Made by a program: the position numbers and the translations under genes | Origin: Xestospongia muta | Lineage: Eukaryota; Porifera; Demospongiae; Haplosclerida; Petrosiidae | Direction: 5' to 3' | Assembly (NCBI GenBank): GCA_963693285.1 | Contig: OY848917.1 | Location: 24,672,745-24,736,744 of the forward strand | DNA length: 64,000 nt | Notes under the pieces: model-generated | What the model saw: the letters and a program-made list of their open reading frames with translations, nothing else | Told to the model about the DNA's origin: nothing | Databases searched by the model: none | Part shown: in pieces, positions 1 through 64,000 of the stretch | How the letters are laid out: every line of letters begins with the position of its first letter | Numbering within the stretch: position 1 is the stretch's first letter

Positions 1-179
1 CTTAGCTTTAGCATAGTAGGGAGTTATTTCAGTTGAAGCTTCACCCTGTAACTTTGGCACTAGCTTTAACACTGTTATCTTTTGTTTTTAAAGAAGCTAT
101 TAATTCCTTAGACCCTAAATGTGTTGTTATAAGCAAGATCCTCATTTACACTCCATGTCTGTGTTACAAACAGTTTGAT

Positions 180-760
180 AACACCACTTTATTTCATAGA
201 TGTTGCTGTTAGTGTTCTTAATAAAGTTTACATTAAAGGAACTAATGATGATCACTGTGATGTCAAAATAGGCACTAAAGATCCCTTTTTGTCAAAATTG
301 CTCCCTTAGTGACAATAGCACTGATATACCAAAATAATCTTGAGTTACCAGTACAAAACATTTACCTTCACCACATTGAGGAAGTGTATGCTATATCCTC
401 TTTATGTGTCTATCTAACATATGTCATTTTAGTCTTTATGTTATTGTTTACTCTTCTTATATCATGTATAGAATCTTGTTTCTCCTACGTTAACTGAGAA
501 TGACATAGCACTAACCTTAAAACCACTTCTTTAGAAGGAAATACACCAAGGTTAGACTGATTTTGTTATTGATCATTTTACATATTTTCAAAATAGGATA
601 TGATAATACAGGAATAACTACGGGTTTAAATAATCTTACTTCTTTCTATGTAATCATTATTAATATTTTTATGTGTAAAAAATTACACCTGCCACTAGTG
701 GTTCATCATGTCCTACTTTAGCAGTAAACGTATTCTAGGTGAGACCTTAATTATACGACA
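180..760 (+). pseudogene. COR-gene fragment, decayed copy 1
   Basis: The stretch is similar at DNA level to the COR C-terminal exon and following introns of the ankyrin-COR-Death gene at 48.24-48.95 kb. The shared run includes the words around 'GTTGCTGT', 'AAAGATCC' and 'GCTCCCTTAGTGAC' and continues across an intron into the next small exons. Stops and frame breaks interrupt it, so it cannot code. Because intron sequence is kept, it arose by genomic DNA duplication and not through an mRNA copy. It sits directly upstream of the BEL/Pao remnant, an order repeated at 21.7 and 52.6 kb. Confidence 0.7.
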
Positions 761-1575
761 TGCTACGAAAAACAAAGAATGTCATATAAACTTTACAATT
801 ATTGTCAGTGGCGACACTCCTATAATTTAATCTCATTTATAAAAGCTCATTAGAAGATTCTTATGTGTAGTTGAATGATTCCATATTTCTACCCTAAACT
901 GGTAACCACAAACTCTGATGGTTTTCTGGATCACAATCTAAAAGTGTTTTATGATATTATAATTGATGTAGTTATCAGTATATAAATTACTAAAAACATT
1001 TGTCCATACATTTTAATAGATCGTCATCCTTTATTTTATTTTTTGCTTTTATTAATACCGGTAAGCTCATGTTATATACATTTCAAAATCAATAAGTTGT
1101 CAATAATTTACTTCATATTTTTCAATTTTAATGAAGTAGTAAACTCAAAGTGTACATTATCAAGATAAGATAATGTTCAGGACATATATAATTGTACAAT
1201 GACATGTTCTGAAAATTGTAAACATAGCTATTAACATCTCTCTATCTACCTTTGTTTTTTCCTTTAGTTCGAGGCCTTGGGGCTAGCTATAGGTTATTAT
1301 AATTGCAAGTCATCAATGCTTTTTATTCACTCATTATATTCTTATGAATGAAGGTTGCAATGACATGACAACTGTCAGTATAGTACTTGGACATGTTTGA
1401 ATTGCATGCATAGTGCAACTACTTTTTGGGAGTAATTTAAGTCCACAGTACACTAAACTCAAAATTATATTATAATCTAAATTATAAATCTAAATTATAT
1501 ATATATTTAGTTAATAATATGTATGAACATGCATGCATGCTTGTAATCTGCTACAACACCCTTGGAGGAAGGTGT
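761..1575. repeat. Non-coding part of the duplicated block, copy 1
   Basis: No gene is seen. The sequence is a diverged copy of 22.17-23.15 kb and 53.35-54.37 kb. It lacks roughly 280 bases present at 53.49-53.77 kb. It contains a short AT run near 1,498-1,508. Confidence 0.6.
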
Positions 1576-4500
1576 CTCTCATGCTCTTCAGTATTGTTCC
1601 AGATGGAGAAAACTGTAGTGTTCTAACATGATTAACCAGATTTCTCTGTAGAGACTAGACTTATTTTTGACTGTGGCAGTCAGAAATCGTATTTTGACGA
1701 ATGCAACGAAAAAGATTCTCGTGTTACCTATTAATTCTGTGGAACTCCAAGTATCCATGCATGTGGTGATACTGGCTATCAAAACAAGAAATGGAGGGAG
1801 GTTTGAACTATCTGTCCTCACAGTGTCCTTTATCTATGAGCCTGTATTTGGACAACCTCTCTGTTATGCCATTGAAAGCCACCCTCATCTATCCAGATTG
1901 GACTTAGTGGATCCACCTAGTGATGGAGGTAAATTAACTATAATTGTTTTAATTGCATTTGATCATTATTGAAAGTTGGTGACTGGTGAGGTAACAGTAT
2001 CCTGCTGATTTAATGATTGACCCATTTTAACTAAATGGTCATATTGGCTATACAAATAAGGTTCTAGGTGATGAACTAGACTCTCAAGGTCTGTTAGTGC
2101 TTAGCTGAGATGAATGATACTCAAGAGATTAGTAGTCTACTGTCAAGTGAGTCCAATAGCTGTAACAATATCTTCAATTGTGAAAATGTTAGCTATCTCA
2201 GGAGGTTATTAAGAATCTGATATGTGTTTAAGTTTATTCTGATTTCTATTTTGAGAATCATATACTCTGAAGGACGTTCCATGGTGGTGGATTAAAGGAA
2301 ATCCACCAAATGGGACAGCTTAGTGCATATTTAACATTGAATGTCTTGTTACATACACATGTAGATGATAGTAGTGGAAGTTTCCATCCTTATTGGAGAC
2401 AGAGAGCACCTTGGAAAGCTCTCTTATGAAGGGTAAAGCCATGTTCTGTAAATTAGCAGGGCAGTGAGCCAGCTGAATGCTTCACTCTTTCTCGATAATT
2501 TAATGGCCCTCTGTAAAGAATTTGGAAGAGTACCATATAGATCATTGGCAGCAGTAGTATGTGCAATGTTCAACTTCCTATACCCAACAACAGCAACTTC
2601 CCAAGTACCTTTGCCTTCTTTTGTTGACACACTAGTCCCAAAAAAATGGTCTTTGCTTGAGAAAGAAGCTCTTCCTTGACAATTAGCCATATCTTGGGAG
2701 CATTAAGATAGTAACCATACTGATGATATATTTGGGCAAGATGGTCCCACCAGCGTCATAGGGCAGAAAGGTCACCAGACACAGATGTATCATATACAAA
2801 ACATGTTTGTTTTGTGGATTCATTAGATAGTTGAAGGATTAGGGGAATTGTGCCAATAGTATACATGTCCATAGCGAGAAAATCCCCTTGTATTTTGTTT
2901 GCCCTCTTGTGGTCTGATGGTTTCTCCATCGATGAAGAGATAAACATCTGATTGATATCTATTGATGAGCGTTCTGGCATGGGATAGGTATAGGTGAAGG
3001 ATGTTAATGAGAGCTGTTTGGAGGTTAAGTCAACTGAAGGTATTACAGGATCTAGCTGGATGACAGCATCAAAGTGTAAGGACATAGTCTCTTGCCTTGG
3101 AGGTATGATGAGATTTTGTAGTAGTGGTGGTGGTTTAATCATTGCTGCTTTCAGAGCTACTAATTCAGGGGCAGAAGCTTCTGCATATGCTCTGATAAAA
3201 TGTGCTAATTCTTTCACAAATGAATTTGCAGCATTGCCTGATGGAACCTTGAAAACATTTTTAAAGTCAGCTAGTGATCTAGACAAATAGAATTTGATAA
3301 CCAAAAATTTCATTTCTAGTGGACAAACTCAGCATAGCCGCTGCTGACAGATCAAGCAAGTGTGACGCCATCTACATTTCACATTATGAATAAAGTTTCT
3401 TAATCCAGGGAATATGAAAGTAGGTTATGCTCCTGAGGGGATGGAATTCTTTGTATCACAAAGTTGGACGTGGGTTGATTTGATTCTTGCTCCCCACAGA
3501 TGAGGATGAGCATGTAGAGGATGGCAATACAAATGGTGGACTTCTGTCCAAGTTCATATCAGTAGGGACTAATTCTGAGCTTTCCATATCAGAAGAGGGT
3601 TAGACTGTCTCTTGTTTTCTCTTGTCTTAGATCCAATGCAAAGATTGCGATGAAGGAAGAGGATCATTTTCACACTAACCGACAATGTGGCAGACAAGCT
3701 ACATAAGGTCTACCTGACATCTTACAGGAGCAATTCTTACAGTACCCAAGATAAGCTCGTTCTTCTAGAGAGGTTAAAGTTAGGTTCCAATCCTATTTTC
3801 CAACAAATCTAGTCATTTATGAGCTGACAGCAAACAAACTGGGAAAGTCACAATTTGGGCTATTTCTTGGTAATGAGAAAGTATAGAAATACAGATGATG
3901 GCTAGTTAATGCTAATATCTCACAATGAACAAAATATCCAGTCCTGTTAAATCCTAAACATAACCTGACATCACTGATTGTAAAGGAATGTCTTGAGACC
4001 ATTAAACATGGTGGTATAATAAAGACATTGACCAAATTACATTTAAGATTTGGAATGTTAAGGAGATATCATAAGCTATGACATCAGTGTGTGGCTAGTC
4101 AAAGATTTGATATATAGGACACCCTATCAACCACCTCCCCCTTCTCCACTACCCACATTTTGTGTAATGGAAGCATCATCCTTTATATATACTAGAAATG
4201 ATTTTCCTGGACCTCTCAAGACCAAAGCTGCTGATTTGACAAGGAGGCTGAGACATCTCAACAACACCATGGACCACTTTTGGGAAGGTTGAGGAAGGAG
4301 TATCTATTACAGTTTGAGACAGTGTTATATACTGCCATGCAAAGGGAGCACTCACTACTAATCTTGTGATCCAATTGTTATATATAGAAGGTATTGTTTT
4401 GGACTACGACCAAGATGAACTGAAGACATTCTAGTCATTAGCTAAGTTTGAAGACCTAATTAATGGCAATGATGTTCAAGTATGAGGAGTGACTGTTCGA

Positions 4501-4975
4501 ATTGGTTCCAAAGGAAGAAATCAACCATCCAAAGGTGACCAATTCAACATCTTACTCCCTTGAAGTTTGTTACATAGACCAAAACACCTGTTAATCAATC
4601 ACCAAATGGAATTATTGAAGTCACAAAATATCCAAGTCAAGCTACTGTCAGAGCAGCAAAGGAGAGAATAACAATTTGGTGCATTCAGAATTGAATCCAT
4701 AACTGTTATTTATTTATAGATTGTTAATTTGTTTGCATATTCACTTTCTTTATCCATTTATTTTAAGGTTATTAACTTTATTATTGACTAGTATTTGGTG
4801 AATCCATGTTAACTAATTATTAATTTTGTAATTTGAACACATGATACCTATTGAACATATGTTGTTGTCATTGTCTCCATATTTCATGTTTGATCCTTTG
4901 ACAGTAAGTATATACTATGAACTGACTGTGATTGTCATAAGAGTTTACTTGTTCCAGGTACTTCAGGTAACTACA
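1576..4975 (+). mobile_element. Decayed BEL/Pao LTR retrotransposon, copy 1
   Basis: Pieces of a BEL/Pao polyprotein are recognisable on the plus strand. An aspartic-protease-type region at about 1,640-1,972 ends in a 'LDLVDPPSDGG' segment followed by a (L/I)xxFDHY motif, typical of this superfamily. An integrase and post-integrase region follows at about 3,810-4,490 and contains 'TRRLRHLNNTMDHFW'. Compared with the 54-59 kb copy, the gag region (joint near 1,577) and the RT/RNase H stretch (joint near 2,007) are missing. The element is interrupted by foreign DNA at 2,272-3,807. The last ~280 bases (about 4,690-4,967) may be an LTR because they are shared by all copies and have TG...CA ends, but no 5' LTR was found. 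Many stops; inactive. Confidence 0.8.
2272..3807 (-). mobile_element. Truncated non-LTR-like retroelement ORF inserted in BEL copy 1
   Basis: This 1.5-kb piece is absent from the equivalent position in the other two BEL copies (near 26,080 and 57,606) and is almost identical to 13,357-14,836, so it is an insertion. On the minus strand it encodes a segment with 'SFVKELAHFIRAYAEAS' followed by 'ELVALKAAM' (about 3,313-3,020), then a segment with 'LPNSLQRAIKLS' and 'SWLTAL' (about 2,690-2,424). From memory, these blocks flank the reverse transcriptase in a family of metazoan RT proteins with a restriction-like endonuclease at the C-terminus. The RT between them is missing. The two halves lie in different frames with stops; not functional. 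Confidence 0.65.
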
Positions 4976-5517
4976 TAATAGTCTGGTTAGTTAGCTTTCT
5001 TAAGTATGCCCTATTTCCTATTCTCCACATACTCACTACCTTTTAGTATTTCTAGACCTTCCAGCAAATTTAATGAAGAATGCATAACCAAAAGACTGTT
5101 TTAGGTAAAGGAACTTTTAAAAACTCCATCATTGCAAGTGCTATATATATTACAAATCATAAAACTTAAGAAAATTTCACAGTATCAATTGCCAAGCAGA
5201 GAATACGCTACTGCTCCTGAACTGGCTCCTCTGAATTTTTTTATACCTTGTCTAGAGATACAATGAAGGAGATACTATGAAGGTCTTTTACTAGACTTAC
5301 AAATTCTATCTGTTTATACAGATACACAGCCCTGTTGTCCTTAGTCATGATAAGATCCTTAAAGTGAATAGATCATACTCTCTGCCTGAGTAAGATTTTT
5401 AGGATTTTGTTTATAAACTTCATACGTCTGTGTGCTTTTCTTATTTGTCCAAAACTTAAAAGATATTTTATAAATTATTCTTTGACAGCAGTTGTATTTC
5501 AAATCACAGCTTATAAC
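4976..5517. other. No gene seen
   Basis: AT-rich DNA between the end of the first BEL copy, where similarity to the other copies stops near 4,980, and the small DNA transposon. No open reading frame with recognisable content. Confidence 0.5.
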
Positions 5518-5525
5518 ATTTTTCT

Positions 5526-5822
5526 ACGGAAGCCGAAGGCGAACATCCATTTCTACTTCGAATTTCATATACTCTGCTTTGAAGTTTGCCGACCATATCC
5601 AATTCTACTTTGCAGTTTTCCAAAAATATTCCAATTCCAACTCTATTTTCTATCCTTCGATGGAATATTTATAACAACTAAAATCCTATAGCACCACCCT
5701 AACCGGAAACATGTCGCTTCGCTCCATTCTTTGAGACAGCTCGCGGTGCTCGCGCTCCACGCTTCACTTCATTAAGCGATGGAAAGTAGAATTGAAATTG
5801 GATGTCCGCCTTCGGCTTCCTT
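5526..5822. mobile_element. MITE-like non-autonomous DNA transposon with 8-bp target duplication
   Basis: Terminal inverted repeats are plain: the left end reads GGAAGCCGAAGGCG(A)ACATCC and the right end is its reverse complement with one change. The element is about 297 bp and is flanked by perfect direct repeats ATTTTTCT at 5,518-5,525 and 5,823-5,830. An 8-bp duplication fits hAT or P-type elements, although the end sequence is not a classic hAT end. The interior has no ORF and is more GC-rich than its surroundings. Confidence 0.85.
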
Positions 5823-5889
5823 ATTTTTCTGAAGAGTTATGCTTTTTTCAAAATTTAAGTTAATTACAAGGTCATATTCATCACCGATT

Positions 5890-6807
5890 CTAATACATCC
5901 AATTTATCTCTCTTATTCTTGTTCTACCTGTTATGAAGCTGTAGGAGCTAAAAAGGTGGCACCACATCTTCAAAATGCCTCATTAATTGAGTGTAGTTTT
6001 AAAAAAGGTATTGCTGAAATTAGAAATAATTTTTTGACTGAATTAAATTTATTAGCAGCACAGTATAAAGTACATCCTTTTGCAGTAATTGCTACATATT
6101 GTATTCGTTCATGAGTTTCATATAATGGCAGTAATTTAATAACAGAGTGGTAAATTAAAAATAACACTTCTGTACTCTTTACAACATGGAGAGGAATATC
6201 ATATTCAGGTGGTGTTAGAACTAGAATAGACAATCTTCCTCCATTGAATGTAATGCCAGTTGAAGGCTTCAAAGTTAGTAATCTTGTTATCACTTCTGCT
6301 AAAAATTTTCTTAAAGTTGTTACTCGTGGAAACCTTTCATAGGAATACAGTGATGCAATCTGAACATTTTCGGTTATTAATTATAGACAAAATAAAAAAA
6401 AACGTGTAGAAGTGTTTGAGCAAGATTATAGTGAAATAAGAGAGAGTCTCTTAAAAAAGGACCCAAACCTAACTTCTCTTCATTTTTGGGACTTAGGACA
6501 GTGGGGAAGTGCCTTTCATAACAAAGAAGTTGATGGAAAAGCGTTGAGGCACCTCATTGAACAAACTGTTTTTAACAATGGTAAATACAAAGTGAATGAG
6601 TACAACCCTTCAATATATGGTGGTCCTCAAGATGCTAGTTTCGTATCTCGTGTTGAAATTGAAGTTGTATCTGAAGCTAAACATCTTATTGTTATTGGAG
6701 GAGGCACATATCAAAATAGTATTGTTAAAAGATTTATTCGTAAGAACTCCCGTGCCACAAATTTCTACAGTTTACACAGTTGTAATATTAAAAATTATGC
6801 CATATAA
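5890..6807 (+). pseudogene. Frame-conserved coding remnant, family not identified
   Basis: One plus-strand frame reads as protein-like sequence for about 300 codons, broken by in-frame stops near 6,112, 6,151, 6,340 and 6,361. The longest clean part (6,412-6,807) has 'FEQDYSEIRESLLKKDPNL', 'LHFWDLGQWGSAFHNKEVD', 'NPSIYGGPQDASFVSRVE' and a glycine-rich 'HLIVIGGGTYQ'. The layout weakly recalls O-fucosyltransferase-type glycosyltransferases, but I do not recognise the family firmly. No introns are apparent, so it could be a retrocopy, or a gene with several point lesions. Function unassigned. Confidence 0.5.
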
Positions 6808-6814
6808 CAGAGTA

Positions 6815-8500
6815 TAAAAGTTTTACATTATGCATAATTATTATTTGATCAATCGTATTTACAGCAATAAATGCTACAAAATTCGTTCAGTAAGTACTTG
6901 CATTTCATTTACCCTTGTTGTTTGTTGGTCTCATTTTGATTTTTTGTTATCTCTTCTTTTTCTTAATAATATGAAATTTCAGACAAAGTTTTTAAATGAT
7001 CAGTTTTTATAAGCCACACTCATAACAATTTTTGTTTTCACAATTCCAATTACAAATCAAACTTATTCTTTTTTAGTTTTTATCAAAGAATGTCAAACTC
7101 ATGGAATAACAAGTCATGTTCATCATGTTCATGTTTGTTACTGTTTGTGTCACAACCACATTTGAATTATAATAAACCAATGCATTTTGTTTGTTATTTT
7201 ACTATTGGTACACAGAAGCAAGCAACAAGTCTTCCATGATCACACACTCATCTTCTGAATCCGGTAAGTACGAATTATTTTTTAATAAATCTTTCTTATA
7301 GTTTCACTGATGTGGTGCCTTGCTAAATATTTGCCACTGATAATTGGGTGACAGAATTCTAAAGGATATGCTACTCCAGTGATCGTACAATATGATAATC
7401 TTATTATTCCTAGTCCATTTGTACCTGATTGACCCCACTACAATACAAGGTCACATAATTGTGTAGTGTAATTTATATCATTTAGAATTTTTAGAAATAC
7501 TCTGTATTTTGTTGTAACATTTTTGTGATTGCTTATAATAATGACAGTTTATATAACGTGAATGACATATCTTGCATAATCTCTAAACCACAAAATAGAA
7601 ACTGATTTAAGATTTGAAAAAGCCAAACTAATGCATAAATTATCTACTTGAATATGTTTTCAATCCAGAGTCACATGTATATTTTAATGAAAAATTATAA
7701 TTTTAGTTTTTTACACATCATAAATTAAGTAAACTTTATTTAATTGACTAAGTCTTCTTGTTTATTTTAGGATTCCAATGTACTCATTCATTTATAAGTA
7801 TACTCTATCACTTGGTTACAGTTAATTGTTAGCTTGTGAATACAACTTTATGACCAAATCAATATTAATATTAGTATTAATATTGAAACTTATTCTGCAT
7901 GAAAAGTCTTCTAAATTGAAAAACCCACAGCAACGCTGAATTTGAGTATAATGACAGAGTTCATAGTCATTACATGCAAGACATCTTTTCCAAGTAACAT
8001 ATTAGTTTATACTTTAATGTGATACAGTTCACAAAACTACTATGACGTAGAGTGCTGCTTAAAATATGCCATATTTTAAATTTATATTTTATCCTAGACC
8101 CTAACTTTAAGTATAATGATTTCACAATATATAATTTTGCATTCATTAGCAGCTCTGTAGATATATACTACATATTTAAAACTTTAAGTTTGCAATATTA
8201 ATATGACTTGACATATTAAAAAGTCCTTTCTGAATATTTGTACATGTAGTTTTACTCTTGGACAAAACTGACACCAAAATTTAAGCATTTAAAATAACTT
8301 TTGTTTTTATTGTACAGCTCTTAAAAAGTTTGAAATTATATCTTTACATAAACTTCACATGGATGTGCAAGACCTTTTTGCCTGATCATGATCATCTGTG
8401 TCCTGTAAGCTGTATAGGTAAATAAGTAAAGAAATATAAACATCAAGGGATACATACATACATAATATAACGATGAACATGACTTACAGAAATATATACA
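6815..8500. other. Intergenic, nothing recognised
   Basis: AT-rich sequence with no supported exon. A small palindromic run of AATATTAATATTAGTATTAATATT lies near 7,860-7,885. Confidence 0.5.
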
Positions 8501-8508
8501 AATGATAA

Positions 8509-11500
8509 CTAGAAAGTTATTTCCTTTATATACCTTTTAGCAGCTTGAGTGAACCCTAAAATTTGTAACTTTTCTTTCAAAGTGTCATTTGTAGCCTCTG
8601 GATTCCTCTCCCACCATTTTTTCAGCACCAAATATGCATGTGACTTGATACCACTGAATTGTTTCTGAATATCTCTCAGGTCATCATTAGAAACTTCCAA
8701 ACCGCCACATAGCTCAGAAAGATTTTTGTTGATGTGACGACTACATCGAAGGAGTACATTATCAGTCAGTAGCCTCTGTACAAAATATGAAGTATAACAT
8801 TGAAACATACAGAGAACCTGTGCTTTATCTGTTGGATCTTCTTCAGGTAAGAGGGAGTATGAAATAGATGGCCTTGTTTGCTTTGTGTGTCTCCTCCTTG
8901 GCATATCCTCTGGAGATGTTACTCTTCTTTTTTCATATACCTGTTTAGAAATTAACTTCTAAATGACCTTAACAATGGCTTGTACCTCTTTTTCACTCTG
9001 CCTTTCAACATAGGAAAATGTTTTTGAACGATTGTGAACCTGCAATTAATTGATTAGTAATACCTGTTACCAACTATCTTACTTCCAGTGTTCTGGTCTC
9101 CTCTGGAGGTGTGGTAACACCAGCTATCCTATACATAATAAAACAAATTGTTATTAACAAAAAATTAACCTTCTAAGCATAGAAAGTGAATGCTGTATTG
9201 AGATAGAAAATATACCTTTCAGCCAAATGGCCAAGGCCAATGTCACTTAATGCTTTGACAATGTCTTTTCTTTCACCACATCTTCTGTCCCAGTCAAACA
9301 ACAAATGAAGCAGTGGATTATTACTTCGAAATGGGTCTTGTCTGTATATTAATAATTTATGCAAGATGCCTAACTTTGCTGCCAAGTCATCAGCTTTTTC
9401 TCCCACAGCTTGTGAGATATCATACATTTCATCTTGTGAAATTCTTTTAAAGAGCTGTTAAAATTATTAAATAATTAATTTCTAATTAATTATTTATACA
9501 CACTTACCATTTCAGGCTTTTTATTGTCTTTGAACCAATGTCCTTCTTCACAAGTAGGTCTTCTAAAGACTTTGTTATTTGTACAACATAATGGAAGATC
9601 ACTTGTTTGATTCTTTACAACATTTAAGTAGTGCAGCTCTTGACCTTGACAATCATCAGAGAAACATACGTACTGAAGGCATCTGGATATTTTCAAACTA
9701 GTTAATGACTTTATGAAGTATGTGCGTGCAAAAAGAACTTCATCTACAGTGCTTCCTGCTGTTTCAATGATTTCTAACAAATTTTGACAAGCTCTATTAA
9801 ATGGACTAATTGATGAGCTGGCATTAGGAATGTACCGTAGAATTTCAACTTGGATGGCATAGTTAAGATCAGTGAAAATGACACGATCAATTGGTGGGTC
9901 ACCAAATTGAAAGGATACACGATTTCGATATATTCCACCTTCAAACGACAATGTGCAATGTAGAGATTGAGCAATGGTTGTGACAAAACGAGTAAAGAAG
10001 CCAGGAGGCACAAATTTTGTGCTAAAAGTGATGTGAAGGTATGTTGCTCGATCATAATAACCGGGCTCAGCTTGTAACTTCTCCTCTGAACATAATGGTA
10101 ACATTGCTGGTATGAAGAACTGTTTCACATCGGCGTAATGATATAAGTTAGTTGAAACCTCTGCTGCCAGGCAAAAGTGAACTAATAGTTCCATGATTGC
10201 ATCCGGTTCAAGATCACCATTGTTTTTCCATGCAGCTTTGTAATGATACTCTACAATCACTCCTTTCTCATATGCTAGAGACCTCTTTAAGCTTGTTTCA
10301 GTTTCATCACAACTGTCAAGTGTGAAAACTTTGCTCATGGTTTCAACAAACCATTTAGGGCTAATAATAACTTTCGACTGCAAGCTCTTTATATGAGGGT
10401 AGAAAAGAAGCACCCCTAACTCATGGTAGAACAAAAGAACTTTCGAGACATCATCAAAAGGTATTTTGCATCTGACACCAATGGCTTGAGCCTCCTCAAG
10501 GGTGAGAACATTTGCTTTATGTACTTGGATAATTTTACGAAATAGAACCCAACTAACTGGGGTCTTAACTACAAGATTTTTAAATGTAAAATCATGAATT
10601 GCTTTTCTTATCAATTTAAATGATGGATCTTCATTGTCACCTTTCCCTGATGTGGTGTTATCGACAATGATGGTGTCTATTATTAATTCTGCAAAAGCTT
10701 TTAACTTGTATTCCTTTATTAATTTTTCTCTCACTTCTGCCTTCTTTTCATCTGATTGTATTTGATCACCATGTGTGCCAAGACAGAACATGCGAGGGTA
10801 ATCAGAAATGGTCCCCGTGTCTTCATCTTTTCCAAGATGAACATGGATATTAGCCATCCAATTAAGCATGAGATTGAGTGTGCTTGCGCTGCTCTGCTCT
10901 CCTGGAACCTGTTTACCCTCGAATTGATGTACTGAGTGCCACCTTTCTTGAAAATCTTTTGAAGCATCAAAGAGTAAAAGAAACATGGTACGTGATGTGA
11001 GAAAAGCTGGAAGAATTTCGAGAAAAACAGGTTGGCCTCCACAGTCCCAAATATGTAGAAATGGCTGAGGCTTGAAAGTCATAATAACATCTTCAGAGAA
11101 GCCATTTGCATGCTCTATAGCTTCAGTGAGGACTTCATTGACTGTCGTCTGTTCGATACCCCTAATGTCATCTTCTAGTTGTAGTGTAGGTGAAGCCAAT
11201 TCAGGTGCAGAAAACAGAGCTACAGCTCTTGTTGTACTAGGTAGCAAATTGAAACTGGAAGCATTGCCATGAACAGCAGCAAGTAACTGGGCTAGCTCAT
11301 TTATTTCATCATCACGTGTAACTTTCCTCCATTTTTCATTGCTATCAAATGATGAAGTCTGCCATTCATGTGCAAATGGACGAACTGACTCAACATCTGA
11401 TATCATTGTACTGTTAGAGTTGGACTCCCATGGTAGCATCATCAACGAGCGCTTAAAACTGGTTTTACCAACTCCAGCTGTACCCAGTAACATAAGACGA

Positions 11501-11552
11501 GCATATGCGACGTCAACCTCATCTCCTTTGCAAAGGGATCTTTCATACGCTT
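8509..11552 (-). CDS. Roc-COR GTPase with two C-terminal Death domains (5' end not found)
   Basis: Five exons were placed by splice signals and matching phase: 11,552-9,508; 9,454-9,216; 9,128-9,083; 9,039-8,986; 8,940-8,509 (stop). They give about 937 residues. The first exon carries a Roc GTPase: P-loop GTAGVGKTS (about residues 20-30 of this stretch), WDCGGQP as the DxxG/switch II motif (about 167) and a THGD guanine-specificity motif (about 255). A COR region follows from about 329. Exon 2 encodes one Death-domain-like bundle and the last exon a second (about 845-935, 'LSELCGGLEVSNDDLRDI'), joined by a basic, serine/proline-rich linker. ROCO proteins are GTP-regulated scaffolds, and Death domains recruit partners homotypically. 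Exon 1 starts in phase 2 at an acceptor (11,553-11,554), so a 5' exon must exist; an in-frame ATG at 11,493 lies just before the P-loop. Confidence 0.85.
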
Positions 11553-12780
11553 CTAAAAGACAAGGAAACTGATAGTACTTATATAATCCATATCTAAGAT
11601 AACTACCATTCTACAAAAATGTTTTTAAACATTTAGTAATCACTATAATCACTGTACATTAGAGTTATGCTTATAATAAAATCAATAGATGCATTGAATT
11701 AGAACCATGTCAACCTTAACTAGACCTTAAACTAATCTCTAGCTATGTCAAGACTATTAGGTAGTAAGTGTCTCATTACCATCCTAACAATTATGAATAA
11801 TAAGGTACATGTACATCTGTTGCGTACTCATTGAAATGGGAAGGAAGTTAAGAGGATCAAACATGCCATATATTTTGTTTGCATGTAAGTAATTATTCAT
11901 GGTTGTGGTTATTACAATACAAAGTCTCTAGATAAAAGTTTGGTATAGAAAATCCTTTGCAGAGTGTTGATATTGTTTAGGGTTTAGGAGACTGGATCCA
12001 TTCTTGCAATGCACAATGTAGTATGGACTTTCTTTAGATACATTGTTAAAGTAGATTCATTTACTTGAATTGCTATATTCACAAAAATGTTCAATGACAT
12101 TTTTGACAAAGGAACCTGCAATTAAATCATCAAAATTGCATATATCAGTTTCCTTGTGAATTTATACCCTTCTAATTAGCCTCATACCCAGGTGTTCAAT
12201 TAAAGGAAGGAATGTTTGGTAAATACTGCTTAAGCATGTGCATAATTATTGTTACTACATGTCTTTAGGTATGGCTTCAAACAGTCATGTTTGTTGTTTG
12301 TGCAGAGATTTAGTGCATCCAATAAGAATGATATACACTTGTTCAATACAATTGAGACTCAAAATCAAAGGCTTCACGAGATGATGGTCTCTCTTCATAT
12401 ATCTGTCTCAATTGCAAACTTTGAATAATTGTGTCTCTTGAGAAGTGTATTGCAGGCTTAGAGGCATTCAAGCACTTTGTTGGTTGCTCTGGATTAATAA
12501 CATCATTCGATAAGGATTGCTCTTTTTTAAGAGATAAATCTGGTCTTCCTAGTTGCCTTATAGCATAGAGTTGAGCATCTGAGAAATTACTCTCAGCACA
12601 ACAGGTAGCCATCATGGATAGTTGAACATGGAGGTAAAGGAATTTTAACATCATAGTTGATGGATGATTCATAGAGTATACTATTTCGTAACCAGATAAT
12701 ACCAAGCAGAGAAAAGACAATGAAAACACCCTACTAATAATACAGAAAATAAAATGAGAAGTGATAGAGTCAATTGCAAA
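11553..12780. other. Upstream of the Roc-COR gene; no firm exon
   Basis: The missing 5' exon of the Roc-COR gene may lie here, but no donor/exon pair is convincing. A minus-strand open frame spans 12,343-12,984; its upstream part is retroelement (see 12,781-14,836) and its downstream part has no recognisable content. Confidence 0.45.
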
Positions 12781-14836
12781 GTTTATGAAGTGGCCACTGC
12801 TGTCACAGAAGGTACAATCAATAGCTTCGTGGATCAATGGGTGGGCAGGGTAAATGATGGATGAGTGTCCCCCACGAAGGCATGTTATTGCAAAGTGAAG
12901 TGGTGAGAAACTTAGTCTGCATCTAAGCCAGTTGAGTGTTTGGCTGTAGGATTGGTTGTGCTTGGTTGCAATCATAGAGGCCAACCCTTTTTGTAAACAA
13001 CATTGACAGTTGGTCCAATGTCACCATCTGTTGAGAAAACAAGGGGTGAAAAACAACCATGCTCAACTTCTCTCACTCATTGGTCATAAGCTCTTCTCTT
13101 CTCTTGCTTGTTTTGTCTGTAGCATATGGTCAAAGCGAGAGAGTAATAGATATATGTGAGGGGATTGAAAACCCCAATATCAAAAAATACATAATGTTAG
13201 CCACTTTCCCAAAAACCCTGTGCCATGACATTGAGGCATGATTCATCTTCACTGTTAGATGATTGAGTCTTTCATCACTAATTGGTTGTAGAGTAGGGCC
13301 AATCCCAACATTGTGGCAGACATCACTCATGAGATGGCCAGTGATATTCTTGATTTCATGGTGGTGGATTGAAGGAAATCTACAAAATGGGGCAGCTTAG
13401 TGCATATTTAACATTGAATGTCTTGTTACATATACATGTAGATGATAGTAGTGGAAGTTTCCATCCTTATTAGAGACAGAGAGCACCTTGGAAAGCTCTC
13501 TTATGAACGGTAAAGCCATGTTTTGTAAATTAGCAGGGCAGTGAGCCAGTTGAATGCTTCACTCTTCTTGATAATTTAATGGCCCTCTGTAAAGAATTTG
13601 GAAGAGTACCATATAGATCATTGGCAGCAGTAGTATGTGCAATGTTCAACTTCCTCAACCCGACAACATCAACTTCCCAAGTCCCTTTGCCTTCCCAAAA
13701 AAATGGTCTTTGCTTGAGAAAGAAGCTCTTCCTTGACAATTAGCCATATCTTGGGAGCATTAAGATAGTAACCATACTGATGATCTATTTGGGCAAGATG
13801 GTCCCACCAGCGTCATAGGGCAGAAAGGTCACCAGACACAGATGTATCATATACAAAACATGTTTGTTTTATGGATTCATTAGATAGTTGATGGATTAGG
13901 GGAATTGTGCCAATAGCATACATGTCCATAGCGAGAAAATCCCCTTGTGTTTTGCCCTCTTGTGGTCTGATGGTTTCTCCATCTATTGATGAGCGTTCTG
14001 GCATGGGATAGGTATAGGTGAAGGATGTTAATGAGAGCTGTTTGGAGGTTAAGTCAACTGAAGGTATTACAGGATCTAGCTGGATGACAGCATCAAAGTG
14101 TAAGGACATAGTCTCTTGCCTTGGAGGTATGATGAGATTTTGTAGTAGTGGTGGTGGTTTAATCATTGCTGCTTTCAGAGCTACTAATTCAGGGGCAGAA
14201 GCTTCTGCATATGCTCTGATAAAATGTGCTAATTCTTTCACAAATGAATTTGCAGCATTGCCTGATGGAACCTTGAAAACGTTTTTAAAGTCAGCTAGTG
14301 ATCTAGATGAATAGAATTTGATAACCAAAAATTTCATTTCCAGTGGACAAACTCAGCATAGCCGCTGCTGACAGATCAAGCAAGTGTGACGCCATCTACA
14401 TTTCACATTATGAATAAAGTTTCTTAATCCAGGGAATATGAAAGTAGGTTATGCTCCTGAGGGGATGGAATTCTTTGTATCACAAAGTTGGATGTGGGTT
14501 GATTTGATTCTTGCTCCCCACAGATGAGGATGAGCATGTAGAGGATGGCAATACAAATGGTGGACTTCTGTCCAAGTTCATATCAGTAGGGGCTAATTCT
14601 GAGCCTTCCATATCAGAAGAGGGTTAGACTGTCTCTTGTTTTCTCTTGTCTTAGATCCAATGCAAAGATTGCGATGGAGGAAGAGGATCATTTTCACACT
14701 AACCAACAATGTGGCAGACAAGCTACATAAGGTCTACCTGACATCTTACAAGAGCAATTCTTACAGTACCCAAGATAAGATTGTTCTTCTAGAGAGGTTA
14801 AAGTTAGGTTCCAATCCTATTTTCCAACAAATCTGT
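12781..14836 (-). mobile_element. Internally deleted RT-type retroelement with restriction-like endonuclease module
   Basis: Reading down the minus strand: 'SFVKELAHFIRAYAEAS' module (14,337-13,813), then 'LQRAIKLS' and 'KHGFTVHKRAFQGALCL' (13,739-13,480), a Cys/His knuckle ('CICNKTFNVKYALSC', about 13,430-13,390), then 'LMSDVCHNVGIGPTLQPIS' (about 13,335-13,270), 'GFWESG' and 'FFDIGVFNP' (about 13,220-13,140), and finally 'REVEHG', 'QTLNWLRCRLSFSPLHFAI' and 'CLRGGHSS' (to about 12,850). The knuckle followed by D...FFDIxVFNP resembles the zinc knuckle plus PD-(D/E)xK nuclease of R2-like non-LTR elements (inference). The RT domain expected after the first module is absent. Several frame changes and stops; dead. 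13,357-14,836 matches 2,272-3,807. Confidence 0.7.
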
Positions 14837-15229
14837 GTAAATAATGCACATGCGCAAGCAGCACTTATATACCAAGGTTTTATTTCTTTTGCTGAATGCC
14901 TGGGTACAAAGCTACATTGTAATATGCTTGACTCTCTAAAACAGTTTTTTGAATGATTTTTGCAAGTTGTAAGATTATGAATAATGCTGGTCAGAATAAT
15001 GACCTTAAAATGGCTAAGCCCCTACCAGTACAAGGTAGAGGAGAACTTAGGCTCCCAAATTAAATCAATTCTATACAAATCTCTCCCCCCTTCAAAGAGA
15101 TGACACTGTGAACAGTATGTGTATTTAAGAATCAGAAGGAAACGAGTAAATAAATCAGTGAGTATAGTTTCTTAATCAAAGCCAACCACCATTAATGCCA
15201 CAAATATATCATGTCATCATTGAGAAAAA

Positions 15230-17405
15230 TCAATAACATGCTCCTATGATAAGACTACACAGCTATGTTACATCATTCCCATCATTCCTTAAATACATGT
15301 TACCTTTTCACAACTCCCTACATCTAATATATATATATATATATATACATATATATATACATACATACACACACACACATATATATACATATATATATAT
15401 ATTTAACTCACCTCTTTTTTCTTTCATCTTAGATTCCTAACACAATATAAATATTTGAATGTATAACTATGCACTTACCTCCTAATTTTGTAGAAATAAT
15501 CCCAAGAATTAAAAAGATAATAATAATAAAACAAGTACTTGTCATCTACTTACCACCTTGATTGAGGTTCAATAATATGTAATATTAAAATCATAAAAAA
15601 TTGAAAAAAATGACAACAATATTTATATCAGCCAAAACTACTCACCAACTAGAAAAAACAAACAAACATATCATGGTAAAGTATAATTTATGCAATTGAA
15701 ACATTGTTTAAAAGTGTTAAAATTATCTCATTGCATGCAGTATAAGTAATTTTCTGAGGTAGGTGCTTCTGCCCTGTGTAGTCAGGATTAACATGTCATT
15801 ATAATTAACTTTGTACTTAATACTTTGTACTTAATACTTGTACTTAATACTTGGGTTTATGACAGATATTGTGTACAATATTATATTTAGATGTTGTGAC
15901 CATTTTGAGGCAATCATTAAGAAAGAATGGTTAACCGCTAGAATTACTATAAATACAGCTTTTATATCTTGATACAAAACATTTGGTCATGCTTATAATT
16001 TTTTATTATGTATATATTATAAATTTTCAATTATTTAAAACTTACTTCCTGTATGTAGACATGGCAAATGTTTGGCAATGAGAACACCCAAAATGAAAAA
16101 AGTTAATAATACTAAATAAAATATTTGGACTTACCAGCTGAAATTTCATTGATATAAAGGGTATAAAATAGATAAAACAAAATTTATGTAAATAATAAAT
16201 AAGGATCAATCAAATTAAACTCACTTTCTAATATTGACAGAAAGACAAAAATTGAGCATGGGGTAAAGAAAATAGCTTATGAAATATTACTATAATTATA
16301 AATATTACTTACCACCTGTCATTATCATGTGCACATTGCATATAAAAGATAAAAAATTAAAAATATATATATATATAACTTACCGGCTAGAGATAAGAGC
16401 AAGAGCATGAAGAAAAGACACACGAGATAAAAAATTATGTCATTCTATATTATTTTGACTTACTGTCTTGTGCTGGAATTAAGTATGAGTATAGTACATC
16501 AGCAGAAGAATATAGCAAAAAACTTTGAACAATACATAATAATAGTGAATTAACTTACCCACTATATTCCACAAGCAAATTTGTTGCATTGTAATTAGGA
16601 CAGTAAATAAAAATACATATAGGAATAATATTTATTTATGAATTACGAATTAAACATTTATTAATTTAAATATTAATGTTTATATAACCCAAACATTGTT
16701 ATTCATAAAACTGTATTTATCATGGATTTTTTTTTAAAAACAGTGTACACATTATTAGTATATAGCCATATAAAAGACATTCAGCTAAAATTTGAAAAAG
16801 CATGAAGAGTAATTATTATATATATATATATCAATACTTTAATCAACGGTTTGGTAAATGCCATTTGGACATGTAAACCATACATTTTTTAAAATCTAGA
16901 ATACTTCATTGCAATTGTAACTTGTTATATAAACAGCAGGTTGCAATTTATATTATGTAATTTCATAAAAATTGAGTCTGTCTGATTTGGTAATCTATTT
17001 CTGTATTTAGTAATACTGAGCTTTGGAGTACAACCTTCATTACAATGAAGATGAAGTTTGTACTTAATAACCCAGTATTGCTATACTTTAGAAAAACTTA
17101 CTTGCTTTTCAGTTGCCATTACCAAACAGTTGTTAGTCTCTAGATAAAGATTGAAGTTCAATATTGTATAACATCATCAATGCTTTATTATAACTAATAA
17201 CAAACAATGCAGAACAAAGTGAACAACATTTAGTACTGTTACATGTTCTGTTAACTTTTAAAGTCAATTGTATTCTTTCACTGTACAAATTTCCTTTAGA
17301 GCTACTAAACAATAATAAATATATAGGAGGTGTCAATTTCAGGGAGATTGATGATGGTGCATGGGCAATTTTTTCCAAATGGGCACTTACATTTTTATTA
17401 TCCAT
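15230..17405 (-). CDS. Candidate micro-exon gene containing ten 3-nt exons
   Basis: A possible first exon starts with ATG at 17,405 and reads MDNKN up to a GTAAGT donor at 17,390. A second short exon ends CAA at 17,102 before GTAAGT; read from the ATG at 17,119 it gives MATEKQ. Ten units follow, each a 3' splice site (...AG), three bases, then GTRAGT. In transcription order the triplets are TGG, ACA, CCG, GTG, AAA, CTG, GAA, TTG, GTG, GAG: all sense codons in phase 0. Downstream a 25-nt exon (15,436-15,412), a 14-nt exon (15,317-15,304) and a terminal exon (15,262-15,230, ending TGA) keep the frame. The product would be a peptide of roughly 50 residues with no known domain. The array is seen directly; the gene model is inference. 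Alternatives are recursive (ratchet) splice sites inside one long intron, or a decayed tandem exon array. Confidence 0.45.
15328..15402. repeat. AT/AC microsatellite
   Basis: Alternating TA runs broken by TACATACA and ACACACACAC steps. It falls in a putative intron of the micro-exon gene. Confidence 0.95.
15479..16563 (-). repeat. Array of ten AG-NNN-GTRAGT splice units
   Basis: Triplets lie at 16,559-16,561, 16,464-16,466, 16,384-16,386, 16,314-16,316, 16,225-16,227, 16,135-16,137, 16,046-16,048, 15,646-15,648, 15,554-15,556 and 15,479-15,481. Each is preceded on the minus strand by AG, usually with a pyrimidine-rich tract such as CTTTTCTTCATGCTCTTGC, and followed at once by GTAAGT (eight) or GTGAGT (two). 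Spacing is 70-95 bases except for one 400-base gap (15,650-16,045), which holds a small TACTTAATAC tandem run. Sequences between the splice cores are not alike. Confidence 0.9.
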
Positions 17406-18260
17406 TTTACTTGGTCATGATTTTTCACTTAAGCTTGAGTCCTATATAGCTCTAAATTAAAAGCAAGGTTTGATCTAGGGTTGGGGAGGGGGGACAGAAG
17501 GTAATAGGATTAAAGCATAGCTTTGGGTGAGGTTAATCAAAACTGGGAACATGTACGGTCCTTGGTGAACTCTGCCCAAGATAGTGCTACATCATTTACA
17601 TAGCAACTGTTTTGTCTTAATTCCTGTTAGCATATGTGTATTTTCTTAAACCCTTGTTTGAGTAGCTCATCAGTATCTACCTCATTGTCCACCTAAAACC
17701 TAGAAACTCAACCGCCTACTCTCTCAGTGGAGACTTACTGGCTACTATTAGGCTGATTGTCCAAGAGGAGATGACTTAGCCTCAATCTCTACTTACCTGG
17801 CTCTTCATCATAATTACGTGTAGCCAAGTCATCAGAATTACGCTATCCAAGTAGTTGTTTTGCGCTGCCTAAACATTTCTTGGGAAGGGAAAAGTCTGAA
17901 AACCGTTGATAAAAGTTCTTCAAGTTATCATGTGAAATGGGTGTGTCTGAGAACAACGTAGATATTTTATTTCTAAGGAATATTGCATGTTTATGACGAC
18001 AATTATAATGGACAGGGTGTGGCTCGCCAATGACAGGCTGGTTTAATGACAAATGCGGGTTTGATCTCTAGTCTGTCCAGAATAATAGTAAACTTTAGCA
18101 TTTGTAGCATAATCTGGTATACCTAGCCTCTAATTTAGTCTTTGATATTATTCTCTTTCACACTACTCTTATACACATTTCGCATTGTTTAAAATATATC
18201 TACTTTTTTGTTTCTTTAAGTTTATTGCATCGCTAAGCATTGAGTGGTGAACGTTTTCAC
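17406..18260. other. Upstream of the micro-exon gene; one possible minus-strand exon
   Basis: A possible 46-nt minus-strand exon at about 17,846-17,801 reads RNSDDLATRNYDEEP between an AG and GTAAGT. A 69-codon open frame at 17,843-18,052 (minus) has no recognisable content and runs into a stop at that acceptor. Nothing else is supported. Confidence 0.3.
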
Positions 18261-18267
18261 TTAGTTT

Positions 18268-18345
18268 AGCGCGCTAGACCCTCCATCTTTTGAGATACGC
18301 TGTCAGCTTATAAGAAAGGAGGAGGGTCTAGCTCGCTAGACTAGT
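18268..18345. repeat. GC-rich inverted repeat
   Basis: AGCGCGCTAGACCCTCC and, about 40 bases on, GGAGGGTCTAGCTCGCT form a stem of about 15 bp in otherwise AT-rich DNA. It may be the end pair of a small transposon or a promoter-proximal hairpin; the sequence does not decide. Confidence 0.7.
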
Positions 18346-18439
18346 TTTCGGTGTGAACATAACTGATCACGTGCTTTTGTATACCCGTTGTTCCGGATTC
18401 CAGTATAGCAATTATCGCATTCCTAAGTGTGACAGAACC

Positions 18440-18570
18440 ACACACAGACACACACACACACATTTATATAGAAACTAAGGTGAGATTTTGATTCATTACT
18501 CAGATAAGTTTCCTTGTGCTAAGGGCTTGGCAATAATAACTGATGCTGAAAGAATTGATTATATACATAC

Positions 18571-18616
<46 letters not shown>
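18440..18616. repeat. CA and (TACA)n/(TA)n microsatellites
   Basis: A (CA) run at about 18,440-18,462 is followed by a TACA tetramer run passing into a long TA run at about 18,563-18,616. Confidence 0.95.
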
Positions 18617-18618
<2 letters not shown>

Positions 18619-18879
18619 CATAATTGCCAAATATCAGTCAATATACCAGTTATGAAAATAGTGCGATTTTTACTAGATGTCAGCGTTATATATGCAATGA
18701 CTATTAATTAAAACAACCAGTCAATTTGTTCAGTAATAGTTAGCAATAGTTAGTTATGGATTTAATATCTTATGATTCCAACTTGCTTGAATACAATATG
18801 CCTAGACTAGTGGCACCTAATCAAAATGTTAAGCATAATATTATTATACAAAGTGGCATTAAGCCATTATGAATTGATT

Positions 18880-19145
18880 GTTTAATTTAACCAATATATG
18901 GTCATATATATGAAGGCAGTAAAGAAAACATCATGTAACATTTTCATTACTAATGTAATAAATATACTATGGGATTGACTATTCATGTGATAATAGTTAA
19001 AACTATGATGATGAGATGTTGGACCAGACCTGTTACTACAGGATAAAAATTCATTGGTTGATTCAACTAATACATGGTTATAACTACATACAACCATAAT
19101 GCATATGAATTGGTTAAACAAACAAGTTATTTTTAACAGTGATGA
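18880..19145. repeat. MITE-like fold-back fragments with TTAACCAA words
   Basis: The words TTTAACCAATATATGG and GAATTGGTTAAACAA recur in opposite orientation and end near ACTGT/ACAGT. A related start, ACTGTAAAAATTAATTGGTTGA, appears near 20,600. This looks like a small non-autonomous repeat family; boundaries are uncertain. Confidence 0.5.
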
Positions 19146-19322
19146 TATGAAATTTGTAACAGGACATTCCTACATACCGAATATTGTCCTTTCTGAGAAT
19201 CATTTGTAGAAGTAAATAAACTGTTAATTCCGTAGTAATTCAAAACAACATATGTTGTCAATGTATTTTTGTAGGTGTGTATAAAACCTAAGTGAACATG
19301 AGTTGGTTAAAAACAATTAATC

Positions 19323-19324
<2 letters not shown>

Positions 19325-19370
<46 letters not shown>

Positions 19371-19371
19371 C
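19325..19371. repeat. (AT)n microsatellite
   Basis: An uninterrupted TA dinucleotide run of more than 20 units, followed directly by ACTGTAAAAATTAATATG, the start of the interspersed repeat also seen near 40,733 and 41,005. Confidence 0.95.
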
Positions 19372-20234
19372 TGTAAAAATTAATATGTTATTTTAACAAC
19401 TATTTTTTTTATTTTGCATGTATGGACTATTAAATTATGTGAATTATCACATAGTGAGTAATTTACATGAATTTTTGCATTCCATAGTAATCCATCCATG
19501 TAAGCTATAAATTAGTTGTTAACCAAATGAATATTTTTTGAAGCGAATATATACTATAAAATGGTTCATATTTATTATTAAAAGGTTGATTAACACTTAT
19601 AACTTATAACTCTTATCAAAATCAATATAGCTATTGCAAGATTTTAGCCAGTTGAAAACCTTTCAAAACTTAAATTGATAAGGCTCACACACACACATGT
19701 ACATATTATGACCAATTACAACTTTGAGCCTTTGAAAAAGGCCAGCCAACTTTAAAATGGATCAGCTCAATTAAAAGTAATATGTGGCACATAAATACCT
19801 ACCTACGTTAACTAAATCATGGATAAGGACTATTTTTTAAGAAAGTAAAAAAATATGTTCAAGCATCACTGTCATACACAATTCTATTGATATAAACAGG
19901 GGCAGAGCCAACCAAAGTTGAGTTATAGATTCTCTGAAAATATAATAATCTCTCTTTGGAAATTGATTAGATAAAAATAATAGTCAACATCTTCACTTGT
20001 GCAGAGCTAATTGTAAAGTGGGCCTGCATGGTAGCTTCACAATCATACTGCAGGACCATGCAGGCTTTTAAAAAGAGAATACTGTCTTCCAGCGGTTTTA
20101 TGAATATAATATATCCTATTAGTACATACTTTTAATTTACAGACAATTTTAACACATTGGAAATCCATACATGAAAGCTCACCTAGTAAAGGTAGCCAAC
20201 TTTAACTTCGATATATGCCTTCCGTCAATTGATT
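19372..20234. other. Repeat-rich intergenic sequence
   Basis: The first 180 bases belong to the ACTGTAAAAAT repeat family (arms with GTAATTTACATGAAT and TGTAAGCTATAAATTAGTTGTTAA). A short CA run lies near 19,685. No gene seen. Confidence 0.45.
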
Positions 20235-20240
20235 TCACGA

Positions 20241-20507
20241 TTATGAAATATGAGATTGTTCCCCCTTTGTACAGAAGCCTAGGACCATAGATACTGAATA
20301 CGCATCTATGCTAGGACGGACATTCCAATTATTTTTATCAAACGGGATTATACGGAATGGAATGTCCGTCGCGTCTGGAGATAATAAAGTCACAGAAATG
20401 AAAGATTGACAGTACGTGTTTGAATCATATATGTTTACTTCATTGAATAATGATGGAATTGAGCCTATTATGACATTAAGATTTGATAACTCTAATGTAT
20501 AGACCAC
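20241..20507 (-). CDS. Unidentified open frame or exon
   Basis: An 88-codon minus-strand open frame of balanced composition, with 'VTLLSPDATDIPFRIIPFDK' and ending in HIS-stop. Just upstream on the minus strand a CTGCAAG could be an acceptor, so it may be a last exon. It contains an inverted repeat (CGGACATTCCA / TGGAATGTCCG, about 20,320-20,365) within the frame. No family recognised and no upstream exon found. Confidence 0.3.
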   Translation of the reverse strand: MVYTLELSNLNVIIGSIPSLFNEVNIYDSNTYCQSFISVTLLSPDATDIPFRIIPFDKNNWNVRPSIDAYSVSMVLGFCTKGEQSHIS

Positions 20508-20509
20508 TT

Positions 20510-21740
20510 GCAGTGGACATTAACAGACTAAAGTCATACAGAGGCTCATGAAAACTCATGAACTCATAAAAATACAAAACAATCTTATAACTAACTCACT
20601 GTAAAAATTAATTGGTTGATTTAACCAATATATGGTTATACAATTGCATGTATGTAACAAATTACTTGATACAACCTAAAAGTAAACATTACATTGTTTT
20701 CATTCCTAGCTTACTATCAGATTGACTAGCTGTTTATAGTCAAACTTTGCAGTTTTTAATTGATTAGGAAAAGTTCCATTTAACCTCACACAAAAAATGT
20801 CAACTATTAGTTATGATTGGTACATTACCTGCGTATGTCTTGGAATTGAAAACACAGACCTCAAATCTTTGCATAGGAGCAATGATAAGGATGTCTTCAA
20901 ACTTTCCTAAGTACTCTAACTTTGCAAGGATAGAAGATCTAAACCCTATCATTGGGACACCATTTTAAAGATAATAAAAGATCCACCTATTCAAAATAAA
21001 TGACATGTAAGAAAAAAACCACTTTTTAGAATGTGAGTACTTAGTTCAGTGAGTTAATTGTGCATAACAGTCTGGAGGAAAACACTCAACAACATCACAA
21101 TTTGTGGTATCATCAGGACAACATCTGATTGTAAGAAATAAAACTACTTTTTTGTCCTAACCACTCCAAAATCCACCTGTAATCCTACTTCCAGTTCACA
21201 TAAATGCAATGGAGAAACAGCCTGGCTGAAGAAGAATCCTTATGTAAGCTCAAAACGACATGAATAATATAGACAGTTGTCAATAGAATAGCATTCTAAA
21301 AGTCCTACCATACCTTGTACTAAATGAATGTAGAGATCAAATTCTACATTTAAAACTTCAACACCATCTTACTAAAGAGTGATGAGAATGAGTAGTCAAT
21401 TGCAAAAAGTCAATATTGTCAAGAAGGAAGTGCATATGAGGTAATGATGAACTCTCACATTGGGACATATCCAGCTACATGTATATATAATGAATATAGT
21501 GAAATAATGAAAAGTCACCTTCTATCTTTTGAGAAGATTGAAAATGAGGTGTAAGACCCTGCTGAAATTGTTTGACACTGACACTAGAGAGGATTCCACA
21601 GAGATTGTATTCTGCCTGTGTCTACTTCAAGTTCTGCTTTTCAGTTCTCTGCAATTCTCTTTAATTTATACCTTAATTAATTGCCCTGAATTAACCTGTC
21701 AGGAATCTGTTTATCCTACCTATACCATATTCAGATAATC
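20510..21740. other. Intergenic, nothing recognised
   Basis: No supported exon. A 69-codon plus-strand frame at 21,529-21,738 abuts the start of the duplicated block and has no recognisable content. Confidence 0.4.
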
Positions 21741-21741
21741 A

Positions 21742-22170
21742 CCCTTTTCAGTGTTCTATTGTTTACTTTTCTTATATTATGTATAGAATCTTGTTTCCCC
21801 TTTGTTAACTGATAATGACATAACATAGCACTAACCTCAAAACAACTTCTTGAGAAAGAAATACACCAAGGTTAGACCTTTTTTCTTATTGATAATTTTA
21901 CATATTATCAAAATATGATAATACAGGAGTAGCTATGGGTTTAAATAACCTTACTTCTTTCTATATAATCATTATTAATAATTTATGATATCTTTTATTT
22001 ATAAAGGAATTACACCTGACACTACTGGTTCATCATGTCCTACTTTAGCAGTAGAAATATTCTAAGTGAGATCTTAATTATACGACATGCTACAAAGAAC
22101 AAATAATGTCATATAAACATTACAATTATTGTTAGTGGCGACACTCCTAAAATTTAATCTCATTTTTGAA
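21742..22170 (+). pseudogene. COR-gene fragment, decayed copy 2
   Basis: Similarity to 425-800 of copy 1 and to 48.59-48.96 kb of the ankyrin-COR-Death gene starts at about 21,742. It covers the small post-COR exons and their introns. It lacks the upstream COR exon kept in copies 1 and 3. Stops throughout. Confidence 0.65.
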
Positions 22171-23159
22171 AGACTTGTTGGAAGATTTAATGTATAGTTG
22201 AATGATCCCATATTTCTATCCTAAACTGCTAAGCATAAACTCTTGATGGTTTTCTAGGCCACAATCTAAATGTGACTTATGATATTAAATGTAATTAATG
22301 TAGTTATCTGCATGTAAATCAATAAAAATATTAATTGTGAGCTTAAACTATAATTATTATAACTTTATAATTTCACCCAACTAGTTCATTATTTGAATAT
22401 CATGTTATTACATTTTATACTTCTCTTTGATGTAGAAAAATTAATCTTCAGTGCATGTGGCCTTGTTTTTAAGCATGAATGGAGAGAGATTGGAGAAGGT
22501 CTTAAAAGACTTGATGAAAGAATCTAATCTGTTCATAACAAAGTCCAACAACACCTTTTAGCTTTATTAATTCAACTGAATTGAGCATATCTTTTGTTGT
22601 CATCCTTTGTTTCATTTTTGCTGTTATTAATACCAGTAAGCTGCTCATGTTACATACGCTTCAAAATCAATAAGTTGTTCATATAAGTTACTTCATATTT
22701 TTCAATTTTAATGAAGTAGTAAACTCAAAGTACACATCAAGATAAGGTAATGTTCAGGACATATATAATTAATTGTACAATGACATGTTCCAAAAACTGC
22801 AAATATAACTATTGACATCTCTCTATCTACCTTTGTTTTTTCTCATAGTTCTATGCCTTGGGGCTAGCTTATTATAATTGCCAGTTATCAATGCTTTTAA
22901 TTCACTCATTATATTGCAATGAATGAAGTTTGCAATGATATGACAGCTGTCAGTACAGTACTTAGATATGTTTGAATTGCATGGATAGTGCAACTACTTG
23001 TTGGGAGTCGTTTGAGTCCACAGTACACGAAAACTCTAAATTATATATAATCTAAATTATCCCTATATATATATATAATTTAGTTTATATATGAATGTGT
23101 GTGCATGTATGCTTGTAATCTGGTACAGCACCCTTGGAGGGAGGTGCCTCTCACCCTCC
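22171..23159. repeat. Non-coding part of the duplicated block, copy 2
   Basis: Homologous to 53.35-54.37 kb, including a short (TA) run near 23,064-23,080. No coding content seen. Confidence 0.55.
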
Positions 23160-26100
23160 TAAAGTTTAAGCTGCCGAAACTGATTTTAACGAAAGTCAAT
23201 GGTCAACTATAAGCCACTATTTGTAAGTTATTTGAGTCCACAGTACACAATGACCTGAACATGACCAGTATTGATAAGCTCATTTACTTACAAACAAATG
23301 ACAGCTGAAGCTATTTCTAGGCTAACATTCACAGCAGCTAATTATGAAGAGGCAATTTTGTTCTTTAAGAAAAGATTTGCAAGTAAACTGCAGATTTTGA
23401 ATAAGCATTTGGATACTCTACATGAGCTTGGAGACTGTAGCGTCCCATAATCTCAAGGCATTTAGACACTTTTCAACAAGGTGGAAACTCACATAAGAGG
23501 AATGATGTCTCTTGGAATGGCATCAGCATAATATAGCAGAGTTTTGTTATCTATAATGATGACCAAATTACCACAATATCTTTCACTTGTGTTGAGTTGC
23601 AAAGTTGTTAATACCGATTGGGACCTTGACTCCTGATGAAGCTTATTGATGATGAAATTGATGCAAGAGAAAGACCTGTCACTGTGCTTATTCTCAAGCC
23701 CCTCTCGGTAAGCAAGTTATAGTTGCTCCAACTGCAGCAGTACTAATGACAGATGACTCCACCTAAGACTGCTCATACTGTGGTCAGAACGACTCCTCAA
23801 CATTGTATAGAAATGTGACTGATATTGCCTTGCGGACACAAATTCATGTAATTTTATAGAGAAGTTTTGTGTGTCTTAGGAGTTTTCATAAATAATAAAC
23901 AAATAATAGGTAAGGAATGTTGTTCAACTATGAGATGCTCTCATTGTCTCAATGGACATGTCATCATCTGTCAGAAAGGAACTCCAAATCTGTTAGTGAT
24001 AGTGATCAATCTTTACCCAGAATCTCTCAATGGTTTAGACCAAGTGACCAAAGCAAACCTTCAATTAACTACATCTCTCTCCTCAAGAACCATCCTTTAG
24101 ATTCACCACAGATGTGTCCACATCAATGTATAGCAATGTCAGGAGTTCCAGAACTAATTCTATGGAAATATTGCAATCAAGATATTCAGTTTTGATGAGA
24201 TAAAAGTCCAAGATGTGGTGATACTGGCTATCCAAACAAGAATGGAGGAAGGTTTGAACTATCTGTCCTCATAGGTTTGAACTATCTGTCCTCATAGTGT
24301 CCTTTATCTGTAAGCCTGTAATTTGGACAGCCTCTTTGTTATGCTATTAAAAGCCATTCATCTATCCAGATTAGACTTAGTGAATCCACCAAGTGATGGA
24401 GGTCAATTAACTATAAATGTTCTAATTAGATTTGATCAATATTGATAGTTGGTAACTGGTGAGGTAACATTTCATGATATTTGCTCAAAGCTATCAGGAC
24501 ACTTTCTTGATTGGGTGCTGTCAGAACCAATCAATAGTCTTATAGAGAATTTCAATAGTGCATCTCCCTATAGTCTCATGTTAGAGTCTTATGTGTTATG
24601 TTTTATGAAGTCTTGAGCCAAGATTTAGAGTCTGGACTGAAGATTTTCAAGAATTAGAGATGATTGGAATATGTTCTTCAAGAACATGTTGCTTAAAGAT
24701 GGTCAGTACCAAGTTCATATACTTTGAAAGGAGTCACACCCTCTTCGGCCTGATAATTATCAGCTAAGCCAGAAGAATTAATTGGACTAGTATAAGATCT
24801 TTTCATCGAAATCCACAAGTTCTGAATGAATATCATACTGTATCTCTGAACAATTGAAAAATGCGATTGTTGAAATTGTAAATTGCACAAAAGAAAGTGG
24901 CAAGATTCACTACATACATCATTATGAAGAGATGTATTAACTTACCTTAGCTTTAAGGCCAGACTAGGTAAGGGAGGATTCAACTTAAGGAATTTTATGA
25001 ATAACTCTTCCAAGATCAGAAGAAGAATGATAGAAAATGAGAGTCCCACTAAGAACAAGGTTACAAACATGCTAATACTGAAGAGTATGAGACATATACC
25101 AAGAATACTTTGGTAACCAATCAAGATGTTTTCAATGAAAAGCAGAAAACTCTTTGATTTCAATAAAACTTTATAAGAGAAATGTTGACAGCATGTAAAC
25201 AAGGTTCTATCACCCTTTTCTCTTAGTGTACAATTTAGCTCAATATACTATTCCAACAGATCTAAGAGTCAAAGTTAGGGATGGGATAACAATTTGTCTT
25301 TAGAGTTAATTAAAAAATGAAAAATTTTTTATTGGTATGAAGGTGGCACCACCCTTTGTTATACTCGGGTATTTCTAGTGGAGTAGATGGTTCAGTTTTG
25401 TCATCTAGCCTACAAACTTTTTGCGCTGCAGCCACTAGTGCATTGATAGTTGTTGTATATTCAAAGTTGGAAACAAAAATGGAATTACCACATATTTTCT
25501 TGACTCAAAAACACAATTAACTCCAGTTTGTAGTCAAATAATTCAAGATCACAGGTCTTAGTGGCACTAATAATAACCACACTGATGTGGAATATCTGAC
25601 GTGCCTTAGAATCAGAATAATGTCTTGACAGACCATTTTGTTATACAGATTCTAAGGTAGTGTTCAATTGGATAACTTCCACTAACAAAGAGTGGAAGCA
25701 GTTTCTACAGAACTGCATTAATAAAATCAGGAGGCTGTTGCCAATAGAGTGTAGGAAACATTGTTCATGTCAAGATAACCCAACTGACATACCCACAAGT
25801 GTATGTACCCTGCTGATTTAATGATTGACCCATTTTAACTAAATGGTCATATTGGCTACATAAATCTCTAGGTGATGAACTAGACTCTCAAGGTCTGTTA
25901 GTGCTTAGCTGAGATGAAAGATACTTAAGAGATTAGTAGTCTACTGTCATGTGATTCCAATAGCTGTAACAATATCTTCAATTGTAAAAATGTTAGCTAT
26001 CTCAGGAGGTTATTAAGAATCTGATATGTGTTTAAGTTTATTCTGATTTCTATTTCGAGAATCATATACTCTGAAGGATCAGACATTTATAAGCTGACAG

Positions 26101-27775
26101 CAAACAAACTGGGAAAGTCACAATTTGGGCTATTTCTTGATAATGAGAGAATATGGAAATACAGATGATGGCTAGTTAATGCCAATATTCCACAATGAAC
26201 AAAATATCCAGTCCTGTTAAATCCTAAACATAACCTGACATCACTGATTGTAAAAGAATATCAGACCATTAAACATGGTGGTATAATAAAGACATTGACC
26301 AAATTACATTTAAGATTTGGAATGTTAAGGAGATATCATAAGCTATGACATCAGTGTGTGGTTAGTCAAAGATTTGATATATAGGACACCCTATCAACCA
26401 CCTTCACCTTCTCCACTACCCACATTTTGTGTAATGGAAGCATCACCCTTTACATATACTAGAAATGATTTTCCTGGACCTCTCAAGACCAAAGATACTG
26501 AAAATAGTAAGGTATGGATCTGTCTATATACATGTTGTGTGAATAGGGCAAGTTCACTTAAAAATTGTACCTAATTTAACAGCTCAAGCATTCTTCCAAA
26601 GCTTTAAGAGAATCACAGAAGGAGATATCTTTCCTGCAAGATCATTTCAGACAATGATATCACTTTTAGTCAGTCAAGTAAGCTATTCTGAAGATTTTGA
26701 ATGATCTTAGTGTGTGCCAATACTTCTCTTATGTACAAATGGAATAGTACTTTAATGAAGGACTTTGGTTGGGAACTTTTTTTGAAAGAAAGGTTAAGCC
26801 AACTAAATGATGTCTAAAACAAACCATTGCTCAGACAAGACTGACCTATGATGCAGTATTAACTGTTACCAATCGTGTTGAAATGATTATTAGTTCAGTT
26901 TTATAGGTATTAACAGAAGACATAAAAATTGACTAATTCCATTTACTTATTGGTGATTGGCTTCTCAGTCTGTCTGAATTTCCAATTCAGAAGAATCCTA
27001 CTTACTCTGACTTTCAAGTCAGTCCTGTATCAGTTGATGATTTGACAAGGAGGCTGAGACATCTCAACAACACCATGGACCACGTTTTGGAAGGTTGAGG
27101 AAGGAGAATCTATTACAGTTTGAGAGAGTGTTATATACTGCCATGCAAAGGGAACACTCACTACTTGTGATCCAATTGTTATATATAGAATATATTGTTT
27201 TGGACTACGACTAAGATGAACTGAAGACATTCTGGTCATTAGCTAAGTTTGAAGACCTAATTAGTGGCAATGATGTTCAGGTATGAGAAGTGACTGTTCG
27301 AGTTGGTTCCAAAGGAAGAAAATCAACCATCCAAAGGTGACCAATTCAACATCTTTACTCCCTTGAAGTTTGTTACATAGATCAAAACACCTGTTAATCA
27401 ATCACCAAATGGAATTATTGAAGTCACAAAATATCCAAGTCAAGCTACTTTCAGAGCAGCAAAGGAGAGAATAACAATTTGGTGCATTCAGAATTGAATC
27501 CATAACTGTTATTTATTTATAAATTGTTAATTTGTTTGCATATTCACTTTCTTTCTTTATTTATGTTAAGGTTATTTAGTTTATTATTGACTAGTATTTG
27601 GTGAATCCATGTTAAGTAATTATTAATTTTGTAATTTGAACACATGATACCTATTGAACATATGTTGTTGTCATTGTCTCCATATCTCATGTTTGATCCT
27701 TTGACAGTAAGTGTATACTATGAACTGACTGTGATTGTCATAAGAGTTTACTTGTTCCAGGTACTTCAGATAACT
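23160..27775 (+). mobile_element. Decayed BEL/Pao LTR retrotransposon, copy 2
   Basis: Degenerate gag ('LKLPKLILTKVNG'-like start near 23,165, 'AISRLTFTAANYEEAILFF' near 23,310) is followed by protease remnants (to about 24,450), the flank of the RT, RNase H ('TNKEWKQFLQNCINKI', about 25,640-25,800), integrase (about 26,090-27,000; 'NPKHNLTSLIV', 'DTENSKVWICLYTCCVNRA') and the post-integrase region (27,030-27,370). The common 3' segment ends near 27,770 and is followed without a gap by sequence shared with 59.28 kb, which leads into the receptor gene. Stops and frameshifts throughout. Confidence 0.8.
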
Positions 27776-28019
27776 ACATATTTGCAGTTTTTATTGATTA
27801 ACTAACAGAATTCGAAATAATTACTGATATGATTTTGTAACAAATTAAGCAAGTAAATAAAATCGTCCAAAAAATAGATTCTGTAGTATTAAGTCCCAAT
27901 CAGCTTATATTCTGACTATATTCAGCAAGTTACCTATGACATTACCAAATTTCAGATCATGTAATTTATCAAATATCAAGTTCTGTTATTATATTGCAGT
28001 AAATAGTATTAACATTTAA

Positions 28020-28255
28020 ATAGCCCGTAAATCCAAATTTTCTTTCTCCTTATACTCAATAACTTGTTAACTTTAACAAAATAGATATAGGACTACATGA
28101 CTGGAATACAAAATGTTTATATACTAAGCAGTAAGAACAACATTATTTAAGTCAATAAATCTAATTAAAATACTTCTGTTCAGCAAATTGAGTTTGACAA
28201 CTTATCTAAAGCCTATATAGAAATAACATCACACAATAAGTAGTAAATAATTCAG
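28020..28255 (-). other. Putative 3' untranslated region of the receptor gene
   Basis: The DNA just beyond the stop codon on the minus strand is conserved between the two receptor copies (compare 59,520-59,750). No clear polyadenylation signal could be assigned by eye. Confidence 0.35.
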
Positions 28256-31200
28256 TTATTTTTTCTCAGCAAATTCCATCTCCTGACTTATCTTATTACT
28301 AATTGTCAGGGAAAGATTATTGTCTTGACTAGGACTGCTTAGTCTGATCCATGTGAACTTATTCCTTTTGTTGTAAAGATAAATTATAAAAGTAATAATT
28401 CCAATGATCCCTGTGTCAAAGTGATAAGTCACACATGTATATAGTCAATAAAAAACTAACCCAAAACAATAATAATTACTGATATCACACTAAAAATAAT
28501 CATCACTAGCATATTGTTACTCTATATATATAGAGAAAGAAATAACAGTGAGTACAATATTAAGCTTCAATATATACTTTGTCAATGCTTGGAATATTTG
28601 TCTTTGTTACTGATGATGAAGCTAAAGTAACAAACATTAAATAACTGTAATGTTATATATACAACCTTACATTGATTAACAGTAGAACTCCATTTGTTAT
28701 CTGGAGTATTTATCTCTGCTACTGATGATGAAGCTAAAGTTACAAACATTAAATAACTGTATTGTTATATATACAACCTTACGTTGAATAACAGAAGAAT
28801 ACCAATCGTTGTCTGGAGTATTTGTCTCTGAGACTAATGATAAAGCTATAGTAACAATCGTTAAATAACTCAATTGTTATATATACAAACTTACATTGAA
28901 TAACAGTAGAAGTCCATTTGTTGTCTTGAGTGTTTATCTCTGCTACTGATGATGAAGCTAAAATAACAAACATTAAATAATTGTGTTGTTGAAAAGTCTT
29001 AGGCGAAGGGGTAATAGATGTGATCTCATCAGCAGACACGGCAGACATACATAAAGTCAAATTAACCATGACAGCACGTCGATGCATATATAATAGCTAC
29101 TTAACTTTACTTCCAATAATAATATTGTTGAAAAGTCTTAGGCAAAGGGGTAATAGATGTGAAAGGACATTTCAGACTTTATATTTGTCTAGACAACCAA
29201 TACTAAAAATCAATAAACAAAACCAAGCTATATATACAATACAACAACCAATCATGGTTAATTTTAACAACAGTGGGACAATCTATCTCACTAGCTTACT
29301 GGAGGGTGAAAAATAATCTAGGACTTTATATATGTCTGCCGCGTCTGCAGATGAGATCTCCTGTTAGAAGATCAAAACAACCTTGCTCACTTCAACCAAT
29401 TGTGATTTGTCAAGGACTCTATTCCACCCTACTCATTGATTGTTCCTATGGACTCCTTAGATGTATTTTGATTGGTTGTTGTATTGTATATATAGCTTGG
29501 TTTTGTTTATTGATTTTTAGTATTGGTTGTCCAGACAAATATAAAGTCTGAAATGTCCTTTCGCATTAAATAATTGTATTATTATATAAACAAACTTACA
29601 CTGAATAATATTAGAACACCATTCATTGTTTTCTTCACAAACAAGACAGTGTTTTCCACCAAACAGAGGTTGATAAGTATTTCTTGGACAATTATTGCAT
29701 GGTTCCATACCAGATTGGGAATATGAGCCAGGTAAACATAAAGCTGTACAAATGAGATAGCAAATCAATCAACATTGACATTAAAAATCATTAATTAATT
29801 ACGTTTACAGTCTGTTTCTTGTACTGATCCAATAGTTGAAGTTGAATAACTTTCTGGACAGTTATAGCATTCAACTGACCCTTGTTTGTTCTGATATTTC
29901 CCAACAGGACAAGCAGAACAAACAGGTAGATATTCATTACTATAATGTCCAGATTCCAGTGACAAATATTCTTTAACATAACCAGACCAGAATTCTCCAG
30001 GGGAACACGCAACTGTAAAAAGATATTGAAGTATATTTATAACTGTAATTTATTACATTATTTACCACAAAGTAAGTAGTTTGAGTTTAATTGTTGTCCT
30101 TCAGGACAAACATGTCTACGCTCATCAATAGTCAAAGTGTCAGGGACTACTTGATAGAAAATATTGTTGCTTTGAAATGTCATATTGACAGATCCACTAA
30201 AAATATCTTTAACTTTCTGTCGTACTATTTCAAGATCATATATTGCCAAGGAGAACGTTGTTGCTATTTCCTCAATAGATTGATATTCTATGTCACTTCT
30301 AGTGACATTAGCACTGTAAAGACTAAATCTTAGAATATTATGTTTGGGAAGAGTAGGATCTAATTGAACATTAAAGTTTTGAATATTTGCTGTACTTAGG
30401 TTTAATGCTCTTTGAATGTCAAGAAGAAGTTCATTTGAGTTTGATCCTGAGCCTGACTCAATACCAGAAGAAATGATGCCATTTGAATCTTCACTACAAC
30501 ATTGTTCTATTGAGAATTGTATAGGATAGGCATTTCTTGCAACACTTACTGGTAACAATGATAACTTAACAGGCTTTGATTTGGTCTTTCCATGTTCATT
30601 CTTTGCTTCACATTTATACCATCCTACATCTAAAAAAGTAGGTTTTACAAAATAAAGTACACTAGCATTTTCACCAGAAACCTCATCCCAACTAACATTA
30701 GAATGTCTTTTGAAGTACCACATCCAGGATGGGTCTGGTGTTGCAGTAGCATCACAACGAAGTTCAACACCACTTTCATCACCAACATACGTGCTGACAT
30801 CCTTTGGTTGTAAAGTGAGTTGTGGTATTTGGTAATATTTTACTACAGCACGATTGGATCTTGTGGTTCCAATTGCATTCACTGCTTCACAAACATAAAC
30901 TGCTTCATCACTTTTCTGAAAGTTGTTTATTGTTAATTCTGAAGTTTTAGCATTGGATACAATGAAGTCATTTTTCAGCCACCTGTATGTAAATGACAGT
31001 GAAGAAGTAGCTGAACATGTGAGGGTCACATTACTTCCACCTCTGACAAATAACTCAGATGGGGGTTGGATGGTAATATTAGGAATAGAAGCACACCAGT
31101 ATTCTAAGTCATTAATGGAGGCTACAACTTCACTAACTAGTGTCATAGTGTCTATAGCATTGTAAATAGTAAGATCTCTATTGGAAGTAAGTGAAGATAG

Positions 31201-34200
31201 TTTCAGAGTCATGTCTGGTATTAGTTTTAATATGGACTGAGTTTTATCTCCTGGAAGATCATTAAGAAGTATGACAAAAATATCTGACAATTGATTAAGA
31301 CAATCACTGAAACCAAAGCATCGATAACCAGCTATATGTTTTGTTTTGTTGTGATAGTCTTCCATTTCATTTATCCAATACTGAAAAGAATTCTCCAAAA
31401 CTCTTTTAGATAGACGTTTTAATATCAATTTGGTTGTATTAGCATATTTTGCTTGTTTTTTTGCAAGTTCATTATAGAATTTATTAGTTAGATTTGTACT
31501 CAATGAAAGTGTTTCATTCACACTCTCCTCAGCATTATTGATAGCAGACTCAATTATGGCACTTGATTCCAATGTATTATTGAGAGCATCTTCTAGTGAC
31601 TTGTTCACATAATTGAGATAGTTTTGTAACTTTTCAAGAGTAAAACAATTAGATTCAAAGAGGTCTGCAACATTGAATGGATCAGATGATTCTCTTCTTT
31701 GTACAGAGCGTTTTTTGACATTTATATTACCAACAGTTACAGATAATGCATGTTCTAGTACTTTCTCAGAAATCTTATCCTTGACTAAATTCAAAGGAGC
31801 ATTAAAATCAATCACAACACTGGTTTCATATGATGTATTAGAATAAGGTATTGCATATTTTATTTGAAGAGGAAAAACAACAGGTGTGGATGTTGTCATA
31901 GATACCCTTAATTGAATGGACAAAAGTTGAATCAAGTTTTCAGCAGCAGTATGATTTTTGAGCCAATTAACAAGTACAAGGTTTTCTTGGTTAGCTGCAA
32001 GTATCCGGTCATAGTTTTGCAAACTGGCATTGTATGCAAAGACTGCACTATTGTAAACATCTCTGGTAAGATTGAGTTGTTGCTCAGATACATTTCCTTC
32101 TGCTTCCTTTATTTCTAGTGTAATTTTTTCATTACGTTCATTTTCTATAGCAACAACAAGGGATTGGTGTACTGAATTAATTTTGACTAATGCTTCTGCC
32201 GATGCACCAGTTGCATTTATGAGTGCCTGTTGTTTCATTTCTCTGCACTGACTATTAGCTGTTGCACATGGTTCTTTGTCCAACTTGGTTGCACAATCAT
32301 AGAATTTCCAGCATATGTATGGTTTGCTACCATTGTATTGTTGTACAGGGCAAACAAATGCAATCTTTTGAATTACTTTTTCCATAGCATCAACAAAGGT
32401 CTTTTCATATCTTCCAGTCATACGACAAACTTTGTAACATTTATTAACTAGCCAAGGAAATGGTATTGGTATTGGTATTGAAATTGGAAGTGGTGAAATA
32501 CGTACACCTACAGAAAACCATTTGATTCCAAGCTTTTTTTTACATGATTCAACATATTCACAATAGGTTACAAATCTGGCCCTTGATTGTTGTGTCATAA
32601 TAGAGACTGGTTGATAGCGATGGCATGTACCATCTACACTGATGTATGTTGGTTTATAACATGTGACTGCTTTGCTCCCACTTTTACACATCTTTTCACA
32701 TTCAGAAATATCACACAGCTGATCAATATTAGATTTCATTGCTTCATTGATGTTATACACATCTAACAACTGATCAAGTTCATCCTGTCTTTGGTTTGTT
32801 ATGTTATTCCAGTAAACTATATCAGTCTTTGCTTTTTTCTGAGCTTGTGATATTGATAAATGTTCATACTCTAAAGTTTCAAGTTCAGCTTCTAAATAGC
32901 TAAGTTTTTCTTTTGCATTTTCCACATTGTTACTTGCTGTCAGTATTCTCTGCATTGTAAAATTTGTGGAATAATATATAAGCTCATGTAAATTGCTTTC
33001 TGTTTCTTGTTGAAAGGTATCTTCTCCTTGATCAAACAATACATCAATATTCAATACTTGAGACTCCCATGGAGTAGTTAATTCAGCAGATCCATTCAAC
33101 ATTCCTGAGTAATGAGTAAAGAATGTGACATGTTTTTGGAAGGATAGTTGGTCATTGAAGAAAATATCGGCAGCAATACTAATGTCAAAAACAGAAATGT
33201 TTACATCTGAATATTTGCCAGTCACTTGTCCATCTATAGCTACATCAATTATCATATGACTGTCAGTACTGGATAATTGTATAAATTTTCCCAAGTTCTT
33301 TACATTGCCTGAGTTGTGTGACATGATTCTTAGTTGTGTGTTTGGACTTTCAACCCAAAAGGGTAGTTTACCTGGTATTACCAATGTACTGGTTAAGCCA
33401 GGTATTAGAAGTCTTGATAGCCTTATGCCAAGACAATTGGAATTCATTGAGACCCATTGTGGAATAAAATCATTGACGTTAAATGAAATGAATATTGAAA
33501 CTGGACAGTTGGAGTCATCATCAGTGAAGAAAATGTTATTGAAACCATCAGTATTATATAATGGAGAGTATGTCATCATCATGACTATTCCTTCACTGAA
33601 CTGTAAATTATTGTCTATTAATATTAAATTTAAGTAGTAAAACCAAATTAAAAGAAAGGAAGACTTACCATTTATAATCAAAAGACCACTTTCATTAGCA
33701 GATTCTAAATGAAGTACCCACAAGAGGGACGTGATATCAATTGAACAATTCCCATCCAACTTCACTGGTGACTGTAAGATAACAGTAAGTAATCATTAGT
33801 TCAAAAAATATATCCTTACTTGATTTACACTGTTAATTTGTATGAATGTTTTTCCTGTGAATGATACACCAACTGTTAAATTGTGGTTTATAAGTGTTCC
33901 AGAGGCTGTAAGAGATAGTTCAGTATCATATAATGGAACATCCAGGAGCACACTTTGAGATCCATTCCAAAACATCTCATTGTTTATTAAGTCCAGACCT
34001 AATGATGACAATGTGCAAGTAATGAAATGGATATTCCAGCCTGCTATTTTGAACTGAGATATAGGGTTAAGATCTGTTAAAACATTTCCTGCCCTCTCTG
34101 TTAAGCTGATATGAAGTGATGCAAGTTGTCCTTGACAGATATCCAGAGCAAAACAAATAGGTCTACTCTGTACATGATATTGGTAAAGTAATTGCTGTCC

Positions 34201-37200
34201 TTTAACTCTAAGTTTAAGGTTTTCATTCACTCGAACTATGTAGTAAAGACTAGATGGTTTAAGAGACAACAGTTCACAACCTTGTATATCTTGAACCTCA
34301 TAAGCTGTCTTTAAGATTGCTAGGAAGTCATAATACTGAAGTGGGATTTCTTTATTACCATTAGAAAGAAGTTCAATATTTAATCCAACTGGAAAAATAT
34401 GGAGAACGTTGTTCAAAAATGTTTTGAACAAAGAATGAGATACAACCATAGCATGAGTATCAGATACATCTAAGTCCCAGTTAAAACATTGATCTGTGTG
34501 TCTTGAATCATGACGACATTGACCACAGTTAAGATTGTCATTGTTAATAGAGATATCCAAATTTTGTGATGATAGTGAAGCATTAACACCAGCAATAGAG
34601 ACAGGAAGCATTAGGTCTTCACTGTGAATGAATGTTATACCTTTGGTTTTGAATATAGTATTGTCATACCACATACATGAAGATGACAGGAACACATTCT
34701 GTAATGTGGAAATGCAAAAGTTTTGTTTGAAAGTAGTTATCTTCTGACAACAACCTGCCTTCACTATACCATTTTCTAAATTGTTTGAACTAAAGTACAC
34801 ACTAGAGAAAGAATCCAAATTTGATATCACAAGCAAAATGTTATTTTCAGGTTGTTGGTAATTTTCTTTAGTTTCAATTATATATTTTATGATGAACACT
34901 CCTTCAACATGAGGTGTCAGTTTAAAGCCAACACTTTTTGACCTTGGTGTAATCAACAACCGATTATGTGGTGATACAACAATTGATGAATCACACACAA
35001 TAATGACAGTAATATTTTGATTAGTGGATACATTTATATAAACCGTTTCTGTTTGGCTATTAACCTTAACAGCTGGAAATGCTGGAGTCTTGATGACAAC
35101 AGTTTCACAATATTGACCTGTAAAGTCCAGATTGCAATGACAAGATGGAGAATTATCATTTGCTACAAAACAAGTTCCACTATTTTGACAGGGACTGGGA
35201 TTGCAAGTTTCAATCTCTATACATGTGGAATTAAAAGACAATATTACAATAATAACTTATAAAAAAGAACTCACTAAGACATGTCTCAGGATCTGTCCAA
35301 GCAACGCTACCATTGTTCCCAAGAGAGCAAGTTTGCTTATAAGTAGTTTTGTTTTCTAAATGATAACCATCTTCACATATTAATGTACATGTTGAATTAA
35401 ATTCTGTGTAGCATGGCAAAACAATCAATGAACTGGTATTTGACTCTAATTCCTTGCAGTGCAATGGAAGACAAACTGAGTCTACTCCACTCCAAGTGCT
35501 GTTAGATAGACACTGCCTTATTGATGACCCTGATAAACTGTATCCAGTATTGCAAGTGAATAGACATGATTCATCAGTGACTTGAGGGCCAGTACAGTCA
35601 ATGAAACCATTAGCAGGTGACAATAATGTTGGACAAGGTAGTGGATCACAAGATTGGCCATCTTTTAGAAGAGTGTACCCTTCATTGCACTCACAACGAA
35701 AGCTTCCAGGTACATTGTGGCATGAGTGATCACAATCACCATTGTCAAAGTCACATTCATCAATATCTAATAGTATAAGACATAATTATGTATAAAATAC
35801 ACATATTATAGATAGATAGATAGATAGATGGATATATCAATATACTTGTGTTCATATATATAAATATTCATGCATGGATCTAAATCTGTAATTAATGTAT
35901 GCATGCATGCACAATATCCTTTAATTTACAATTATTAGATACTACCTAAACAAGTGCTATTATCAAATAGACTAAGATAGAATCCCTCTTTACAAGAACA
36001 GTTATATCGTCCCTCTAAACAGTGTTTATTAATACAAATCTGATTACAGCTTGATAAGTGCTCAAGGCATTCATCAATATCTAAGAACAAGAATAAACAC
36101 AAATAAAATAAAAAAATAAACACAAGCACGAGTCATACTCACCATTACAGGAAAAACCATCTGCATATAAATCACACCCAACTTCACAAGTACAACTGTA
36201 GTTTCCTTCATGATTTAAACAGATTTGGTGACAAATATGATTACCTTCTAAACACTCATCAACATCTGTGGAATGTGAATAAATATCATACAATGTACAC
36301 AGGTAATATATCAAAAATTTGACGTGATCATCTACCCAACCTCTGTTCAACTTACCTGTGCATAAATGCATGTCTATACTATCCTTGTAGTATCCAGGAT
36401 TACATGAACATATGTATGACCCAACTGTGTTAGTGCAATTTTGAGCACATCCTCCATTGCCAACAAGACATTCATTGACATCTATACTTTTACTGTAATA
36501 TTATGTTCTGTCAAAACATTAATTCATACCATTGCAACTATGTCCATCTGATCCTACTTCATATCCTTGTGGACAGCTACATGTATAACTCCCAGGAGTA
36601 TTAGTGCAATGGTCATCACTATAACAAGCATGAGTTCCATTTGTACACTCATTAGTGTCTATTGATTTATTAATATATGTACACATAAAATGAAAAAGTA
36701 CATTTACCAGTGCAGGTGTGTTGATCAGTACCAAGCTGATAACCATTTAGACAGACACACCGATAACTACCTTGTGTGTTTTCACATCGAGCAAAGCTGT
36801 GACAGCTGGCCTCTCCATTTTGACACTCATTAATATCTATATATGTTATAAACAGGAAAGATTAAAGATAAAATTGAAAATGCACTGTGAAATAATTATA
36901 TACAATAGCTTAAATGAATAGTTCAAACTAATTGGTGTTAACAGAATATTTTTATTGAGAAATACAACTTTACTTGTGTTGCAAACTTCATTAAAAAATC
37001 AAAGATGATCTTTGTGGTGTTACAAACATAAAAATGTTTTCAAAGCACGGATTAATGGCATTACTACACCAGACTAAAAATAGTGAGTCAGGCAAACAAA
37101 AAATAATTTTCTAGTTCAGAAAAAACAATTTGTTTGAAGAAAAAGCTAACAGAGACACTAAATGACCTAATTGAATAAGTTGAGTTTGGCAATATGAGTA

Positions 37201-40200
37201 CACATGTTATAATTAGGTCAATAGTGAAGGCCAAACATTTACTTCAAGAATTCAAATGACACACAATTAAGAGCTGAAACCTAGATGAACTAATCAAATT
37301 GCTCAATAAAGATTGTTTAATTTGAGAGTGATCAGTGTAGTTGCCTGACATCACCATGATGCAGTGTATGCATGGTGAAGTCACAGATATCATGCATCGC
37401 ACATTTTTCATAAGGTCATAGGCTCGCTGATGTTATGCTGATGATGCTAGGACAAAGAATACATAAATTGTCATTTCACTCAGGAGCATAGTAGTCAGAG
37501 GATAAGACTACATATCTATGGTATATCTTTTTGAGTTTAAAATAAATGCAGTGGACTATTTAATTTTGCTGCCTAGTTCTTGTAGGAAAATTTTGTCAAA
37601 ATGCTCATTCAGACCCTATTGAATGTGAGAAGGCTTAAGGTGAAATTTATTATTTTCAAAAGTATTTTGATCACCATGATGCAGTGTATGAATATGTATA
37701 GAATAAGTAACTTTAGATCACCCAACATTAAAAAATTACATGTGAGTACTTCTCGTCTTTACTTCTATACTGGTACACTGTAAAACCTAATATGTCATTT
37801 TAACTAATTTGTATATTATATGGATGGGTTACTACATATCAACAAATTATATAGTAATTTCTAACGTCGGGTGATCTAAAACTGTTTATTCTATAGACTT
37901 TATATATTACTTGTATATTACTCATATTACTATTATTTATACTTTTCCTAGACCTCAAACAGTCCTAAAACCTAATGCCCTTGTACTATGTGTGCACAGT
38001 TATTAGAGCACAATGATTCTAACTACCTCTACTCCCTTAATCATCTCTTGGACTTCATAACCTCTCTGTATCTGTACTTTACTATGCGTACACTGCATCA
38101 TGGTGATAATTACATACAGTTTAGTATGTTCTTATATATAGAAGTTATTATGTCAAAATTGGTAGAATGGTTTAGAAATTACATGTGACTACTTCTCGTC
38201 TTTGCTTCTGTACTGGTATACTGTAAAATCTAATATGTCATTTTAACTAATTTGTACATTATATGGATGGGTTACTATATAATGTTGTTGGTATGTTGTA
38301 AGTTTACATATCAACAAATTATATAGTAATTAACATTGCTGTATGTGCATGGGCGTTTAGCGAGGGTTACTGTAGTCTATCAGTGTGTCTGTATGTGTGT
38401 GTGTTCATAGGAGGCTGAAGCAGAGGGTGGAGGGCTAGAGCCCCCCCCCCAATATTTATAAAGAAGGGGCTCAGCACCCCCCAAATTTTTTTGGTTGCTA
38501 CTTACCCCACAAAAGGAATCTAAGTTAATCTTATTGGTGTTGATGAAACTGTCAAACGTTTTGACATATTTGCAGGCCACAATGACGGAAAAATGGCTTA
38601 ACAATTGTCTGGTCCTTCATGTACACAAATGCATAACTAATGAGTGTGATCTTGTTGAAATAGCTAAGGAATTTGTTATGGTAAATGATGAGTAAAGGAA
38701 ATACTTTGGTATATTTTAAATTAATGTTGGTAATACTGATTGTGATTATATCAAACATAGTTTCTGCATTATGGGTACATTAGTGTCTGCATATTCATCA
38801 CATAGTTATGTTGTGAGCCCCCCCCCCCAAAATATAAGTGCCTCATCGGCCTATGCTGTCTTTCACTATGGCAGTTGGCTTTGAGCTGCTTTAACTCGGC
38901 AAACAAAGCACTGGTAGCCACCAAACTATAGTGGACGGTAGCAAAACTTCTGTACTTCTTAAGAATACTGCCAAAAGGAGCATCAAACGAGCAAAAAGCT
39001 AGCTTTAAACCTTTGAAAAAAGCAAAGCTTTCAGTGAAGACTTGAGAACTCAATAAAAATCTCTTGCATACAGTTTATGACATTTTCCAACTTTTTAAAG
39101 TGAGACGTTTTGCAAAAATACTTCTTTGGAAAGTTATAATAGTTTTACTAACTTTTGGCAGTTATATTTGTCGATACATTGAGCGAGAACTAAAAATACT
39201 AGCACCATAGCTACATGTCATTGGAGAATCACTAAGGTTTACTAAGAAATTGGAAACTATTGGACCTTTTGTCAATTAGAGTGCAAAGTATGTTGTAAAC
39301 GGCAAAGCAGTTTAAGGTTTTCTCCCTTTGATTGAAAAGAAATGCTGAGTCATCAATAATCATCTTGTGCATCACGTGAGATCTCTTGAAGGTCAAAAAG
39401 AATAAAGAAATTTGCCTGGTAGCGCCTTATGGTTAATTATATATATAGTTTGCAAATTGGCCAGTAAGTGACTATTGTAATAATTTACTATACCATTAAG
39501 CTTGTGGAATGTTAAATGTGTATGGACTCTGCAGTATAGATCTACACTGCCTATCACAGCAAGGTTAAACACTTTAGTGCATTTCATTGTAATTGTAATC
39601 ATTACTTCAAAAAATCAGTAATTTAATCATTACTTTTACTATCCAGTGAAAGTAATCAGTAATTATAATCATTATTTTTATCCTGTAATCACAACAACCC
39701 TGGTATGTATATATAGTTGGTATCTTTTTTGAAATAAATATCACTTGAAGAGTGAAAGCAGCTACAAAGAGACAGTGCTTTGCTGAAAAATAACTACAAT
39801 TTGTTATGATGGTGGCTGGTGTAATAATTGGTGGAGAAAATGATAGCCTCGCAACGCCAAGAGGGAGAATTCTTAGAGATTCAGTGGTTACCAATGAGTG
39901 TGGTATATGTATATTGTCTATTCTGCTGTTAATGTAGATGCTGAAATCTGCATCTTTCAATCATAATTATAGTCCTGTTGTGTTCAAAAATACGACCTAA
40001 TTCTAATTTTGATTCTACAGTATTATTTTGTGCTAACCTGTGTCACAACGATTTCCAGTCCATCCACTATTACAAGTACAAGTATTTGGTGGTCCACAAG
40101 TTCCATGCAGACACCCTTGTGAGCAGGTTGCTAAATTGGCCATAATAAATTCAACATTTTGTGTCATTAATGTCATACCAATACAATTAGGATATGTTCC

Positions 40201-40562
40201 ACTATAAAGTGGACAGCAGGTTGATTGTTGATAGTAGACAGCTACTTTCGCGTAAGCCCAGCTCTGTGAAGTTCTTTGTCTATACAGAGTATATGGAATA
40301 GGTCTTCATGTTTAAAACTTGTATGAACAACAACAAACCTGTATGCACGACAACGACCCCATCCAAACAAGCCACATCCATATGAATACCCTTGGGAAGA
40401 GTAGGTTGTGACAGTATATGCATTGCTTCTATAATATACTCCAGTTTGGTAACAACTATGAAAAAGTCAAATAAAATTATGCACTTTATACTAATCTCAC
40501 CTTTGGCTTGTAGAGAGAGTGATCAAAGTTGCTAAAAGTACTGTGATATTCAAAGCTTTCAT
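28256..40562 (-). CDS. EMI-EGF-sushi-Ig type I membrane receptor, complete copy (A)
   Basis: Twenty exons can be chained with matching phase: 40,562-40,501; 40,455-40,339; 40,279-40,038; 36,836-36,708; 36,658-36,530; 36,481-36,356; 36,265-36,143; 36,080-35,946; 35,766-35,275; 35,216-33,820; 33,771-33,669; 33,614-30,066; 30,012-29,803; 29,743-29,600; three 63-nt cassettes; 28,621-28,578; 28,521-28,461; 28,410-28,256. They sum to 7,407 nt, 2,468 residues plus stop. Order: signal peptide (1-20), Cys-rich EMI-like module, EGF (113-140), five calcium-binding EGFs with D-(I/V/T)-(D/N)-EC starts (141-354), EGF and two sushi modules (355-518), EGF (519-555), a long unknown region with coiled coil (about 1,220-1,295), two Ig domains (about 1,862-2,040), GCC2/GCC3-like Cys modules (2,202-2,319), cassette stalk, one membrane helix (about 2,400-2,427) and a 40-residue tail. 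Likely an adhesion or recognition receptor; ligand unknown. Confidence 0.85.
28578..28957 (-). repeat. Cassette of duplicated stalk mini-exons, copy A
   Basis: Three 63-nt exons (28,957-28,895; 28,845-28,783; 28,733-28,671) and a related 44-nt exon (28,621-28,578) lie in units of about 112 bases. Each 63-nt exon is phase 1-1 and encodes 21 residues of the type [18 protein letters not shown], so copies can be gained or skipped without changing the frame. The cassette resembles the end of the preceding exon ([10 protein letters not shown]), which suggests where it came from. The encoded stalk is Ser/Thr/Asn-rich and sits between the Cys modules and the membrane helix. Confidence 0.85.
28987..29565. 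mobile_element. Composite inverted-repeat insertion in a receptor intron
   Basis: This ~575-bp stretch is absent from the same intron of the paralogue (near 60,360). It holds 94-bp inverted arms with one mismatch (29,161-29,254 and 29,469-29,562), a second inverted pair of 37 bp (29,022-29,058 and 29,322-29,358) that overlaps the first, and a 35-bp direct repeat (near 28,987 and 29,126). Both flanks read CATTAAATAATTGT, which may be a target duplication or reflect the local repeat. No transposase. Confidence 0.8.
35811..35831. repeat. GATA tetramer run
   Basis: Five GATA-type units in the intron between two EGF exons of receptor A. Confidence 0.9.
36837..40037. other. Large 3.2-kb intron of receptor A
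   Basis: The only long intron of the gene, separating the EMI/EGF start from the EGF series. No exon is supported within it. It contains two poly-C runs (38,441-38,451 and 38,819-38,828) and the direct repeats listed separately, and appears to be built of interspersed repeats. Confidence 0.6.
37738..38345. repeat. Direct repeat pair within the large intron
   Basis: About 140 bases starting ACATGTGAGTACTTCTCG at 37,738 recur from 38,181 with few changes. A local inverted repeat around TTTAGATCACCC (37,710 and 37,870) adds to the pattern. The word ACTGTAAAAYCTAATATGTCATTTTAAC links it to the ACTGTAAAA repeat family. Confidence 0.75.
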
Positions 40563-40756
40563 TGTGAAAGCAATTACTAAACTATAATCTGCTACACGAC
40601 GAACGCACAATCCTAATTTATTTATAATCTCAATTGTGGAGATGCTGACGTAAAATTATGACTTCAGCACGTTTGTGTCAAAACATGAATAACGACACAA
40701 TGCGTAAGTAAGCATGTTATGGTATACATATAACTGTAAAATTATAAATATATTAC

Positions 40757-40981
40757 TTTAACAAACTATTTTGTAGCTTACGTTAGTGGAACACTATATA
40801 TGGAACCTAGAATTCATGTGGTTTACTCAGGAATTTGTTGGCATGTTGTATTATTACAAAATGTTGCTTACCTAATAATAGGACAACATACCAATAATTT
40901 GTACAGTCAGTAATTCACATGAATTCTAGATTCCATATATACTAACCCACCAATGTAAGCTACAAATTAGTTGTTAAATTG
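40757..40981. repeat. Fold-back element upstream of the receptor A start
   Basis: Two imperfect inverted arms of about 90-100 bases (around TTGTAGCTTACGTTAGTGGA...GAATTCATGTG and its reverse complement) meet near 40,860. The element starts 195 bases upstream of the receptor ATG, so it may lie in the promoter or 5' leader. The outer ends carry ACTGTAAAATTA, as elsewhere in the window. Confidence 0.75.
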
Positions 40982-40989
40982 GCTGATCA

Positions 40990-42050
40990 TTTGTAGTATA
41001 TATACACTGTAAAATTAATATCTTATTTTAACAATTAATCTCTAGCTCTAATTACTATGGAATCAAGAGTTCATTCATATGAATTACTCCCTATATATAT
41101 TTTTTGATTTGTCGTAGTATAAGTAAATAAAAACTTTTTAAAAACATGCAGTAAATTTAGAGATGGGTACAAAGAATCCAAACAGATAGTAGGGATGGTA
41201 ACTGCATCTTCTTTATATAATAGCATAGGCAACAATATATCACTGATCTTATTTAGATGATATGTGAATAATCTTTTTAAGTTTGTACCAACTTTGCTAT
41301 TATGTAAGGATTATGAAATTGCCATCTCTACTATCTTATTTTCATTCTTTGTATTAGACTGATATTATCCATCCCTACATTTGTTTCCTTTTTTGTTTGT
41401 TTGTGTGCATAGATTTTTATAATGTAACTGCTTTGACAGTCAATAGTAAAAGCTGTAGCATGCTGGAAGTCAATGAGGCTCATCGTTCAACCAGCTAACG
41501 AAAAAGTCTTACATATTGAGATGAAAATATTATCATTAATATAAGTAATAAAATAAAGAAATAACAGGAAAGTAACTGGTAATTTGAAATTAATCCATTA
41601 TGAATTCTGGACATGCATTGTAGCTAGACTTACAATCACTGCCTTATCGGTCATACAATAATGATCCTGGATCTTCTTTTAAGCTGAACATCTACACAGG
41701 AAATCGTGTATAGAGGCGTGGCTCAATGATCGGACAATTTCTACAACCAGTTCTGAATATACATCTTATTGAAAAATGAACTCATGGATGAATAAACGGA
41801 CATTTAAGAAAAGTACTTTCTAAAGTAGGTGATAAGTGTTTGTTATTTATTAACTCAAATTTGACAATCACAAACATTGTATATTAATTATACAAACTCA
41901 CTGTGCATGAAGAAACAATTTTACTACAAAAAAGTGTAGTAGTTAATCGTTACATGTCACACATAAAACAAACAAAATTTAGTGATTATTTCTTTCTTGA
42001 TCCCAACACATATCATGTGGTACAACTGGAAACATTTTTCATATTCCACC
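40990..42050. other. Intergenic, nothing recognised
   Basis: Continues with a second ACTGTAAAATTAATAT repeat start near 41,005. No supported exon. Confidence 0.45.
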
Positions 42051-42053
42051 CAA

Positions 42054-42893
42054 TTAGTCGCCTTAGTGTGAAAACATAAATTATTAGAACATGTTGATAG
42101 TTTTCTGTAATAAAATACATGAATTGTATTATTATATTGTGAATATTTTCATATTGGTTGTCAGGTTATTATTTGAATGTTACTTATAATATTACATCAC
42201 ATACCATTATCACTGAGTCTATTCTTGTCATATTCACTGAGTGCTATCTCTTCTTCACTTCTATTACTAGTATTTCTGGTACATCTCTTCCTCCCTGTAA
42301 CAATGATAATTAACTCAAAAATACTTCAATATACATTACACATACTGGCAGGGTTTCATCTACAGGGGGAGGGGGCGGGGCAAGGGAGAAGCTTAGTTCA
42401 CCTCTAGAATATCTCAAAAACAATTCAAACTAAATGAAACCTGCCTTTAATTAAAATAATTGTCATGACCCCGCCCATTAAATAGGTTAATTACTGTGAC
42501 TTCCGCCCTGCTGAACTTTTCTACATGAAACCTTGACTGGAAATTTCAGAATTTTTGGGTAATGTCTTAGACTGTTCTAGTGTAATTTCTAAAATGGCAA
42601 GTCACTAATCAAGTGGTTAATTATAATGTAATATCATATACCAATATCACTGAGTCCATTATTGTCATATTCACTGAGGGCTATCTCTTCACTTCTCTTG
42701 ATAGTATTTCTGGTACATCTCTTTCTCCCTGTAACAATGATAATTAACTCAAAAATACTTCAATATAATATACATTACACATATTGGAAATTTCAGAATT
42801 TTGGGTAACTGTTCTAGTGTACTTTCTAAAATAGCAATCCATTAATTCAAAGTATAATTAACCTCAGGCTGTGTCACTTACTATTCTCATCGA
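42054..42893 (-). CDS. 3' exons of an unidentified gene with a duplicated tail exon
   Basis: Four exons chain in one phase: 42,893-42,882 (12 nt), 42,728-42,642 (87 nt), 42,294-42,205 (90 nt) and a short last exon beginning at 42,061 with TAA at 42,056-42,054. The two middle exons encode nearly the same charged peptide (RKRCTRNT..RSEE..ALSEYD), so an exon was duplicated with its introns. The sequence is basic then acidic and hydrophilic, as in a cytoplasmic tail. The upstream part of the gene was not found. Confidence 0.45.
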
Positions 42894-43463
42894 CTGTACA
42901 TAAAGAAATATTTTATAATTTCTAGTACAGTGAATAATGTGATGAGCTGTTGCTATAGTGATATTTATGTTAATACAATCAAAGCATTCTGAAATGTAAG
43001 CGATGTGCTCTGCAAAAATGTGACAGATCTAATAGTGTTATAATTTACAGAGGAGTGGTTGTATATTGCTGTGTTCACGGTGGTATCGGGAAAGGTAAGA
43101 TCATTTATAAAGCTTTGAGAAAACTAACTTCACTCTTACTTTAAAGTAGTTGTCTCACTAGATTGTTTCATTGTGTCTCAATAAGTAAGCTCTTCATAAT
43201 ATTACTGTCACTAGTCTATATAAAGAAGTTACTATACAAACCTCATGCCTTCAGCTCTCAGTTTATAAATATCTTCACCTCATAAACAATATATAAACAA
43301 TACAGGAGAAGTACAGATGTACCCAGTGAAGAAAATAAGTGTGACATTAGGATGTTATCACACAAATACTAACTAAAACAATATTGGTACTAGTAAAATC
43401 ACAGCAGATATCAAGTATTAGTCAATAAATGTACACAACAGGAACGTTTATACTATAACTCAC

Positions 43464-43579
43464 CCTAGTCCAAGTGTGGGCATTCGTACACCATTGTTGA
43501 GGACTACCTATAATGGAAAGGAAAGAATAGTTTCTACTACAACACTTGTGTGTACTTCCTATCTCACCGTATTTGCCAT
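43464..43579 (-). pseudogene. Possible first two exons of an aldo-keto reductase
   Basis: ATG GCA AAT ACG then a GTGAGA donor (43,579-43,568) is followed by an exon (43,507-43,464) reading VVLNNGVRMPTLGLG. This matches the conserved first strand of aldo-keto reductases (LNNGxxMPxLGLGT). No further exon of the family (catalytic Asp/Tyr region) was found downstream, so this is probably a 5' fragment. Confidence 0.4.
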
Positions 43580-44181
43580 AGTTGAGGAAAAAGATGATGA
43601 GAAGGCAATTAGATAATCAGCCACACCTACGCAGTAAGAGATATTGATAATAGTAATATAATAAAAAGTTAATTGATTGATTATTAATAACAGTACTGTG
43701 TTATAAAAGTATTCTAACAAATATGACAATGAATACTCTGTAAGGTTTGATTGAAATATTGGTTCTTAAGAAATAGTTGTTTCTTCTTCTTTAATTGAAT
43801 CTTAGTCTAAAACGTTTATTGGAACATCATAATAACTTGAATACCTATATTTTACAAGACACATAGCATATATTGAATATATACTGAACACATGTTGTTG
43901 TAATTGTCTCTATATGTCATGTTTTAATGTATGGATCTTGCAATATTTCTTGTAGAGATTTAAATGATTCAGGAAACAAGTAGAAGTTGCTCGCATTTTG
44001 TTATATTAAGGTTTTTATTTCACCTATAAGTTGATCCAAGTTGCACTGACTTATTCTATCTACTTTTTTACTTTAACCAAATATTAAGCTGCCGATTGTA
44101 GTTTGGAATCTGTGTGACCATCTAATGAGTTTTTGCACATGCAACTGGTTCTAATTCATTGTATAACTCAATAAGTAATCT

Positions 44182-44385
44182 TCATTTTAGGTAGATAGAC
44201 ACTAGTCCTTCTGTCGAAGTACAGTCTCCATTCACCCTTACGTGGCTGAAGTGTTTTGTATGTAAATGCTTTTGAAATGAATAATAGTTTTTATACATGC
44301 AAGTGCACCCATCAACACCACATAGCACATGAAATCCTGGATCATAAGCATGGACAGCTCCAACACGTCGAAGAACTCCTTCCAT
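44182..44385 (-). pseudogene. C2H2 zinc-finger fragment
   Basis: A 67-codon frame contains LCGVDGCTCMYKNYYSFQKH followed by LHTKHF, i.e. C-x4-C-x12-H-x4-H. Fingers of this kind occur in repeated sponge and cnidarian genes. It abuts the gypsy integrase remnant; whether the two were one element is unclear. Confidence 0.45.
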
Positions 44386-44389
44386 ACTC

Positions 44390-45140
44390 CTGGCAGAGAA
44401 TCGATGGTTTAGATCTCAAACATTTTTGACAGGTCACACATTGCTTGCAATATTCCCAGGACCCTCACATCATGATAGAGTGTAGGCCAGCGAAAATGTT
44501 TTACAATTTGTTGGGCAGTCTAATCAAACTCATTATGTCTGGTTAACAGAACACAATGTGCTAGCTTCAGTACAGTAGATTTGAATTTGGCTGCTAGCAC
44601 AAGTTGCTCAATATTTGACTCTTGCTTGTCTACACCAGGATGGATCTGCCTCCTGTATAGCAGCCCACCTTCCAAAAAAACCCCAGCTCTTCACACCTCC
44701 AATGGCTCAACCAGTTCGTTGTCTAACAATTAATGAAACAGCTGCTCTTCTTCTAAGACAAATCTCCTACCATTACTTTGATATTAGCCAAAGGTATATG
44801 ACAGTATCTCTATTAGATCTTTGATAGTGACTACTCCTTCTACAATGTCTCTTTTCACAACGAGTTCATGTTTAACCTTTGTCTGGATAAATCCTGTGTC
44901 TAGCAATACATCTGTGACAGTAGCTCTGTTCACTTTTTCTTCTCAATACATAGCTTGCCCAGTCCTGAGCCCTGCTCTCGAAATACAAAACATTGCTAGC
45001 ATACTCTGTAGATTTATGTCCTTTCTTCCAGGAGTTTATAACATATCAGAAGTTTCTTTCCATTGTGCCTTATTAGTGTCTGGCTTCATTGTTGTTTTGA
45101 GCAATCATTTGACTAGATATATTGCTTCATTATAACATGA
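44390..45140 (-). mobile_element. Ty3/gypsy integrase remnant
   Basis: Minus-strand frames give FLEGGLLYRRQIHPG, EQLVLAAKFKSTVLKLAH, TAQQIVKHFRWPTLYHDV and CKQCVTCQKC. Together these are the spacer and the HHCC zinc-binding domain of a Ty3/gypsy-type integrase. A frameshift separates the last two motifs and stops occur; only a fragment remains. A plus-strand segment near 43,890-43,930 resembles part of the BEL 3' segment. Confidence 0.75.
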
Positions 45141-46257
45141 CATCACCCCTGCTAACTAGGTTGCTTTTCTGTCTGTGTCTTTTCCACAGCAACTCCCTTC
45201 CTAGCTTTCATATACTATAAGTCATAATTCTTCTGGCTCCTTGGCAGTTTCTGAAATGAGAGTGATAATGCAGAAATAGACAGATTAGATGATGAGCATA
45301 TAAGTAAAGAAAAATATATATTGTTTTTCACATTATGTCTGTGTTTAACAGATAACTTATATAGTGACTAAATTGAAATTATGATCAGCTTATTCACTGT
45401 ACAAGTGACTTAATGGACAGCAAGTCTTTAAATTTGTTAGCTGCATGCACTGTCTACCACATCATTTATATTTATATTATTACTGTAGATATATAGTACA
45501 TGCATAGAAGTAAATTATGCATAAAAATGGACTGTTGCTATCATAACAAATGTTCAGCTATCTTTGATTTGCATGCTTAAAATTTCATATTAAAAACATC
45601 TGTTTAATAGAAAGTCCATGTCATAGTATTAGGAAGTTCTTGTTATGATATTTGCTTCAACCAATTTATAGTATCACATAAGATTCAAAAACATGTGATT
45701 GAATTAAATAAACTATAATTTTATTCTTGAATACTAAACTAACAACAACCAAATTAACATATGCATTCATGCATGCATCAGCATTGCTTTGAGATTGAGT
45801 TGTAAATCCTGGCAAGTTAAATGTGCAAACTGGTCCTAAGATTTTTTGGACCACATGTTTTCTGTACAAATATGTTTATTCTCATCATTTTATTGTATTG
45901 TTTCATGAGACTAACCAAATAAAATTAACCTGCATGCATTGACACTAACATGCATTGCAACTAATGAGTTTTAATATGCCACAATATTGAGTGTGACTAT
46001 CTGTACTTGTAGATTATACTAAAGTGTAGCCTTTTTGGCAACCACACCCATTATTTCAATTACTTATGTCATAGGCATTAGAAACTACTTCTTAAGGTTA
46101 TAATAAGCAGTTTTTAGTAAAATATACTCCAAATGTATATAAACTAAACATTCTTGTTGAGATTGAGATCTTATTTATAATTTAAAAACAAAAACATTAC
46201 AAAATTATTAATATTTACGCTTTTATCTTTTTATTTTCAATACATATCATATTATAG
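45141..46257. other. Intergenic or long intron; no exon found
   Basis: Further ankyrin exons would be expected upstream of 46,258, but none could be supported here; the gypsy remnant may have disrupted this part. Confidence 0.4.
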
Positions 46258-49200
46258 GAAGGGAAGACAGCACTCATGAATGCTGTTAGAAATAATCGTA
46301 AAGGTATTGCACTTTTTCTGATTAAGAGCGGCTGTTCTGTTGACATTGGAGATAATGTAAGTTATAGGATTAATGCACAAAGTAGTTTGTAATATTTCAC
46401 CTTCTATAACAAACTAATCAAAGAGCTTCATTTGCTACAGCTTGATGACATGTAATTATAAGCAATTAGTTGTCTTCTATCTTTATGTTTACTGGATTAA
46501 TAAAAAAAAATTATTGAAAAGAATCTCGTTTTAATTTTTAAGTGTCAATATAATATCTTCAAAGACAATTGTTAATTTAATTGATTTAAGGAACTACAGA
46601 TTTATTTGATATTAATTTAGCGTCATTCAAATCTATGTATTAACAGGAAGAAAAGTCTTCTTATAAAAATAACCATCATTGACCATTTACCAATAAAAAA
46701 GGAGTTTACTGGTTTTCCTTATGTACATTAAAAAGATGAATCTTTTAAAGTCAGCATTAGATAGAAAAGAACAACTTCACAAGAAATTATAGGTTGAACT
46801 CTAAAGGTTGTTCTATTTTTAAAAAATTGAGACATTGATAAAAATTTGATACTATCATTTACATTGACACACTTTTCCACAACAAATCTAGTAGAATAAC
46901 ATGAAAATTTTATTACTACCTAAATTAATAACTGATTACCAATATAGTACACATATAAATTGCCATAACAGAACTATTCCAAACCATTGGGATAGGGCTT
47001 AGTGTAGATATATATTAATAAAAATGGTAAACTGGTATACACATGCATTTGTCACATGCAACATTACAAATATTACAAGTTGGATACTATGTACTTTATC
47101 ATTAAAGTACACTGATATTCAAAGTTCATATATAAATGAAAAATGTAGTTACATTGTTGTTACATTACAAATAATTTGGTAACTTGTTATATTGTCTTTG
47201 TATTTTCAGAACGATGACACAGCTTTGCATTTTGCTGCTCTTCATAACAATGATGATATTGTCGTTGCTATTTGTCATTGTACTGTTCACATTGATGTGC
47301 AGAACAGGGTGAGTATAAATATAAGCTATATATTGATTACTGCTCTTGTACATGATACATAAATGTTGTATAATTAAAATTTTCAAACGCTATTGTCTGT
47401 TAAATTATGCCAATAGGTCATTTTCTTCTGTGGATTAAAGTATTTATGTGAATGAGTTCTATCTACTGTATATGTTAATTTCTACAACATACACTAAACT
47501 CTTATAAATAAAAGAGCTCTAGTAGATCATAATTATAACATTAATTATGTCTCAATGTATACATGTATTCATCTATGCAACACTTGAGTTCATCTATCCT
47601 GTGATGACTAATTCTGCATAAATTCATATTTACTTTGTTTGGAAAATAAGACTGACATAAACTGGGAATTATGCTACATTATTGAATCAAGTGCACTTGA
47701 TTGCCTTGAAACTAACATATCAACATCAATACCTATGCCATTTGATGAGCTCCTTTTTTTCCTGCACTCATCAATACTGAACAACCGATTGATATCAATA
47801 TAGAGAATGGGTTGAGATGGTGTCTATGGTGTCCTGATCCTGATGATTTCCTATCAAATCGATTTCTTCATTTGCTTCTTCTTACCCTTGCCTATATCTA
47901 TTGCTTCCCTCTCCCACCTCAAAGAACACCAGGTAAACTTTACAAAGGTAATCCAATTGTCGAAGCATTAGCTCGTCGTTGTATTGTATGGACTAATGGT
48001 ATATATTGGGAGAATGAAGTTAAAATTAAGTTTTTTGTTGAAGTATCTGAACACAATCGATGTGTTACAGTACTTGCTTCAAACAAAGAGATGACTGAAA
48101 GTCACTAAGTTTTTAACTCGGTTATTAAAAACATTCTGAGCCTTAAGAATGAACTATGTTTGTGTACAAGTTATGAGTACATGATTGCACCTAATGAAGT
48201 AGCTAACGCTCATACTTTTGAGGTATGTCAGCGCACACTTTATTCCATGGAAGATGTTGCTGTGGGTGTTCTTAGTAAAGTTCACATTATGGAACCTAAC
48301 ATCATTCATATTGAAGATATAGTAGGCAGTAAAGATCCATTTTTTCGAATTGCTCCCTTAGTGACGAAAGCACTATTCGACCCAAGTAATACTGAGTTAA
48401 CAGTCCAACAAGATTATCTACAACACATTGAAGACATGTGTGGTGTATCCTTTTTATCTTCTGTTGAATGTACATATGCCTCCATAAGGGAGCACTGTAG
48501 CCAGTTCAGCATATTTGCTGGACGCAATCCTTTGGTGAGTTAATATTACTTTTAATGTACCTGTAACAATGTACAAATCATTATTTTAGTTTTGAACTTA
48601 TTGTATTATTATTCATATATCATGTACAGGATCTTGCTTTCTCTTCATTAACTGAGAATATCATAGAACAAGTCTCAAAACCACTTCTTGATAAAATACA
48701 TCAAGGTTTGTCTAATTTATTTATTGATCATTTTATATATTATGAAAATAGGATCTGATAACACTGCTATCTCAACTGATCCTGCTTCTTCAAGTAATAA
48801 AATAATCAATATCAATAAATTGCATTACTGATATATTTTACTTATAAAGGAATTACTCCTCACACTACTGGTTCATTATGTTCTACTTTATCAGTAGGAA
48901 GTATATTAGGTGAGATCACAATTGAATCATATTCATGACATGCTACAAAGAATTAATAGCTATTGGTAGAGAGTCAAACATTGAAATATATTTGTACATT
49001 TCATCTCATTTATAGAAGGTTTGTTAGATGTAGTGGATGATGTCATAGCCCTATGATAAACTGCTGAGCACTAACTTTATAAGCAAGAGCTTTTGTGCCT
49101 GCAATCTTCATTATAATCATTAGAACTAATTTAATGAATTTGCAGTCAATTTCCAATATACTTAAAGTAGAAATATAACTTTTACTTCCCTATTTATTAT

Positions 49201-52174
49201 ACAGATATCATGTTAACTTTATTATCTACTTTGATCAGGGAAAGAACCAAGATTAATTAATCTCCAACCTATTTTTGGTGACATGGAACAAGCCTCCAAG
49301 CCACTCCCTAACAAAACACTCCAAAGTTGGTCTTAAATTATATAATTTTATTATATATTATCTCATAGGGTCTGATGATTTAGAACTAATTGTTAGTGAC
49401 ACTACAACTGTAGAAGAGAATAAGTTGGGTGAGATTTCTTACTTAAGTAGTGAAATTCAATATTAATTTAAATATATTACACTGTGTTGTCTTTTACCAT
49501 TAACTTAATGTGTGGGGATAGCTCTGGAAAAGTATCCACCACATTCACACTATGTTACTTTCAAATAACCATTAAAATCACTTCATAGCTTATTTATGCA
49601 CCTACTTATCATTACTAAATCTTTTCACAACTAGTGAGACATGAAATTACTGTAGAAAAGTGCTAAAATGGAGAACATGAAATGAGCTAAACAACCAAAT
49701 TGTTCTTGTCTTTCTCCAGCACTAGAAAAATTGCTTGGAGTTTTGTAATAACTTTAGAATGACAGTGAGGCATTCTAGGACTTATTTAGAATAAGTTACA
49801 GAACTTACTCATAACTCGAAATTGTTCAGAGTTTCCTATAAACTTCAGCTGTTTGTTTATCTGTACCAATTTTCTTTGATTATTATTCATTAAGAAGTAT
49901 TATTATTAAAATTATAACAGAGCATGTTCATTCTAATTGGTGGAATTTGTGTAAACACTAAACTTTACACCCTGATCCTAAACAACTCTCAACATGCAAG
50001 CTTAAAGAATTGTCACTTGACTGTCATGTATCACACTCATTATGGTTAACCAATGTCATTTGACATGCTTCTGGTTTTAGCATCATCTTTACATTAATTA
50101 TGTAAGTCTTGAGACAATCTTTTTGGCTATGTTATTTACTAATTTATCATGCAGTGGCAGCATGTAACACTCAGTGTAATTCAGCTATATTACTACCACA
50201 AGGTTTTACATTTTAGTGGTTCAGTATTGAAAAGTATTGTGATTACTAATAATTCCTTGTAAATAACAAATATTCATTTCATCACTTTAAAATTTAAGTC
50301 CGCAGTTACAGAATGTAGTTTAATTTCATTTATCGTTCTTGAAAGTCGCATACAACAATATGTGATAGTGGACATATGTAATATTAATAAATATTACAGT
50401 TTTACCATATTTAACCACTGTTTATTTAAATGTATGAGTAAATTATTCATATTTCCTGAGGATAGACCTGAAGGAAATATGAACAATAAACAGGTATATT
50501 TTCAATGAACCACACTTATGCATGGCATAAGTGGTTTGTATCATTGAAGCCATACATGAATGTTCCAAAATGATTATAGGTCTGTGTGGCACACACAGCA
50601 TACCAAGCAGTAACAAAACAATTTGCTGAAACAAACAATAAGTTAAGTTGCAAGGAGTTAAGCTTCTGACATTCATTGTTTAAGTGAAGATGTCTGAGTG
50701 GTTAATTTCCTTTAATCAAGGGGATCTATACCATTTAAAGCAGATCATTGTTTACAGTACTTGTGTGCATTGCATATGTATCATAATGTTGGTATTTAGA
50801 ATATTATATATGTGTCTATACTTGTAAGATTTCTGCTCTAATATTATAACGTCAGATAAGATAGTTGATGAGTGTGTATCTCCTTCACTAGAGATGCTTT
50901 TAGATCAACAACCGGACTTGAAGGAAATAACTAACTTTGCTCGAACTGCTGAGTGGTATCAGTTAGGAGTACAACTAGAACTGGATCTTGTGGATCTAGC
51001 TGGATGTACTGACATAGCACGTATGTATCAATTATGGATTCAACAAAAAGCTCAAGATGCAAGTAGGAGGAATTTGTTAACCGCATTAAGAGCTATAAGA
51101 CAAAATAATGCTGCATGGCAATACGAAAGTTATTTGAAGAGATTAGTGGTTAGTTTTTGATAAACATGTTGATGCATACTTTAGAAAAAAAATTTAACTT
51201 GCCATGTCTGTGGTTTTAACATCATCTCATTATTTGCACAAAATAAAGATTTATATAGGATTGTCTTCAATCAGACAATCCTAGTTGCCAATTTTATTCT
51301 ACATTATTTAATAAGTTCTCATGCAATGGGAGCATGACAATAAAATCACTTATTATGATTTAGCAACTACTGTGATGATGGTTCTGTACGTTAGTACTTT
51401 TTGCTTATTATAGTATTAGTTTGTTATAATTAATGCCTCACTGAATTTATAATAACATTTGAAAAATCTAAAAATAGCTAGTATCGCTGATATTAGTAGT
51501 TAAGAATGTAAATCATTTTGTACAGGAAAAAGAAAATGAAGGCACTCAAGAGACTACAAGAGATATTACTAATCTACATGTAACAGGAGCAAATAGTAAG
51601 TGTGTAGACATTATTTACAAATGTTATGTGATAACGTTTTCTTGTCCATAATCTTATATGAGACATAATTTAATAACTATAAAATATATTTAATCACTAA
51701 AAATTATATCTTATAATAAATTCATAGTCCATTTCTATTTTTGGTTCTATATATTGCATAGAGACTTCCTAGCAGGTTTCTATTTGAAATTAGAGACCAT
51801 GATAATTTAAATTGCTATTTTGTACTTCAAAACTGGCATAGTGGCAAGTTTATATGAATCTCATTACAAGCTTAATTGCTTTTGTCATTGTTGATGGGTC
51901 CATATGCTTATTATAAATGTGCCAACTTGTAGTTTTATAGGAATTTTGCCTGACAGGCACATTCTAAAGATAACACCCTCTGTCTTGGGCAATATCTTCT
52001 TACAAACTCTCTCCTTGGCTGGTTTATATTTTGCATATAGACTTCTGAACCATGATATCACATACACTCAGTTGACATCGACAACATATCACACTTATCA
52101 TTAGACCTTGTTTTTTTATTTCTATAGAGTCTCATAAAGGAGGAGCAACTGCAATCTCAAGTGTTATTTCTTGA
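46258..52174 (+). pseudogene. Ankyrin-COR-Death domain gene with frameshift and in-frame stop
   Basis: Two 99-nt exons (46,258-46,356; 47,210-47,308) each encode one ankyrin repeat (EGKTALMNAVRNNRKG; NDDTALHFAALHNND). Exon 47,651-48,534 carries a COR C-terminal region (DPDDFLSNRFLHLLLL, RRCIVWTNGIYWENEVKIKF, YEYMIAP). Small linker exons follow (48,630-48,705; about 48,752-48,793; 48,849-48,910; 49,239-49,327; 49,370-49,430), then a Death domain exon (50,856-51,148), 51,526-51,595 and a last exon with TGA at 52,172-52,174. A one-base frame break near 47,795 and TAA at 48,106-48,108 interrupt the COR exon, while everything downstream stays open and spliceable. Family proteins are ankyrin-type ROCO relatives acting in Death-domain signalling (inference). 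No Roc GTPase was found. Pseudogene, recent loss, or two sequence errors. Confidence 0.7.
49500..50850. other. Long intron before the Death-domain exon; nothing recognised
   Basis: AT-rich, without a supported exon on either strand. Confidence 0.5.
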
Positions 52175-52619
52175 GGTTATTAGAAAGGCTCCAATCAATG
52201 AACTACCCATTGTTAAGACAAAGAATTGATCTCTCTACATTAGAATAACTAAATTAGAAAATCAACTGTGTGATATTTTGGTTATAATTTCCCCTTAATT
52301 TCTAGATAATTTTGTCGTTTTGCTTAAATGAAATACATTATTTCAAAATAAAAATTTACAACAGAGTATATATACAACTACAAAATCGTTAATTGTTGGG
52401 TTTTCTCTGATTTGCTACATACTTCATTCACTTTAATTGTATAAAGTGCATACTTAGTGTCCAAAATGAGAAAAATAGCATAACTGTAGTATTGAAAACA
52501 AAGGTCTCATCATTTAAATAACATAACTAACATTGTTTCTATTACATTACAAAAGGTACTGGTCTAACTATTGATATGTCTGTCTAAGCAATATTAAAAT
52601 TTGGTGGCTAGAATACCAC

Positions 52620-53400
52620 AGCAGGAGATGGCCATTAAAATACTCTAAACAATAGCTTATAAACCTAATAAAAATGTTCACTCTTTTGAGGTATGTTAAC
52701 ACACACTTTATTTTATGTTACTGTTAGTGCTCTTAATAAAGTTTACATTAAAGGAACTAGTGATGATCACTATGATGTCAAAATAGGCATTAAAGATCCC
52801 TTTTTTCAAAATTGTTCCCTTAAAGACAATAGCACTGATGTACCAAAATAATCTTGAGTTACCAGTACAAAACATTTACCTTCACCACATTGAGGAAGGG
52901 TATGGTATATCCTTTTTATGTGTCTATCTAACAATTACATGTTATTTTAGTCTTTATGTTATTGTTTACTCTTTTTATATCTTATTTCTCCTAAGTTAAC
53001 TGAGAATGACATAACACTAACCTTAAAACCACTTCTTGAGAGGGAAATATGCCAAGATTAGACTGATTTTGTTATTGATCATTTTACATATTTTCAAAAT
53101 AGGATATGATAATACAGGAATAACTACGGTTTAAATAATCTTACTACTTTCTATATAATCATTATTAATATTTTTATGTGTAAAGGAATTACACCTGACA
53201 CTATTGGTTGATCATGTCCTACTTTAGCAGTAAATGTATTCTAGGTGAGACCTTAATCATACGACATGCTACAAAGAACAAAGAATGTCATATAAACTAT
53301 ACAATTACTGTTAGTGGGGACACTCCTATAATTTAATCTCATTTATAAAAGGCTTGTTAGAAGATTCTAATGTGTACTTGAATGATGCCATATTTCTACC
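52620..53400 (+). pseudogene. COR-gene fragment, decayed copy 3
   Basis: Begins within sequence equivalent to 48,200 (around CTTTTGAGGTATGT) and runs through the small linker exons and introns. It lies only about 450 bases downstream of the stop of the larger ankyrin-COR-Death gene, in the same orientation. Multiple stops. The most complete of the three fragments. Confidence 0.7.
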
Positions 53401-54261
53401 CTAAACTGCTAAGCACAAACTCTGATGGTTTTCTGGATCACAATCTAAAAGTGTTTTATGATATTATAATTAATGTAGTTATCAGTATATAAATTACTAA
53501 AAACATTAATTGTGACCTTAAACTATAATTATAACTTTAATTTCACCCACCCAGTTCATTATTTGAATATCATGTTATTACATTTTATAATTTTCTTTGA
53601 CGTAGAAAATTAATCTTCAGTGCATGTGCCCTTGTTTTTTATCATGAATGGAGAGAGATTGGAGAAGTTCTTGAAATGCCAGATGGAAGAATCTAATGTG
53701 CTCATAACCAAGTCCCTAATAACAACACCTTTTAGCTTTATTAATTCAACTGAATTGAAGATATCTTTTGTCCATACATTTTAATAGATCATCATCCTTT
53801 ATTTTATTTTTGCTTTTATTAATACCAGTAATCTCATGTTATATACATTTCAAAATCAATAAGTTGTTGATATAAGTTACTTCATATTTTTCAATTTTAA
53901 TGAAGTAGTAAAATCAAAGTGTACATTATCAAGATAAGGTAATGTTCAGGACATATATAATTGTACAATGACATGTTCTGAAAAATGTAAACATAGCTAT
54001 TGACATCTCTCTATCTACCTTTGTTTTTTCCTTTAGTTCGAGGCCTTGGGGCTAGCTATAGGTTATTATAATTGCAAGTCATCAATGCTTTTTATTCACT
54101 CATTATATTGTAATGAATGAAGGTTGCAATGACATGACAACTATCAGTGTAGTACTTGTATATGTTTGAATTGCATGCATAGTGCAACTACTTTTTGGGA
54201 GTAATTTAAGTCCAAAGTACACGAAACTCAAAATTATATATAATCTAAATTATAAATCTAA

Positions 54262-54297
<36 letters not shown>

Positions 54298-54371
54298 AGT
54301 TAATAATATGTACGAACGTGCATGCATGCTTGTAATCTACTACAACACCCTTAGAGGGAGATGTCTCTCAT
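53401..54371. repeat. Non-coding part of the duplicated block, copy 3
   Basis: Homologous to 761-1,575 and 22,171-23,159, with an (AT) run at about 54,265-54,293. No coding content. Confidence 0.55.
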
Positions 54372-57300
54372 GGTCCTAAGTTTAAGCTGCCGAAACTGGT
54401 TTTAACGAAAGTCAATGGTGAACTAACTGCCTGGACCACTATTTGTAAGTTGCTTGAGTCCACAATACGCAAAAACCTGAACGTGACCAGTATTGATAAA
54501 TTTATTTTCTTACACTCCATGTTAGAAAGAATGGCAGCTGAAGCCATTTCTGGGCTAACGTTCACAGCAGCTAGTTATGAAGAAGGAATCTTGTTCTTAA
54601 AGAAAGGTTTGCAAATAAACTGCTGATTTCGAAAAACCATTTGGATACTCTATATGAACTTGGAGACTGTAGCGTCTCATAATCTCAACGCAATTAGATA
54701 CTTTCAACAAGGTGGAAACTCACACAAGAGGAGTGATGTCTCTTGGAATGCCATCAACATCATATAGGCTATAGTCTTGTTATCTATTTGATGAGCAAAT
54801 TACCACAAGATCATCCGCTTGTTGTGAATTGCAAAGATGCTAATATCAATTGGGACTTTGACTCCTGATGAAGTTTACTGATGATGAAATTGATGCAAGG
54901 GAAAGATCTGTCACTGTACTGATTCTCAATGCCCCCCTCTGTAAGGAAGTTAGAGTTGCTCCAACTGCAGCAGCACTAATGACAAATGACTCCACCCAAG
55001 GCTGCTCATACTGTGGTCAGAATGACTCCTCAACATTGTATAGAAATGTGACTGCATGGTATATCCTTGTGGAAACAAATTTATGTAATTTGAGAAGATG
55101 TTTTGTGTGTCTTAGGAAGTTTCATAAATAATAAATAAATAATAGGTAAGGAATGTTGTTCAACTATGTGATGCTTTCATTGTAATGGACAGCATCATAT
55201 CGTTACTAGTCAGAAAGGAACTCCAAATCTGTCAGTGATAGTGATCAATATTCACCCAGAACTCTCAATCATTTAGACCAAGTCACCAAGGCAAACCTTC
55301 AACTAACTACGTCTCCCTCCTCAAGAACCATCCATTAGATTCACCACAGTGGTGTCCACCTCAATGTATAGCAATGTCAGGACTTAGTATTGTTCCAGAT
55401 GGTAAAAGCTATAGTGTTCTAACATGATTAACCAGATTTCTCTGTAGAGACTAAACTTATCTTTGACTGAGGCAGTCACAAATCATATTTTGACAAATGC
55501 AATGAAGAAGATTCTCATATTACCTATTAATTCTGTGGAAGTCCAAGTATCCGTGTATGTGGTGATACTGGCTATCAAAACAAGAAATGGAGGGAGGTTT
55601 GAACTTTCTTTCCTCGCAGTGTCCTTTATCTGTAAGCCTGTATTTGGACAAACTCTTTGTTATGCCGTTGAAAGCCACCCTCATCTATCCAGATTGGACT
55701 TAGTGGATCCACCTAGTGATGGAGGTAAATTAACTATAATTGTTTTAGTTGGATTTGATCATTATTGAAAGTTGGTGACTGGTGAGGTAACAGTTCATGA
55801 TAATTCCCCAAAGCTATTGAGACACTTTCTGATTGGGTGCTGTCAGAACAAATCAATAGTCTTATAGAGAATTTCAATAGTGCATCAGCCTATAGTCTAA
55901 TGTTAGAGTCTCATGTTATGTTTTATGAAGTCTTGAGCCAAGACTTAGAGTCGGACTGAAGAGTTTCAAGAAGTAGTGATGATTGGAATATGTTCTTCAA
56001 GAACATGATGCTTAAAGATGATCAGTACCAAGTCCATATACTTTGAAGGGAGTCACATCCTCTTCTGCCTGATAATTATCAGCTAATCCAGAAGAATTAA
56101 TTGGAATACTATAAGATTTCTTCATCGAAATCCACAAGTTCTGAATGAATATCATACTGTATCTCTGAACAATTGAAAAATGCGATTGTTGAAATTGTAA
56201 ATTGCACAAAAGGAAGTGCCAAGATTCACTACATACATCATTATGAAGAGATGTATTAACTTACCTTAGCTTTAAGGCCAGACTAGATAAGGGAGGATTC
56301 AACTTAAGGAACTTTATGAATAACTCTTCCAAGATCAGAATAAGAATGATAGAAAATGAGAGTCCCACTAAGGACAAGATTACAAACATGCCAATACTGA
56401 AGAGTATGAGACATATACAAAGAATACTTTGGTAAACAATCAAGATGTTTTCAATGAAAGAAGAAAACTCCTTGATTTCAATAAAACTTTACTGAGGATT
56501 GTATTATATTTGACATTGTTTATGTTGCTGACCTAGCTGAGGAGTTGTTACCAATTAAGAGAAATGTTGACAACATGTAAACAAGGTTCTATCACCCTTT
56601 TCTCTCAATGTACAATTTAGCTCAATATACTATTCCAACAGATCTGAGAGTCAAAGTTAGGGATGGGATAACCATTTGTCCGTAGAGTTAAGTAAAAAAT
56701 GAAAAAAATTTTATTGGTCTGAAGGTGGCACCATCCTTTGTTATACTCAGGTGTTTCTAGTGGAGTAGATGGTTCAGTTTTGTCATCTAGCCTACAAAGT
56801 TTTTGTGCTGCAGCCACTGGTGCATTGATAGTTGTTGTATATTCAAAGTTGGAAACAAAAATGGAATTACCACATATTTTCTTGACTCAAAAATACAATT
56901 AACTCCAGTTTGTAGTCAAATAATTCAAGATCACAGGTCTTAGTGCCACTAATAATAACCACACTGATGTGGACTATCTGACATGTCTTAGAATCAGAAT
57001 AATGTCTTGACAGACCATTTTTATACAGATTCTAAGGTAGTGTTAAATTGGATAACTTGCACTAACAAAGAGTGGAAGCAGTTTCTACAGAACTGCATAA
57101 ATGAAATCAGTAGGCTGTTGCCAATAGAGTGTAGGAAACATTGTCCATGTCGAGAAAACCCAGCTGACATACCCACAAGTGTATGTATCCTGCTGATTTA
57201 ATGATTGACCCATTTTAACTAAATGGTCATATTGGCTATACAAATAAGGCTCTAGGTGATGAATTAGACTCTCAAGGTCTGTTAGTGCTTAGATGAGATG

Positions 57301-59275
57301 AACGATACTCAAGAGATTCATAGTCTATTGTCAAGTGAGTCCGATAGCTGTAACAATATCTTCAATTGTGAAAATGTTAGCTATCTCAGGAGGTTATTAA
57401 GAATCTGATATGTGTTTAAGTTTATTTTGATTTCTCAATTGTGAAAATGTTAGCTCTCTCGGAGGTTATTAAGAATTTGATATGTGTTTAAGTTTATTTT
57501 GATTTCTCAATTGTGAAAATGTTAGCTCTCTCGGAGGTTATTAAGAATCTGATATGTGTTTAAATTTATTTTGATTTCTATTTTGAGAATCATATACTCT
57601 GAAGGACCAGTTATTTATGAGCTGACAGCAAACAAGCTGGGAAAGTCACAATTTGGGCTATTTCTTGATGATGAGAGAGTATGGAAATACAGATGATGGC
57701 TAATTAATGCCAATATTCCACAATGAACAAAATATCCAGTCCTGTTAAATCCTAAACATAACCTGACATCACTGATTGTAACAGAATGTCTTGAGACCAT
57801 TAAACATGATAATATAATAGAGACATTGACCAAATATTGACCAAATTACATTCAAGATTTGGAATGTTAAGGAGATATCATAAGCTATGACATCAGTGTG
57901 TGGTTAGTCAAAGATTTGATATATAGGACACCCTATCAACTACCTCCCCCTTCTTCACTACCCACATTTTGTGTAATGGAAGCATTAGCCTTTACATATA
58001 CAAGAAATGATTTTCCTGGACTTCTCAACACCAAAGATACTGAGAATTGTAAGGTATGGATTTGTCTATATACATGTTGTGTAATTAGATCAGTTCACTT
58101 AAAAATTGTACCTAATTTAACAGCTCAAGGATTCCTTCAAACCTTAATATCTTTCCTGTAAGATGGTCTCAGACAATGCTAACACTTTTATTCATTCAAG
58201 AAAGCTATTTTTAAGATGTTGAACGATTGTTAGTGTGTGCCAATACTTCTCTTATGTACAAATGGAATAGTACTTTAATTTAGAGAAGGGCTTTGGTTGG
58301 GAGGGTTTTTTTGTGAGAACGGTTAAGCCAACTAAAGGATGTCTAAAACAAACCATTGCTCAGACAAGACTGACCTATGATGCAGTATTAACTGTTACCA
58401 CTCAAGTTGAAATGATTATTAGTTCAGTTTTATATGTATTAACAGAAGACCTAGAAATTGACTAATTCCTATTTATTAATGGTGATTGGCTTCTCAGTCT
58501 GTCCGAATTTCCAATTCAGAAGAATCCTATTTACTCTGATTTCCAAATCAGTCCTATATATATATCAGTTGCTGATTTGACAAGGAGGCTGAGACATCTC
58601 AATAACACCATGGACCACTTTCGGGAAGGTTGAGGAAGGAGTATCTATTACAGTTTGAGAGAGTGTTATATACTGCCATGCAAAAGGGGCACTCACTACT
58701 TGTGATCCAATTGTTATATATAGAAGATATTGTTTTGGACTATGACCAAGATGAACTAAAGACATTCTGGTCATTAGCTAAGTTTGAAGACCTTATTAGT
58801 GGCGATGATGGTCAAGTATGAGGAGTGATTGTTTGAGTTAGTTCCAAAGGTGACCAATTCAACATTTTTACTCCCTTGAAGTTTGTTACATAGACAGAAC
58901 CACCTGTTAATCAATCACCAAATAAAATTATTGAAGTCACAAAATATACAAGTCAAGCTACTGTCTGGGCAGCAAGGGAGAGAATAACATTTTGGTGTGT
59001 TCAGAATTGAATCCATAACTGTTATTTATTTATAGATTGTTAATTTGTTTGCATATTCACTTTCTTTATCCATTTATCTTAAGGTTATTAACTTTATTAT
59101 TGACAAGTATTTGGTGAATCGATGTTGTAATTTGATCACATGATACCTATTGAATATATGCTGTTGTCATTGTCTTTATATCTCATGTTTGATCCTTTGA
59201 CAGTAAGTATATACTATGAACTGACTGTGATTGTCATAAGAGTTTACTTGTTCCAGGTACTTCAGGTAAACTATA
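54372..59275 (+). mobile_element. Decayed BEL/Pao LTR retrotransposon, copy 3 (most complete)
   Basis: Order matches BEL/Pao: gag (54,378-55,130; LPKLVLTKVNGELTAWTTI, ERMAAEAISGLTFTAASYEE, then a CSYCGQ knuckle start), protease (about 55,390-55,770; LDLVDPPSDGG...FDHY), N-flank of RT (55,960-56,260; 'RNPQVLNEYHTV', HYIPHHEE-like), C-flank of RT and connection (56,290-56,820), RNase H (57,007-57,190; YTDSKVVLNWI, ENPADIPTS), integrase (57,600-58,560; LLNPKHNLTSLIV, DTENCKVWICLYTCC) and post-integrase (58,565-58,880; LTRRLRHLNNTMDHF, FEDLISGDDGQV). The RT core with its catalytic aspartates is missing between 56,260 and 56,290. No 5' LTR found; the 3' segment (about 59,000-59,270) is LTR-like. 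Confidence 0.85.
57370..57580. repeat. Tandem triplication inside BEL copy 3
   Basis: A unit of about 74 bases (TTTGATTTCTCAATTGTGAA ... GTGTTTAAGTTTATT) occurs three times in a row. Copies 1 and 2 of the element have it once, so it expanded after the block was duplicated. Confidence 0.9.
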
Positions 59276-59751
59276 TATTTGCAGTTTTTATTGATTAATT
59301 AAAAGAATTTGAAATAAGTATTGGTATGATTTTATAACAAATTAAGCATGTAAAAAACCTCTAAAAATAGATTTTGTATATAGTATTAACTCCCAATCAG
59401 CTTATATTCTGACTATATTCAGTAAGTTACCTATGACATTACCAAAATTTCAAATCATGTAATTTATCAAAAATCAAGTTCTGTTATTATATTGCAGTAA
59501 ACCGTGTTAACATATTAATAGCCCATAAATCGCAATTTTTCTTTCTCTTTATACTCAATAACTTGTTAACTTTAACAAAATAGATATAGGATTACATGAC
59601 TGGAATACAAAATGTTTGTATGCTAACTATTGTAAAAACAACATATTTAAGTCAATAAATCTAATTAAACTACTTCTGTTCAGCAAATTGAGTTTGGGAA
59701 CTTATTTAAAGCCTATATAGAAATACCATCACACAATAAGTAGTAAATAAT

Positions 59752-62700
59752 TCAGTTATTTTTTCCAATCTCAGCAAATTCCATCTCCTGACTCATCTTA
59801 TTACTAATTGTCAGGTAAAGATTATTGTCTTGACCAGGACCACTTAGTCTGATCCATGTGAGCTTATTCCTTTTTTTGTAAAGACAAATTACAAAAGTAA
59901 TAATTCCAATGATGCCTGTGTCAAATGATAAGTCACACATGTATATACTCAATAAAAACTAACCCAAAACAATAGTAATTACTGATGTCACACTGACAAT
60001 AATCATCACTAACAAATTGTTACTCTATAGAGAAAGAAATAAAAGTGAGTAAAATATTGAGCTTCAATATATACTTTGTCAATGCTTGGAATATTTGTCT
60101 TTGTTACTGATGATGAAGCTAAAGTAACAAACATTCAATAACTGTAATGTTATGTATACAAACTTACATCGAATAACAGAAGAATACCAATCATTGTCTG
60201 GAGTATTTGTCTCTGAGACTAATGATGAAGCTAAAGTAACAATCGTTAAATAACTCAATTGTTATATATACAAGCTTACATTGAATAACAGTAGAACTCC
60301 ATTTGTTGTCTGGAGTATTTTTCTCTGCTACTGATGATGAAGCTAAAGTTACAAACATTACATAACTTTTTTATTATATAAACAAACTTACGCTGAATAA
60401 TATTAGAACACCATTCATTGTTTTCTTCACAAACAAGACAGTGCTTTCCACCAAACAGAGGTTGATATGTGTTTCTTGGACAAATGTTGCATGGTTCCAT
60501 ACCAGATTGGGAATATGAGCCAGGTAAACATAAAGCTGTACAAATGAGATAGCAAATCAATCAACATTGACATTAAAAATCATTAATTAATTACATTTAC
60601 AGTCTGTTTCTAGTACTGATCCAATAGTTGAAGTTGAATAGCTTTCTGGACAGTTATGGCATTCAACTGACCCTTGTTTGTTCTGATATTTCCCAACAGG
60701 ACAAGCAGAACAAACAGGTAGATATTCATTACTATAATGTCCAGATTCCAGTGACAAATATTGTTTAATATAACCAGACCAAAATTCTCCAGGGGAACAC
60801 GCAACTGTAAAAAGGTATTGAAATATATTTATAACTGTAATTTATTACATTATTTACCACAAAGTAAGTAGTTTGAGTTTAATTGTTGTCCCTCAGGACA
60901 AACATGTCTACGCTCATCAATAGTCAAAGAGTCAGGGACTACTTGATAGAAAAGATCATTGCTTTGAAAGATCATATTGACAGATCCACTAAGTTTTTCT
61001 TCAACTTTCTGTCGTACTATTTCAAGATCATATATAGCCGAGGAGAACAGTGATGCTATTTCCTCAATAGATTGATGTTCTATGTCACTTCTAGTGACAT
61101 TAGCACTGTAAAGATTAAACCTTACAATATTATGTGTAGGAAGAGTAGGATCTAGTTGAACATTAAAGTCTTTAATACTTGCAGTGTTTAGGTTTAATGC
61201 TATCTGAATGTCAAGTAAAAGTTCATTTGAGTTTGATCCTGAGCCTGATTCAATACCAGATGAAATGATGCCATTTGAATCTTCACTACAACATTGTTCT
61301 AATGAGAATTGTATAGGATAGGCATTTCTTGCAACACTTACTGATAACAATGATAACTTAACAGGCTTTGATTTGTTCTTTCCATGTTCATTCTTTGCTT
61401 CACATCTATACCATCCTACATCTGAAAAAGTAGGCTTCTCAAAATAAAGTACACTAGCATTTTCACCAGAAACCTCATCCCAGCTAACATTAGAGTGTCT
61501 TTTGAAGTACCACATCCAGGATGGGTCTGGTGTTGCAGTAGCATCACAACGAAGTTCCACACCACTTTCATCACCGACATATGTGATGACATCCTTTGGT
61601 TGTAAAGTGAGTTGTGGTATTTGGTAATATTTTATTACAGCACGATTGGATCTTGTGGTTCCAATTGCATTCACTGCTTCACAAACATAAACTGCTTCAT
61701 CACTTTTCTGAAAGTTGTTTATTGTTAATTCTGAAGTTTTAGCATTGGCTATGATGAAGTCATTTTTCAGCCACCTGTATGTAAATGGCAGAGAAGAAGT
61801 AGCTGAACATGTGAGGGTCACAGTACTTCCACCTCTGACAAATGACTCAGATGGGGGTTGGATGGTAATATTAGGAATAGAAGCACACCAGTATTCTAAG
61901 TCATTAATGGAGGCCACTACTTCACTAACTAGTGTCATAGTGTCTATAGCATTGTAAATAGTCAGATTTCTATTGGAAGTAAGTGAAGATAGCTTTAGAG
62001 TCATGTCTGGTATTAGTTTTAATATGGACTGAGCTTTATCTCCTGGAACATCATAAAGAAGTATGACAAAAATATCTGACAATTGATTAAGACAATCACT
62101 GAAACCAAAGCATCGATAACCAGCTATATGTTTTGTTTTGTTGTGATAGTCTTCCATCTGATTTATCCAATATTGAAGAGAACTCTCCAAAACCCTTTTA
62201 GATAGACGTTTTAATATCAATTTGGTTGTATTAGCATATTTTGCTTGTTTTTTTGCAAGTTTATTGTAGAATTTATTAGTTAGATTTGAACTCAATGAAA
62301 GTGTTTCATTAATACTCTCCTCAGCACTATTGATAGCGGACTCAATTATGGCACTTGATTCCAATGTATTATTGAGAGCATCTTCTAGTGACTTGTTCAC
62401 ATAATTGAGATAGTTTTGTAACTTTTCAAGAGTGAGGCAATTAGATTCAAAATGGTTTGCAATATTAAACGAATCAGATGATTCCCTTCTGTGTACAGAG
62501 CGTTTTTTGACATTTATATTACCAACAGCTACAGACAATGCATGTTCAAGCACTTTCTCAGATATCTTATCCTTCACTAAATTCAAAGGAGCATTAAAAT
62601 CAATCACAACACTGGTTTCATATGATGTATTAGAATAAGGTATTACGTATTGTATTTGAAGAGGAAAAACGACAGGTGTGGATGTTGTCATAGATACCCT

Positions 62701-64000
62701 TAATTGAATGGACGAAAGTTGAATCACGTTTTCAGCAGCAGTATGATTTTTGAGCCAATTAACAAGTCCTAGGTTTTCTTGGCTATCTGCTAGTATCCAG
62801 TCATAGTTTTGTAAACTGGCATTATATGCAAAGACTGCACTATTGTAAACATCTCTGGTAAGATTGAATTGTTGCTCAGATGCATCTCCTTCTACTTCCT
62901 TTATTTCTAATGTAGTTTTTGCATCTTGTTCATTTTCTATAGCAACAAGTAGGGATTGGTGAACTGAATTAATTTTGACTAATGCTTCTGTTGATGCACC
63001 AGCTGCATTAATGAGTGCCTGTTGTTTCATTTCTCTGCACTGACTATTAGCTGTTGCACATGGTTCTTCGTCCAACTTGGTTGCACAATCATAGAATTTC
63101 CAGCATATGTATGGTTTGCTTCCATTGTATTGTTGTACAGGACAAACGAATGCAGTCTTTTGAATTACTTTTTCCATAGCATCAACAAAGGTCTTCTCAT
63201 ATCTTCCAGTCATACGACAAACTTTGTAACATTTATCAACTAGCCAAGGAAATGGTATTGGTATTGGTATTGGAATAGGAAGTGGTGAAATACGTATGCC
63301 TGCAGAAAACCATTTGATTCCAAGCTTTTTTTTACATGATTTAACATATTCACAATAGGTTACTAATCTGGCCCTTGATTGTTGTGTCATAATAGAGACT
63401 GGTTGAAAGCGATGGCATGTACCATCTACACTGATGTATGTTGGTTTATAACATGTGACTGCTTTGCTGCCACTTTTACACATCTTTTCACATTCAGAAA
63501 TATCACACAGCTGATCAATATTAGATTTTATTGCTTCATTGATGTTATACACATCTAATAACTGATCAAGTTCATTCTGTCTTTGGTTTGTTATGTTATT
63601 CCAGTAAATTATATCAGCCTTTACTTCTTTCTGAGCTTGTAGAATTGATAAATATTCAGACTCTAAAGCTTCGAATTCAGCTTCTAAAAAGGTAAGTTTT
63701 TCTTTTGCATTTTCCACATTGTTGCTTCCTGCCAGTATTCTCTGCATTGTAAAATTTGTGGAATAATATATAAGCTCATGTAAATTGCTTTCTGTTTCTT
63801 GTTGAAAGGTATCTTCTCCTTGATCAAACAATACATCAATATTCAATACTTGAGACTCCCATGGAGTAGTTAATCCAGCAGAACCATTCAACATTCCTGA
63901 GTAATGACTAAAGAATGTGGCGTGCTTTTGAAAGGAAAGGTGGTCATTGAAAAAAATATTGGCAACAATACTAATGTCAAAAATAGAAATGTTTACATCT
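59752..64000 (-). CDS. EMI-EGF-sushi-Ig receptor, paralogue B (3' part; cut by window end)
   Basis: The 3' exons mirror receptor A one for one: 59,915-59,752 (stop), 60,024-59,964 (membrane helix), 60,118-60,075, two 63-nt cassettes (60,230-60,168; 60,342-60,280), 60,535-60,392, 60,804-60,595 and the giant exon from 60,858 to beyond 64,000. Protein identity is very high by eye, including the coiled coil, the KKRSVHRR basic stretch, both Ig domains and the [18 protein letters not shown] segment. It differs in having two rather than three cassettes and a tail ending EIGKNN instead of EKK. Open throughout, so both copies look functional. Confidence 0.85.
60075..60342 (-). repeat. Cassette of stalk mini-exons, copy B
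   Basis: Two 63-nt phase 1-1 exons plus the 44-nt terminal member. They pair best with the first, second and last units of receptor A, so the third 63-nt unit of A is either a gain in A or a loss in B. Confidence 0.85.

Follow-up and report, generated by a model that had tools for sequence, protein, structure and literature searches.

Putative one-codon exons in tandem ahead of a ROCO GTPase domain in the sponge Xestospongia muta

Can a gene place nearly every codon of a segment in an exon of its own? The question is raised by the minus strand of a 64,000-nt window of the Xestospongia muta genome (the whole stretch of DNA analysed, C1:24672745-24736744; the genome searched comprises 158,027,690 bases in 28 contigs), in which a pattern search finds ten AG-NNN-GTRAGT cores at 15473-16563. 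Further matches on this strand lie at 17096, the donor end of the predicted start exon, and at 17733. The preliminary description read the ten cores as consecutive 3-nt micro-exons, with recursive splicing as the alternative. From the sequence we consider it very probable (roughly 0.9) that the ten sites are exons of a ROCO GTPase gene (P1), nine holding one codon and the other holding three, spliced in sequence so as to link a start exon with a 25-nt exon (Table 1). Joined in this way, P1 would read MATEKQ-W-HKT-P-V-K-L-E-L-V-E-ESKMKEKR-E-AYERSL... into the Roc-COR exon as one open frame with the chain in phase 0, and the earlier claim that all ten triplets are sense codons sharing one phase with the flanking exons is thereby borne out. 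The chain exons measure 3 or 9 nt, and the closing 25-nt exon shifts the phase. Of the nine introns that separate the ten exons, eight span 68-89 nt and one 397 nt; besides the short intron listed in Table 1, the first intron of the gene has 540 nt and that before the Roc exon 3859 nt.

Table 1. Predicted exons of the window gene P1 and the frame downstream, in transcript order (positions within the window)
Feature	Position	Strand	Remarks
Start exon ATGGCAACTGAAAAGCAA (MATEKQ)	17102..17119	-	donor GTAAGT; paralogue start exons MAAEEQ, MAFKK
TGG (W), one-codon exon	16559..16561	-	P2 codon identical
CACAAGACA (HKT), 9-nt exon	16464..16472	-	3-nt reading is ACA, 16464-16466
CCG (P), one-codon exon	16384..16386	-	P2 has CCT
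GTG (V), one-codon exon	16313..16315	-	identical in P2 and P3
AAA (K), one-codon exon	16225..16227	-	identical in P2 and P3
CTG (L), one-codon exon	16135..16137	-	identical in P2 and P3
GAA (E), one-codon exon	16046..16048	-	identical in P2 and P3
TTG (L), one-codon exon	15646..15648	-	identical in P2 and P3
GTG (V), one-codon exon	15554..15556	-	GCA in P2, GCT in P3
GAG (E), one-codon exon, weak acceptor	15479..15481	-	AAG in P2, GAG in P3 (P3 by eye)
GAATCTAAGATGAAAGAAAAAAGAG (ESKMKEKR + 1 nt), 25-nt exon	15412..15436	-	intron ahead is 42 nt
Roc-COR (ROCO GTPase) exon	9490..11552	-	span is the open frame to the stop ending at 9490
Death-domain-like frame, downstream of Roc-COR exon	8509..8958	-	PF00531, E 1.5e-4, 22.2 bits, just below cut-off 22.6

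The identity of the gene is given by the exon at 11552, in which a Roc domain (PF08477, 37.7 bits, cut-off 27) is followed by COR-A (PF16095, 46.9 bits, cut-off 35.3). Four Amphimedon queenslandica proteins, the ones that carry a source name among the 120 listed of 967 ROCO protein matches, show 45-48% identity. The chain is absent from the 14 homologous proteins compared, most of which have their start within the Roc exon or shortly before it, the matches being mostly genome frames. Searched against the genome itself, the Roc query returned 141 matches, 63 of them at 238 bits or more, and two of these 63 carry a stop. Two near-identical minus-strand frames at 2756-3328 and 13813-14352, the second inside the 3.86-kb ROCO intron, probably belong to a mobile element. 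Elsewhere in the window, tandem arrays with a 112-bp unit and nearly the same consensus occupy 28590-28990 and 60087-60421, and large minus-strand frames at 30058-36500 contain stretches that appear EGF-like by eye. Rfam (gathering threshold) and tRNA scans found nothing in the window.

The placement of the cores is far from random. Within 15400-16600 of the minus strand, 10 of 11 GTRAGT donors have AG exactly three bases ahead, against 5 of 71 in the rest of the window (3/35 on the minus strand and 2/36 on the plus strand; Fisher p = 1.4e-8, binomial p = 3e-11), in agreement with the ten units first reported. Over the whole window the core occurs 15 times, compared with a mean of 4.2 in shuffled sequence, and 15 was reached in none of 100 shuffles. 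Using a model trained on two paralogues only, and scoring against the 3796 AGs of the minus strand, we find the ten P1 acceptors above expectation (combined p 4e-5 when site 2 is scored as a 9-nt exon). At this second site, the acceptor of the 9-nt version CACAAGACA ranks in the top 0.7% and that of the 3-nt version (ACA) in the top 36%, and for this reason the site is probably a 9-nt rather than a 3-nt exon. GAG, the last triplet, has a weak acceptor (top 66%), and the 25-nt exon behind it a middling one (top 39%). These observations bear on a reading in which the cores arose by chance, mark a cluster of protein-binding sites, or belong to a decayed repeat without a role in splicing. The cores could indeed be a gapped DNA motif, and the region is AT-rich; however, the enrichment and the acceptor strength speak against such an origin, as do the same order of units in paralogues, the avoidance of stops and the blocks preceding ROCO exons on C1 described below, and we consider it extremely improbable.

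Two related ROCO genes on the same contig carry corresponding chains. P2 (locus L029) lies about 212 kb from the window gene, with chain matches at C1:24900667-24901083, and its frame, MAAEEQ-W-K-R-V-P-V-K-L-E-L-A-K-QAKQKEKR-K-AFEKAL..., would be assembled from a start exon at L029 1284-1301, twelve separate one-codon exons and, again, a 25-nt exon. P3, with its Roc exon at C1:24911795, reads MAFKK-SKLPP-V-K-L-E-L-A-E-ETKIRERR..., in which SKLPP is one 15-nt exon and the last two codon exons were read by eye. In all three genes, 12 codons separate the start exon from the 25-nt exon, divided among 10 (P1), 12 (P2) and 8 (P3) exons; site 2 of P1 (HKT) corresponds in position to three one-codon exons in P2 and the 15-nt five-codon exon in P3. 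The run GTG-AAA-CTG-GAA-TTG, on five separate exons, is identical across P1, P2 and P3. Between the chains of P1 and P2, 6 of 12 codons and 25 of 36 bases agree in order, and six matches were obtained in only 18 of 200,000 order shuffles. The introns, in contrast with the codons, are hardly alignable: six P1-P2 intron pairs give alignment z values of 0.1 to 2.7, with faint similarity in two (z 2.2 and 2.7), and five P3-P2 pairs give -0.7 to 1.2.

Three-base exons are hard to define. The codon exons might thus be cassettes, skipped at random or under regulation to give a mixture of peptides of varied length, and each of them is frame-neutral. Brown algal ROCO genes, whose in-phase tandem LRR exons are alternatively spliced according to the part of PMC11378527 considered here, offer a parallel. 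The 12-codon length, kept in three paralogues despite a different division into exons, points the other way; its constancy suggests that transcripts of the C1 genes normally contain every codon. We regard such skipping as possible, if rather doubtful.

To what extent are such chains found at other ROCO loci? Our phase-0 chain search looked between a start exon and a 25-nt exon for exons 3-45 nt in length and took its splice models from P1 and P2, and it is therefore circular for these two genes. It returned nine 3-nt exons in P1, 12 in P2 (plus three doubtful ones of different length upstream), 5 in P3, 8 each in C12a and C12b, and 16 in C10, the start exons of C12a and C10 being guesses. In 80 control stretches of 3 kb, the mean was 0.19 three-nt exons and the maximum 2. 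A candidate 25-nt exon is present in P3, C12a, C12b and C10. Among 30 ROCO loci taken with 1.5 kb upstream, chains are seen in ten (L032, L033, L049, L053-L058 and L060), and the locus of the window gene itself (L031) stops short of its own chain at this length. No convincing chain was seen within 1.5 kb upstream of the other 19, of which 17 are closely related ROCO exons (L034-L048, L050 and L051) in a cluster at C5:6.3-6.9 Mb. Adjacent units at the C12, C11 and C5:2.74 Mb loci appear sequence-related by eye. In the unit introns of L049, L053 and L056, an TATGATGATAAC-like word, perhaps a branch point, can be seen by eye about 20-45 bases ahead of the acceptor.

The triplets also avoid stops. 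Across nine regions, chosen for holding chains or arrays, AG stands at exactly three bases in 169 of 176 GTRAGT, a share that partly reflects this choice of regions; the 169 triplets include no stop, against 5.4-5.7% expected (P about 5e-5 to 9e-5). A genome-wide pattern of three successive GTAAGT units with gaps of 109-139 gave 4841 matches (reversed-pattern control, 55); since the units are largely copies of each other and not independent, the effective sample is far below 4841. The first triplet of these matches is TAA or TAG once and TGA never, compared with 148 for AAT/GAT, 131 for ACT/ATT and 83 for CGA, which differs from TGA by one transition. The sole stop-first triple (TAG, C12:2899957-2900257) has a ROCO exon, at C12:2912275, about 12 kb downstream of it.

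Stop avoidance and codon conservation together weigh on the alternative offered in the preliminary description, namely, that the cores are recursive-splicing ratchet points at which a long intron is removed stepwise, leaving the triplets out of the mature RNA. P1 sites and ratchet points share an acceptor closely before a strong donor; however, in the part of the literature drawn on here (PMC8605326), ratchet points have AG and GT juxtaposed, with no intervening base, and the mRNA usually lacks the exon, whereas three bases separate them at all ten P1 sites. The host intron would moreover be short, and stepwise removal predicts neither the retention of the triplets as codons between paralogues nor their avoidance of stops, both of which are seen. 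We thus judge ratchet points highly improbable, and both they and a chance or binding-site cluster are rejected for the window because the codons are conserved between paralogues. What stands of the original proposal are nine 3-nt micro-exons, backed by the paralogue chains and by stop avoidance; the tenth, site 2, does not, given its probable 9-nt length.

Where might such chains come from? A common repeat unit is absent from the P1 introns: the inter-core stretches compared share only cores, AT-rich runs and short matches, as initially stated, and in a DNA search of its own genome the P1 locus finds only itself as a full match, the other matches listed falling on a TA-rich stretch near 15320-15420. 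The triple pattern with gaps of 56-86 finds 21 places (five in P1, four in P2 and 12 in tandem repeats on C2, C6 and C7), a number that proves nothing in itself because the reversed control gave 101. With gaps of 84-114, the triple GTAAGT pattern gave 312 matches (control, 58). Places were taken, for this and the 109-139 pattern, from the first 100 of each among the matches listed, and three array stretches were analysed: L065 (C5:2000500-2010400, 55 units), L066 (C1:7148500-7158400, 32 units) and L067 (C1:8345000-8348500, 12 units), the last immediately ahead of a ROCO exon. On average, the units of these arrays differ much more in the codon than in the intron. Pairwise differences at the three codon positions are 0.73/0.71/0.48 in L065 (54 units), 0.58/0.77/0.51 in L066 and 0.68/0.62/0.44 in L067, versus 0.103, 0.167 and 0.099 in the respective introns, where only 1 of 107, 3 of 132 and 1 of 133 columns reach 0.6 (fixed splice-site columns excluded). 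The tandem origin considered at the outset is thus not visible in the unrelated introns of the window and is plain in these younger arrays of tandem copies.

The array codons end in A or T in all 55 units of L065, all 32 of L066 and 11 of 12 of L067, and within L065 and within L066 almost every amino acid has a single codon. In L065, Pro is always CCT (13/13) and Ser always TCT (11/11), with two codons for Leu; in L066, unlike L065, Pro is CCA. The codon in L065 is associated with intron columns 19-24 upstream (z 4.0-5.7; other columns up to 3.6), and in L066 the z of the codon-intron column association never exceeds 1.4, a pattern that fits recombination between units without proving it. These data bear on whether the exons were made by duplication of an intron together with its codon or by intron-like insertions between pre-existing codons. 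Near-identical introns with a variable codon in all three arrays (mean intron pi 0.10, 0.17 and 0.10), as well as exactly 12 codons in the three C1 paralogues despite their differing exon number, would suit insertion. However, each codon boundary would need to be hit, and always in one phase; the near one-codon-per-amino-acid usage within an array suggests copied units; and the tie between codon and upstream intron columns in L065, not found in L066, argues in the same direction. We consider insertion unlikely and favor duplication of intron-plus-codon units.

On the minus strand of C1:8.18-9.05 Mb, each of the 75 array hits listed has a ROCO exon on its own strand no more than 12.8 kb downstream, these hits being only those listed for the AAT/GAT and ACT/ATT first-triplet patterns. 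Under a uniform null, which ignores the clustering of hits in blocks, a mean of 19.1 and a maximum of 33 of the 75 would fall within 15 kb. The 75 hits fall into 10 blocks, and from the end of each it is 0.9-3.0 kb to a ROCO exon; 10 of the 15 ROCO exons in this region are preceded by such a block. L066 precedes exons that resemble ankyrin repeats by eye, and the three frames downstream of L065 gave no Pfam match at cut-off. A further repeat class has a longer spacing. Two-unit patterns with 4 or 6 bases between AG and donor match 22,673 times (control, 1,599) and 22,494 times (control, 37) genome-wide, respectively, and the 100 places listed for each are nearly all on C1:10784752-10816398 and share many units, which must therefore read AGAGNNNNGTAAGT. 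These units, spaced near 145 bp, may represent exons of 6 nt or else a non-coding satellite. Because the 4- and 6-base patterns abound, the three-base spacing holds for the regions read and not for all repeats of the genome.

Introners are dispersed insertions. Like the arrays, they place many near-identical introns in one genome; unlike them, the array copies stand in tandem, each with a single codon, and near-identical introns are found within L065, L066 and L067 and not in the window. Among known systems with very short exons, Schistosoma micro-exon genes (MEGs) are described, in the part of PMC10526429 considered, with exons of 6-81 bp (3-81 is also given), mostly of 15 bp, introns of 0.1-5 kb and secreted products. 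They resemble P1 in having very short exons in runs, mostly multiples of three, with which automatic annotation struggles, and the P1 sequence likewise gives consecutive micro-exons of lengths mostly divisible by three. However, nine P1 exons would have 3 nt, its introns are mostly shorter than 100 nt, and its product would be a ROCO GTPase. The brown algal ROCO genes are built, as far as the consulted sections of PMC11378527 describe, from 72-bp exons of one LRR each, subject to exon shuffling and diversifying selection; P1 shares with them the ROCO family and in-phase tandem exons ahead of Roc, but each P1 exon is one codon, and LRRs were not seen. That a 3-bp exon can be spliced is documented for Drosophila homothorax (hth) and for RPS24 (PMC7392893, PMC12686416 and PMC11162997, each in the portion considered), with one 3-bp exon in hth and three successive micro-exons in RPS24, neither being a chain of one-codon exons in these accounts. 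No description of such a chain appeared among the matches listed by full-text searches of open-licence PubMed Central papers.

As a plausible mechanism, splicing of the chain would be intron-defined and proceed stepwise across the short introns, each junction placing the next GTRAGT donor directly behind a single codon. The chain would place a peptide of 12 residues, W-HKT-P-V-K-L-E-L-V-E, in front of the Roc domain, and this peptide might have a linker-like role. It may have arisen by tandem duplication of units of an intron plus one codon, as in the younger arrays. The introns would then have drifted, and the loss of some would have merged codons into exons of 9 or 15 nt. In young arrays, where introns are nearly alike, recombination inside them could insert, remove or rearrange single codons and leave the frame intact, and such an array would be a fast-changing peptide-coding segment with single-codon resolution. 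We tentatively extend this to a general model, to which we give slightly less than even odds: the genome would hold codon arrays, i.e., satellite-like tandem repeats transcribed within ROCO and other genes, each unit consisting of an intron and an exchangeable codon, with recombination editing the peptide codon by codon without frameshifts. The result would be fast-evolving, possibly individual-specific segments on intracellular signalling proteins, of which the window gene would be an old, frozen 12-codon member.

A segment in which nearly each codon is its own exon would stand at the practical limit of splicing definition, and a one-codon exon chain would offer a naturally occurring test case for intron definition in the absence of exon definition. 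Annotation with the usual aligners probably misses one-codon exons. If the codon-array reading is true, these loci would be a new kind; and the arrays, if expressed as proposed here, would amount to exon shuffling of single codons, allowing peptide variation without risk to the reading frame.
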